Shown in pieces: positions 1-64,000 of a DNA stretch of 64,000 bases. The notes beneath the pieces were generated by a model, which saw only the letters and a list, made by a program, of their open reading frames with translations, had not been told where the DNA came from and searched no databases. The position numbers were made by a program, and so were the translations under genes. Source of the stretch: Paramecium tetraurelia (lineage: Eukaryota; Ciliophora; Oligohymenophorea; Peniculida; Parameciidae); NCBI RefSeq assembly GCF_000165425.1, contig NW_001798974.1, positions 124,001 to 188,000 on the forward strand, given 5' to 3'. Numbering within the stretch: the stretch's first letter is position 1; every line of letters starts with the position of its first letter.

Positions 1-2
1 TA

Positions 3-396
3 TCTGAATTCAAGAGAACTTTTTATTCAAAATTTTTGGAGTTATAACTCAAGCTTTCAAAGAATGATCCAGCTTAATAGATACTAGTTTAAGATTTATA
101 CAGAATAGTAGTTAGATAAAATTACAATCAGGAGGAGGCATTAAGATTTGTGAGAAAATGCTTAAGAGTGGGTAAAATTAATTAAGTATGAGTATTCTTA
201 TTTATTTATAACTTAATTAATAATTAAATAGTTGAATTAATGGACTCCTCTTGACTGTCAGATTATCAGATAATGGCTTCAAATCACTATGGAATTTCAA
301 TAGTTAACAAGATAAAAAACAATACTATAAAGTAAATAAAGCAAATGTAAGTTCAATAATGGAATTTTCAGACTCAGTACTGCAGAATACTCCTGA
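3..396 (+). CDS. 3' end of an unrecognised gene (5' end outside window)
   Basis: The frame starting at base 3 is open in the ciliate code and rich in Leu, Gln and Arg, as real proteins here are. It contains EEALRFVRKCLRVGKINQ. I place a 46-nt GTATGA...AAATAG intron at 186-231; after it the frame runs to a TGA at 394-396 (348 coding bases, 116 codons). If the intron is not used, the gene ends at the TGA at 189-191. Beyond 396 the same frame stays open to about 545 and looks coding, so the TGA at 394 may be a decay mutation. I do not recognise the family. The frame choice is only moderately secure. Confidence 0.45.
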
Positions 397-639
397 TTAC
401 TTGGAAACTTTGATGAGTCTGGCAACAATAATCAATTATAAGATTAAAATTTTATGAGTTTTATAATAGTTACTAATATAAAAAGTAAATCAGAGTTTGG
501 TGATTCAGCATTCATAGCTTAATTGGGATCATAAAAATATTCTTTGAATTGAGCTAAGAATAAATATTACTAATAAATGCATACCTTAGATAGAGTCTCT
601 TTTTAGCATCGTATTATTTTCATTTTAATCCTACTCTGT

Positions 640-1520
640 ATCCTGACTATAAATTGCTCTTCAATTGCTTGAACTAAGATGAATGTAAGGTGGTTGCAAT
701 TCCTTATGGAATAATTTATTCCACTCGAATCCTCTCAACCTTGGATGATTTTTTATAGCTTCTGGATTATTTGATCCAAATCTTTGGGATGGCTTTCGTT
801 GGATCAACTTATAAATTGAAATTAATTAACTCTACTTGATTCTCCAAATCTGCAGGCTCTAAAGACCAAGAAACAGGAATTTCAGATCTTTTAATTTACA
901 CTTATTTTGCAGTTCCACTTGTATCTGATGAGTTATTAGGACTCCAGATGGATGTGATTGTGAAAACTTTCAATATGAAGTAGCCTTCAGAATCGAACAT
1001 AAAGTTTTCAGATTTCAAATCTCTATGGATATCACCTTAATAATGCAAATATTCTAGTGCAATTATAATACCTTCACTAAAGAACTCTAAGCAATAAAAT
1101 TGCAGTTAATACTTGATTCTTTTTCTGAGAACTTTTAATTCTTCTCAAAATGAAAACGGAAATCTCCTCCACTTAATAAATCCTTAACCAGGCATAAATC
1201 TTCTTTTATCTTAAAATGCGGTTATCATTTCATTATTAAGGGATGCCTTAGTCCACTAAATAACAATATCTCATTCAAATTTGAAATAACATTCTTTTTT
1301 TTGATAATCTTTAATTTAGAACTTAAATTCATTACTTTGCTTTTCACATCACTTTTAGGGCAAATAGTCTTTGTTTTTTCTACACCTCGCTTTCCAAAAC
1401 CTTCCCATATGTTCTATACCACAGAACCTCAATAAATTCAAAGTTATGCACAGATAGAACTTTTATAGAATTCTAAGTACTTGATGAATCTGGAAAGTCA
1501 CTCTTATCTGTAATATTGTA
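640..1520 (-). pseudogene. Decayed Ser/Thr protein kinase
   Basis: The minus strand carries kinase landmarks in the right order but in broken frames. There is an ATP-lysine region KKQRLFALKVM, a catalytic loop HRDLKSENFMFDSEGY, a piece matching the activation segment (WSPNNSSDTSGT), and a C-lobe end LIQRKPSQRFGSNNPEAIKN followed by HPRLRGFEW. The DFG motif has become LKVFTI and the APE region is lost. In-frame TGA codons and frame changes separate the blocks. The order and wording match the large Paramecium AGC/CAMK-like kinase families. It is a host gene fossil, clearly inactive, next to intact neighbours. Confidence 0.75.
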
Positions 1521-1740
1521 ATTACCCATTATTTATTAATATAATGATTTTATGCTTATTTTCATAGATATATTTGTTTATAACATCTCTGTTGATTAAA
1601 TAAAAAGTATTCAATATTTTAGTTTTGGCAAGATCTCACTTTCTTCTACCTTATCTTACCCAACCATAGTGATCAAAGAACATTTGGGTTTCTCGAATTC
1701 CTTTTTCAATTTGCTCTCTCCCCTCACCTTCAGACTGCTC

Positions 1741-2595
1741 TCAAGATCTGCTTGCTTCAACAATAAAGTCTTTGAGTTTAAAGTCACTCTCAATGAATTG
1801 TTAGATTAATCTTCTTCCTTTTCCACCATGTAACTCGATCCTCTTAACTGCTGGTACCAATTTTTTGGTGGAGACGGCAATTCGTTAAGAAGTTACTTTT
1901 TTAGTCTATAAGCTGTTGAACTAATATTTTTTTGTCTGATTACCTGAACTCTTCTGCAATAAAGTGAGTTTGTCTCTGCTTCTTGCCTAACACTTGCTTT
2001 GGATAGTCATGTTGACTAATTCCCAAGATTATTCTCGTTCTTGGAATGAAGTGATAACTCTTTATTGTCTCGTATTTGCATTTCTTTCAAATAAATCCAA
2101 TTACTTCTCTAATTGTAATTCTTCCATTTCATTTCTTTGTATTCTGTACTTTGTTTCTTATAAATATTATTCCACATTAACATTTGCATTATGATTTACC
2201 AAAGTGGCCATTGTAGACTTATTATGAGAAACTTGTCGAGATAGGATATTTGATGGGATGGGATCATGAAAAAGAGGGATCTTATTGGATGATTGTGATT
2301 TCTTCATATTGGAGAGATTCGAATAGGATTGTTTCATTTTTTAGTACATAACTGAGTTCTTCATTTTTGGAGAATTGGATAGTTTGGATTCTTCAATTTT
2401 CTTTTTAATTTTTTCAATAACATCAGGTTTTCCAACAACACTTCGAGCAATAATTTTATTGTTAATATCATATTATGGACCATAATAAGGATTATGTTCT
2501 TCGAATATGTTGTTAGAGAGTTGTGGTTTTAACTTGTAACTCTTTATTTTATGCATCAAGAACAAAGTTTTTGATTATTGGAGATGATCTTGCAT
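1741..2595 (-). CDS. Tandem paralogue B, unknown coiled-coil protein
   Basis: This is an uninterrupted 285-codon frame in the ciliate code (284 aa) ending in TGA. The start chosen is the first in-frame ATG, only 15 bp after the stop of the upstream gene at 2611. The protein is basic and rich in Gln, Ser and Asn. Its N-terminal motif GPQYDINNKIIARSVVGK matches GPRYDKRGDVIKRSIVGS of the neighbour at 2611-3504. A later helical stretch (LDLFERNANTRQQRVITSF) matches LPIIERNLLTRQRRILESC there. So the two genes come from a local duplication. No known domain is visible, and a structural or cytoskeletal role is only a guess. Confidence 0.65.
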
Positions 2596-2610
2596 TAAAA
2601 TATATTTATT

Positions 2611-3504
2611 TCACTATAATTAAACAATTCTATAGGATGATCGACGACTGAGATCTCTTTTATTATAATTAGAGTAATTGAAATCTTTGGTTGGCTGTTA
2701 CACTAGATCCTGAGGTAGTATCATCAGATCCCTGGCTTCTTTGGATTCCAGTGTCAATTTACTATTCCCATTGACAATTATATAATCAGAGTCATAATAC
2801 TTTTTACTCAACCTCTGATTGATCATATTCTTGAATTTATCACTGCAAATTTTAACGGTATTTCCACTCTTAATAATCTCGATGGTTGGATCATTTGTCT
2901 ATTCGTATTTTCTGAGATTGCCATACCATTCCTTCACATTGGGTTCTCTCTATACAGCATTTAGAGTGTCCAATAATTGCTTCTTCTCTCGATACCCTTG
3001 ACTCTTGTTAAGTAAAGTATTGCTAAAGGAACGCTCACAACGACTTGCTAATTCCTATTCCAATTAATTCCATTTTTCTTTCTTCTCTTCACATGATTCT
3101 AAGATTCTTCTTTATCTGGTTAATAGATTTCTCTCTATGATAGGCAATGTCTCTTCCTTAGATCTGAGTGAGATTTCAGTTAGTTTAATATTTTTTTGAA
3201 TTTTATCGATATGCAATTGAATATCCTCCTTGGAAATCTTGCTCAGATGAACAGGCTCTCTTTTCTTCTTTAAGTTCTTTTTCTTATTGAATGAGGTAAT
3301 AACAAAAGATCTTAGCATTGAAGAATCATCATCAGTTACTCTGCTGTCTTATTAGACTTTGCCCTCTCTCTAGAATTGATCAACTGATCCAACTATGGAT
3401 CTCTTTATGACATCACCTCTTTTATCGTAGCGTGGTCCTTAGATGATTCCGTTGATTTGCGATTCTTGGAAGATACTCGTGTTTTGTGATTTAGATCTCT
3501 GCAT
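2611..3504 (-). CDS. Tandem paralogue A, unknown coiled-coil protein
   Basis: This is a single 298-codon frame (297 aa) without introns. It is charged and Lys-rich near residues 85-100 and predicted mostly helical from about residue 90 to 190. It shares two blocks with the gene at 1741-2595 (see that entry), so the pair is a tandem duplication that has diverged strongly. The 72-bp gap to the upstream B-box-like gene and the 15-bp gap to the next gene are tight even for Paramecium. No catalytic or binding motif was recognised. Confidence 0.65.
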
Positions 3505-3576
3505 GTCTTTACATGGTTATGCGACAAATAGTACTTTAATATTTTATATACTCATTATTTGATATGCCGCCATATC

Positions 3577-4581
3577 TCACTAGTACTATTAAAGACTCTA
3601 ACTAACGGGTTCTATTTTGATGTTCTTCCTCTAACTTGGTTCCTCATATATCACTTAGGATTTTGTGAATTCTAGTTGTTTTGGCGACGTAAATTGAAGG
3701 TACGTTTGAGACTGGATGTTCATAGGAAATTGTCTCATTGGAGATCTGACAACTAGTTATTTCTTCTGATTTTCCAAAGGCATTCCTATACAATATTTCA
3801 GGCCTTCATTGAGACGACTAACAAATTTTTCGATGGATAATTGAATGTTGCGATAATCTTGTTTCCATTTCGAATCCACATACTCTAAGAACCCTTAAAC
3901 GTCATCCACTTCTCTAGCATTCAAGGTCTCAATCTGCATATCAAATAAATGACAAAATTCAGCGGTGAATTGATTATGGAAATAGGACTTTATCATTTTT
4001 AAAAAGTTATCCTTCATCAATTCCAATAAACGAATCTTCTTTAAAAGAATCGCACTTTCTTTATTATTAGCCATCTCTAACTCTCTTTTTTGAGCGAATA
4101 ATTCTATTTATTAAAATGCATTTTCGATGTCTGCTTCCAAATTTTAAGAGGCCTTCAATTATGCATCGACATCACTTAATTAAGCAATAAAATTGATTCT
4201 CTCATTCTCCTTCCCTTCTCTCCATTGTTCATGCTATTATATTAGTTAAGCCTTGGTTTCCTCTATCTTTTTCGAAACATTTCTTAAGCATCTCTCAATT
4301 CCTTCTTACAAATAGTCGTCGTATTACTCATTCTCAAAAGTATTGCTTTACTCCCCATTTACTAACTATAACAACCCAGCAGTGGAGTTCTTCTTATTGC
4401 TAAAATAAGTAGCCAAACACCCATTCTCATATATGTGGTATAATTCCTCTACTTTGTGATTGCGATCATGCAATTTTACTGCACAAGTTGAACACATAAC
4501 TCTTTATTAGCAATTCCTTTCTAAGCAAATCCAACTAAGGGATTGTTTTGGATGATTTTTACACATTTATTCACTTTCCAT
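3577..4581 (-). CDS. B-box-like zinc finger, coiled-coil protein
   Basis: This is a single 335-codon frame (334 aa). Residues 6-45 have the Cys/His spacing of a B-box-like zinc finger: CKNH, then WICLERNC, then MCSTC, then HDRNH. A long helical region rich in Glu, Lys and Gln follows (about residues 90-290), as in TRIM-like architecture but without a RING domain. Ciliates have many such B-box plus coiled-coil proteins, and partners are unknown. The start is the first ATG after the short divergent intergenic region shared with the Myb gene. The frame is clean, with no decay signs. Confidence 0.75.
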
Positions 4582-4801
4582 TTTTAACGATTATCTAATT
4601 AATTATAGCAAACTTGATGAAAAAATAAATAAACTAAAATCAATTCAATATAATATATTATCATTTCTAAACTAACATACTCTAATATAATAATTAATAG
4701 CAACATGATATGACGTAAATTAGGGCATGTCTTATCGTTTTGGAGAATGGCAAAAACGGATAATTTAAATAAAAACGAAAGCTAAAACAAACCTATCATC
4801 G
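4582..4801. promoter_or_regulatory. Divergent intergenic region (B-box-like gene / Myb gene)
   Basis: These 220 bp between two divergent start codons must hold both promoters. The sequence is A+T-rich with no motif I can assign. The assignment rests only on position. Confidence 0.4.
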
Positions 4802-6484
4802 ATGGCACGAAGTCAAATTATAAAAAATGAGGATGATTCATATGATGCCAAATCAAACAGAAACAATCAAAAGCACGAATAACCCATCCAATCACATCCA
4901 GATGATTATGCAAACGACAAAAAAAAAGTAGGACGATGGACTCCTTAAGAAGATGACAAGCTTTAAAAATTGATTGAAGGTACTCAATTTGAATTTATGT
5001 GTAGAATACGGGGAAAAGAGTTGGAGATTGATAAGTAATGTAATGGAAGGCAGAAGTGCAATCTAATGCTTACATAGATGGACAAAGATCCTTAGGCCTG
5101 GTCTCAAGAAAGGTAGAGATTATTATATAAACACCAAGGCCCATGGCAGGACAATGAAGATGAGAGACTTTTAGAATGGGTTAAGAATAATGGACCCAAT
5201 AAATGGTCATTATGTGCCGAGAATATCACAGGACGCTCAGGAAAGTAATGTAGAGAAAGGTGGTTCAATAATCTAAATCCAAATGTCAAAAAGGGAGGAT
5301 GGACATCAGGTAATTACCCATATAATCAATTTAGATGAAGATCATGAAATTTTCAAGGGTTATTTAGCATATTCATCCTCTTGGTCGAAAATTGCCAAGA
5401 ATCTCTCAGGAAGAACTGAAAATTCTGTCAAAAATCGCTTTTATTCAACAGTCAGAAAATTATTAGCTGATCAAGAAAAAAATGGAATATCCCTTTAAGT
5501 ATGCAACATTATTTAGACTAGATGTTGGAAGTTAAATAAGAAAATGGGACATCAGCATTGTAAACTTTTGTGAAAGCTCATCTTTAGAAATTTGAATAAT
5601 AATTGTCAATCTAAATGGAAGAGGAAAAACCAGGTTAGGACCAAAAGTTGGAAGAGTTGGCTATCAAATCAGAAGATGACAGTGTGTCCAAAAGGAAGAT
5701 TTATACTGACAGTTATTAAGAATAGAACTTACTTTATCGGTTATTATAGTCATAGGGAGGTCCTATCAAGAGAACTTCATGTATGAAGGATTATTCAACT
5801 ATCTATAAGAAATATAAAAAGAGATATAATTAAAGGAAGAAGGATAAGTAATAATCTGAGAAAGTTGAGAGACTTAGAAAGATTATAATGAAAAAAGATA
5901 TTTAGAAGTCATTAGCTGAATAATCAGAGTTAAATTTAAAATAGAACCTAGAACAATATCTTTTGAATTTTTAAGAGTGTAAATTGGAATAACAAAATTA
6001 AAATTAGGATTCAGATAAGTTGAATTAATTTTAAGATAAGCTATTAGGCTTCTTTAATTCATAATTGGATTAAATTATGACGAAAGTATAAACTGAAATG
6101 GATAATACAATTTAATAAAAAGTAATTGAAGATGACTAATAATAATAAATAACTAAATAATTAAAGACTTAGAACTCAAAAAGGGAAATTAGTAAACTTA
6201 TAGAAGTGAAAGAAGAGGAGGTTTAATTAAATTAATAAGTCATGAATACATTTCTAAACAGATTTATTCAATTTGAAAGTAATGATGATAAAAATGATAT
6301 TGCTAATTTCATTATACAAAATCACAAAATTGATTCAAAAATGATGTTTCTAATCAGTTAATTGCACACTCTAGAAAATATGTTAGGTGATACAAAAAAA
6401 GAATTCAGCAGATTAGAATCAAGCTTGTATGATAAAATTCATGGTACTTCCTTTCAATCTAGTCATTCTAGTCAAAATATTTGA
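4802..6484 (+). CDS. Three-repeat Myb DNA-binding protein
   Basis: Four introns (25, 26, 25 and 23 nt) leave 528 codons (527 aa). Three SANT/Myb repeats follow each other. Repeat 1 has GRWTPQEDDKLQKLIEEYG and SWRLI. Repeat 2 has GPWQDNEDERLLEWVKNNG and KWSLCAENITGRSGKQCRER. Repeat 3 has GGWTSDEDHEIF and SWSKIAKNLSGRTENSVKNR. The tryptophan spacing is that of R1R2R3 Myb factors, which bind DNA and often regulate cell-cycle genes. The remaining 330 residues are Gln- and Lys-rich with coiled-coil potential. A nuclear location and a role in transcription are inferred from the family. Target genes are unknown. Confidence 0.9.
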
Positions 6485-6625
6485 TACTCAAATGATAATA
6501 TTGAATATATATCTTTTTGTTAAATCGATTTTATAATAATATTTAGTAAATAATTAACCTATTCAACACATCAACTATATTATAAGATATTAAATTATTA
6601 TTTACTATTGGATATACAATTTTAT

Positions 6626-7653
6626 TCAAAAATCAACATTTTATTTAAATTCACACTTTAAACAACAATCTATTTTCTTGTGTGATAAAACAGTTTGGCC
6701 AGATGAACAAAATTTACATTAGCATTCACATGTTTCCTTTTTTTCAATAGGATTTTCTTCATCATAGGATCGATAGATCTAAGGATCAATGAAAATCATA
6801 CAAATAAATCCCTCGATTTACAAACCAATTAGCAAACATGCATAGGGTGATAACCAAGACTTTTACAAGTTGAACATTTGCATTGACAAGCCCTCATTAA
6901 ATGTACTTCCTTATCGAGATCAGCCCCTTTTACAATATCCATTGCATTTAGTGTTTAAATCTTATCTAAGTTATTAATAAATAATACCTCAGGATTTCCA
7001 TACTGCCTAAATCCTCTTTGTAAAAATATTGATGACCTTTGGTTTGTGAGCATTGCAGATATGAAATTTTAGGAAGTTCTGCCAAACACAGTGCCTTATG
7101 CATATCCTCTATCAAAGAGAAAATAAGCATTCCTAAATCTATTACAAACATGTACTTTAGCAAAATTGATCTAAGAGATACTAACTCTGCTTTCTCTGTG
7201 AAATTATGATGAAATTTGCATTTATCTTAATGCTCCAACTCTTGATGGCATTTTTATGAACATGTGGCACTGCCGCAAGCTGCACAAATGGCTGTATTTT
7301 CATCAGCTGGCTTGCCACATATACATTGCAATTTGTTTATGTCCAATTAAATTAATGATCCTGTGTTAAATGCTCTTAATGTCTCTAAATTTAATTTGTC
7401 CTTCTCTGTCAAGTATTCATTATGTTCCATATTCATATTGGCATGAGAATGAAGGCTAACTAAAAGAATATAAATTATATTTACCTCTCACTGGATGATG
7501 TTTACGAATATGTTCATTGCCACACATGTAACAAAACTTTTGTTCACAACTTTGGCAATATTCATTAGCCAATATATTTGGGAATTTTTAGTGGTCATGC
7601 AACAAACATTCTTTAGGAGTCTGTTTAATTAGTTTCCCAAGAAATCTGAACAT
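6626..7653 (-). CDS. Cysteine/histidine-rich zinc-binding protein
   Basis: With introns of 25, 38 and 23 nt the model has 314 codons (313 aa). Three Cys/His clusters are visible. Near residue 30 there is CQSCEQKFCYMCGNEHIRKH. Near residue 100 there is CICGKPADENTAICAACGS and a following CHQE. At the C-terminus there are CQCKCSTC and CECQCKFCSSGQ. The pattern suggests several B-box or RING-like zinc sites, but I cannot name the family. The 38-nt intron is long for this gene set, yet removing it keeps the frame. Function unknown; protein-protein or ubiquitin-related binding is a guess. Confidence 0.7.
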
Positions 7654-7745
7654 AAATATAATTTATTTTATAATTCTTCATGTAAACAAACATTGATTTT
7701 TATAAATACTTTGTATGTCTTTTTTATTCTAGAACTAGTGAAAAT

Positions 7746-8340
7746 ATGAAAAAACAATAGGTTTTGAATTAATTCCACATTAATCGTCGATAAGATAATT
7801 GAGATCTACAGATCAAGCAAATAAATTAAAAATATTTGAATAAAATGATGAACTTGTAACCATAGAATATTCTAAATGAATGTTCAATGAAATAAATGAG
7901 GACATTACCATCATTTTGAAGTATTCTAATTTGACTTATAGATTCAAATTAGATTATGGTTGAGAGTAGCTTATGATGTAATACTTAATTAATTTACAAT
8001 TAATCGAGGGGGGTTAGCCTTATTAATAGAATCAATAAATTTCAGTAATTATTTATTAGAGATAAATATAGTCTTCTGCCACAAGGTAATTCGATATGAG
8101 CAGGGAATTCAAAATATCAACAATTTAAATGGCATACAAATTATTCTTGAGTCAAATAATATAAATCTCATTAAAAAACAGTCATGAATATATATTTTAA
8201 ATTATGATAAAATTAAATTCAAGGATAGAAGGATTAAGGTTGAAATTTAAAGAAGCTTTGTTAGATCATATTAATGATAAACAAAATATAAAATTTGTTC
8301 ATTTTTTGATCAATATTGAAACATAATATAACAAACAAGT
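7746..8340 (+). pseudogene. Possible decayed gene of unknown family
   Basis: One frame runs from an ATG at 7746, using a possible 26-nt intron at about 7788-7813, through long coding-like segments such as NEDITIILKYSNLTYRF and REFKISTIQMAYKLFLSQ. It carries in-frame TGA codons at 7877-7879 and 7961-7963. The amino acid composition looks like real protein. The frame also runs on antisense across the end of the cyclin gene. It could be two short genes, or chance. I prefer a decaying host gene. Confidence 0.3.
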
Positions 8341-9185
8341 TCAATTTTGTTGTTTTATTAATCTTTACCTTTTAAAGTCTCTTTTTTTTGAAATCCTTTT
8401 TTAAACAGAGGGACTCCTTCCAACGGATTTAGTGTCCTCTTCATATTTATCACATGAGATTTCTTGAGCTTTAATTAATTTTTTATGAATTAATTAAGAT
8501 ACGATGAGAATTTTCTTTGAAACAACAAGTCTTGTATCATTTAGGTAATGTAAGATTGCCAAAGCCAATTCGAAATGAGAATATTGATATATTTCATAGT
8601 CTATTTACATATAATTACATTATTTACCTATGAGCATGAACATTAACAAATTCTACACTTTTTCATCTATTTCAACATTCATTGCTAATAGATAATCCGA
8701 TGATGTGGTAAGATTCAATTGATATCCCATGGCTTTCACAATTTACTCCTCCATTTCGTTGTATTCTTCATCTTTGTATAATGGCTAGCCTTCTTAATCA
8801 TATAACTTGATTTGACATGAGATTTCTGTCTCATAAAACTAGGATGATAAAAATTATGAATACCTTCGAGGCAATCGAATATGCCGAAATCCCCAACAGT
8901 TAAAGGTATTCCTGAGAGATATTAAAATAATTTAAGTATGTATCGATAATAAGCACAGCCAGTTCTAAGGTTTTTATTGAATGTTGGAATTGAGATGATT
9001 GCTAATTATAATATTGAATAATTACTGCAATAATCCATTAGATTAGAATATCCCTTCTAGAAGGACTCACAGAATCGTATGAGTAGTATGGATTGTGCTT
9101 GTTGAATGTCTTGGGCTAAGAAATCAATAGAAAATGATACTTTGTCTCTAGTCATTAAATCTCTTAATTCAGCAAACGAAAACAT
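8341..9185 (-). CDS. Cyclin
   Basis: Introns of 24, 38 and 27 nt give 252 codons (251 aa). The middle of the protein fits a cyclin box: AYYRYILKLFQYLSGIPL, then EEYNEMEEQIVKAMGYQLN with the helix break TTSSDYLLA, then LLMFMLIDYEIYQYSHFELA and ALAILHYLNDTR. Cyclins bind and activate a CDK, and the subclass is not clear to me. The N-terminal third is weaker, and the 38-nt intron (GTATTC...ACAG) is atypical, so the exact protein could differ there. The C-terminus is basic. Cell-cycle timing is inferred from the family only. Confidence 0.7.
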
Positions 9186-9355
9186 GGCTGTACAAATTAA
9201 AAAAAATAATTATACAGCAAAACTCATTTAAATTTGAAATTTATAGATTAATTAATACTAAAGAATACCATATCCAAAATTTAACGTGATTCACTCAAAC
9301 TTCAAGATACTAAAATTAAAAATTGGTTTTCATTAAATCATATATATATTTTTAG

Positions 9356-9772
9356 ATGTTGGCTCTTTACTTTCAAAAACAAAGTTTTCCTTCTTTAGAG
9401 GCATCGATTATGACCTTGAAATGGTTATAGAATAAGAATTCAAGGGGTATTCATTAAATTATAGGCTTAAAATATTCATATAGTGGTCATAATCCAATTG
9501 TTTTATTGATGACAATAGAAGAACTAAAATAGAGTCAGTTAATCATAGAAATAGAAACAACCTAGAATTTTGTGATTAAATAATTGTAAGACTTTGATTT
9601 ACAAATGATTTAATAGCAGAATTCTTAAAAGTTAATTATATTAAATATTTAATCATTACATAATTTATTGATTAAATTATAAATGAAAAAAGCATCACAA
9701 GTATATTAAAAAGAATTAATAAATAATAATTTTTATTACAATTATAAAACACAGTAGATTGGATTATCTTGA
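9356..9772 (+). CDS. Small hypothetical protein
   Basis: This is a 139-codon TGA-free frame (138 aa) that starts at an ATG just after an intron-like TTTTTAG, so a 5' exon may be missing. The composition (Ile, Leu, Gln, Asn) resembles neighbours. Motifs such as YSYSGHNPIVLLMTIEELKQ are not from a family I know. It may be a remnant rather than a gene. Confidence 0.3.
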
Positions 9773-10318
9773 GATCCCTATGATCAAAGTGATCTTCCTG
9801 GTTAACAAATTCATGTATCTGATTAGTTACGATATCATATCTAAATTTTGTGATAGATTTATATGATTTATTCAGTTTCAAATCTCAATCAAGTTTAGAT
9901 TTATTGTTGAAGGTGATTTATTTTATAAATGCTTGAAGAAAAGTATAGTCAATACATAATTCTATATGTTTAGTAAATCCATGCATATATAGATACTGAT
10001 CTGCCTTATATAATTATAAAACTCAAAATATTTTGAGAAAACTGATGATACCAGATTCTGTAAGCGTTGGTTCTGATCTAAGCAAATTTGTATTTCTAAG
10101 AATACTTGAAATTTACAAAGCTTTTTCTCAAAAATGATAAAATTAAGTATTATCATAAAATTCAGATAACTGACAAGGTCATCTATTATTGTTTTTTTAA
10201 CTATAAGAATGATTTGATTGTTACTAATTCTAATAAGTATTTTGACTGGGAAGTGATTATATTTTATAATTATATGGTATTTTTCAATTAATTTATATTT
10301 AAAATATGTAAACAACAA
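9773..10318. other. Intergenic, A+T-rich
   Basis: This is the spacer upstream of the tubby gene. Both strands have partly open frames (for example KYYHKIQITDKVIYYCFFNY on plus), but none has a clear start, stop and splice pattern. I see no RNA gene or repeat. The tubby promoter should lie in its last part. Confidence 0.4.
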
Positions 10319-11438
10319 ATGGCATTTCTATTTTGTAAATTAAGCATACGCAAGTATCAGTTTGCAATAATAAAAAAAAGGAAGAATTGATACAATTTGA
10401 TTAATTTGATGAGGATTTGATACCAAAAAGTAAATTGTTTTCTCCTGTGAACATAAATTTAAATCTGAAATGTGTTGAAACATTTGGGAATAATAAAATA
10501 TATGACATCAATGAAACAAGAACTAATGACTAGCAAAACAAATCGGATTCTTTGCTTGATACACTGAATTCAAAGTAAAAAATAGAAACCTCTCTATAAC
10601 AAGTTAACGTAATGACTGAGAGATTAAATAATCAAAACTTAATATTCTATGCTCCTCAATATATTCCTGATATTCAGCAATTCTTAGCATCCCCTATTCC
10701 TATTGGTATCATTATATTTGTTATATAATGTTAGGCAAAATAGTATAGTGCACTTTCATAAAAAATAAAAAGGGGTTTTGCAATTTCTATCCAAAATTTG
10801 AATTATACTTCTCAGAAAGTTTAAAATTTCTCTGTGCTGCAAAGAGACAATCCACAAAGAAGAAATCAAATTATATTATATCGAGCAAAATTGATATATT
10901 TAATTCCAACAACAAACCAGTTAGTTTAGGGAATTTGAAACATGGAACATAAGAGAACTAGTTCAATTTATATGACAATGGCAATGACCCCAATAAAACC
11001 AATCAACTAGAAACAACCAGGAAGGAATATGGAATTTATTCTTTTAAAAAATCAAGTCTAGGTCTCAAATAAATTAATGTTTTAATTCCCTCTGTTATAA
11101 ATGGATAGCAATAAAATTTTAAACCTATTACTCAAAGTGAAGGCATCTAAAAAGCATTTTCTCAATAAAAGAATGAAAATGTATTGTAGTTAATCTCAAG
11201 GCCTCCTGTATTCTGTGAAGAAAAGAATGCATACCAATTAAAATTCACATAAAGAGTACGATCAGCATCAAATAAAAATTTTATTCTCATATCAAGTAAT
11301 CAATAGAATGATGAAGAATTTTTAATGTAATTTGGCAAATGTGGTGATAAATATTTCAATTTAGACATTTGCCATCCGCTTTCAATTTTATAAGCTTTTG
11401 CACTATGTATAACTTAATTTGAAGTTAAGTTAAAATGA
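10319..11438 (+). CDS. Tubby-like protein
   Basis: Introns of 20 and 29 nt leave 357 codons (356 aa). Residues from about 130 to the end are a tubby domain. Blocks include KNKKGFCNFYPKFELYF, a KKKSNYIIS strand, FNLYDNGNDPNK, INVLIPSVI, RPPVFCEEKNAYQLKF, RVRSASNKNFILI, FLMQFGKCGDKYFNLDICHP and the C-terminal LQAFALCITQFEVKL. Tubby domains bind PI(4,5)P2, and tubby-like proteins help bring membrane cargo into cilia, which fits a ciliate. The N-terminus is variable and Asn/Lys-rich. The lipid-binding role is known for the family; the ciliary role here is inferred. Confidence 0.93.
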
Positions 11439-11814
11439 ATTGCCATTTTATATACATATCTCTTAATTTACTCATATTTTTAGAATATAAATTATAAATA
11501 TATATAGTGATGTCTTATTGGGAATCCACGATAACTTTGCACGCTAAATTAGAATTTCTATTCAAATGATAAATATGTAATGTCCATCATTATAAAGAGC
11601 ACTAGATCATATTAATTATAGAGAAGTCTAAGTAATGATTTTAAATCAATTTTACTTACACACCTTTATAAATGGATCAATAGGTTAAATAACATAGACT
11701 GATCTAAACTAAATAAAATTCAAAATTCTTGCCATAAAATTAAAGACTTTAAAATGATAGAATAACCTGAATTCATAAACTTTTTGTTTTATTGATTAAT
11801 TGATTAATATAATT
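11439..11814. other. Intergenic between tubby and SP-RING genes
   Basis: This A+T-rich spacer contains only a 19-codon ORF and no RNA gene or repeat that I can see. It should hold the promoter of the SP-RING gene. Confidence 0.4.
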
Positions 11815-13903
11815 ATGATTTAAGCTAATTTGGATTTGGAATCATTTTATTAACAACTACCTGAGAATGATGTGTTAAAGACAATCGCATACGAAGGAGA
11901 TTTAAAAATTACGAACACAAGTAACAAACAATTTAAATATCCAGTAATGATTGTTTTTAAATTAGACTGTTTCCAATCTTTGCTTACATCCAAAAACATG
12001 TTATGAACTTGAATTTATACTTGGTGAAATAGCAGAGAAAAGTTTTTGGAAATGTGAAGAATGCAGAAAATCCTTTGTAAAAGAGGATTTGTGTAAAGAC
12101 TTTAGATATAAAGTTTAAAATGAATTTAATGAATTTGTTACCAATATCATGATTATAGAAGGAAAATTATTTAATAAATCTTCTAGAAAGGCTAGATATT
12201 TAAATCATTTTACTAATCCATAAGTTAAGATTCACATGAGAGGATTATATCAAAGGTATGTAGCCACAGAAGGCTCGATAAATTAAATAATAATTAATGA
12301 GTTAAAAAAAAGTTAAAAGATAAAAACAGGAACAAATTAGCGAATATAATATTGGGCATTTTGCTTATAAGATAAAGTTAAAATTACTATTCCAGTCAGA
12401 ATTATAGGATGTAATCATCCTGAATGTTATGAATTAACAAGTCTTTTATAAGTACAATCTCAAAAGCAAGAATAATTTTATGTTTGTTCATATCCAGGTT
12501 GTGATAACCCAAGAAAGAAAATTGATATTTCTACTATTGAAAACTTATTCTCATCAATCACAATTGATGAAGATTTATTGAAAATTATAAAGCAAAGTAG
12601 TCTGAGTTCTATGAAATTTGTCTTTAACTATTAAACATAAAAATTTGAAGAGGATGTTTATAGAGAACAGGGACAGATCATTGATCCAGTTATTTAGAAG
12701 TATTTTTTAAAAAATAGCAAAGAAATTAAGGTAGCATTTGCAGAATTTTAAAAATAAGTGTTATCCTTAGTAGCACAAGTATGTTAAAATGATCTTTTTA
12801 AAGATTAACCTAACTTAGAAAAATTATTAGCTCAACACAAGTTTCGCAATTTAGAAATTAATATGAAAGATAAACAAACAGATATGATAATTGAGTAGCC
12901 TGTTAGATGCAAAAATTGCACCAATTTTTCAACTTGTTTGGATTTGAAAAGTTATGCTTGTGAATTCATTAAAAGGAAATTAATCAAATAAACTGATTTA
13001 TTCAAATGTCCTATTTGTTAAACTCCTTTTCAAGGCAATATGGTTTAATCTATGTTATAGAATTACATCTACTTGGATTAAAATTTATTATTCAGAATGT
13101 TTAAAGATTTGTCATACGTAAATACAACAAAATTTTAATATTTGGGTCGACAATATATGATATAAGAATTCTAAGAGAGATAAGTATTAACAAAGACGGA
13201 GTATATTAATGCATTAACACCAAAAAATCCAAGTTAAAAAGTAGAATTCAAATCAATTTTCTGTTCCTTTAATAAAAATTAAAAATTAGATATTCCATTA
13301 GTTTTATTTAACTGTCCAATTTCAACAGTGATTGATTTTGATACCTTCTATCTTCAATTAGAAAAATGTAACTTTGACCTCTCTTCAGGGTTGATTTTAT
13401 GTAAATGCTAAACCTGTAATACTACTCCGATTAAAAGTCTATCAGGCTCAATATTTTATCACGAGGCCTTTGATTATGCACTTAAAAAGTACTATTCATC
13501 TAACAGCAAATCAATGTCGTTTTCTTATGATTTTTAAAAAGATACTTTAACTAATAGTGGAGCTTTAGCAGATACTGCAGCATTAAAAAATGCTTAAGTT
13601 CCTAAGAAAATGGGGTTCTTGGATATGCTGAATGAAGAGGAATACCAGAAGATATTTGGTGAAAAAAAATTGGAAGGAAAAACTTTTTAGATCCTAAGTA
13701 TCACATAAACAGATGTCTTTGATGGAATAGCTATAACATATAATAAGGATGGGATTGATAGTAATATAGTAGAGAGAAAGGAATAAATGAACGCCAATTT
13801 AAAGAATGATCAAACCTTAAAATAATACAATTTTGTAATTAAGGAAATGAAACTAGAACTTAATAATAATCCTATTGTTCAAAATTTAGATCTTAAAGGA
13901 TGA
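11815..13903 (+). CDS. Protein with four SP-RING (MIZ) zinc modules
   Basis: One 22-nt intron leaves 689 codons (688 aa). Four modules resemble the SP-RING of PIAS/Siz SUMO ligases. Module 1, near residue 45, has LCLHPKTCYELEFIL then FWKCEECRKSF. Module 2, near 190, has GCNHPECYELTSLL then VCSYPGC. Module 3, near 355, has RCKNCTNFSTCLDLKSY then FKCPICQTPFQ. Module 4, near 490, has FNCPISTVIDFDTF then CKCQTC. Known PIAS proteins have a single SP-RING. The protein is probably nuclear and acts in SUMO transfer, by family only. A relative lies tail-to-tail at 14802-16945. No SAP domain or DNA-binding motif is seen. Confidence 0.8.
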
Positions 13904-14801
13904 TTAACAAACTTAAAATTAAAATTTATTTAGTCATTTTAATATATATATGATTCTCACTATATAAATTATGAAGATTGTACTTCATGGTTGATAATAA
14001 CAGCAGTTCTTTAACTCTGTATTCTTAATTTATTCTTAGTATTAATTACTTTTAATTTTTATAACTTATTATTTCTGTTTATACATTAATCACTTTTCCC
14101 ATCTTTTTTTTACATTTATTTATATCCCAAATAGGTTCCCAAAATCATCTGCAGATGATTTTACTATATATGTTACTGTACTTTGAAGCTTTGTTAAATT
14201 ATATTCTTATTTTGATCTACAATATAAAATTGTAGTATTCTAAAAAACAAATAATAAAAAATTATTGAAACTGATTACAAATTATATTTTCAAATAAATT
14301 CATAGTCTTAGATAATTTAGAATTAATAAAATATGTAAAGAATTTGTACATTTTTCAAAGTTAATTATTTTGAAGAATTTCTTTGTAATAAATAATTCTT
14401 ACATTTTTTACTTAATATCTTCCCCAAAAAATAAGTAACCATTGATGATAATTAATTGAAAATTATTCAACGTCATTACTCAAATTGTGCTTTGAATAAT
14501 TAGTATCGTTAATTAATTTTATAATTTTTATCGTTTATTAGGGTTTTAGGATCATTGATCTTTGATTGATAATGACACTCTAAATTATTGGCATTCATTA
14601 ATTAATTATTACATTTTCTTGAATTTTTATAAAAGATTATGATTATTCCAAAAATTCTGGAAAAATAAACAACAAATCTTTCATCCGGCATAATAACAAA
14701 GAAAGATTTTGGAACTATAGAATTTAAATAAATTTCTCTAGAAGATCGCTTTATTTTTCAACATTATAAATAGTATAATATTGCATTAAAAATAATATCA
14801 T
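13904..14801. other. Long A+T-rich spacer between convergent SP-RING genes
   Basis: About 900 bp separates the two stops, long for convergent genes in this window. No convincing ORF, tRNA or repeat was found except a perfect 22-bp palindrome (separate entry). T-rich runs are frequent. The stretch could hold a lost gene or an unrecognised RNA. Confidence 0.4.
14141..14162. repeat. Perfect 22-bp palindrome
   Basis: The sequence is an 11-bp arm, AAAATCATCTG, followed directly by its exact reverse complement. It sits between the convergent stops. It could form a hairpin or bind a dimeric protein, and its function is unknown. Confidence 0.7.
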
Positions 14802-16945
14802 TCATTTAAATCTCTACTAATAAAGTTACAAAGGTATTAATTAACCATTTTCAAAAATGAATTATTAAGTCTATTAGATATCCGGTTAAGTATGCTATTA
14901 TGTGCTTTATGCCATATGCATAAAATGAGTCTAGTTATATTATGGTTGCATCATTACTTACGGTTGATATTACTATTATTATAATTACTATCTTAATTAA
15001 AATATTTCTGATTGTTAATCCATTAGTTATTGCGATTATTATTATAATTATTATTATTGTTGTTATTATTAATATTATTATTATTATAATTATTATAATT
15101 ATTATAATTATTATTATTATTATTATTATCTTTATTATTACTATTCTTGATCTTAGCGTTATTTATTATCATTATGCCTTTACAATATTCTTTGAATATT
15201 TGGAATTTCGTTAGTTTAAGTATTTTCGAAGTAATTATTAGTTAGTTAATTCCTGAAATGTTCAAATGTACTTGTTTCTGAGCTAAGAGATGATATAAGA
15301 TAAAAGACAGGATCCCAGTAAAAGTCTGTAATTAATAGTTGTGGTTTGGCCTTGCAAAATTGGCAATCGCATTTAGGAAATTCACTAAAACTAAAATTAT
15401 TTTTCTCCAAAATTTTTTAAGGCCTTTTAATTCAACTGCGCGTTTTGCTTCGCAATATATCAATATTAGTGGTAGCTTAAGTTTTTTGTTTGATAATGTA
15501 CAAAATTATTTAGCATATGGATATATTCTAGTCTACTAATAGAGTGTTTTTATCTGTTTAAAATCGATGATTTGATGGCTTTAAAAAAATTTTGTAAATT
15601 TATCTTCACTTTTATTATATTCAAATTATTAACGATTGTTGGCTTTTTATAATGCATTATATAGATAGCCATCAAAATAAATAATTTATTCCAATGTTTT
15701 AAAATTATCATGTTTGTAATTACAAGCTGGACAAATAAAATAGTTCTTTTTTTCATGTTTATCTTGTATATAATAGCTTAATAAAAAGTCCTCAATGTCT
15801 TTCACATTTTATAATTCGCAATAATTGCATCTACTGGGAAATTAAATATATTCTAAATTTACTTTATATTTCGAAAAATGTAGTTTATTTTATAACTAAC
15901 TACTTAACTCTTTATTAATAATTTTCTTTAATTAACTTAAGATTACATAATCAAGGCCATTTTCTTTTGAGAAACAACTTCTTAGGTCAATATTTTTTAG
16001 AAACTCCTAAATTTTTATCTTTTAATATTCAAATCCACTTTTCTAAAAATCCCATATTAAATTTAATGAGAATGGGTAATTTTTTGAAATTGCACGACCA
16101 AAATCATAAGGAAATATAAGTTTCTGCTTTAATTAATTTAAATCTAATGGAATTAAAGTTTCGCAGCCTTAATAGTAACATCTTACAAATGGTCTTTAAA
16201 ATTATTCAGGTAACTTTTTTTCATCATCAATCAATTTTAGTATGTTCGTATATTCATAACAATCCAAATGCTTACATTCGCTTAATTAAACTGGTATGAT
16301 AATTTTTTAATAATTTATTAAACACTAAAATGGAAATTCCAGAATTCTATTAGTGTGTATGGGGTTGTTTTAATTAAGCTCTCTCGATTTTTATTCAATT
16401 AAATTAAGTAAGTTCTCTTTTAATGCATCTGCTTTGGATCTAGAGTTCTAAACAACTGCTGTAAATAATTATAAGTATTGATTTTTTTTAAGCAATTCTC
16501 TAGCTATTGGCTAAATTTCTTATGAAAAAGAGTGGAAGCATAATTATCCCACAATTGAGCAACTAAAAGATTTCTCACTCATGTTTTTGATTAAGAAAGT
16601 ATAATACTCTTCCTTTTTGATGTTTTTCTTGGTGCCCTTCTTATGGCATTTTTTGCAAGTAATTTCACCTTTGTTTAAGAAAATGTCATATAAATCAAAA
16701 ATCTCATGATTACAATCTTCTATACATATCTTAAATATAATTAAACATATTACTGGCACTTTGATTTATCTAATTTTTTTCTCACCAGATGTTAAACAAA
16801 TATCCAATTCATCACTTTTATATTTAATTACTTTTCCTCCAGGTTACAATTAAGCCAACAGTTCGGAGTACTCAGGTGATTTTCTGATCTCCTTTTCTTT
16901 CCTTGAGTAGTTTATTTAGCTCACTATGTTTGTATCCGACATCAT
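14802..16945 (-). CDS. Second protein with four SP-RING modules, one frame break
   Basis: The frame opens at ATG ATG (16945) and shows four zinc modules in the same order as the gene at 11815: CIEDCNHEIFDLYDIFLN with CKKC, ECKHLDCYEYTNIL with CYYQGC, RCNYCELQNVKDIEDFL with FICPAC, and IYCEAKRAVELKGLKKFW with KCDCQFC. Between 15398 and 15419 the coding frame changes by one base in an A/T homopolymer area, just before the last CDCQFC pair. Downstream the correct frame is rich in glutamine (about residues 590-680) and ends at TGA 14802-14804, for about 714 aa. Unshifted, the frame gives poly-Asn and ends at about 14945. The cause may be a sequencing indel or real decay. Confidence 0.72.
15034..15143. 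repeat. TAA/ATT trinucleotide microsatellite
   Basis: This run of ATT/ATA triplets on the plus strand reads TAA, TTA and CAA on the minus strand. In the minus gene it encodes a Gln-rich tract, because TAA is glutamine. In a neighbouring frame it would be Asn-rich. Confidence 0.8.
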
Positions 16946-17102
16946 TCTATAATTTTAAATATTAATATATTCTAATAACCAAAATAAGAATACTATTTAT
17001 ACTATAAATTACGATAAGTATGATTATATAAAATACTATCCAAAAATGATCTATTGGATTATTAGAATATAAAATTGAGAGCAAATAATTATTTTAAAAA
17101 AA

Positions 17103-18537
17103 ATGAAAAAAATTATATTCGCCTTAGGTTTTATATTGGCAATCAATATAATATTTTGTCAAATTTTGAATGCTTTTCCATCTTTCTCAATAACACTGGT
17201 AGATTGGAAAATCATAGGAAGGTAAAATAAATTAGTATATTTAGTACAATTAATGATTAATATGCTAATTATTTTTCAGCATTGGCATTCAGTGTGTGGT
17301 TGCTTTTAAATTATTATTTAGAAGGCTTTCGTTTCAATTCAATTTTAATAATTTTTGCCTTGTTTTTTTTCTATTTAGATAAAGTACCTAAACAATTTTA
17401 AATTAGGCGCTTTAATTATCAAGTATATTATCCAATATCTCAGCTATTTTTGCAATTTTATATTTATGGTCCTTGATCAAATGGAAGTATTACTCATTGC
17501 CACCTCCAAAAGGCAATTTTAGAACTTGTTATAAGGAAATACATATGAAAGATAAATATTAGACAAGTGTTTCAGTTTATTATCCTTGTCATGATTAAAA
17601 GTAGAAAGATGTTGACATTAAATGGCTACCAAATTTAAAATATTTCAAATAAATATATGAAAGAATTTAATTACAGTTGAAATGGGTTCCTCATTAATTG
17701 ATATTTGATTTTGGACTAAACTTCTTAAAGTAAATTTTTAGTTCAAATAATAGTTATATCACATTTAAGGCTAGTGTAGAGTAACCTTTACTCGATTCCA
17801 AACTTGATGTCATTATTTTTAGTCATGGGTTTACTTAACATAGAAATGCTTATACTTTTTTGTGCTAAGAATTAGCAAGCGAAGGCTACATTGTATTTTC
17901 ACCCCAACATACAGAAATGGTTTATCCTTGGGATTAAAAATAAACTAAGATCTTGCATTCTGGAAATAAGGCTGAAGTGATGGAGAAATATTAAAGTTTA
18001 AGAGCAACTCATTTAGATTGGAGATGTGATTAGGTAAAGTTTTTAATTTAGTAATTGTAAAATGGATAATTATAAGATACTTTCAAGAATTTAAAGCCTT
18101 TAAGTATTAGTTTGATCGGGCATTCTTTTGGAGGAGCTACTGTTCTCAAAATTGCTTAAGAAATTAAATTAGATAATGTGATTTCATATGATCCATGGTT
18201 ATTTCCATTCAATTAAGAAGAATTTAAAAAATAACTTAAAGGAAGAATATTAATCTTGAGCAAAGATATAAATAGAATTAAATAAGAAGTGTTTTAACCA
18301 AAGCTACTAGAGGATTTTCTAGAAAATAGAAAAGATGTTCAACACCATCGTATAAAAGGATTAGATCATGCCTATCCAAATGATTTAACTTATTTGATGG
18401 CTACTGAATTGACTATATTTGGAGAAATTAGAAGCATTAAAAATATTTAGTAAGTTAACGAACTTTTGATTACATTAACGAAAAAATATTTGAAGAATTA
18501 TCAATTCATTTAAAAAGAAACCAATCAATTTTATTGA
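17103..18537 (+). CDS. Membrane PAF-acetylhydrolase-like lipase
   Basis: Introns of 23, 23 and 24 nt leave 455 codons (454 aa). The N-terminal third has about three to four hydrophobic helices (first: KKIIFALGFILAINIIF). The rest is an alpha/beta hydrolase of the PAF-acetylhydrolase type. It has the oxyanion motif IIFSHGFTQHRNAY, the nucleophile elbow LIGHSFGGATVL (Ser), the acid region ISYDPWLFPF (Asp) and the catalytic His region IKGLDHAYPNDL. The triad order Ser-Asp-His and the spacing match the plasma PAF-AH family, which cleaves short or oxidised sn-2 acyl chains of phospholipids. The extra membrane anchor suggests action at the endomembrane or cell surface. Substrate is inferred from the family. 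Confidence 0.88.
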
Positions 18538-18584
18538 AAATATATATTTTATCTATAAATCTTAAGTTATAGGGTACTAAATTT

Positions 18585-21500
18585 TCATTCTTCCTATGTC
18601 ATTATGAGGTTGTATGGTATTAAAGAGAATAATAAATTTGCCATTGCTTCCTCAGGTTGCATTTTACTTTGAGTCTGCATGAAATACCAAGCTCCTAATG
18701 TAATTTCATTGCATTCATGGAAAATATTGTGTCTAGCAAAGTCACTATATATATGTTGTTCAAAAAGTTCATCAGCTCTAATTAATTCTATTATTTAAGC
18801 TCCTATATCAGAATAATGATTCAGAGTAAAAATCTAGCTTAATTAATAACTTTACTTTTAGGATATTTTTGTTATTAATTTTTTAGAGGTGACAGTATAT
18901 ACTAATTCTTATTTGCTATTCTTGTAGTATAGCATTTACAGAGAGCAGGTTTTGAGTTATTTTTTTGTTTTACAAAAATTCAGAATATACCATTTGAATT
19001 TCCTACAATAAAATTGTTAATTACTTATTATAAATTCTCTAAACCTTCTTCATTGAAAGGTTGCTCGATTACACCAAATTCAACTGCTGGATTTTATTAC
19101 TACCCCTAATTTAGTATATCTAAAAATAGTTATTTAACATCTTCCTCCTGTTCTTCAAAGAGAGTAAAAAATTCATTGTTTTAATGTAAAGCCCAAACTA
19201 ATCTAGCTATAGTGTCTTCATCAAAATTTATAACTTCTTAATCGTCCTATTCATATAGATGAGCAAATAATGTGAGTAATGTTTTTAAATATTGATTATC
19301 TTTCTTATTAAGACTTTTTAGAGTTTTTAATGCTTTAGGTTAGAGAACAATTTAATCTATTTAGTATTCTTCACAGTCAAGAATCTATTAAAACATACCT
19401 AAAAATTGTTCAAATTGTTCACTCATTGATTCCTCAGTTGGTTCCTCTTCGAAATAGATTCTTAAAAGATTTTAAGTGGGATCTTTTTCAATTAAAAAAA
19501 AGTCAAAAGGAAACATTTCTGTTTTATCAAAAAGATAAAAAAGTCTTTAATTTTCACTAAAGGTTTATTTTTATGTTCTATTTTAAAAGTTTTACATGGT
19601 TATTGCTTAAAACTGTTCCAACTCTTATTTTGGGTCTTCATCAGCTAACATTTTGTCAAAAATCAATAAAATTATCTCAGTCTCATCAAAATCAAAGAAG
19701 TATAATTCATCTTAAAGTATGAATGATTAAAACAGCTAAATTAAATATTCAAATGAATTAAATTCGTAAATGAAATCCTTAACTTAAAATTCGGATCCAT
19801 ATCGGAAACTTTTAGCGAATTTATTAATCAAAGGTAATGTTTTATCTGTTATTATTTTGTTAATTTGAATCTCAGCATCCTCTCCTTCAGATAATTCAGG
19901 CTACTTCATCTAATTTATTTTCTTATCTTATTCATTTTATTTTTATTGAACCTAGTTTTTGTTGTTGTTGTTTGATGGCACATAACTCGTCATAAAATTA
20001 AGACCATCCTCATCCTCATCATCAATGTCGTCTGAATTAATATCAAACTCATCAAGGTGCTGAATAAATAAACATTTTTACCATCTACTTCTTACTTTGA
20101 TCTTATTACTATTATTTTGACTTTTAATCTATCAGATGATCAGGTTTTTTGATTTCTTATTCAGGTTTTTTAAGAGGTTCTTTAGTAGGCTCTGGTTATT
20201 TTGGCTATTCTTTTGAAGGTAAAGGTTGTTTAGGAGATTCTGGCTGCTTTGGTTATTCCTTAGGTTGTTCAGGCTACTTTGGAGGCTCTTGTTGTTTTGG
20301 TTATTCTTTAGGTGGCTCTGGTTATTTTGGTTATTCTTTAGGTGGCTCTGGTTATTTTGGTTATTCTTTAGGTGGCTCTGGCTATTTTGGCTATTCTTTA
20401 GGTGGCTCTGGTTATTTTGGTTATTCTTTAGGTGGCTCTGGCTATTTTGGTTATTCTTTAGGTGGCTCTGGTTATTTTGGCTATTCTTTAGGTGGCTCTG
20501 GTTATTTTGGCTGTTCTTTAGGTGGCTCTGGCTATTTTGGCTATTCTTTAGGTGGCTCTGGCTATTTTGGCTATTCTTTAGGTGGCTCTGGTTATTTTGG
20601 CTGTTCTTTAGGTGGCTCTGGCTATTTTGGCTATTCTTTAGGTGGCTCTGGCTATTTTGGCTATTCTTTAGGTGGCTCTGGTTATTTTGGCTGTTCTTTA
20701 AGAGGTTCTGGCTATTTTGGCTATTCTTTAGGTGGCTCTGGCTATTTTGGCTATTCTTTAGGTGGCTCTGGTTATTTTGGCTGTTCTTTAAGAGGTTCTG
20801 GCTGCTTTGGTTATTCCTTAGGTGGTTCAGGCTATTTAGGAGGTTCTGGTTATTTTGGCTATTCCTTAAGTTGTTCAGGCTATTTAGGAGGTTCTGGTTA
20901 TTTTGGCTATTCCATAAGGGATTCAGGTTATTTAGGAGGCTCTGCCTATTTTGGCTATTCTTTATGTGTTTCAGGTTATTTAGGTGGCTCTGGTTATTTT
21001 GGCTAGTCTTTAGGTGGTTCAGGTTATTTAGGAGGTTCTGGTTATTTTGGTTATTCTTTTGGTGCCTCAGGATATTTAGGAGGCTCTGGCTATTTTGGTT
21101 ATACCTTAGAAGGTTCAGGTTATTTAGGTGGCTCTGGTTATTTTGGATATTCTTTAGGTGGTTCAGGCTATTTCGGAGGTTAAGGCTATTTTGGCTACTC
21201 CTTAGGTGGTTCTGGTTATTTTGGTTATTCCTTTGGCGGTTCTGGGTTCTTAGGAGGACCTGGTTACTTTGGTTATTCTTTAAGAGGCTCTGGCTATTTT
21301 GGTGGCTCTGGTTGTTTTGGCTATTATTTAGGTAGTTCTGGTTATTTAGGAGGTTCTGGTTATTTCGGTTATTCTTTAGGAAGTTCTGGTTTCTTTGGGG
21401 GTTCCGGCTACTTTGGTTAAACTTTAGGAGGCTCTGGCTATTTTGGTGGCTCTTGTTTTTTAGGAGGATCAGGCAATTTTGGTTATTGTTTAGGAGTTTC

Positions 21501-23900
21501 AGGTTTCTTAGGAGGTTCTGGTTGTTTTGATTATTCCTTGAGTGATTCAGGCTTTTTCTGTGGTTCTGGTTATTTTGGTTGTTCTTTAGGAGGTTCGGTC
21601 TTTTTAGGTGGTTCAGGCTATTTTGGCTATTCTTTTGGATGATCAGGTTTTTTAGGTGGATCAGCTTATTTTGGTTATTCTGGCTTTTTAGGAGGTTCTA
21701 ATTATTTTAATGGTTCTTTTGGAGGCTCTGGTTTTTTTGGTGGATCTGGTTATTTCTGTTAAGGGGTTGGAAGTTCAGTTTTTTTAGGCTGCTCTGGTTA
21801 TTTTGTTTATTTCGGTGGCTCTGGTTTTTTTTATGCTTCTTATTAATTAGTATTTTAAGGTCTTTTTGGTGGTTCTTGAGAATAGTTTTATTATTTTTAT
21901 ATTTCTGATATTTTTGCTGGTTCAGTTTATTTCTATCTTTCCTATGATTATAATTATTATTTTTAGCGATCTTATGAAAATTCTTACTTTTATGTACTAT
22001 TTTAGTTTTATATATTTTTATTTCTATAATCATTGTTTTAAATTGATTGATTTTATTAATATTATACATCTAATTTGATCGATTAGTTTTGGTTAAAGAC
22101 TTTAGAGTTATCGAAATCTTTTTCATTTGATAAAGTAGATTTATTTTGGGAATTTTAATTAATTCTTTGATATTCAGGATATTTTATTTTTCCTTAAAAT
22201 GAATCATTATAATACTCTGTTTTAGGTAGTGCATAAACATCTCTATCCAATTTTTATTTTTAATCTTAAGTTTTTTCTTACCAGTTAAGCATATTATCTA
22301 GTTTAGCCTAAGGATTATTCAATCCATTATATTAAATGTTAGAAAAGGGTCGACTAAGTGTAGAATTTTGTAGGCTTCTTTCTAAATTAGAAGATTTCTA
22401 AAATGAGGAGCCCAGTGAATTTTTTCCTAATTAGGATTTTTAAGTGTGTGAGAATGAAGAATTAAATTAGTTTGACTATTATTAACTTTTCTCCAATAAA
22501 TCAATCAATTCTTCATAAAGAGTATCAACAAATGTTTTGATTTAATTAGATGGATTTTTTCCAGGGATTGCTTTAGAGTAAAACTGTCTTGCTTTAACAA
22601 GAGCATCAGTAAGTTTACCTTACACATCTTTTTTGGTTTAATCTAAATGATTGTTTAAGTCTTTTTATAAGGATATTTAATCAGATTATAAATTTTAGAC
22701 TTTATTGAAAAATACACTCAATCTTTGAAGTTGAAATATTTGCTATGAATTGGGAACCTTTTAATTTATATTTAGATTAGCCTCGTTTATTCGATTTTCG
22801 AGAATCAAATAATAATTTTCATCTAATTTGATTAATTCAAATTATTTTTGCACATTTACTAATTTAGTTTAAAGTTCATCTTTTTTGAGTTGATGATATG
22901 ATTTTTTATTAGGGAGCATCTAAAAATATTCTGGAGCCAATTCATTTAGATTATGAGTAATTTATTAATGAAAGTCATTATAGATGATTCTTCGATCTCT
23001 TTGACAAACAATTTGGCAAATGTAGCATATATCATCTATTGTTATTTAATTGTCATCGCCATCGTTGAGTATTTAATTAAATCTAAATAACTTTATAGAT
23101 ATACTTGCTAATGATATCCTCTTTATTAAATATGTTTAAGAAGTTAGTATTATTTTTTAGTATAGCAGATTATATTAATTGAATTGAAATGATGAACTAA
23201 GATTCCATTAACTCATCAATTGATTAAATATCCTAGAGCTAATTATTACAGGTTGTTTCGAGTAATTATTCTAAATTGAATTTTGTGATATTAATCAAAA
23301 AATTCCATCCTTGATCAGACCTAAATAATTCATATACTCTCAAAATTTAATCAACTTTTCTCAATATTTCTTTATCTATTTCTTCATTGTTCAATTTTTA
23401 TTAAAAATGATTTAAAAGATCTGTGGGTATTTAGTTTGCTTTCATTTTTATATAATTACGTAGTTCTGAAACATTGTAGTCTTCAGGGATCGTAAATTAT
23501 TGCTAATTTTTGTGTTAAAATAATGTGTAATCCAAGTGATCAAAAAATTTATTGAGTCTTCGTTCTAGAACGCAGAAGAACTTTCTTATAAACTCATCTA
23601 CTCGGAATCCTAGTAATAGTATTATTTTTAACCATTAATCACATTATTCCCAAAGGTTGTCAATAATTATTAGATAGAGCTATCGAATGATCTCACAGCT
23701 TTGTTTACAAGTTATAGGTTATCTTTTAAATAATTTGTTAGTTCTTAATGAGACTAATATGAGATTGGTATTTGTTAATTTGTGAATCTTGTTACAGGTT
23801 CAGCACTTTGGATACGATTGTCATATCTTAAACTGTTATTGATGGGTTTCATATTTGGTTAACTTGGTTTTTGATAAATGTACTCGTTATCTGATAGCAT
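18585..23900 (-). CDS. 1734-residue protein with long Lys-Glu-Gln-Pro repeat
   Basis: Five introns (23, 22, 22, 22 and 22 nt) leave exactly 1735 codons. Residues 1 to about 440 are globular and helical (GFRVDEFIRKFFCVLERRLN, then an EF-hand-like ILNDGDDNQITIDDI with no clear full pair). Residues of about 440-700 are Gln- and Asn-rich. Then comes a repeat of about 570 residues built on KEQPKQPEPP. The C-terminal 470 residues are again folded and acidic (FIYEFNSFEYLIQLFQ, ELYFFDFDETEIILLIFDK, EQIDQ-like helices) and end in LFSLIPYNLIMTQEE. I do not recognise either end. The shape, two folded ends joined by a stiff Pro-rich spacer, suggests a linker or scaffold in the cytoskeleton. That is inference. 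Confidence 0.85.
20150..21860. repeat. 30-bp tandem repeat array encoding KEQPKQPEPP
   Basis: On the plus strand the unit reads GGTGGCTCTGGTTATTTTGG followed by about 10 more bases. From about 20311 to 20820 roughly 17 units are nearly identical and in perfect 30-bp register. Both flanks carry diverged and compound units (with inserted 15-18 bp pieces). Differences in the core are mostly silent on the coding minus strand (TAA against TAG for Gln, CCA against CCT). The plus strand is also open over most of it (GGSGYFGYSL), but this is only a shadow. Confidence 0.92.
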
Positions 23901-24012
23901 TTTAAATAAATAAAAAATAAATAAGAAAATCTGTTAAGGATTCAAAATAAAATTCCAATATTAATTACAATTTATATATATAACTCGAGTAGATATCATA
24001 TTGAAAATTTCA

Positions 24013-25366
24013 TCATATTGAACTATCAGATTTAATCGATTTTTTGTGCGATAAACTAAAGAATAAATAAATATTATACGATCGATTGTTTGTTTTATCA
24101 CTAACTTTTCTGGATTGTTTTCGACTTCCTTCTGACAATTAGGACTAAAACATAGTTGATTATTGTTAAACGAATTAAGTAGATTGTTAAAGTAAGACTT
24201 AAGTTTTCTTGGCAGAAGGTCGAAGACTCTCTTTAAAATAATTATGTTGCAAACACTCTTTCGCACTTATTCTTTTGTTCTTATCATAACAGAGCATATT
24301 AGTCAATAAGTCAAAGCAGGAGTCTGATATATTATATTCGACTAATTGTTCAAATGAAAGTATGTTCTCATTATAGCAATATTACAGATGATCTAATTAT
24401 GATTACTAGAACAAATCCTGTTGAGTAATTCTAGGGTGAAATGAATGGATTACAGTTTGTAGAACACAACTCCAAGACTAAAGATATCACTCTTGTTGTT
24501 GTATTGAGGCTTCTAAGAATTGATAATTTCAGGTGCAATATATCCTGGAGTTCCACATTTTAGAACGCATAACGGACTTCCTTGTTTTGTTGCCAATCCA
24601 AAATCAATTAACTTAATGTTCAGGTTTTTGTCAATCATTATGTTGTCTGGTTTGATGTCTCTATGTAGCAATCCTTATTCATGTATATAGACAATGGCTA
24701 GCAAAATTTGCTAAAATATTATAATATATATTTTACTCTCATAATTGATTAAATTTCAGTTTAATGTAATTGAGTTCCATGCTCATTGATGAATCTTTCT
24801 AAAGTTTAACCATCCACATATTCATGTATGATGACTATTTAATTAGTTTTATCATATATTTCTTTAATTCTCACAATATTTGGGTGATTTAATCGGTACA
24901 ATATTTAGATTTCATTTATTATATCCTATAATTCAAATTATGAACTTATATTACATTCATTCTTTCGGTGTTTGATTTCCCTTCTCGAATCTTGTTCAGA
25001 AATTTTGCAGCTACTAACTACTTTGTCTACAAATTTTACACCATTTACACCTAATGTCATTCCTTATATATATACTTGTGAGAAGGCTCCAACTCCTAAA
25101 ACCTATTACGGAAGGTAGAATTGATTTATGTCAAGATAAACTATCTTAGCGTCGATTAATTTCTTTAATTCCCTAATTTTGTTGGCATTTGCCCTGAAGA
25201 GCTTCTATTGGCCTTAGTATGGAATAGAAAAACCATAAAAGTCCTCGTCGATGTGGAATGTTATTGTAGATCTTAGAGATACTTCCAATTGGTATTTGGG
25301 TTTTGCTTTTGTCTGGTTTATATAGTTTAATATATACTTCCCCAATAAATATACTTGAACCATCAT
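24013..25366 (-). CDS. Ser/Thr protein kinase, CAMK-like
   Basis: Introns of 25, 29, 26, 23 and 24 nt give 409 codons (408 aa). The first ~95 residues form a PH-like lead ([20 protein letters not shown]). The kinase follows, with glycine loop LGVGAFSQV, lysine AAKFLNK, catalytic loop [35 protein letters not shown] and [14 protein letters not shown]. All key catalytic residues are present. The tail is Ser- and Gln-rich. It resembles the calcium/calmodulin-type kinases expanded in Paramecium, but no EF-hands or clear calmodulin site are seen. Its start lies close to the start of nothing else upstream; the 3' end is 113 bp from the start of the repeat-protein gene. Confidence 0.92.
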
Positions 25367-27499
25367 AGGTTAATAAGTATTATTTATCAAATATTAGATG
25401 TTTTCTAATACACTAAAATTGAAATATCATTCCTTTTCAAATAAAAGTGCAATATAATCTTTCTATTATTATTAATTATTATCACTAATCTAGCGTTTTT
25501 TCATCTTCATTATTAAATTCAGTTGTGATTTTATCAAACTATTTGGTTTTATACCAAGTGGCTTTTGTATTTGTTAAGTTGTTGGAATAAATATGTTTTT
25601 ATAAATATATAGTTTTCAATCATTTTCATAAAATCATTAAAATCTCAATCAATTTTATTTATTAAACTTGGTATTATATTATCATTAAAAATATATTAAA
25701 AATCAGTGCCCAATAATTTTAATTGCCACACTCAAAATATCTTTTATTCCTTCAATTAGTAACATTTTAAATATTTCGAAAATCTAGAACAAAAATTAAA
25801 ATTCAGAATTTCAACTCTAATCTAAAGAAAATCCATTAAATGTATATCTAAAACTCTTTTGAATCATCACTCCTTAATTTCTCAATTGAAAATTTTTAAT
25901 TTTAGATGTTAATCTATATATATTAAATAATTTATGCTCTAGCTTCTACCTTTAATATATATTAATAATTAATAAAAGACAATTCTTAATTATTAAAAAT
26001 TTCTGATTCAAATTTGGAAGTTGAAGATAAAAATGATATTCAACTATTAATCATTATAATAATCTATAGGAAGTTCTTATTCGCCACCAGAATAATAAAA
26101 ATAAAACTTATTTATATTAATGTAAATATTTACTTGTTTTCATTACTAAATAAGGATAATGATGAACAACTTTATTAAATAAGTTTAATGAATAACAACA
26201 TATAAAAATAAAGAATCTTTCATTTTCTTTTTTTTTAGATTTTAATAAAATAGAATAATTGCTTTTATAAGGATGGGTATTTGTTATAGAAAGAGTAATA
26301 ATTATTAAGAATTTCATATACTAATGAATTATAAGTAATTAACTTTCAATAAAAACTAATATTTGATTAGATAGTTCTAATAATTTTCTCAAATTATGGG
26401 TAAAGAGATGTCAATTTATAATTTAGAAATTGAAAATTCTGAACAATTTGAGACCATCAAAAGAAAGCAGATACCAATAAAAGAATAGAATTTTATTATA
26501 ATTTAAATCTTAACAAATTATAGAGTTAGTTTTTTAGTATGATACTTCTTTATAATTAGCTTTTTAGTATTATAATTCTTATTAACAAGCAATTATTAAT
26601 AATAATCAAAACAGTTTTGATAAAGTATTAATATTATTAGCTTGAGTGAGTCATTTTAAATATGATTATAATTTAAGTTTAGAAAATATAGATTTATAAT
26701 GTAAATTACATTTTATGAAATCTTTAAGAGTATTATCTAAATATTGAACATTGAATTGTCGTTTAAAGTAAATTCTTGTCTCATTTAAAAATAATATTAA
26801 TTTTCTGTTATTAGAAGTAATTGATACATATCTTATTTGACAATTTGACATCGTTCTATAATCAAATTTCCTTTTCATTCTTCTTCAAAAAGTACTAAAA
26901 TTATAATCATTAAAGTTCCTTTTTGAATTTAACTATCTACTAATCTCATTGAAGAATATTTTGCTAATATCAATAATAAAGTTGCAATACAATTACTTGA
27001 AAAGGGTAATATAATAAATATGATTATTATTTTATTTCTCAAATTCAAAGTATTTGCAATTTTGAAGTAAAATATTTTCTCTAGAATTGATTAAATACAT
27101 AGTATTTATATATATGTGCATAGTTAAATTAGTTTATTATTGATACTTTAAAATATGATTATTTATATGCATTTAAGTAGTTATAATTAATTTTTATCAA
27201 ATTTAATATTTGATAAAATAATAGTTCAAAACCTAACAATTAATTAAAAAAGGACTAAATGGTAAAGAATAGCATAGTTTTATCTCAAAAAATAAGGATT
27301 AATTTCATATCTTTGATTTATAGAGATATTGCTAATTACATTTTTTGAATTAGAAAGGAAATACAAAAATTGTTCTGGAGATGAGTGGATAGGATGAAAA
27401 TTATGGATTTATAAATGTGTGTGAGTAAAATAAGAATTTGTAGTAGAAATCAAATTTGTTATCGTCTAAGATCTTGAAATTATATTTATATATTTATAA
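25367..27499. other. 2.1-kb gene-poor stretch with ORF remnants
   Basis: No complete gene was found. At about 25515-25600 (minus) there is a coding-like tail ending KTKQFDKITTEFNNEDEKTL-D-Q before TGA. At 26397 (plus) a frame begins MGKEMSIYNLEIENSEQFET and fails near 26541. At 26666-26878 (minus) there is a 70-residue frame, MKRKFDYRTMSNC... . At about 26950-27390 (plus) a long TGA-free frame includes LIEEYFANINNKVAIQLLEK. These look like remnants of one or two dead genes in very A+T-rich DNA. Confidence 0.35.
26526..26585. repeat. Imperfect direct duplication, 2 x 30 bp
   Basis: TTAGTTTTTTAGTATGATAC and its next 10 bases are followed directly by TTAGCTTTTTAGTATTATAA and its next 10 bases. 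About five of the 30 positions differ. It is a small local duplication in non-coding DNA. Confidence 0.7.
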
Positions 27500-27941
27500 A
27501 TGTCTTATTAACAGAAGGGGTTGAATGCAATAAGATTGTCCCAGATCAATTAAACTATTTTAAGGGCTCGAAAGAGTTAAGAATACCCTCCTGAGTGGAG
27601 TTAGGATCATTAATCAAGGAATAATTCACTCAAATAGCATAGAGCTATCACTCAACATAATTCAATACTCATAATGGAAGAGGAGTTTTAAAAAATGAGA
27701 AGGCCATAAACTTCACAAGGAAGTAGAAGGAAAAAAATGACTGAACATCAAGTTAAACAAGGGATTCAAAACTCTAACACCAAATTTGAGATTTTAGAAT
27801 GCGAGAATGAGGATGATAAAGAGTATTAAATCATAAAATAAGTAGTGAATAAAAGTTGTAATTCAACTATCTTATAACATGTAATCCGAGCAACACAACA
27901 CGCAGCAATTAGAACATGGTTCAATTTTAAACAACACTTGA
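27500..27941 (+). CDS. Small basic hypothetical protein
   Basis: Starting at ATG 27500, with one 25-nt intron (GTAATCCGAG...CGCAG) near the 3' end, the model has 139 codons (138 aa). Without the intron no stop is met before the next gene, so the intron is needed. The protein is rich in Gln, Arg and Ser (LSQINQTILRARKSQEYPPE). It has no membrane segment and no family I know. It lies 64 bp upstream of the next start. Confidence 0.6.
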
Positions 27942-28005
27942 TTAAGATTTTCTAAGTTTGTTCGCTATTGATTGAATAATTCACTTTTAATTTATATATA
28001 TATAA

Positions 28006-28665
28006 ATGGGTAATGGTGCATGTCACTAATAAGTTCCTTCTATTGACGAAGTAAATTTAGTAGCTAGAAACTTTAAATAATAATTCGAACCCTGCGATGG
28101 TTAATGTATGTTACCTCTTTTGAATTCTCAATCTCAAAGTCCCTCTAAACCATGCATCGAATCGAAGAACCCCACTATTGCTAGATTGGAGGAGGAAGAA
28201 TTCGAAATATTGATGACGAATGAGGATAAGCCAGATGAAGATTAATCACCTGTAAGGGAGAGCAAATTCACTAGAGCTCAATCTCCTTGTAAAATTATCA
28301 AATCGAAACGTCGTTACAAGTAGGAGGAGATTTAGTTTTTGTAATAGTTGAAGGACGATAAAAGCAAGATTGCTCGAAGAAAATCGACTGAGAAGTAACT
28401 AAGTCCTGTCAAAGTCATACATTCATGCCATCAAAAGAAGCATAACACAGCGTTATTAATACATAGTCCTGATTAGAGATCGAATTAGCTGATTAAGATG
28501 AACAGGTTATCTTGCTAACTTGACGAAGCTGTCATTTTATCACAAGAACCTAAATCCATTTTAAAATCAATTGGATCTGAAAAATCCATAACAAATTCAC
28601 AAAAAAGTAAAACCAACAGTCAAAAAAGAGTAAGATTTGGTCTTGTATATCGACAATACAAATGA
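28006..28665 (+). CDS. Probable N-myristoylated protein with PP1-docking RVxF motif
   Basis: This is an intronless frame of 220 codons (219 aa). It begins MGNGACHQQ, a good N-myristoylation start (Gly2, small residue at position 5-6) with a nearby Cys that could be palmitoylated. It ends with NSQKRVRFGLVYRQYK. KRVRF fits the RVxF motif by which regulators bind protein phosphatase 1. An SILKS sequence precedes it, a combination common in PP1 inhibitors. The middle is Ser/Lys-rich and probably disordered, with many possible phosphosites. A membrane-bound PP1 regulator is a reasonable but untested reading. No homologue was recognised by eye. Confidence 0.75.
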
Positions 28666-28864
28666 ACAGCACAATTTCAAACTCAAAAACTACTGTAATT
28701 TGAAATCTAATATTCATTATAAAATTCACTTTATAAATACCATTTCCATCAATGTTAATTAAGATACTTTGAATGAATATTACAACCAGAAAAACTAAAT
28801 TTAGAATATAAATTTATTAATTTTTCTTTCAAAAATTAATCAACTCTCTTCAAACACACACTAA

Positions 28865-28957
28865 ATGAGCTTAAGTGGTAACTCACTCATATTTGGATAT
28901 ATCAAATCAGATTAGATTCCCATAAGATATAAGGCAAATTATATCCTAAAATAATGA
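28865..28957 (+). CDS. Short ORF, 30 residues
   Basis: The ORF MSLSGNSLIFGYIKSDQIPI... ends in TGA that overlaps the ATG of the next short ORF (ATGA). It may be an upstream ORF or chance. No family recognised. Confidence 0.2.
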
Positions 28958-29088
28958 GTACAACATATTAATTCGTTGATTTGAAAGATGAACGTGACTC
29001 AAAGAAAGTAGTACTATCAAAGAATGAATGGAAATATAAATAATAGATTGAAAATATTTATTAATAATCGTTATATTTTTAAAAATGA
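28954..29088 (+). CDS. Short ORF, 44 residues
   Basis: The ORF reads MSTTYQFVDLKDERDSKKVV... with charged, protein-like composition. It ends in TGA overlapping the ATG (29085) of the C2-domain gene. It could be an upstream ORF, a tiny gene or a missed exon. Confidence 0.3.
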
Positions 29089-30613
29089 ATCAATTCTAGG
29101 ATGTATTCAATGAATTTTCACAATTACACAATCAGAAATACAATTTAGGGGAAATACTATCATTTTTGGATTCAAAATGTGCTAATGGTTATTTTGATAG
29201 AGATGTTTTTTAATAATTGATTGATTAAATCCCCTAAGCATAATCACAATAGTAATGCTCCATTAATTAGTTAATTAATGTCTTCAAGAAGGCATAGGAT
29301 GTTTTGAATGATAAAATAAGCAAAAGTTAGCAAATCATAGATTAGAAAAATATGTAAATTCATATTTGAATTATCATTAGTGAAATTAGAGCCTACAATG
29401 ATAAAATTAGGTAATCACAAACAAGCAGTGTTAATTCATCAAGCAAATTGAATGTCGAAATTCTTGATGCTGAGATTATGTATTAAGGAAATGGATAGTT
29501 GTAAGTAAGTTTGGAATGTATGTCATCGGTTGTTTATACATGTAAATTGTTATTTGATTATAGAGTTGGCAAAAAGACAATAACCAGTTTGGAATGAAAC
29601 CTTCGACTTGTATTTACTTAACTTTATGATTTAGTAATGTCAATGAGTAAGCAGTATTGAAATTTATTTTACTGGATACAGAATTGTAGCAGAAAAGGGG
29701 GAATGGAGGAGTTGCTTACATAGACATCAATACTTTTGGAGATTAAATGCTTCATGACTTTACTGTCAATTTGACAGATGAAAGCAATTCAATAGTAAGA
29801 GCCAAGTTGCATCTTAAAATCTAATGGATCTATTCGAAAGTAATTATAACTAAGATTGTAGAATAAATACTTGTAAGATTTAATTAATGAGAATATGATA
29901 TAAATCAATTAATTGGAATAAGAGATCAATGATCACATTGTAGATTTGGATATCATAAATTCCCCATTTAAACAGGCATTCAAATTCTAAAATAACCTGA
30001 CTATATCCACATATCAAACATAACCAAATTAGTAATAGCAATAGGCAAGTCCATTGTTAATTAGTGAGAATTAAATCGATAGATTAGTTTAGATTTCATT
30101 GTTATTAATTATTCTGTACTTAGTATTCGGATTGTTGAATAGTATGTATCGAACATTAAATTTTGATGTAAATAAGTGTGATTTATTATAGTTCTTAGTA
30201 ATTTTTTATTGCTTTTTGTTTTATTAGAAGAATTATAAGCTGCAATCCTTGCTTCACATTAAGATCATTATGGTCATGTTAGGTGTTGCTTTGTTGATGG
30301 ACATAATATGGCTTGCAATTTATAGTACAGTAAAAATCATAATAAGATGATAGCCTTATTTGGGAGAGTTTAATGCACATTTTGATCATTTTGAATATGG
30401 ATTGCAAAAATATCAAATAATATTGAGTTGGTTGCTGTTATTTGTGAAGGTACCCATAATTTTTATAAGTTGTAGATTGTTGTATTGATGTTCTATGTTC
30501 ATATATATGCTACATATCCAGATAAATCAACCTAAGTTTACGATTAGTAGTGGAATGCGATATTTGGATGGAGGGATGGAAAACAAATCAATGTCTACCG
30601 AAATTACAATTGA
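29085..30613 (+). CDS. C2-domain protein with four C-terminal membrane helices
   Basis: Six introns (27, 22, 25, 22, 24 and 26 nt) leave 461 codons (460 aa). Residues 1-110 are helical. Residues of about 115-235 form a C2 domain (LNVEILDAEIMYQGNGQL, RQQPVWNETFDF, LKFILLDTELQQ, GGVAYIDINTFGD, VRAKLHLKIQWIY). The Asp cluster expected for calcium binding is only partly present. The C-terminal half has four hydrophobic helices: ISLLLIILYLVFGLLN, LLQFLVIFYCFLFY, IIMVMLGVALLMDIIWLAIY and IILSWLLLFVKIVVLMFYVH. It ends in FGWRDGKQINVYRNYN. The order C2 then four helices suggests a lipid-sensing membrane protein. The family name is unknown to me. Confidence 0.85.
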
Positions 30614-30821
30614 TTATTATAATTATTTTCTAATTTTATTGCTCAATCAATAAATTGTATAAATTAGTTGAATAATGGCATTCAAACTTAGTCAATTAAT
30701 ATTCAAATAACTTAATGGTTAATAATATTAAATATATTAAAAAGGGTTATAAATGAAAATGTTGATGCGAATGATGAACAACAACATTAAATTATTATAA
30801 TTAAATTTTATTTCAGAAATA

Positions 30822-31828
30822 ATGAATAATTCATATGCTTATGATCCAAAATTTAGCTATCAAAAATCTGAATTTAATCCTTATATGGATCAATCCAGCA
30901 GTACATATGGGATTGCTCAGTCTTAAATACAATAAGGAAGCAATAGTAATAATTACAATTTATTTATATTGCAGTTCGCCAACATACATATTCCACTCAT
31001 GCCAGGAATTTATCCTAACCTCTACTCTCAAATCAATCATCCTAAAGAATTTAAGTTATTTAATAATCTATTCCTCAATCAATAAGATAACCTAATATTG
31101 TTAGAGCCTCTTCTCCTTTACCTTAACAAAAAGTGTATTACACATAGTCTGTCTAACCATTGTATAGACTGTATAATGAACCTATTCAAGTAATAGCTCA
31201 ACAACCACCACCTCAAGTTAACATTGGTATGTATATTTAGCAAAAATTAATAGTTCGTGAAATAGAAGAAGTGCCAATTATCCATGAAGTGCATCATGTA
31301 AATAGGCCAATAAACGTGATTTCAATGGATGAAATTGAAGGACCTTGGAGGAGTAAGTAGATCCTTTTGGAGAAACAATTAATTGAGTTGTAGTTGATGT
31401 TGAAACATGGACCTCAAAGGAAGGTTGAGACTAAACAAATCATTGTTGAAGACGAAGCTAGGATTAGAGAACTTGAATAATAAATTGAACAAAGGAAGAA
31501 CATTCTTAATGAGGATGAAGAGGAAATTTAACATTTAGAAAGTTTGGTCGATTAGGCTCAATATAACTTGGAGAATGCGGAAGAGTAGGCAAGCAGTTAA
31601 GTGGAAGAATAAAATAGGGAATTAGCAAAGTGGAAAAAGAAGTTTCAAGACTTGAATAAAAAGTATCATGACATTGAAGAAGATATAACAATGACAGAAG
31701 CTTAGATAGAGAGCATTCAGAAAAGAAAAATGATTACATAAACAAGTTCAACTACAAAAACAACTTCGAAAGTAAATTAGATGAGGGATAGTGGATTTAG
31801 AAGAAGTAGTGTTACAAAAAATTATTGA
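30822..31828 (+). CDS. Coiled-coil protein
   Basis: One 29-nt intron leaves 326 codons (325 aa). The N-terminal 120 residues are Ser/Gln/Pro-rich. From about residue 150 there is a long heptad-rich coiled coil (QILLEKQLIELQLMLKHG, RIRELEQQIEQRKNILNEDE, ELAKWKKKFQDLNKKYHDIE). The tail is Ser/Thr-rich and basic. An upstream in-frame ATG at 30752 exists, but the sequence between looks like leader DNA, so I chose 30822. Such proteins are common in the ciliate cortex. No specific role can be given. Confidence 0.75.
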
Positions 31829-32740
31829 CTTATTTAATTTTTGATTCTATTTTTAGCGAAAATCTTAGGATTATAATATTTAAATTTATAAGTTAAACAT
31901 TATTTTACTCTTTGGTCTTGTATAAAATTTAACAGCAGAAACATGTCCTGAGAGAGCAATCACATGAGAATCTTTTAGGAATCGATAACTATGTCAATAA
32001 GCTAAGGATAATAATCAAAACTCTATTTGTAAATGGGATTAGTAAAAATTTTAATGAATTACTTGTCATTACAGATCGTATGGATGTAAATGGGATGGGG
32101 CTAGTACAAATAATTATGATGTTAACAGCATGGAATCCTATGTAAATGGGTAAAGTGTAGACAGAAAGCATTTCAATTTTAAACTTAATCTAGATATTAA
32201 GATTTCTCAGAATATTTTTGTTAATCATTTGGAGGATGGTAAATGTGCATAAATTACAAAATGAGTAGATTTCTAGATTATAAAAGGAGTAGAAATAGCA
32301 GATTTAAGGAGAACTAATATTTAATTATTATATTTATTTAGATGTGTAATTATTGTGGATGGAGAGGTGTTATCAAATGAATCAATATCGGCTAGTAATT
32401 TTGAGTATGTTGTATAAGAATGAAAGCATAAAAAATAATAATATTAATGTACTTTTATTAATAGAGTGCAATGTTATTTTGGAGCAGAGTATTAAATTAA
32501 TATTTACAAGTGAATGTTCTTTTTGTTCATCTTATATACCTATAAATATTGTGCAGGAAATAGAGGATTGTGCTTTTGGGACCAAAATCAATATTAATTA
32601 CTCAGTAATTCTAATCTTAATATTTTACAGATGTTATCAATAAAAAAGTCCTGCTCTATGTAATATCAAGCGATAACAAGGAGAATGGAATATTCAAAAA
32701 TGAGATGCCAACTCAACTCTACATTAGAAAACCAACATTG
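31829..32740 (+). pseudogene. Possible decayed cysteine-rich surface-protein gene
   Basis: One frame from about 31930 to 32280 reads ETCPERAIT, LCQQAKDNNQNSICKWD, ITCHYRSYGCKWDGAS and ESYVNGQSVDRKHF. These are spaced cysteines with two CKWD motifs, as in Paramecium Cys-repeat surface proteins. TGA codons interrupt it after AIT and before ITC. A second frame is TGA-free from about 31930 to 32716, and its Cys content near 32520 (SECSFCSS) may belong to the same fossil. The reading is suggestive, not firm. Confidence 0.3.
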
Positions 32741-33239
32741 TTATTCGGAATACCTTGAATAAATAGATCTAAGTTAAACCATCTAAATAACGTTTATTGT
32801 ATCCCTTATTCTAAAGGATGAATTTTCAATAATTATACATCATTGTGATATATAATTATAATGTATATTTCTAAATTAATAATTATTAATTAATTTATAT
32901 TAATCAATTCAGTGGCTGTTCATAGTTTTATAAAAGAATTTTTTTCACCATTTATTTATAGATGTATCTAGTATTATAAATGATTAGAATGCTTTTGGAA
33001 TTGCATTGAGGCCATTTTCTGTTTTTAAATTAATTTATTTTTAATAAATTTACTGGTATTTTTACTAATTCCTGTTGATAGAAAAAATAATATTTTAATA
33101 CCCTTATATTGAGACATTTAGAAATATATTATATTGGTGAAAATAAAATGTTATTATTCACTAAATCTCAAAATTTGAATAAAGTAACATTTCCTAAGCT
33201 GCCTGTTTTACTTTTTCTACATTTGAACGAGACCATGGT

Positions 33240-33880
33240 AATCTTTTAATATCAAATTCAAACTATATAATTATTTGATATGTAATTATACATTTTTTCC
33301 ATCTTGAATATGATTCATAATTTTATTGCAGAGAATGGCAATTTTTTTGTTAGAATCTTTTTGTATCTCCTATTCCAAAGAGTCTAAAATACTAAGAAGA
33401 TTTACTTAAGAATTCTTTGTAGTAAGTAACAAATGTTTTTGAAGAGAAAATTTATTTCAAAAAATCTGAATTCATTGTTTTATTTATGCTATTTTTTCTA
33501 AATGGCAGCATAATAATGGCTGAAGTTTCCTTCTCCACAATATTCATGAATATTCGTTGAGCGGATTTCAAATTTGTCTCTTCAAATATGATCATATTAA
33601 TTACTTGTTTTATCGTATTTCTCTTGAACTCTTTTGAATATAAATTTCAAAGCTTTACGTAAGCAATACTTAACTAGTTCTTCTCTACTCTTCTATTGAC
33701 ACTTCTATTTGTGGACCAACCCATCAAGCAGATTAAATAAAGTTGTCTAATTGCTATATTTTAGATTTGTTATTTTATCGAGAAAAGTTTCATCCTCGTT
33801 GACAATCATCATTATGTATCCTTATAGAGCTTCACTTTTGATTTACGGTACCACATCCTACTATTCTGCGATTGATCTTC
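33240..33880 (-). pseudogene. Remnant of a ciliate-expanded gene family
   Basis: On the minus strand one frame shows REELVKYCLRKALKFIFKR followed by VQEKYDKTSNQYDHI and a TGA. A second frame continues with IIMLPFRKNSINKTMNSDFL and KQIFSSKTFVTYYKEFLSK. The block PFRKNS..KTMN..FL..IF....F...Y..FL is familiar from a large ciliate family of unknown function. The pieces lie in different frames, so the gene is dead. Sequence towards 32960 is partly open and may be its far end or unrelated. Confidence 0.5.
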
Positions 33881-34508
33881 TCGTGCCTTAAGCGGAGATT
33901 GGGTCTTCGTGATGACGTACTAATTATCATTTAGGAGGATGTGTTACCTTATTCAAAATTTTATGGAAGTTTCTGTTGATAATAGAGATATTAGACATAA
34001 GGCATCTATTGTGAGGTGTAGTAATTATTATAATAGGATTGTTGTAGATTCTAATATGCATTCCAGTAATTGATTGAGTATTGTGTATCAAAGTGGAGTT
34101 GATTGGGTAAAAACTGATGCATGTTTACAAATAATAGCAAAATTTATAATTAGTGATTAAAAAAAGATTTGCAATTTTAAAGTCACTTTATAATGCATTA
34201 ATGCGTATAATTAAATTTATCCAAGTTTAATTGTCTTCTTTAAATTGGATTACATGGCTAGGTAGAGCAAAATGATGATCCTTTTTAAGAAATTTGAATA
34301 AATCTAATTATATCAAAGAATATTCTTAAATATAATTAAATTACTGATGTTTTAAGAGTTCGTTTGAAGTTAAATAATTATACTTTCATACAGTTGTTAT
34401 TTTTTTTATGTAAACCCATCAAACATCATCTAATTAAACTCTTCTCTCTTTTTTCAAATTAACAGAATACAATAATACATAAAATTTCAATATTATAAAA
34501 AAGAAAAA

Positions 34509-35247
34509 ATGGATAATTCCCAAGATTTTAAGCTAAGTAGATTACTCGATTAAATTTCAATCATCAAAGGTGATTTAGAAAAGTTAAACGAATTCAATAC
34601 GTTTGTTCTCATGTGCAGAGAACTAACAAAGGTATTTGAGACTTATCACTAAGTTTAGATTTTTATGGAAATGGGTGGAATTTTAAAAAAGGCTTTTGAA
34701 GATATCACATCTAAATGTAGATTACTAGAGAGGAATTGGAATATGCATAAACATGGATCATTAATTGATTTTATATTATTTGAAAAATAGAAGGGTATCT
34801 GAGCTTCATTATTATAGACATTGCAAAATTGAATGGTTAGAACACTGAAAAGTTTGGATACAAAGAAGGAGATTTTTATTTCGATTACGAATCATCAGCC
34901 CGTACTCTATTAAGACTCATGTGGTTTTTCGACTTTATTTGCAATATGACCAACCAATTGATAACTGATTAAAAGAAAAGTTTCAGTTCCATCTGCTCAG
35001 AAGCATATAATGAAAGTCTTGCCCCTCATCATTCCTTCACTATTAGAACTGCTGTCAAAGCAGGTTTATACACTGTAGGAAGGTACAATATTATCAAATA
35101 CATAGTCGCGATAATTTCTATAAAGTAGTATTTAAAGAGAACGAAGACAAAGATGAAAAATTGGCACTATTACGAGATACACTTATGAAACTCAAAACAA
35201 GGCTATGGACATTATACAAGATTGAAAATTTGGATGATTTACCATGA
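34509..35247 (+). CDS. Glycolipid transfer protein (GLTP) domain protein
   Basis: Two 23-nt introns leave 231 codons (230 aa), the usual size for a single GLTP fold. Helix signatures are visible: FNTFVLMCRELTKVFETYHQ, MGGILKKAFEDITSKCRLLE, LLRLMWFFDFICNMTNQL and the late motif AYNESLAPHHSFTIRTAVKA. The Asp (EDIT), Lys (SKC), Trp (LMWFF) and His (HHSF) positions correspond to the headgroup-binding residues of the family. GLTP proteins move sphingolipids or ceramide-phosphate between membranes in the cytosol. The exact lipid cannot be told from the sequence. Confidence 0.88.
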
Positions 35248-36084
35248 TTATCATTATTATAATATTATGTAACACCTTTGGTTTTAATTTTCCATATCAT
35301 CTAAATCTCCATGCTGGTTTCATTTATATTTATTTATATACAGACTCCAATCCTCTTCAAAATTCTTTTAAGTTTTATACAAAATTAGAAAATGTAATAT
35401 ATTAAATAAATCCTTAGATTAATATTAATAATTATTTTTATATTTTTATTTCTTAATAATTGATTTATCTAAGTATTAACTTATTAATTTATATTTTAAC
35501 TGAAATGGTAACTTTAAACAGCATTCAACTTTAAACTAATGCATCTCTATTATATTTAACATTTAGTTTCCTAGAATAGTTATCAAAAATAATTTATCAT
35601 TTTTATATGATTAATTTAAACTAATTTTACTATTCAAAATCAAAATTTTTATCCTGATTAACTCTCTTAATATGCAAAACAAATTGTTACACCATTTCAT
35701 TTTACTAAATTTTCATTTGAATTGTGTTATAATACAATACATGTTTAAATCCATATTATAGATTACTCAGATAATCATTTAATAATAACTCATTAACCTC
35801 ATTTGACTAAATACCAAAAATTCTTCTAAAATGACCAAAGAATATTGGCAACTATAAAAATAAGATATATTGAAATAATTTCAGATTAGTATATTATTTT
35901 TTCAACAATCTATACATGTACAAATGTTATTTAATTCTAATCCTTCTCTGTTAATGATTGACTTATTTATCGTTGATTGTAAGCATCAATAGTTTTTTCG
36001 CAGTAGCTATTATTGATAGCTTCCTAATTTACAAGGAAAATAATGTTAGTAATTACATATAAAATAATAATAATAGTCAATTCA
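35248..36084. other. A+T-rich intergenic region
   Basis: No ORF with coding-like composition, RNA gene or repeat was seen in these 837 bp between the GLTP gene and a small minus-strand gene. Confidence 0.4.
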
Positions 36085-36415
36085 TCAATTCCAAAAGTAT
36101 GATAATTAGAACTTGTATTGCAAACAAGATATTACCTATCTATTTAAATTTTCTGTGTTGTTGAGTAGATTGATTCTCTTGTTTTCTTTTGATCTCAGGA
36201 GTATAATAAATCTCATTGTCTTAATACCTTGTTTTTTTTGGAGTAAAGAATTAAAATTATTATGTTTCTTTTTCAAACTCCTCTTGTGTCTTAAAAGGGA
36301 TTATTTCCTTTTAGGTTTACCTAAAATCTGTTTCTGGAGAAGAAAATTATGAATTGAACTATTTATCTTAGGTATCCTACCTTTTGAGCAAATAGTGATT
36401 TTCTGAAATTTGCAT
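36085..36415 (-). CDS. Small basic hypothetical protein
   Basis: ATG at 36415 with a 22-nt intron (GTAGGATACC...AAATAG) gives 103 codons (102 aa). The product is very Lys/Arg-rich (KPKRKQSLLRHKRSLKKKHN). A competing reading in another frame (FFTPKKTRYQDNEIYYTPEI) also looks coding and would need a 31-nt intron. Only one can be right. The complement has an unrelated long ORF, which I consider a shadow. Confidence 0.35.
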
Positions 36416-36772
36416 TTGTCTTTAAAATTTAATAATCAAGCGGCATTACGCTCGTATTTTGCTTAAATAATAATTATTCTATAATAAAATAAATTATTTT
36501 AAATTTTAAATAATTTATTTAAAGACCTTATAACTTTTCCATTTATCTATCTATCTAATTTCTTGTAGAAATTAGTTACTTCTTAGGCATCGTTTATTCA
36601 ACCTGATTTGTAAATACATATTTAATTTATTTTAATGATTTATGATGGTGTTCTTGATGATTTATGTATCGAAGTAATTTAAATTGAATGATTCAGAATC
36701 TTGCCATTTAATCAAAATATATTATTCCTGATTTGATATTAATTAAAAAAATATATAATTTATTTTAAAGAA
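36416..36772. other. Divergent intergenic region
   Basis: This is A+T-rich DNA between divergent starts. It should contain the promoter of the E2 gene. Nothing else was recognised. Confidence 0.35.
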
Positions 36773-37365
36773 ATGTAGAGTAGAATGGCCAAGAGACTGC
36801 AAAAGGATTTAGAGCAGATGCAAAAGTCCTATGTAGATCAATTTAATGTGAGAATGCCCAATAATGATATTAAACATTGGATTGTAGCATTTGAAGGTGC
36901 AAAGGGAACTTTGTATCAAGGAGAGAAATTCGAGTAAATAATTTAAATAAATTAGATTGCAATTCAAGTTTTCAAACGAATATGTAGAAATACTTATACT
37001 TATTTAGCTCCTTTTTTCTTTGAAATTAGCCTATTGAATCTCCTGAAGTAATATAATTCTCAATAATTAGGTAATCTTTATTGGCAAACCTCCTGAGCAT
37101 GAACATATTTATTCCAATGGATTTATTTGCTTATCAATATTATTCGATGGTATTTCTGATCAATCATAATTTTAGAGTGGTCAGCCGCCCTCACTGTAAG
37201 TTCTGTTTGCTTGTCTATACAATCAATGCTATCAAGTGCAACAAAAAAGGTCTATTATAATTCTAATATCAGATGAAACCCCCTAATGATGCCGAATTTG
37301 TGAAAAGAGCAGCAGGAAGAGGACCCAAGAGCTTTCTTTGGAGTTATCATGATGAAAAATGTTGA
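36773..37365 (+). CDS. UBE2W: UBE2W-type ubiquitin-conjugating enzyme
   Basis: Five introns (22, 46, 23, 26 and 23 nt) leave 151 codons (150 aa), the same size as human UBE2W. Matching blocks run in order: RMAKRLQKDLEQM, KHWIVAFEGAKGTLYQGEKF, LQFKFSNEYPIESPEVIF, HIYSNGFICLSILFDEWSAA (active-site Cys), VSSVCLSIQSMLSS and the end FLWSYHDEKC. UBE2W attaches ubiquitin to the free N-terminus of disordered proteins rather than to lysine. That specificity depends on its unusual C-terminus, kept here. The second intron (46 nt) is unusually long. I am confident of the family and fairly confident of the ortholog. Confidence 0.93.
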
Positions 37366-37809
37366 AGGCGCTCTATAAATTAATATTGCACCATATAAAC
37401 ATATAAAATCATTCTAATACATTCTTATCCACCCAAGTCATTTCCCTTTCACATTTCAATTTATAATTGCATAAATATTTTGCTTTAATATATAAAATAC
37501 ATTTTATGTTAGCAAACGAATATAATAGCAAATAGCATATTAAATTTGATATTTAATATAAATGTTCAGAATCATAAAATTTATTAGACAGTAACGAATG
37601 TCGAGTTTAATGCCATACAATTATAATATATAATTTAATCAACGATTAAAAAACCTCTTTATAAATAATGTAAACTACTGCTCCCTCATTCTCTATTGAT
37701 ATTAGATATAAAAGAATAATAAATTCTTAATAAAATAATCCTAGATAAATATAATTCTGAAATAAAAATGACAGAGTATAATTCTTCATTCTCAATATAT
37801 AAATAACCA
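37366..37809. other. Spacer between convergent genes
   Basis: The E2 gene and a minus-strand coiled-coil gene end on either side of 444 A+T-rich bases. No gene or repeat was recognised. Confidence 0.4.
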
Positions 37810-38620
37810 TCATTTTTATGTCCTACTCTCCTAACACTAAGTAGTTTATTTGTCAAGACGATAAATATTAAGAGCCTATTCAATCTCGGATTTAAAATCT
37901 TCTAAGCTCTTTTTCCTGGTATGACAAGAATTGGATGTTGAGGTATTGATACTTTAGTATTTTTCTAGACTTTCATTTTGAGTTTTATTTGATATTTCTG
38001 TTATTTGGCGAGTATGTAATTTTTCCATTAACATTTACTTCAATACTTTTACCTATATTATTGATATTATTACATCTTTTTTTAGATCTTCATTTATTCT
38101 TTTCTAATCCACTAACTAATTATTGATGGCTGAAATAAATAATTAAAATACTTTCAAGTCTTATGTCATATTACTTTTTTTAGGTTTCCATCATTTGGTT
38201 TGCTTTATTGAGTTCTAATAAAATTAAGTTAAAAATAGTACATTGCTTTAAATCTTTAATTTCTTCTATGTATAGTTTAAATATTTAGGCATGGGCAGCC
38301 TCTAAAACAATAGAATCTAATTTTTATTTATTTTCATTAACTAAATCTGAGATTGGGGTTTAATTAGGAAGAATCGACTTAGGATTTTCAGAATGACGTG
38401 GACTTATGATGGGAGATGTTTATTTTGAGAAATTTTGTTTTTCGACTTTGATTTGTTGTCTTAGAGAATTGATCTCATTCAGCAATTCAGGAGCCATATC
38501 AGCCTTATGCATTTTATAGAACTGATGGGAAAACTTAAGGAAATTTTTTTCAGCTTTTTTATTGACTTACTTGGAGACAGTGTATATTTTCATCATTTCT
38601 CGCAATTTCTATTCATTCAT
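37810..38620 (-). CDS. Coiled-coil hypothetical protein
   Basis: One 22-nt intron leaves 263 codons (262 aa). The N-terminal part is helical and Lys-rich (NKKAEKNFLKFSHQFYKM). A Pro/Ser-rich linker (TSPIISPRHSENPKSILP) precedes a second helical stretch (QKLDSIVLEAAHAQIFKLYI). There is no membrane segment and no known motif. The start is the first ATG of the frame. Confidence 0.65.
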
Positions 38621-39097
38621 TTTTATATAAATCTGATTAAAATTAAAAACTATTGAGAACACTTAAATATTCCGCGAACACAGTTTTCTTTCTTTTAGAA
38701 AAGAATTTTATTATTAAATGCCAGACTTTAATTAAAAAATAACTAAAGTGAATAGATTTTTAGAAATTTATAAAAACTTGTTTGATGATTAAAATAAAGA
38801 TATAAATTCTCACTCACATTAGAAATCTTAGATAATTAGCTTCTATTTATGAATTTATCAATGAAAATTGAACATAAAATGGATATGATACTTTTAGAGT
38901 TATTTTTTTATAATTATTTATGGAATTTTTAATACATTTTAAATTAGAATATATAATTTTGAATTATTTCCATTTATATGTTAATTTACCATTTTGTAAA
39001 ATTTTACTTGAAACTATTCAAATTCTGTTTTGGTTGATTTAAATAGTTCAATGAATAAACTTATTGATGATATTAGACGAATAATAATTTAAAAAAT
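38621..39097. other. A+T-rich spacer
   Basis: These 477 bp between two minus-strand genes contain no coding-like frame that I can support. The promoter of the 37810-38620 gene should be here. Confidence 0.35.
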
Positions 39098-39595
39098 TCA
39101 ATTCTTTAACTCATGGATAATTGTATAACTAAGTGAAAAGATGAAAGATATCAGTATGAGAACCAAGCAAATTTCATAAAATTTTTCTTCATTTGATTTA
39201 GGATGTATTTTGTTGTCCTTTAAAGATGATTGGATGTTTTTGGTTCTTCTTTCTAATTCTATAATCTTTCTAAATCCTTATTTAATATTAGATGATTAAT
39301 ATTATTATCTATTAATTTACTCGGTGATGCTTTTGATTTTTAATTCTTATATGGCTTACAACATATTTCCTCTTGGTGCCTTCATTTATTAAGAATTACT
39401 ATTAGTTGATTCATGTAAATAATGCTTACGCTACAATTAATTCAATTATTAAATGTTGTTTGTGTCAATCTAGCTAATTCTCTTTTTAATTGTTGAGTAG
39501 GTTCTGATGTAATCAAAATTAATCATTATTGCATTTTTTTCCAAAATCTTCACCATCCTAGAAAAATGATGAAATGTATTTTTAGAAATTTTCAT
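39098..39595 (-). CDS. Tail-anchored coiled-coil protein
   Basis: This is an intronless frame of 166 codons (165 aa) from ATG 39595. An internal ATG at 39556 gives 153 codons and may be the real start. The body is helical with Gln/Lys (LRKHYLHE-like, LQAIQELKIKSITEQINRQQ, FRKIIELERRTKNIQSSLKD). A single hydrophobic helix lies at the very end (ICLVLILISFIFSLSYTII) followed by HELKN. That is the layout of a tail-anchored SNARE-like protein, but the central-layer Gln or Arg cannot be assigned by eye, so SNARE is only a possibility. Confidence 0.55.
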
Positions 39596-39771
39596 ATGAT
39601 TTTTAATTAAAATTCATTTTGAATTATAAATTTTTGATGAGAAGTTATTTATATTAACTAAGTAAATTAAATCATATCATAATAATTTTTAATAATTGAA
39701 TATGGAATTATTAATAACTTATATGTTTTAAGTTTACAATTATTTATTTCAATTATAAATTTTTTTTTTGC

Positions 39772-40188
39772 ATGTTAGTAAAGAGATATCGAGTTCAACT
39801 GAACCATCTTCTATAGAATGATAATAAAGTTTACTATTAAATCACAGTTACTAAAGTAAATAATGAAAATCAAACCAAAACCACTATAAATCGATATTCA
39901 GAGTTAAAAAATTTTCATGAGCAGCTGCACAAAAATGTCACTCTCTTAAAACTCTAGATGCAATTACCGCAGTTTCCAGGAAGATGTCTCTTTAACAAAA
40001 CTAATCAGAATGAAGAAAAAATTGAAAAAAGGAAATATGATTTAGAATCATATTTCAATGAACTTTTTAGTATTGATAAAATAATTAGTTTGACTCCAGT
40101 CTAATAATATTTACCTATTGAAAGCATTTAAAATGAATAGTAAGAATGTGTTTAAGAATGTTAGGGTGAATATTAGTGTAAAGATTGA
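39772..40188 (+). CDS. PX-domain protein 1
   Basis: This is an intronless frame of 139 codons (138 aa). It is almost entirely a PX (phox) domain: KRYRVQLNHLLQN, VYYQITVTKV, INRYSELKNFHEQLHK (the R-Y-S-E phosphoinositide site), LPQFPGRCLFN (the Pro-rich loop) and KRKYDLESYFNELFSI. PX domains bind PI3P and sort endosomes. The last 18 codons overlap, in another frame, the start of the next PX gene, so the true 3' end may differ. Confidence 0.75.
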
Positions 40189-40635
40189 AAGCTATGTAAT
40201 ATATGATGGAGTTGTTGTATACGTACTTCGCTTCAAGAATAATTTCTCAAATGATGAATGGATATACAAAAAAAGGTATTCTGAAATCAAAAGTATTCAT
40301 GATGCTCTTCTTGATTAAGGATTCAAAAATAAGTTGCCATAATTCCCAACACGGAAATTATTTGGATAAACTAATGTAAATCCAGGTAAAATTTAAGTTA
40401 ATTTGTATAAGAAACTATAATAAAGAGGAAAGGAGACTTAGAGACTTATTTGAATGCTCTGTTCTGTACTCAAGAGTTATAAGAAAGTTAAATCATTAAA
40501 TTTCTTATTTCAGATTCAAAAAAATACCATGAAAAGAATCTCAAACTTGAGTAATTAAAAAAATGTTCTACTTTAAAGTCTAAAGGGTTAGACTCAAACC
40601 AAAGAGTCGAAGAAGATTTACAGAAAAGCAACTGA
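40133..40635 (+). CDS. PX-domain protein 2
   Basis: One 26-nt intron leaves 159 codons (158 aa). It is a diverged paralogue of the gene just upstream: FKNVRVNISVKIESYVIYDG, WIYKKRYSEIKSIHDALLDQ, KLPQFPTRKLFGQTN and IKRKGDLETYLNALF. The RYSE and PQFPxRxLF motifs of PX domains are kept. The ATG used at 40133 lies 56 bp inside the upstream ORF. Either the two transcripts overlap, or one model is wrong (for example a fused double-PX gene with an unseen intron). Confidence 0.75.
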
Positions 40636-40770
40636 TAAATAATGAAAATAAATGATTAATAACTTAAGATAAAATTCTCAATTTATTTTCTTTATATTTT
40701 TTAATTTTAAACCATTTCTAATTTTAATAGGCAATATTAAATTTTAAAATAATATTTTGCTCTTGTCAAA

Positions 40771-41267
40771 ATGGAATAAAGATCTTTTGGATTTATTAAC
40801 ATTGACAATTCTAACAAAAAAGGAATATTTTTGAATCCAATTTATAAGTATAATAGAAGTGCGAAGAAATTAAAGGGATTATTGAATGATGATTTCTCTC
40901 ATTTACAGCATAGCAACTTCAGGCAAATTGATCAATCAAGTCGAGTTGGATTTTCACCTCATAATTTATAAGAAATGGTCAATAAGGCAAAATTAAGATT
41001 TATTGAAACTTCTCCTAATTATATAATCAGAGGATAAGAAATATAAGTATTATTTTAATTGATTCACTTTAGACTGTACCATTTTATGTCAAGCAGAGGG
41101 ATGATTAACTCAAAAAAGTTAAGTCATTTAAATCGTCTTTTAGAAAATAAACTTAGAAAGAAGACGATGTTAATCAAAAAGTCTGTATATACTTAGCGCA
41201 AGCATTTTTTGTTATTCTGCTAGTCCTAATTGCTACTGAACTTGTTTTAAGAAAATAATTATATTGA
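40771..41267 (+). CDS. Small protein with one C-terminal membrane helix
   Basis: One 26-nt intron leaves 157 codons (156 aa). The soluble part is basic (KYNRSAKKLKGLLNDDFSHL, EMVNKAKLRFIETSPNYIIR). The only hydrophobic segment is near the end (IYLAQAFFVILLVLIATELV) followed by LRKQLY. That is typical of a tail-anchored protein facing the cytosol. A faint likeness to the gene at 57842 (KAKLRFIE against EARLKFLD plus a C-terminal helix) may indicate kinship. Function unknown. Confidence 0.65.
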
Positions 41268-41773
41268 AAATTTATAATACGCATTATAATGTATTTTTAT
41301 CTAGCATAACTGCACAATAATTAATAAATGAAAGCAATCTAATTTCTTAATTATAAGAAAAATCAATAATATTTAAAATAAAGTTATGAAAATAATATGG
41401 TTGGATAAAAATTTAGAAGGTTGTAATTATTAATATGATATTAAAATTGAAAGTTTTTTTATAGTAAAATTGTACATTCAAATGCTTTATATTTTTAAAG
41501 TTTATTTAACTTATTCAAAAATTGAGATAAGATAATAAACCCACTTAATTATGATAGAATTACTCAGGACTAGAAAAGAGTGAATTTAATTTTTATTTAA
41601 CTTTAAAATAGTATATTAAATATTGCATTGCTCATAGTAGCTCTTATATGCTAATCTCTACTCTTTTTGACCAAAAATTAATTATTTACATATGAAAACA
41701 TATGGTATTTATAAATATTTACTTTGAATTGCACGCACAATTTTCACTTAATTTTAATTTAATAATAAAATTA
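41268..41773. other. A+T-rich spacer
   Basis: These 506 bp contain no supported gene, RNA or repeat. The promoter of the coiled-coil gene at 41774 should be in the last part. Confidence 0.35.
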
Positions 41774-43422
41774 ATGAAAGCTGATAGTTTTCACTCAGCA
41801 TTATCAGATAAGCATGCTAAATATAATTAGTTTATATGTTCATAGCTTTTTGCAGGTTATAAAGTTCGAAATAAGGACTAATTAAAAAAACAGCATATAC
41901 TCTCCAACACATCAGATGAATAAAAAATGGTTAACAATCTTACTGCTTCATAAAGTTATTTAAATGCAATGAAAGCATTGTAGGAAAAGATCAAATAACT
42001 GGAATTCGAGAACTTAAGTTTATAGACTCTAGTGGTATTGACGGATTATAAATTAGTCATCAAATGATTACAAGAGTATCCTTAAATCTAATGAGAGAAA
42101 GATTAAGGAATCAAGTGTGCATTTAAAAACTAGTGAAAACATATAAATTAAAGAACTTGAATCCAAGTTAATGCAACAGGAATTTACATCTAAATTAAGG
42201 TTCGAGGATTATGAATGCAAAATAGAACAATTACAGCATAATTTATTGAGCATTACATAACAAGCCGATCAAAGAAACAAGGAATGCATGGAAGAAATCT
42301 AAAATTTGTAATTTTTTTGTTTTAAATTAAGAAATGATTAGCTGAGTAATTAAGAAGAAAATAATATTAATTTCAGAAACAAGGTTAACTCCTATAATTA
42401 ATTTCTATTCCAAGAAAAATAAGTAACTATATAAAGTATGTTAGAATTATTCAAATTTATAATTCCTTTTTGAATAAGAGAAAAATGAGAAAAGATTTTT
42501 GTTTGAAAATAATGAAAAATTATAGTAAGAAATATTAAATTTGAAAGAAAAATTATTTGAAGCAGAACCTTATATATAATAATATACAGCTTATTATAAT
42601 GATAAAAAGTTAAGAAGTAACTTAATATATATTGTAGAATTGGAGAATGAAAACAATAAATTAAAATATTAAATAGAGCATTTGAAAACGGAGAATGAAT
42701 AACTTTAAAAATCAATCTAGAACTTGAATTCAAATTTAGATTTAACAAAAAAAGAACTTGAAGAATCGGAGTACACAAAAGTAAAGAAATCTTCCGAATC
42801 AAATGTAAGAATAGAGTAATTAAAATAATAATTAATTACTTTGTCATCAAAATCTAATCTATCCACTCTAAGTCCAAGAATAACTTAAAAAAAGAACATT
42901 AAATAAGTCTCATCCAAAGAAATGTCAATAAAGGCATAAAAAATTAGAGATCTAAGATAAATCAAAAGCAGAAGTCTAAATAAATTGAATGATCCTTAAT
43001 TTCTAACTCAATCTTAATCTATGCAAAATAATAACTTTTAGAACTAAAAATAATAAGGGTATGATTCACAAAGTAGTGGAGTCAGTCGATTGATAGTAAA
43101 GACTTTAGAAGAGAATTATCCATCTTAGGAATACAAAAATGCAGTTATCATTTGTGATGAAATTACTTAGACTGATTAATAATTTTGTAGAAAACAATAG
43201 AAATATCTCAGAGCAATTTAAAGAATTAAGTTTTTGGATGAGCAATTAGCTGCACTCAATTTATAATACTAAGATATCGAAGAGTAGATTTAATAATAAA
43301 CAGACATGAATATTAAAAAAGAAAAGAGATAGAAACTACTAGAGATAATCGATTAAATGTAAGATGTTAACAAAGAATTAAATGATCTTGTAACTATATA
43401 GAAACTTGCTTCATAATAATGA
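41774..43422 (+). CDS. Long coiled-coil protein
   Basis: Two 22-nt introns leave 535 codons (534 aa). Most of the chain is charged helix with heptads (ALQEKIKQLEFENLSLQT, YIVELENENNKLKYQIEHLK, LDLTKKELEESEYTKVKKSS). A Ser/Gln-rich break lies near residue 330-390. The C-terminal 100 residues are again coiled coil (IKFLDEQLAALNLQYQDIEE). It may be a cytoskeletal or basal-body filament protein. The stop TGA overlaps the stop of the convergent gene on the other strand. Confidence 0.75.
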
Positions 43423-45165
43423 TTCTTCGCATTGTATTTTTTTGTCCGTATAACATACTTGTAATTATTAACTTTAATTTGAGGATTTGTTAAGACTTAA
43501 TTTAAAATTGTGAGTTGAATTACTTCTTAAATAAAACATATTGTCTCTTGGACCTAAATATATCGATTTTATATTACTTGATTGTTATTAATATGATTTT
43601 CCTAATAAAGAGAATCCTTTATTTTTATGTGCTGACTAACTTCTATAAAACTTTTTTAATGAACTAACTATAGGTTTAGGAGTATGAACACTCTTAATCA
43701 ATAATCTTGTTGGTTATTATTGAGAATTATCATTATTATTATTGTTATTGTTGTTGTTGTTATTATTAGTATTATTGTTATTACTTGATTCATCTCCTAA
43801 ATAGGATGTTATTGGCCTTTTAGGTTATTTAGGAATCTATGGATTTTTAATTTTGACAATTCCATGTTAAATCAAGACTGAAAATTACTATCTTTTATAA
43901 TTAGATCCTTTTTAAATATAGTTAAGTGGATCATGGACTTTTTCAAATAATTAATAGGGGTTATTGTAATGTTGTTGTCTTTGTATGAATTATTATAACG
44001 TTATTTCATTTGTTTTTTTAGTAGATTCCAATTATTTTTATTTGAAATATTGCTATATAAAATTAGGTATCTTTTTAAAAGGACTTTTAGTTCTTTGAAA
44101 ATCTCCTAGTTCTTCATCTTAACAATTTGGAGTGTTACTAATATTGATTTTGGTCACATTCATTGTAGTATTATTGGTCTACTGCTACTTTTCAGAAGTA
44201 GATTTGAGAACTTTAAAACTAATGGTTTTCTTAATTTCCGAGTTAATAATCTATTATTTACTGGTAGTTTACCAGTTCTTTTCCATTTCTTCACATTATT
44301 GCTTAAAGATTTCCTCTCTTTAAGCATGCTTATCATTAAACAAATCTTATAAGGATTGGATAACAACGTTGATGTTTAAGAAGTTCTTCAGCTGTTTAAC
44401 TGAAATCATTTACAAAACTGCAATTTTCGAGATTACCTTAACATTATAAAATGCAAACTCTTATTTAAGTAGTTCTTCACCGATTACACCTGAATTCGTA
44501 AGTTAGCAAATGTTGACTTCTGTTTGCCAATATTTTTTAGGCAGAACTTGTTTTTCGTAATGAGTCATTTTCTTTTCATACAATCGAGAAATTTATAAGA
44601 CCCCTTCTGACAGAACATAAAGAGATTATGCTGGCTCGTTCTATTTGTAAATGATGGCACCAGCTGATAGTGTGGTTTCTGTAAAAGTTCTAATGAGTTT
44701 TTCTTAAATTTTGCTTGAGTTTATTTTGTCTATTGATGTGATATTTTATAATAAAATATTTTTGCGATATTGAAAATTAGATCCATGAGTGTGATTAAAA
44801 TTCTTATATGTGTTTATGGGCACTATGATGCAATGCGTATCGACCTTAGTAAATCAAATTTTGTACCACTACATAGAACGAGTAATCTAAATCGTACCAT
44901 GTATCCACACTATATGAATCGCCATTATCGGCTAGAATCTACCCTTTTAAAATGAAGTAAGCATACTCACTTTTATTGCTTACATGCTCACCATGTTTGA
45001 ATTATTTATAATTCATACTATAACATAGCTATATAAAACTCGTTATACCTCTTTTAGGATCTCATATGGAGCATGAAATTACGGTAATTGACTCATATAA
45101 TCTTGAATAGCTGCTATATCTTCCTATGATTTATGGGTTTTGCTTAATCTGGGAATGAGGTACAT
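43411..45165 (-). CDS. Protein with two cyclic-nucleotide-binding-like domains
   Basis: Introns of 20 and 22 nt leave 571 codons (570 aa). Domain 1 (about residues 35-130) shows MNYKQFKHGEHV, EYAYFILKGQILADNG and FYVVVDTHCIIVPINTY. Domain 2 (about 150-300) shows TTLSAGAIIYKQNEPAQSLY, VLSEGVLQISRLYEKK, GVIGEELLKQE and VKVISKIAVLQMISVKQLKN. Both fit the CNBD beta-roll, but the arginine of the phosphate-binding cassette is not obvious, so nucleotide binding is uncertain. The remaining 250 residues are Asn/Gln-rich and basic, with a poly-Asn run near residue 440. The stop lies inside the convergent coiled-coil gene's stop region (12-bp overlap). Confidence 0.82.
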
Positions 45166-45213
45166 AGTTAAGATTAATTAATTATTTATAAAAATAGAAT
45201 TTATATCACAAAA

Positions 45214-48200
45214 TCATTCACTTTCTTCTACTAATAACACTCTCATATAACGCTCAAATTAATCTTCTAAAAGAGTGATAGAAGTAGGTAACAATTGGAT
45301 GAATCTCTTTACAATGTTATACTCAATTTCTAAATATCTTTTGAATCCGAAGATTAATACTAAAATTGAGAGAACTGCAAATATTAGATAGATCGTTGAC
45401 AAAACCTACTTATTATAATTTAAAATACCGAAGAAATGTTTTACAAGTCAGTTGTTACACCCAACATACTTGATTTTAGTTTTTATGTCATTAACTAAAA
45501 TACTCTCACCATTATAATACCAGCCTCATTATCATAAAATGGATGCTCCAATCGCTTAGTAAAATTGTTGACAATGATCTATGTTCTGATTTGATTTTTC
45601 ATAAAATTCAATGCAGCAATCACTCCCTTTAAAAAATTCCCTTAAATTGATATAGTGCAAAAATCTTCCAAAAAAGACAATTGCTCTGGTGTAAGAATAT
45701 CGCAAACTGATTCTTTTTGTATTATATTGAAAAATGAAACAAAATCATCATTTACCTAATATTCATTCTAATCAAAAGTAGTACACAAAATATTAAACTT
45801 CTCTATGTTATCAATTCCAGAATATATTAGATTAAAGATAATTTCCTCATCCTTTGAAGTCAAATAAGTAAAATTACCAAATATAAAATGATAATCTCTA
45901 TTTTAATATAAGGTAGCTGATGAATATGTCATGTCTTAGATTAACTTATAAATATCAACGGTACCAGAGTATTTATTCAAATAGTTCATTTATCCTTAGA
46001 AAATTATAATGCTTAAACCAAAGAATATCATCCAAATGCCGATTATTAAGGATGTTCCAAGAATAATAGATATTGATTCATATTAGAATTGAATACTTCT
46101 TTATTAATCTTTGTTCTTCCTACTCAAAGCATCTTAAATTTTAGCCTATGTAATTAATTACAACTCTTTTTGATTTAAGTCAAAGTTGTAAAGAAATATT
46201 TAATCTGGATTTTTTTATAAAGATCTCTGTATTATCTTGTATCTATCAATCTCATATTACAATTTATTTTAATTACAAAATTTGAACATCCCTAAGTATT
46301 TATCATACCTTTGGTTATATTATCTATAGTAATAGATTTCACTAAGAGTTAGAAGTATTGTTATTATTATAAAAATAATCCATATGATACTCCAATCTTT
46401 AGTTATTTATTCACTTCGATACTTAGAGTATTCTAGTATTTCTAATGTTAGGATTTCTAACCAATCATGCAGATAAAATTGATTTGCAACTCCAAAAACT
46501 TGGATTGCACTCCCAGATGTGCTCATTCTGTTTTCATATCTATACTTATACTAATATAAATTTTAAATAATCTATTAGAAAGCCTCACGGATATTTAATG
46601 CCTTGGTATATATATCACTTGTATCAGCATCCATGAAAACCATATCGATTGATTTATTTTCGAAAAAGGGTTATAAGTTTTAATTTGTTAACTATTCGAT
46701 GAAGATTTCTTTAATTTCCTAGTATCCAATCTAAATATTATCATAGAATGGTTTTGTAAGTGTGTTGGCTTGAGATTAATTGATCGCCCCTTCATTTACA
46801 TAAGAATTGTAGGATATAATAGCAATTCTCATAGACACAAATATATCATGTGGAGCCATGAAACTACTGTGCAATTCTATCATATCAATTTCAGAAATGA
46901 ATTGATTCAGATCATTTTAATTTTTTGTAACTATTATTATAAAATGTATGCTTCCTATTATAAATTAGCAAATCAATAATATTATGAGTAATTTTAGTTG
47001 TTTAGGATTATGTGGTGCTATTACTTACTGATACATTTGATATTTCTTAAAAAACCTTGATTTTTTAGCACCTGCATAAGAAGATGAATTAGTATCCTCT
47101 CCCTTGACTCTAAGCTATGGTTTATGAATTTATTCCTCTTATTACATATCGAAGGCTTAACCAAAATTGTTTTTTGAAGAAAAAGAGTTTGCTCCAACTT
47201 GCTATTCACCTACTTAACTAAAGAACTCTTGTTGTCTAACTTTTAAAAGAGGATTAGCTGAATTTAAAGCAATAGGATTCATACTTATATCCATTGGGCT
47301 CATTAAATTTATTTCATAATGAGCCATATCCGGTTGATAAAACTATTGCCATTTATCATTATCGCCTTAAACTATAAATTAGTTTACATCCCTATTAAAA
47401 GCCTCGAATTTTGTCTAATCAATTTTAAGCGCAACAGGTGAGTTTATTATTGCTTCCTGATCGGAAACATAAGAAAAAGCTTAATCAAAGGAATTGCAAT
47501 TCTAATCTAAAATTTACTATTTGTACACGAAATCTGTCTTTATTTCTTTAATCTCTATGATGTAATATGAAAATCCAAATAATTCTCTGGAATTGATTGA
47601 TATTAGAATTTCACAATGAATCAGATTATCTGGGTTATTCCATTCGTTAAAATTGCTCTTAGCGTTATTTCTTTATTCTTCTGCAATTAAAGGATTGACT
47701 AGAATAGATTAATTTAAGAACTTAAATTCAGTTACATGCAATTATTCTTTCTGATTTACAAGTTACTTAAAATTAGGAATTAAGAATTCAATACTTACTT
47801 GATTTAAATATTGAGATTGGATATTTTCTAAATAATAATTTGTGTATCCTAATTTGTCTAAGAGATTTTAGGTTATTCCTCCTAATTAATAATTTACATC
47901 AACCATTAAAAAGGCTGATGTTTGAAAATTATCTTAAAAAAATGCTAAAAATGATATTTAGGTCATATCACTGAAATTAACTTCAAAAAAGAATTCACAT
48001 GGTTTTATTATCTCATTTTAAACTCTATAAAAATTCATATTCTTTTTTAAGTAAAATCTTGATACCGAGGTTTATAAGAATCGCTAGACCAAAAGGGAAT
48101 GCTCATTCTTAATAGCTGAAGGAATCAAATAATCTATTGAACTATTTAGTTTAAAGTCATCATAGGTTTTTTAGAAAAATTAGCAAACCCTAGGGGTTAT

Positions 48201-50259
48201 ATTTTGAATTAATAACTCTTAGTTTTCCTCAAATAACCTAATATTTAAATAAATTAGACCTTTATTAAATAAAGTATATTCTGCATCTGTATTATTGTGT
48301 AAATTATTCAACTTATCATCTGAAATAGATGTATTACAAGTAATCTTATGGGCATCTAAATAGTTATCAAATATCTCTCCTTAACAATAAGTATAAAGGG
48401 ATTGAATTCGCTGACTTGGAAAATATTTGTAAAGCTTTAATAGTTTGCTTTCCAATATTTCCACTTTCAAACACAATTCTTTTGAAACCTTAAACAATTA
48501 AGACAACTTAATATGCTTCACTTATTGTAATTAGATGAAAAATTATAATTTAGAATTCACTAAATTCAAAACTTGATCTTTCAGACTTTGATTTCTCTTC
48601 TCACTTTTAAGGAACATTTCAATGGCATTTTATAATCCAAAAGAATTACTATTTATTTCTCTGTATTGAAATGATTACTTCAATCTATCTCTTACTTTTT
48701 CCCTTAATATTATAACCCTAACATTCTAATAAAATGTCAATGTGTGATTTCCAGTCGTTGCTAACATCTTGTTAGTTTTATTTATCTAGTGATTTCCTGC
48801 CTCTTATACTTCCTAAGATTTTGATGATCTACTAAATGAGGATTTATTTCCAGGATGTAGAGTATTGAGCGATTTCATTTAGTCGCTCTAATTGTCTTTT
48901 GCAAAGGATCGACTATGTTTATTAAAATTAGTATTAAATAACAAAACATTAATTTGTTTAAGTGACAAATTGTTCAATCCAATTTTAAATAAAATAGCTG
49001 CATAATGAATGTAATGATTGGCGTTTCTTGATTTACTATTTGTTCTTTAAAGTTCTTTCAAGTACTTCTTGATAAGAGTTTTATAATAGAAATTCATCAA
49101 TTCTTTAGGCATAAATTCTTAATTTACACTCTACAATGGCAATTAGGCAATTGGCTCAAGATTCCTTTTCTATTGATATAATTATATAATTTTAGCATAG
49201 ATGATAATCTTCTGTGGAAATGATGAAAACTCTTCATTAAAAAACTTAGAAAGCACATATTTGCAATGAGCAATTTTAAAACTAAGTTGCATTTGTTGAG
49301 ATCTTAAAATCATATGAGTGGTGAACTTTTACTAATAAATAATTAAGCAAAGGAACCAAAATATACAGCAAAACATTGATATATAAAGAGATATTCACTT
49401 AAAGATTGGTTAATATCAGGATAGATTGAATAAATTAGTACGAAGCAAATGTAATTGATATGAATATTATGTTGTTTAAACAAGTTATTAGGCTAAACAT
49501 ATTAATTAGTATCATTAAGGATATTAGTAATAAGAGTATTGCTTAAATGGATTCATTAAATTTAGGTATATGGTAATAAACTATAATTTGAAAAAGGGTA
49601 GTAATCCAAATAACGAAATCAATAAAGCTCAGTTTTAATGTTAAAAAACTGTTTAAATCAAAATCTATTGATTCTCTGCAAAGGAGGAAGGTCAAAAAAT
49701 TTAATGAACATAACAATATCAAGGTGATTATTGCAAATATTATGTTTATGTAATTACTCTCGATATTGAGACTCTAATCAAAATTAAATGCCAAGGACTT
49801 GAAACATAAGGAACAAAATGGAATCTATAAGTAGATTGGTTGTAGTTAAAAAACCATCGAACTTAAATTTATATAAGGTAAGAGTTTGCTCCTTTTTCTT
49901 TTAGAATCATCACTACGCTTCTATTCAACTAACAGAATCAGAGGAATCACATTGAACATTATGGTTAAGGTCAAAGGTATCAAGTATTCAAACTCAGGAG
50001 TATTTGTAGAAATAATTAAATCAGGCCGAGCAATCACTTCTAAATACCAAAATTAATTAATTGGTGTTTGTATTTACTCATTAAATTGTGGATTTTAGTT
50101 GTTGTGAAAATTTTAGAAGAGCATCGGTTGGAGTAATCCTAAAAAATAAAAGCCACTTAATACAAATTTTTTCACTTTGATGCTATGATAGAGGTTAAGG
50201 ATTGAATTTATAAACTATTCTTTGACTTCAAATTTAGATTTTTCTTTTTAGGTGAACAT
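45214..50259 (-). CDS. 1673-residue multi-pass membrane protein, one frame break
   Basis: A 23-nt intron near the 3' end and one extra T in a T6 run (about 49226-49233) give exactly 1674 codons. Residues of about 20-360 hold several membrane helices (LIPLTLTIMFNVIPLILLV, YINIIFAIITLILLCSLNF, ILLLISLMILINMFSLITCL). A signature CAFQVFNEEFSSFPQKIIIY follows. A long soluble centre leads to three more helices (LLIILLICQFIIGSIHFIII, WSIIWIIFIIITILLTL, LGTSLIIGIWMIFFGLSII). A final pair ends at TIYLIFAVLSILVLIFGFKR. The build resembles the big ciliate TmcB-like/PAS multi-pass family, a tentative label. The single frame break sits in a homopolymer. Confidence 0.7.
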
Positions 50260-50994
50260 TGATTCTCGAATTCAAATTTAATTTTTGAGGTAAGATTTCA
50301 AAGAAATTATTATAAAAATTAGAAAATTAATAAAAATAATTTTTGTTTACTCTCCTAAGAAATTTAGTGATATTTCTACTCTACGACATAATATGAATCA
50401 TGGGTTTTCATTACTTATAAGGAAAATCTCTGAATGAGTTTTTTAGAAGATAATTAAAGCTAAAATTATTTATATTAAAATTAAGAAATGGATATTTCAA
50501 TTTAACGATGTGAGAAAAGGGAGTAAAATATCATAATGAGTATATGGGATGCAAGTTAATATGAGAAATTTAGAATTTAAATCAAACTATTATGTGTTTG
50601 CTCCAGGAAAATGCTTTTTTAGGTCATTATTGATTTGAGATAATTTAAGAGCTTACTTTTTGGATGAATTCCTTAAAAAAATGAAATTGCTAAAATCTTG
50701 ATAATTAATTAGATGGATTTGGAGGTTTTATGGATCATAACATATGAATATAGAGAAGAAACTAGCAAGATAACTAAAAGAGTATTATAATTTGAGATAT
50801 CAAACAAGAATTGGTCTCAAGGTTTATAAAGTATTTCATCCTTTAACTGGGATAGCAATTATACAATTCAATAAAACAAATATGTGTCAATTTTTATTTG
50901 GGATTTTATATATACTTAAAATAAACCAGGAGAATTATTGAAGAAAAAAAATGATATTATTAATCTAAGAATTAGTACTTTTAAAGTTATAATT
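50260..50994. other. Spacer with possible gene remnant
   Basis: At 50536 (plus) a frame starts MSIWDASQYEKFRIQ, like the N-terminus of trans-aconitate-type methyltransferases, but the rest does not match and it stops near 50670. A second TGA-free frame (about 50665-50995, plus) contains MDLEVLWIITYEYREETSK and WSQGLQSISSFNWDSNYT and runs into the tRNA. Either may be a fossil exon. The promoter of the 45214-50259 gene also lies here. Confidence 0.3.
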
Positions 50995-51067
50995 GATCGC
51001 GTGGTGTAGGGGTTATCACGCGTCCCTAACAAGGACGAGGCCGCCAGTTCGAGACTGGCCGTGATCA
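50995..51067 (+). tRNA. tRNA-Val (anticodon AAC)
   Basis: A 73-nt cloverleaf folds cleanly. The acceptor GATCGCG pairs with CGTGATC (one G-T), with discriminator A. The D stem is GTG/CAC. The anticodon stem CGTCC/GGACG encloses loop CTAACAA with anticodon AAC at its centre. The T stem GCCAG/CTGGC encloses TTCGAGA. The variable loop is AGGCC. No intron and no encoded CCA. A T8 run follows directly and serves as RNA polymerase III terminator. The A and B boxes lie inside the gene. It decodes GTT, and GTC/GTA after A34 editing. Confidence 0.97.
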
Positions 51068-51732
51068 TTTTTTTTATTTCGAAATTATCTTGTATTTTTT
51101 CAATCATAGAAATTTTCAGGCCCCTAATCCCTACTATTTAATAAAATTAAAATCAGGAGATTAAAAAGGACTATGGCTACATTATTATTTCAATAAAAAT
51201 GCCCATGAATAAAAGATAAAATTATTAAATCTTTAAAGATTTAGCTAATTGAAGAAAAATTTTTTCTGGGTTTGAAGTACAAATTATTGCACTTAATTAA
51301 ATTTCAACACTAGTTTAAAAAATTGCTTATTATTCATAATTAATTATCAGGCAAATTTAATCAAAATTTGAAATTAAAAATAACTTATCTAAAGGAGTCT
51401 TCGTAATTTATATAATATAAACTAAATTTAATGCTATGAAATAATTTAATCACAAATATATAATAAAAACAAAAATAGAAAATTAATGTTATTATAAGAT
51501 ACAAGATAAATGATTAGAGCTAATTAGAAAAGAAGTAAATTCCAAATGATAAAACTAATAGTACTAAAAATCAGTGTGGACTTTAAGTGAAAATATAAAT
51601 ATTTGATTGAGATTAGAGAACAGAAAGTTGTGATTATTCAATTAATTTAAAACAACATAGCTGCATTTCTATTAATCTATAATTACATCGTTACTTGGCT
51701 AAATTTATATATTTTTATAATCTTTTGAAAGA
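51068..51732. other. A+T-rich intergenic region
   Basis: After the T-run terminator of the tRNA there are 665 bp with no supported gene, RNA or repeat. Confidence 0.4.
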
Positions 51733-52021
51733 ATGCAAAACAAGAGTAGGAACTTAAGTGTTCAATCTCTTAATCATAAGAAGTTTAGGCTATTATGAAA
51801 GCATTCTTCCTCTTTAATGCGAAATCTAATAAAGATTAATAGAGCTAAAGATTTGGTGTAATAAGGTTTTCTATTCATAAGTAAAACATTAGATTAGTAA
51901 AGGAATTGTAAAAATATTAAGAGATAAAAGGATTTTGGAAATTAAAATTGATGAAAAGAATAGAGAACTTGTAGGATATCATGTAAATGGAATTATATAA
52001 TTTATAAATATTCTTTATTGA
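51733..52021 (+). CDS. Small hypothetical protein
   Basis: ATG 51733 with a 19-nt intron (GTTTAGGCTATTATGAAAG) gives 90 codons (89 aa). The second half is protein-like: QISKGIVKILRDKRILEIKI then DEKNRELVGYHVNGII. The 19-nt length and GTT start are at the short edge for introns here, so the N-terminal part is uncertain. Without it a TGA ends the frame after 21 codons. The family is not recognised. Confidence 0.4.
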
Positions 52022-52142
52022 TCATAGAATCGGGATATCAGTGGATGAAGCATTGCAAATATGAGTCGTTCAGAATTAAAGATGTAACAGTGATATTTTT
52101 ATTGAGATAATTAATTAATAGTTCAAATTTAATATAGGAAAA

Positions 52143-54058
52143 ATGAATTTTTTCTAGGGTAATCAGTTATCTCCCTTTATAAATCAAAAAGTAGTTAAAA
52201 AGCCTACAGTCCTTATGTAGACAAATCAATTGAAGAAGAGTCATATTGATGCAAAGCCAATAAGATTCTTATAATGGGATGATGATGCAAAATAAATCAA
52301 ATTATGTCTGGACCTTAAGAAATATGTATGCTATACCATTTTTCTTTTAGAACTCACTGTTTAGGACTGGACCTGCTTCTTTCATTGTTTATATCGCTAC
52401 ACGTTCTGAAATAAATTAAATATCTAAGTTGAATTTGGATAAAAGCCTGCCTCTTATAGATACAACATTGCAAAAAGGCATCTACATTTGGAATCATGTT
52501 ATATACAACGAACACAAGAACATCTAATTATATCAGCTATTGTGCATATTAAGTGAACAGTTTAACGAAAAATAGTTGGGGAGACAAGGCCTGAACATGA
52601 TTGAAAACAGTAGTGTATTCATTAATGCAGATACAGTGCTAATGACAGTGGCCTCTATTTTGGCTAGTGAAATAGTGTTTCTTATAAACAATAATGATGA
52701 TGAGATATTAGAAAATTTTCAATAAATCATCAATAATGATTAACAACCCTATTATAAATTACAAGTCCTTAATTTTGTTGAAAGTTAGGGCACCAGCATT
52801 GACCAATTTAAATGGTATTAAGTGTATGACAATATTAAAATAACACTCATTGAAGAAAATCATTATGTAATTGCTTCAAACACATCCTTGAATGATAATC
52901 CAGCTGACACTATAAATAATTGGGCCTTAGAACTTGAGATGTCATTAGAGAAGAAGACTTATCAGTGTTATGAAATCGATTTTTTAACCTTTTTTTCTAT
53001 TGCAGAGATAATCACCAAAAGTTCGATATCAGAGTTAGAGAAAAACAATGTGAAAGAAAATATGTATATTATATCATATATAATTTAAGTTTCTTTAAAG
53101 CCATTCAAAAATAAATTAAATATGAAAAAGACTATATTGAAAGCATTTATTGTAAAGAAGTAAGGGAGTTTTGTTCAATCTCAGAAGAAGTCACAGTAGA
53201 TTCTTTAACCTACAAATTGAATTAAATGAGAGAGTAAGCCATGTCTTTGTATTTTATTCAATTGGGGTAATTTTATGATAATCCAGAATTTGAAAAATGC
53301 TTACAAGTCATTTAATAGAGGATTGATTAATTGGAATTAGAATGCATCAGATACAATTTTGAATTGATGGATATGTATTTTAATATGATTATTTAGATCT
53401 CTTTAGTGAATTAAGCAAATAATTTGACAAAATCGAAAAAAAATATAAGGACAACTTTCCTGATTCTTATGCTTAGTTTTTGAATGAGATTCTGAAGTTT
53501 AGAGAATTTAGAGGGTTAAAATACCAAAATTTCAAATCCCACTTGTAAAGCAACTATAAATCCAAATTGTACTCCTATGTCACAGAGTTTGATAAGGAAT
53601 AGAAATTACTCTATGACAAACGTATGCAAACTTAGAATGAAAAGCAATACTAATTCCTGAAGAAGAGAGACAAGGAGGTAATGAGAGGACTTGAAATTCT
53701 CTAAAATTATACTGATTTAATGAGGGATGAAATTGGAACTCTCAAGGGTCTTTTAGATGTAACTCATTTTGATGTATAGATTAGTTCAATAATCAAATAA
53801 ATGTAGTTGTAAAACACAAACAAGAAATTAGAAAGTTGGATGATGAAATTAGATAATTATAGTTATAAGCCGATAAAATTTAGATAAAAAAAAGCAATCG
53901 TGAATTTTGATTCTCAATTCTATATAAATTCAACAATTTATTAGTTAAAGAATTGTAGCTATACTTCTTTGTCCATTTCATTTATGCGATTTCAGAAATC
54001 CAATCGCTAAGTTTCAAACTTAATTATTTTTGAGTCATCAATTTGTATGATTAATTGA
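52143..54058 (+). CDS. GBP/atlastin-like protein lacking a P-loop
   Basis: Introns of 25, 26 and 32 nt leave 611 codons (610 aa). The N-terminal part follows the GB1/RHD3 GTPase layout: PIRFLQWDDDAKQIKLC, then FRTGPASFIVYI where family members have RTGKS, then TTLQKGIYIWNHVIY where they have TKGIW-W. Later comes VFINADTVLMTVASILASEI at the place of the wall after the DTEG motif. The P-loop Gly-Lys-Ser is replaced by Gly-Pro-Ala-Ser and no DxEG is visible, so GTP hydrolysis is unlikely. The rest is long helices (IELSKQFDKIEKKYKDNF, QNEKQYQFLKKRDKEVMRGL) like the GBP helical tail. I read it as a pseudoenzyme. Confidence 0.6.
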
Positions 54059-54139
54059 TTATTTGCTTTCAATTACCTTATTAAGAATTTGTTTTTAATT
54101 AATTCATTATTATTAGATATTTTGATAAGGGACAACTAT

Positions 54140-55898
54140 ATGGATAAGCTAAACTTGCACTTGAATCACTTCTTTCTGGACAAAAACAATAAATCAAATA
54201 CATTTTGGGACAAAGATTTTAGAAAATTGATTTAAAATGAAAGTAATTTCACACTAAACAACGATAATTGCATTTGCCTATATAAAAAGGGAAAATATTT
54301 CAATAAATTCATTCCCAGATATTACACTATCTAAGGAACTTATTTGTTTTATGGAGATAAAGTATTATAAGAAGATCTATAATCCTATAGGACTTAAAAG
54401 GATTTAGAAAGTTAGAAAATGTGTATATGTCAACTTCAACTGAGAAGACTTCCTACCCGTATTAAATTGAACTTATGCACAATCACAATTAGATTACCTT
54501 ATATTCAAATTCTGAATAGGATTTCACTTATATTAAGTTGAAGTTGGAGTAATTCTGCATCTTAATAGGATTTCACAATCAGTACACTATCATCAATCAG
54601 ATAGGTTTCGGATCCACTGCTCAAGTAATATATAATATATTCAAGGTCTTTATCTCTAAATCTTTAAACGATGGTTCTCACTACGCAATAAAAAGAATTC
54701 GAAAAAATTCAAAGCTGAATCCTCAATTTCTAATGGAAGAGATCTTAGTAATGAATGATCTTTGTCATCCAAATATAATAAAGCTACATCGAGTGTTCGA
54801 AACTAATAGTATTTAATGATGCTAACTGACTTTTAGGACATATAAACATGGTGTTACAACTTGTGGAAGGAGGGGAATTACTGAAAAATTAAAGGTATAG
54901 CATTAGGGATGCAAGAATTATTTTTAAATAGTTGGCAGAATGTGTAGATTATATGCATCAGAAAGGTGTAATGCACAGGGACTTAAAACCTTAGAACATC
55001 TTATGCAAGACTAATTCATTAGACGTAGTATTGGCAGATTTCGGTCTTGCCACATACATTAAAGCAAAGTCTTACATTTATTATCGATGTGGCACTACAG
55101 GCTATGTAGCTCCTGAAATATTGCAATATAAGGAAGGTACTAAGATGTACACAGAAAAGTGTGATATTTTTAGTCTTGGAGTAATTTTATATCAATTGTA
55201 AATAATATTGTCCTATCTTCTTAGGGTATATAATTAGCATCCATTCAAAGATGTTTAGAAGGAAAAGATGCTTAAGAATAACTTGCTTGTTGAATATAAA
55301 TTTGATGATTCCATTAAAATTCCATAAAGTTGTAAAGATCTCATTTCCCTCATGTTGAAACAAAATCCAAAATAGAGGCCTTCTGCTTCTGAAATTCTCA
55401 AACATGAATTCTTTGATGAATAGATATTTGAACATTAGAATCAAACCATAACTTTATTAGAACCTTAGTATAAATTTAAATTATAATTTTAGATCTGATT
55501 AGAAACGTTCTGGACCTTCATTGAGCAGCTACAATGTCGATATGAAATTTTCAACTCTCAATAATGGATTTAAATTATTCGAAGATGAAATTGATAATGA
55601 TGAAGAACAATAGAATGGCGATTTCGTAGAGACATCTCCTCTTTGGTCTAAGAGAATTGAACTACAACGAGGCCAATCATACCGCTCATAAGCCAGTTCT
55701 ATTATTATTTAAAGATAACAATCTTAAGATTTTAAGATAAAAAAGTTGTCAATATTCAGATCAGAATTAAAATAATAGTCTCTCTAAGTTCTTCAACCCC
55801 AAATGGATAAATCAATTTATGAATCTCAAGAGTTCCATTAAATCCCATATATTCCATAAAATAACATGCTTTTGGTTCATAAAAAATAATATTATTGA
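54140..55898 (+). CDS. PH-domain Ser/Thr protein kinase
   Basis: Five introns (29, 21, 28, 27 and 25 nt) leave 543 codons (542 aa). Residues of about 40-140 are PH-like (LYKKGKYFNKFIPRYYTIQG, TYLFYGDKDLKGFRKLENVY). The kinase follows with glycine loop IGFGSTAQV, HYAIKRIRK (Lys), VLQLVEGGELLKN, GVMHRDLKPQNILCK, VLADFGLATYIK, TTGYVAPEIL, CDIFSLGVILYQL and KQNPKQRPSASEILKHEFF. All catalytic residues are present. The C-terminal 130 residues are Ser/Gln-rich. The family is expanded in Paramecium; PH binding suggests recruitment to phosphoinositide membranes. Substrates unknown. Confidence 0.92.
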
Positions 55899-57841
55899 GT
55901 TCTGAATTCTCTATATGAATTATAAATTAAAATTTGTGATTAATTAATTATTAATCTCCAAAGTCAACTCTAATTGAGTTAAAAATAATTATAAATTCTT
56001 AATAGTAATATTTGGAACAATACTATATATTTCTAAATATTCCAATATAATAGAAAGTAATTTAGCAAATTCAGGGCAAATTTTAAATTCCCTGAGAAAT
56101 AGGTAATAAAAGGCTTATGTGAAATTTTATCTAAAAACTAAAAATAAAGTCCGATGAAAATAATTTAGAAGATAAAATGAAATCAGTATTAAGGCAACAT
56201 ATCAAGTTTTCTATTAAACTTGATAACAAATATTTAAATTTAATTTATAAACATCAAAAATTTGATATTGTTAAAAGTTACAGTAGCTAAAAATAATTAT
56301 AGGTTTTAGATCATGTTTAAAAATTTTTTAAAAATAAATTGTATTTTAAACTTTAACCTAATAAATTTATGCTAACCTAATTTCAGATGAATCTAATATT
56401 TTAGGTAATAATTTCATAGTGACATCGTTTAAGATTACATCATCCAAATTTAATATTTTTCAGGTATTAATTTAAATAATTTCTAATTTCCTTTTTAGTA
56501 TGATCATTGATGTTGCTAAATTAAGATATCTTAATTCAAATTAGGAATCAAAAAAATACAATCTAGAGAAGTAGCAGGCTCAATTAAGTTAATAGATGAT
56601 TAGTTTAGAAATTAAATCAAGCTCTAAAATAAAGTCACTTTAAAAAAAAAATAATATCCAAGAAAATAAAGATAAATTTGATTTCATCACTATCCATACC
56701 AACACTATATTTAATCGTAGTGTTAGTTGAATTACTAAAACAGGATTTGATTATTTTATGAACATTTATAAAATATTTTATATTTAATTAATTGTTAATA
56801 ATGATGTAAATTATATTTTAACTCAAAAGTTATCTTGTTTTAATATATTAATTAAATTAGGGATTTAATTTTATATATTTTAAACTGTTGGCAAACAAAA
56901 TTTCGACCGAGTATCTCAATTTTTGGAGCATCTATAAAAAATTTTAATGGTGAAAGAATTTTTCAAATTGAAATCTAGCTTAAATTTTTTATGCGTGCTT
57001 TGGAAAATGTTGTAGATAAATGTAAAATTATTAAGTCTTACCTATTAAGAAATTCTGTTTAGATCATTTCCTAGGTTTATGTATGTAAAAAATACGATTA
57101 AAAAATTATAGAGCTTTATTAAATTCTACAATTATTTTTAAGAACAAAATGTCTCCGATTTTTAAGAAGATAAGTGTTTAAATAAAAAGCATTTAGATCT
57201 CATAATTGTAGATATATTTGATATTTCCAAAGAAGTATTTTTAATAAAAGCTCGTTAACATTTTCAAGAAAAATAATTATAGATATAATACATTATTTTG
57301 AGTTAAATAATTTATTTTTTTGACCTAAGAAAAATGAAATACTTATTTATTGAGTGGCCTAATATTATAAAAATCTGGCTTTTGTAGGTTTTATTCTAAA
57401 TTAATCTAAGAGAGGATTACAATTCAAATATAATGGTATTTAAATATAGAATTTTTTCCGTTTCCTTTATTCAATATTCATTAAGTATTTTACGATAAAG
57501 AAAGATTAGCAAATAACTGGAAACTTAACCATGATTTCAAAAATTCGAATATAGACTAGGGTTCCCTTGACTTCTCTTTTTGTAAAGTAAATAAATGCTT
57601 TTAAAGATTCTATTCATTCTTTAAAAAAAAAATTATTTCTGAATATTAAAAAACAGGTCTTTGTATGACCCATACTTAAAAGTATTAAGTTTCGATTGAA
57701 TAATAACTTGGCTTTATTAATTTATATAATTAAATAATTACCATTAAATGATAAGGATTTTATAAAATATTGTGATTACAAAAAAATATTAAATGAAAAA
57801 TATCTTCTCGAACTAATTTTATTAATATATATTAAATTAAG
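55899..57841. other. 1.9-kb gene-poor stretch
   Basis: The DNA is very A+T-rich. The only candidate is a 77-codon ORF at 56500-56730 (plus; MIIDVAKLRYLNSNQESKKY...), possibly preceded by a 35-nt intron and an upstream block RLRLHHPNLIF. No tRNA or repeat was found. It may hold remnants of a lost gene. Confidence 0.35.
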
Positions 57842-58348
57842 ATGGTTCCAAGGGTTAACGAATGTCACTCACTGATACATTAAGCAAATTCAACGATTTT
57901 GCCTTTCTAAACTGGATCTACTTCTAGACCATATTTGAAAGAAATCACAATAGATCTTTTGGATAGATAAACTGAATACGATAAGATTAATAAAGTATAT
58001 GTTACACTAAACTCCAATTGGGTAATAAGTTCAAAATAAAAATAAAAAAAAAACTCAAAGTTTTTTACAATTAAAAATGCTGTTCGAGAAGCAAGACTAA
58101 AATTTTTAGATAATCAAACTTGCTCTCAATAAATAGTATAAAAAAAAGAGAATAGATATATTTAGCAATAAATAAACTCAATAGCTTTGATTGCATAAAT
58201 CTTTCGAAATTAAAAAACTAACCTTGGTTGGAGATAGAGTCACCATAAATAACCCACAAAAAAATGGAGCCTATATTTAATTTTAAGTATAGCCATCCCT
58301 ATGATTTGCGTACTCATTTTAATGTTTGAATTAAAAGAATAATAATGA
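57842..58348 (+). CDS. Small protein with one C-terminal membrane helix
   Basis: This is an intronless frame of 169 codons (168 aa). The body is polar and basic (LKEITIDLLDRQTEYDKINK, FTIKNAVREARLKFLDNQTC). A hydrophobic helix closes the chain (LYLILSIAIPMICVLILMF) before ELKEQQ. This is a tail-anchored layout as in the gene at 40771. No known domain was recognised. It lies between a gene-poor stretch and the end of the ABC transporter fossil. Confidence 0.6.
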
Positions 58349-58554
58349 AAATATATAAATTATAGGGTTCATCAGATTTCCCATTTTTATTGTTAAATAG
58401 TATAAAACAAAATTTAATTAGTTCTATTATCAATTAGAAGTTTTGACGAATCTCTAATTAGTCTAGATGGGAATAATTGTGAATGAAATTAATTTATAAA
58501 TTATTAGCAAACATAATAAAATATTAAGAAGATTCATTTTGCAATCCTTACTCT

Positions 58555-61435
58555 AATTTAAAAAAGAATCCTTTAAGAGCAACTAAATTTTAATAGTTAC
58601 CCTGCTCTTCTATGTTTCCATTGTCAAAACATAAATAACATCTGAATCCTATATTTAGATTCAAAACAAAATACCTAGATTGTAGATATGCGATGGGCTA
58701 TAGCAATGGTAGTTTTACTTTGCATTAATTTATTTATGCTATCTTAAACTAAATGTTCGCTGGTAGTATCTAAAGTACTCTTTGCTTCATCTAATAATAA
58801 GATGTTATGATTTCTTAGTATTGCCCTGGCTAAGATTATTCTTTATTTTTGACCTCCTGAGATTTAAGTACCTTTGGGACCAACCTATCTTTAAAATCCT
58901 TATCCTCTTTGCTTATCCGTTCCTTTTTAAGTTATTTATGTCTTTTCAAATTGATTAGAAATTATAAAATCATATGCTTTGGCTAACTTGGATGCATTTT
59001 CTATTTATTCAGATGGTAAATTGAGTTAAATATTTTCAGTAATGGTTCCTTTAAAAACACCGGTTCTTAAGAGACAATTCAAGATTATCTCCTCAGATAC
59101 CGAATATCATATTAAGTGATATCGACACCATTAATAGTAATATATCCTTGATCTGGGTGATAAAATTACATTAGAGGGGACTTACCACATCCAGAGGGTC
59201 CAACAAATGCCACATTTTAAATTTGTTTAATAAATAAATTTAAAAGATCTTATCATCTCTGCCTTAATATTGAAATGTTATATTCTCAAATTGAATATCT
59301 CCTTAAATAGGAATGATTAACTATAGCTTTTTCAATCTTTCTTCTCTTTAAAATTCATTCTCACTATCACTTAATCTTGCAAATCCTTCTTTAGCATATC
59401 ACATAAATCTTTTCTAGGATTATCATATGTCATGTGAGATTAATAATCTGCAAAGGAGGGATTAGATTCGACCAAAACAGTAATCATATCTCCCAATAAC
59501 AATGAAAATATAGGAAATATACATTCATTAGCCTATTTTAGTTTATTTTCCTTTAAGGACATATGACTATCCTAATCTTACTATGTTTCTATGCCTTTTC
59601 CTTGCGCAACTTTGCCTGAAACCTTCTTAATTAAAGTAGGAACCTCTAATTTCTTAAACTTCTCATTTCTTCTTTACTATTATTGCTTTATTTATTAGCC
59701 TGCTAGATTCATTTTTGATCTGAATGGATCTTTAAGATACTTCTTTATTTGGATGTACTTCTTATGCATTCCCTTCGAGTTCCTCTTTCATCTATGTCTA
59801 TATCAAATTTTTGGCTAATTCCTCAAATTTACCAATTTGATTTATTAATTCTTCAATTGTCCCTGATTCTACTACTTAACCGTTATCAATAACATAAATT
59901 AGATCTGTATTTTGAATAGTACTAATTATATGTGCAATCACTATAGTAGTTATTCCTTTAGATATTTGATTCACGGTTTATTAAATTATTCTTTCATTCG
60001 TTCTATCCAAAGCACTTGTCGCTTTATCTAGTAATAGAATTTATGGTTTTTTAAAATAGCTCTGGCAATTGTATATTTATCCTCTATTTAATTAACTTCC
60101 TCCAATGCCAAAGTAGGTATTTAACCCTTATTTCATTTTTGATCCAAAATCCCAAGCATTTGCCTTCTTCAATGCATCTATCATCTCCTCCTCAGTGGCA
60201 TCAATCTTTCCCTATAATAAATTTTCTTTAATACTAGTCGCAAATAATTCTGGTTCTTGACCTACCAAACCTATCCTACTTGTCAATTCTAAAACATTTA
60301 AACCTTTAACCTTAATTCCGTCTTCCCCTTAATGACAGTCATAGAACCTTTCAATAAGTTGCATGACAGTTGATTTACTACAACCACTTTCTCCAACTAT
60401 AATACCTTAAAATACTCTGAAACTATAATGCTACTGTAAGGATGCTATTGAATATATTAATAATGAATATTTCAATTTACAATGCTTCCTTAAGTTTCAT
60501 CTCCTGAATATATCACTCATACCTGATGGAATAATTAAGTTTAACTTTTTAAAACCTGTTGATCAGGGCGATTTGGATAACTGAAATGGACATTTTTCAG
60601 CAAGATAGTCCCATTAAAATCTCCATGTTTCTTAGAATTCTAAGGATTCAAAATCTTCGGTATTCTATTAAGAATGGCAAAAATCTTAACTGCAGCCTGT
60701 CTTCCTTTTGCAAAGTGCTAGACACATGGCCCGGCCTGTTCTATTTAAAACCCTCCTGTAACCACAGAAAAAAATATAATCATTACATTCCCAACAGTAT
60801 ATGGAGCTCCCATGTTGTGATTGATAGTCTAGTGTATATCATATCTTCATTACTTATTAAGATATTAGTTTGGCAGAATCAAAGTGAGTAAGCCCTCATG
60901 AATGATGCCCATAGAAAACCGAAGGCTATACTGACACCAAATTAATATATAATAGTTGTTGCAGTTGCTTGTAGAAGGTTTTTTTTATTACTTTTCAATC
61001 TCAAAATCCTCTCCATCAAGCATTTTGATAATAGTTTTAATTGCATTTATTTGCTTATTCAGCTAATGCTCATGCTTCCGAATAGATTTTTTAGGTTGCA
61101 TTCGCTGAAGTTTGAACAATAACGGCAAAGATTGCTGTTGCAATAGAAACACCTGAAAGACCTAGCAGTAACTACTAGAGCTAATTATAATTGAACTATT
61201 ACAGATGTTTACTCCTGCCTCTGAAAATGAGTCTGTTATATCTCCTAAAATGGTAGAATAAGCTTGGAAATGCAGCCACATTGAGGAAGACTATGAGACC
61301 ACCAATTATCATTAGTAGTTTGTCTTTTTTAGAGGCAAACCTTAAAAGTTAAAAATAAGGGACCTTTTGATCTTGGTTATTGGTAGGGACTTAATTTTTT
61401 AAAATCTAATATTCAGTAGATTCTCTATTTTGCAT
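58555..61435 (-). pseudogene. Decayed full-length ABCB (MDR-type) transporter
   Basis: The order of parts is complete. The N-terminus is at about 61430 with VPYFQLFRFASKKDKLLMII. The first transmembrane block is scrambled over several frames. NBD1 (about 59850-60390) has GCSKSTVMQLIERFYDCHQG, VGQEPELFATSIKENLL and ILLLDKATSALDRTNERI. A degraded linker and second transmembrane block follow. NBD2 (about 58600-59200) has FVGPSGCGKSPLMQFYHPDQ, GTQISGGQKQRIILARAI, ILLLDEAKSTLDTTSEH and IAIAHRIST. Many frame changes and TGA codons and a shortened length (2.9 kb against about 3.9 kb) show that it is dead. It once exported drugs or lipids. Confidence 0.85.
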
Positions 61436-61701
61436 TTAAATAAATTTATTTGTTGATTAGAAATTCTTGTGTTCTATAGCTTTTATTTAATTAGAAATTC
61501 TAATGATAAAATTATTCATGTTAATTATTTTCTCCCTTTAAGATAGTTCTAAATAATGCAATTGACATTTCCAAACTTCAAAATACAAATATATAATTTT
61601 TTGAAACTACTTTTACTACTTTTGGATCAAACTCTTCTGAATAATTTAGATTTTTTAATTATTATAGTGAAAAATCAAATTTATAATATATTTAATATTA
61701 A

Positions 61702-63686
61702 ATGTAATAACGACCAATAATTAATAGGGACCTACAAGAAAAAAAAGATGTAATTAGATATCTTACAATTAGAAAGCAGCAAAATCTTTACACGACTATA
61801 AAAAGAGTGTAGAACTTAATTATTAAGAGTATGTCTCTTAAACATCTGAATAATAATTGAACGATCTTGAAAGTATTTCAAGACCTTCAGTAAAGAGCAT
61901 GCCTGTCAAGACAAGAGATTTGCTGAACAAATACAAGGCACAACTTGAAATAATCCCAAAATTTTAATTGGTCTCTAAACCAAATCCTCAATTACTCAAG
62001 AAATATTTGGAACCTGAAGAACATCTATAAAGTGTTTCTTCCCAACAGTCAAAACCCCCAAAGAATCCTTTTTAAGACAGTCAAAGAACTAAGCAAGATG
62101 AATAGCATATGTCTTTCAGCAGATAAAAGGAAGTTGAATTACTTGATAATCAAATTCAAGAAAATATTATTTAAACTGATTAGGAGGGACAGAAGAATCC
62201 CTTTGAAAGTTCAAGTGTAATGCATTATACGTAAACATAAATGCTGGACCCTTATGCAAAGACAGTTTCAGAAAGAAATCAAGCTAGTCACTATACAAGT
62301 TAAGAGAGTAGCAACATTTAAAATTTAAGTTAAACTTAAGAAAAATCACTAGATTCTGAATAGTTCTATGAGACAATTGAGGAGTAAGGACAATTCTAAC
62401 AATCAGGCAGAGTCAGTACAGGGACTCAATTATAAAAATTGGATTAGAAATCATCCAGAATTTAAAATAGTATAAAAGAAGAAATATAAGATGAATCTAG
62501 TAGTATGACTCATTCCTCTCATCAAGAGGAGAAAAATCATGTAAATTAAAGTCCAATTTACGAAAGTTTTGATTAGGATTCATAATTGGTCGAGAAAGCA
62601 TAGAGATGGAATTAGTATCAAAGCATTCCATAGAATACAGCAGAGTTTAATCCTAATGTGTAATCAACAACTGCGGAAGTCAAATATGAATAAAACAATT
62701 CATAATAAATAAAACAAGATATTTCTAATAATAACATCAGTTATGGCCAGTCATTTGATTAGGCATAGCAGTAATCTAGTTATTTAAATTAATAAATTAA
62801 TTCCAAACTTATAGATAAGGATTCAACAATAGATGGAATTATAATAAATAATCGTATAATATCTAAGAAGCTTTCATAAGAATTAGTAATTGATATGTAA
62901 AAATTTGAGGAAAATAGTCACTTATTGAATAGCATCAATAGAACCTAATTATTGTTTATTACTGAGAAATATTTTGATCTTATGATTCTATAAAACAATA
63001 AGAATTTATTGTAAGATTTTCGATTATTAAAGAAGTTATAATATCACATATTTAAGAAAGATCGTGTTATTTTAAAAAAGTGTATGAAGTAATTTCAGGT
63101 AAATAGGGATAGATAATTAGAGAAATATGAAAAGGATAGGAAATCTAGATAATTTCTCTTCTCAAAATAGAAACTACTATAAGAATATGTATTTTAAGCA
63201 ATTAGATAAAATAAAATTGCATAGTAATAGTTTTTATAGAATGTGATTCGATTGATGAATAACCATAAATAGAAGGTTTTGCTGATAAGATGGAAGACTT
63301 AAGTATACAAATAAAAAATGAAAAGGCAAATGGATCTTTAGTATAAACAGTTTTTATTCAATGGCTGGCTAAATGTAGTTAAAAGAGAGAAAAAGGCGAA
63401 AGATATCAAAAGTTTAACAAAATATTATTTTTCAACAATTCAAAAATATTACTAAACTTGGAAATGTTTCACTTACTAATAGTAAAGACTCAAATCTAAG
63501 TTTCTGAATGCTTAGAGGAATATAAATTTGATGAAGAAGAAGTTTATAATGTCACAATGGATCAATTTTATTTAGGAAGTGAAAAGAGAGAAGGAATTTG
63601 AAGCCTATGTGAAACAGGCCAATGAATACGTTCCTGTTAAGGTAAGCCTAAAACCCTAAAATATAAAAATCTATAATATCAAATGA
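61702..63686 (+). CDS. Sfi1-like centrin-binding protein
   Basis: A 23-nt intron after the first 16 codons leaves 654 codons (653 aa). The first 400 residues are Gln/Ser-rich and probably disordered. From about residue 420 there are repeated Trp-centred helices: LIRWKTQVYKQKMKR, FLFNGWLNVVKREKKAK, QKYYQTWKCFTYQQQR and IMSQWINFIQEVKREK. These fit the Sfi1 repeat, which binds one centrin each. Paramecium uses many Sfi1 proteins in its contractile infraciliary lattice. Five to eight repeats can be guessed by eye. A cortical, calcium-contractile role is likely from the family. Confidence 0.78.
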
Positions 63687-63733
63687 ATTAATATTTATTA
63701 TTTATCACTAATTAAATCATATAAGTAACACAT

Positions 63734-63753
63734 AAGCCAATTTAATTTGGCTT
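63734..63753. repeat. Small inverted repeat (hairpin)
   Basis: AAGCCAA, a 6-base loop and TTGGCTT lie between the Sfi1-like gene and the next start. It may be chance or act in 3' end formation. Confidence 0.4.
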
Positions 63754-63768
63754 TTCATTAATAATAAT

Positions 63769-64000
63769 ATGCTGTATAATTTTGATTTTCCATAACAACA
63801 AAGTCCTGTTTTGTAAATTAATTAATCACAGTAAAATAATAAAACATAGAAGAATGTTTCAACCCAAAAATCTCTGAGCCAAATTTCAAATTTCGAGTTT
63901 CAACAAACTAGTGATATGAAAAATAAGTTATTACCCCTTTTGAATAATAAATTAAAATAGAGAAACTCAATCAAACACGGTGCTCAAAGTCCTAGATAGA
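63769..64000 (+). CDS. 5' end of an unrecognised gene (cut by window end)
   Basis: From ATG 63769 the ciliate-code frame is open to the end of the window (77 codons). The product is Gln/Asn/Ser-rich: MLYNFDFPQQQSPVLQINQS, then SLSQISNFEFQQTSDMKNKL. The composition matches neighbours. No domain is visible in this part. Confidence 0.6.

Follow-up and report, generated by a model that had tools for sequence, protein, structure and literature searches.

Candidate multivalent SUMO E3-like proteins with tandem SP-RING-derived modules in Paramecium tetraurelia

Two convergent genes in a stretch of 64,000 nucleotides from Paramecium tetraurelia (the window) belong to a Paramecium-type family which, judged from sequence comparison and with a probability of roughly 55%, comprises multivalent SUMO E3-like proteins with tandem SP-RING-derived modules, where the second module (M2) would be the likeliest E2-binding ring. 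About 12 loci of this tandem-module type were found in the Paramecium genome, with four to seven modules each. The modules are referred to by class, M1 to M4, and the features of the forward-strand (+) gene and the reverse-strand (-) gene are given in Table 1.

Table 1. Positions in the window of the two genes, their introns, modules and the SIM-like motif.
Feature	Positions	Strand	Description
+ gene	11815-13903	+	688 aa, one 22-nt intron, code 6; start ATG 11815, stop TGA ending at 13903
+ gene, exon 1	11815-11943	+	43 codons: N-terminus and strand part of M1
+ gene, intron	11944-11965	+	22 nt, GTA..TAG, within M1
+ gene, exon 2	11966-13903	+	runs to TGA
+ gene, M1	11887-12178	+	CxH..CxxC module, spans the intron
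+ gene, M2	12338-12655	+	C..CxH..Cx4C module, then helix-hairpin stretch
+ gene, M3	12845-13171	+	PVRCxxC..CPxC module, without zinc His
+ gene, M4	13235-13549	+	C..C..CxCxxC module, without zinc His
+ gene, SIM-like LDMLNEEE	13619-13642	+	downstream of the last module
gene	14802-16945	-	starts with the ATG at 16945 or the one at 16942; frame changes once, near 15401
gene, probable intron	16730-16753	-	24 nt, GTA..AAG, in M1
gene, M1	16487-16729	-	CxH..CxxC; motif and intron position only
gene, M2	16022-16348	-	zf-MIZ match and profile
gene, M3	15587-15865	-	RCxxC..CPxC; profile
gene, M4	15243-15529	-	split by the frame change at about 15401

The code-6 frame of exon 1 in the + gene joins exon 2 via the intron, and the same layout was found in the paralogues. 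Profiles of the four classes, with the window rows removed but taken from alignments that had been built with those rows included, scored 62.6, 115.5, 91.2 and 94.8 bits on M1 to M4 of the + protein, where the maximum of the four profiles among 500 shuffles was 11.0 bits; these scores indicate a shared family and are not by themselves a sign of the SP-RING fold. When single segments were compared with Pfam zf-MIZ (PF02891), M1 (E 1.3e-4), M2 (1.2e-6) and M3 (1.5e-3) of the + protein were matched and M4 was not, so that the original prediction of more than one SP-RING per protein was supported for the + protein. The whole + protein reached 43.5 bits over three stretches, above the curated cut-off of 33.5 bits, and each single segment of the window genes stayed below it. 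The SIM-like pattern, drawn up after the sequences were seen, was present in 5 of 7 family tails, and its one match in the window frames (20,921 residues) was the LDMLNEEE of the + gene itself.

The - gene was recognised less completely. Profiles without the window rows scored 50.9 bits on its M2, 37.7 bits on its M3 and 17.9 bits on the first half of its M4, each above all 500 shuffles, and the M1 profile scored 3.5 bits, within the shuffle range (maximum 8.1, 500 shuffles). Its M2 matched zf-MIZ (E 4.1e-7) and zf-Nse (3.3e-3), no zf-MIZ match to its M1 or M3 was found at E <=0.1, and the whole - protein scored 32.6 bits against zf-MIZ, slightly below the cut-off. Four modules per protein had been predicted for both genes; this was confirmed for the + protein, and in the - protein M2, M3 and half of M4 were supported, with M1 placed by motif and intron position. 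The module order was the same in both as far as detected, and the spacing, predicted to be the same, proved similar but not identical. The probable intron of the - gene lies where the paralogues have theirs, one of which (in C40) also ends in AAG, but its splicing is not certain because it contains no stop and its 24 nt are divisible by 3. Past the frame change the CDCQFC of M4 sits in the other frame, and this second frame continues into a Q-rich tail ending at 14802.

An intron behind the frame break was rejected. Five GT..AG stretches of 15-60 nt occur there, two of them of the right length; one of these two opens a frame with TGA before the next cysteines, and the other, a 32-nt GTT..GAG stretch, has ends that differ from those of the family introns and would delete residues that align with the paralogues. 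The frame change within M4 and a very long branch of 2.4 substitutions per site leave a real, if somewhat lesser, chance that the + gene alone is working and the - gene is decaying as a pseudogene, which would be compatible with any of the readings discussed below. Cys/His motifs are nevertheless kept in its M1 to M3 and on either side of the break despite 25% identity to the + gene, and the sequence would look the same if a single base of an A/T run were wrong in the assembly or if the 32-nt GTT..GAG stretch were an atypical intron.

Across the family, the units of the + gene type (A-type) that were listed carry short GT..AG stretches (21-24 nt) in M1 where the + gene has its intron. Two loci, C51a and C174b, each read as a seven-module protein of two units, and short GT..AG stretches also separate the units in both. 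B-type paralogues share the M1-M2-M3-M4 set. The 25% identity of the + and - genes was measured over M2 and M3, and the + gene shares 34-52% with 8 other units; the - gene is no closer to the + gene than to other family members. The local inverted duplication that was originally proposed for the pair is not supported as a recent event by this identity and the tree, and an old inverted duplication with subsequent fast change of the - gene could still lie behind the arrangement.

Zinc ligands were compared in alignments of each class, from all four of which C51c was left out because of N stretches. The - gene and the B-type genes were further left out for M1, where several rows start with a few residues translated from the unspliced intron, C51b for M2 and M3, and the - gene and two units without M4 for M4. 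M1 and M2 have the zinc site C, H, C, C. The canonical His is missing in M3 (12 rows), where the set is RCxxC..CPxC, and in A-type M4 (7 rows), where the set of the + gene type is C..CxCxxC; the expectation that all modules are of the MIZ kind therefore held for the zinc sets of M1 and M2 and failed for those of M3 and A-type M4. The M4 of B-type paralogues keeps a zf-MIZ-like site with His. In M2, residues C9, I18, P19, C25, H27, Y31, C50 and C55 were kept in 12 of 12 rows, and a Cx4C zinc loop was found in the + and - proteins and in 10 further rows.

These patterns bear on whether the modules still act on an E2. All four could descend from SUMO ligases, have lost E2 action and be structural zinc units in a protein that serves as a scaffold or binds substrate; for this reading the loss of the zinc His from M3 and A-type M4, the CEEC instead of CPxC in M1 of the + protein, the A-type to B-type identity of 22-31% over M2 and M3, and the long branch of the - gene can be adduced. 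We consider this rather unlikely, as a structural module need not keep the eight M2 residues in every row.

An SP-RING origin of the tandem modules was demonstrated by profiles for M2 to M4 and, less firmly, for M1. At E <=10, zf-MIZ matched 7 of 9 rows of M1, 12 of 12 of M2, 10 of 12 of M3 and 3 of 10 of M4 (best E per class 2e-4, 9.3e-8, 8.1e-6 and 2e-9). The M2 profile also found M3 (17.7 bits) and M4 (9.1 bits) in the + protein, with a maximum of 7.7 bits among 500 shuffles, and the M3 profile found M2 at 23.4 bits (shuffle maximum 8.8). The M4 profile scored 9.9 bits on M2 of the + protein, below its own shuffle maximum of 11.0, and on M1 of that protein no other class profile exceeded its shuffle maximum. 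In profile-profile comparison, M2 and M4 were related at 96% over 96 columns and M2 and M3 at 90%; the ties of M1 to M2 (30.7%) and of A-type M4 alone to M2 (47%) were weak. The B-type M4 modules matched zf-MIZ at 2e-9 to 6.3e-6 and align with A-type M4, and it is through these paralogues that M4 of the + protein is tied to SP-RING by sequence.

When the profiles were searched against PDB sequences, M2 found PIAS2 (5.2e-5), PIAS3 (0.0034), Siz1 (0.0056), NSE2 (0.0073) and Siz2 (0.025). The M4 profile with its three B-type rows found Siz1 at 6.7e-4, the alignment continuing past the ring; with these rows removed, the A-type M4 profile found no SP-RING among the PDB sequences. C2H2 fingers led the matches of M3, with PIAS2 fifth at 0.0076, and those of M1, with no SP-RING among the 60 of 115 chains listed, and the M1 and M3 searches were not counted in favour of SP-RING. 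The leading C2H2 chains, the silence of the A-type M4 profile and the lack of a Pfam zf-MIZ match to M4 of the + gene would suit M1, M3 and M4 being other zinc fingers that resemble SP-RING only through the spacing of their CxxC pairs. This is improbable given the zf-MIZ matches of B-type M4 and of most M1 and M3 rows, and the M2 profile scores on M3 and M4 above all shuffles.

A predicted model of M2 (pLDDT 65.4, low confidence) was used for a fold search, and a full-length model (pLDDT 31.6) was left unused. The first seven of 63 PDB matches were chains of PIAS2, PIAS3, Siz1 and Siz2; their alignments with this low-confidence model spanned 96-106 columns at an rmsd of about 8, the best at E 0.038 and none below 0.001. 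SP-RING and RING share a fold, and SP-RING is described as resembling RING and U-box (PMC8064691), but it is very improbable that the modules partner a ubiquitin E2 and not Ubc9, since all ligases matched by the M2 and M4 profiles at E <0.1 and the first seven fold matches were SUMO ligases, and ubiquitin RING ligases appeared only at E of at least 0.39 (M3 profile) and at E 4.2 (M2 fold search). Separately, a genome search for Rad60-SLD gave 42 matches, probably SUMO-like genes mixed with runs of ubiquitin-like genes.

Under the preferred reading, the tandem-module proteins would be E3-like, multivalent scaffolds that work in the SUMO pathway. M2, the best-kept ring with an Nse2-like Cx4C loop, would be the likeliest docking site for Ubc9~SUMO, and M1 a possible second one. 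M3 and M4, which have lost the zinc His and kept four cysteines, would probably be structural or bind SUMO or substrate. Four active E2 sites per protein are unlikely, because M3 and M4 of the type found in both genes are without the zinc His. Past the last module, the SIM-like motif could bind a further SUMO on the rear face of the E2, as the SIM of yeast Nse2 does. Most modules are followed by a stretch, included in M2 to M4, which is possibly an SP-CTD of the Siz/PIAS kind. A more far-reaching proposal, speculative and on balance doubtful, is a ciliate class of multivalent SUMO ligases whose single chain has four to seven SP-RING/SP-CTD units. One or two of the rings would act on charged E2, the remaining ones would hold SUMO, E2 or substrate, and poly-SUMO would be built on a single scaffold, possibly while the genome is being rearranged.

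DNA elimination in Paramecium needs SUMO, according to knock-downs of UBA2 and SUMO cited in PMC10830130, and the family provides candidates for this step. In P. tetraurelia, expression of the SUMO genes peaks early (PMC3091696). If the ring is repeated four to seven times, the family would also test multivalence in SUMO E3s. Among the matches listed in a literature search covering titles and the starts of abstracts, with annotation databases, UniProt and InterPro outside its scope, no tandem SP-RING protein was found, and a search for MIZ in ciliates gave no match. Such repeats may escape annotation because single modules of the window genes score below the Pfam cut-off.

To our knowledge, the known SP-RING SUMO ligases, PIAS/Siz included, have one ring each. 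The family resembles PIAS/Siz in the ring pattern of M1 and M2, the IPVR strand, possibly the helix-hairpin stretch past the ring and the SIM-like motif past the last module. It differs in having four to seven modules, with two of the four classes lacking the zinc His. PINIT was not among the Pfam matches of the two window proteins at E <=1, nor was it matched in a genome search whose controls were likewise silent. With Nse2/Mms21 (zf-Nse, PF11789) it shares the Cx4C spacing of the last two zinc ligands, seen here in M2, and a SIM or SIM-like motif located behind the ring, both of which are described for yeast Nse2 (PMC8636563); zf-Nse matched 3 of 12 M2 rows at E <=10. Nse2, however, has one ring and binds Smc5, whereas the rings here are in tandem, zf-MIZ outscores zf-Nse in the family, and a genome search with the zf-Nse model found 15 places, none within the 12 loci. 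The Tetrahymena protein Ema2 is an SP-RING protein that binds Ubc9 in vitro, and in its absence SUMO conjugates fall to about half in conjugation; one SP-RING is described, in which His replaces the first zinc Cys (PMC10830130). By this description, Ema2 resembles the present family in that it is an SP-RING protein of a ciliate and its zinc set is atypical, and differs from it in having one SP-RING where the Paramecium proteins have tandem modules.

Judged on sequence, the two convergent genes in the window carry repeated modules (M1 to M4 in order), of which profiles tie three classes to the SP-RING (zf-MIZ, PF02891); their zinc ligands are either retained or replaced. Reading frames in the window use code 6, with G+C of ~25% and introns of 21-24 nt, a combination that suggests Paramecium as the probable genus.

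Coordinates of the convergent pair within the window
Feature	Position	Strand	Remark
Plus-strand gene	11815-13903	+	one 22-nt intron; product 688 aa
Minus-strand gene, start	16945 or 16942	-	
Minus-strand gene, candidate 24-nt intron	16753-16730	-	same place as intron of other family genes

Because of this shared position, the 24-nt stretch was read as probably spliced out. A frame change occurs in the minus-strand gene near 15401, within the fourth module. Two GT..AG stretches (26 and 32 nt) have a length fitting to bridge it, but the first leads to a TGA in the new frame ahead of the next cysteines, and the second starts with GTT, ends with GAG and would on splicing delete residues aligned with paralogues. 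Since both have faults, an assembly error, a real lesion and an atypical intron are each considered possible. Elsewhere in the window, a frame at 17296-18537 (+) resembles platelet-activating-factor acetylhydrolase by eye, and ABC transporter-like pieces, also recognised by eye, lie in several frames at 59663-61936, as if broken or intron-cut. A 1055-aa frame at 20052-23219 (-) contains a long KQPEPPKEQP-like repeat run; raised G+C (0.37) and strong strand skews were observed at 20001-22000.

Modules were cut from a 10-unit alignment and then aligned per class (M1 9 rows, M2 12, M3 12 and M4 10), omitting the minus-strand gene from M1 and M4, the B-type genes from M1, C51b from M2 and M3, two units lacking an M4 from M4, and C51c, which has N stretches, from all four. 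Matches to zf-MIZ at E ≤10 were obtained for 7/9 M1, 12/12 M2, 10/12 M3 and 3/10 M4 rows. The three positive M4 rows were the B-type genes (E 4e-8, 2e-9 and 6.3e-6); a Pfam search of the plus-strand M4 segment gave no zf-MIZ match. Test profiles were rebuilt without window rows, using 500 shuffles as control. The plus-strand protein scored 62.6, 115.5, 91.2 and 94.8 bits for M1 to M4 (shuffle maxima 6.5, 7.7, 8.8 and 11.0). For the minus-strand protein, scores were 50.9 bits for M2 (maximum 10.6), 37.7 for M3 (10.8) and 17.9 for the first half of M4 (8.3), while M1, at 3.5 bits, was below the maximum of 8.1 in 500 shuffles.

Cross-detection was assessed within the plus-strand protein: the M2 profile gave 17.7 bits on M3, 9.1 on M4 and 2.8 on M1; the M3 profile 23.4 on M2, 6.6 on M1 and 1.1 on M4; the M4 profile 17.4 on M3, 9.9 on M2 and 1.7 on M1; and the M1 profile 6.4 on M3 and 2.3 on M2. 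These scores argue that M2, M3 and M4 are linked classes, with M1 tied in mainly through zf-MIZ. Profile-profile comparison against M2 gave 30.7% for M1, 90.1% for M3 and 96.4% for M4 (A-type M4 alone, 47.4%).

The zinc set of M1 is CxH..CxxC, with CxC instead in the C113 and C40 rows, and that of M2 is C..CxH..Cx4C (C9, I18, P19, C25, H27, Y31, C50 and C55 invariant in 12 rows). M3 has P-x-RCxxC..CPxC, invariant across 12 rows and without His. A-type M4, also without His, has C..C..CxCxxC in 6/7 rows and CxCx3C in C113; B-type M4 has C-x-H..CPxC in two of three genes and C-x2-H..CPxC in one. The original prediction had placed all four modules in the MIZ kind; this label therefore fits the zinc sets of M1, M2 and B-type M4; M3 and A-type M4 can be given it by descent.

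After each of M2, M3 and M4 comes a segment with a conserved acidic-hydrophobic helix; many rows also have F-x-Y there. The M4 profile alignment to Siz1 extends through this segment. An M2 model built from five window modules (mean pLDDT 65.4; order E E H E E H H E E) was searched against 350,542 PDB chains. The first seven matches had E values of 0.038-0.14 (probability 0.63-0.87), with a TM near 0.35 and an rmsd near 8; in order, they were PIAS2, Siz2, PIAS3, PIAS3, Siz2, Siz1 and the E2-SUMO-Siz1 complex. In all, 63 matches had E ≤10, none as low as 0.001. The matches lend modest support to a predicted SP-RING plus SP-CTD.

The genome (69 Mb, 231 contigs) contained zf-MIZ at at least 29 places, at least 17 above the cut-off; the other 12 were all within multi-module loci. 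Module profiles run on these loci plus ten retrieved stretches put the number of multi-module loci at about 12. The window and C174 hold two each and C51 holds three; the rest are C113, C40, C138, C82 and C156. M1 was detected weakly in C138 and C82 (17-21 bits, by the M3 profile) and recognised by eye only in C156; one of the C51 loci contains runs of N and breaks in the reading frame. A frame adjoining the C174 four-module gene (L048 4923-5501) resembles window 49234-50259 (-) by eye, possibly through a shared neighbourhood or a large family. No further module above 10 bits was seen within 1.5 kb of any of the 17 strong zf-MIZ places, using profiles that recovered the known ring in only 11/17; of the remaining six, three loci were unlisted and three listed without a match above 8 bits on that strand. 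As the ring was missed there, single-ring status at those six is not firm. Two strong places (C51 near 141121, C174 near 402250) lie 10-30 kb from the multi-module clusters on both contigs and may hint at the family's origin.

C51a can be read as a single spliced frame of 1134 aa in the order M1-M2-M3-M1-M2-M3-M4; each of its two M1 contains a 22-nt intron, identically placed. C174b gives the same seven-module reading (981 aa; introns 21 and 22 nt; start not readable). With TGA the only stop in this code, an open unit junction by itself is weak evidence; because both loci keep it despite 48% identity between their first units, fusion into one protein becomes likelier.

For the pair, a local inverted duplication had been proposed as likely. 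Over M2+M3, the plus-strand gene was 25% identical to its neighbour vs 34-52% to eight other units (C174a, C174b1, C174b2, C51a1, C51a2, C51b, C113 and C40), so a recent event was not borne out. The plus-strand gene was 25-27% identical to the three B-type genes, and tree supports around it were low (34-54), leaving its placement loose. The minus-strand gene was 19-28% identical to all other units (branch 2.4). Inverted duplication does occur within the family, since C51 carries units, near-identical by eye, in opposite orientation.

Downstream of M4, a SIM-like pattern (hydrophobic, D, two hydrophobic, acids), defined after the tails had been seen, was present in 5/7 tails, two near-identical, and absent from those of C40 and C51c. 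Across window frames of at least 220 aa, 20,921 residues in all, it occurred once; the plus-strand gene, which carries it, is among these frames. The family proteins would work in the SUMO pathway, with M2 as putative E2 site, M3 and M4 as candidate structural or binding units and the SIM-like motif as a possible second SUMO contact.

The SP-CTD contacts SUMO in yeast Siz1 (PMC8064691), and yeast Nse2 has two extra residues between zinc ligands C221 and C226, with H202 as ligand (PMC8636563). Tetrahymena Ema2, with one atypical SP-RING, binds Ubc9; SUMO conjugates fall to about half in conjugation without it, and three more SP-RING proteins are named (PMC10830130). In Paramecium autogamy SUMO genes peak early (PMC3091696). 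The literature searched contained no report of such tandem SP-RING proteins. Both the number of repeats and the fact that two module classes have lost their His are unusual among the known SP-RING proteins.
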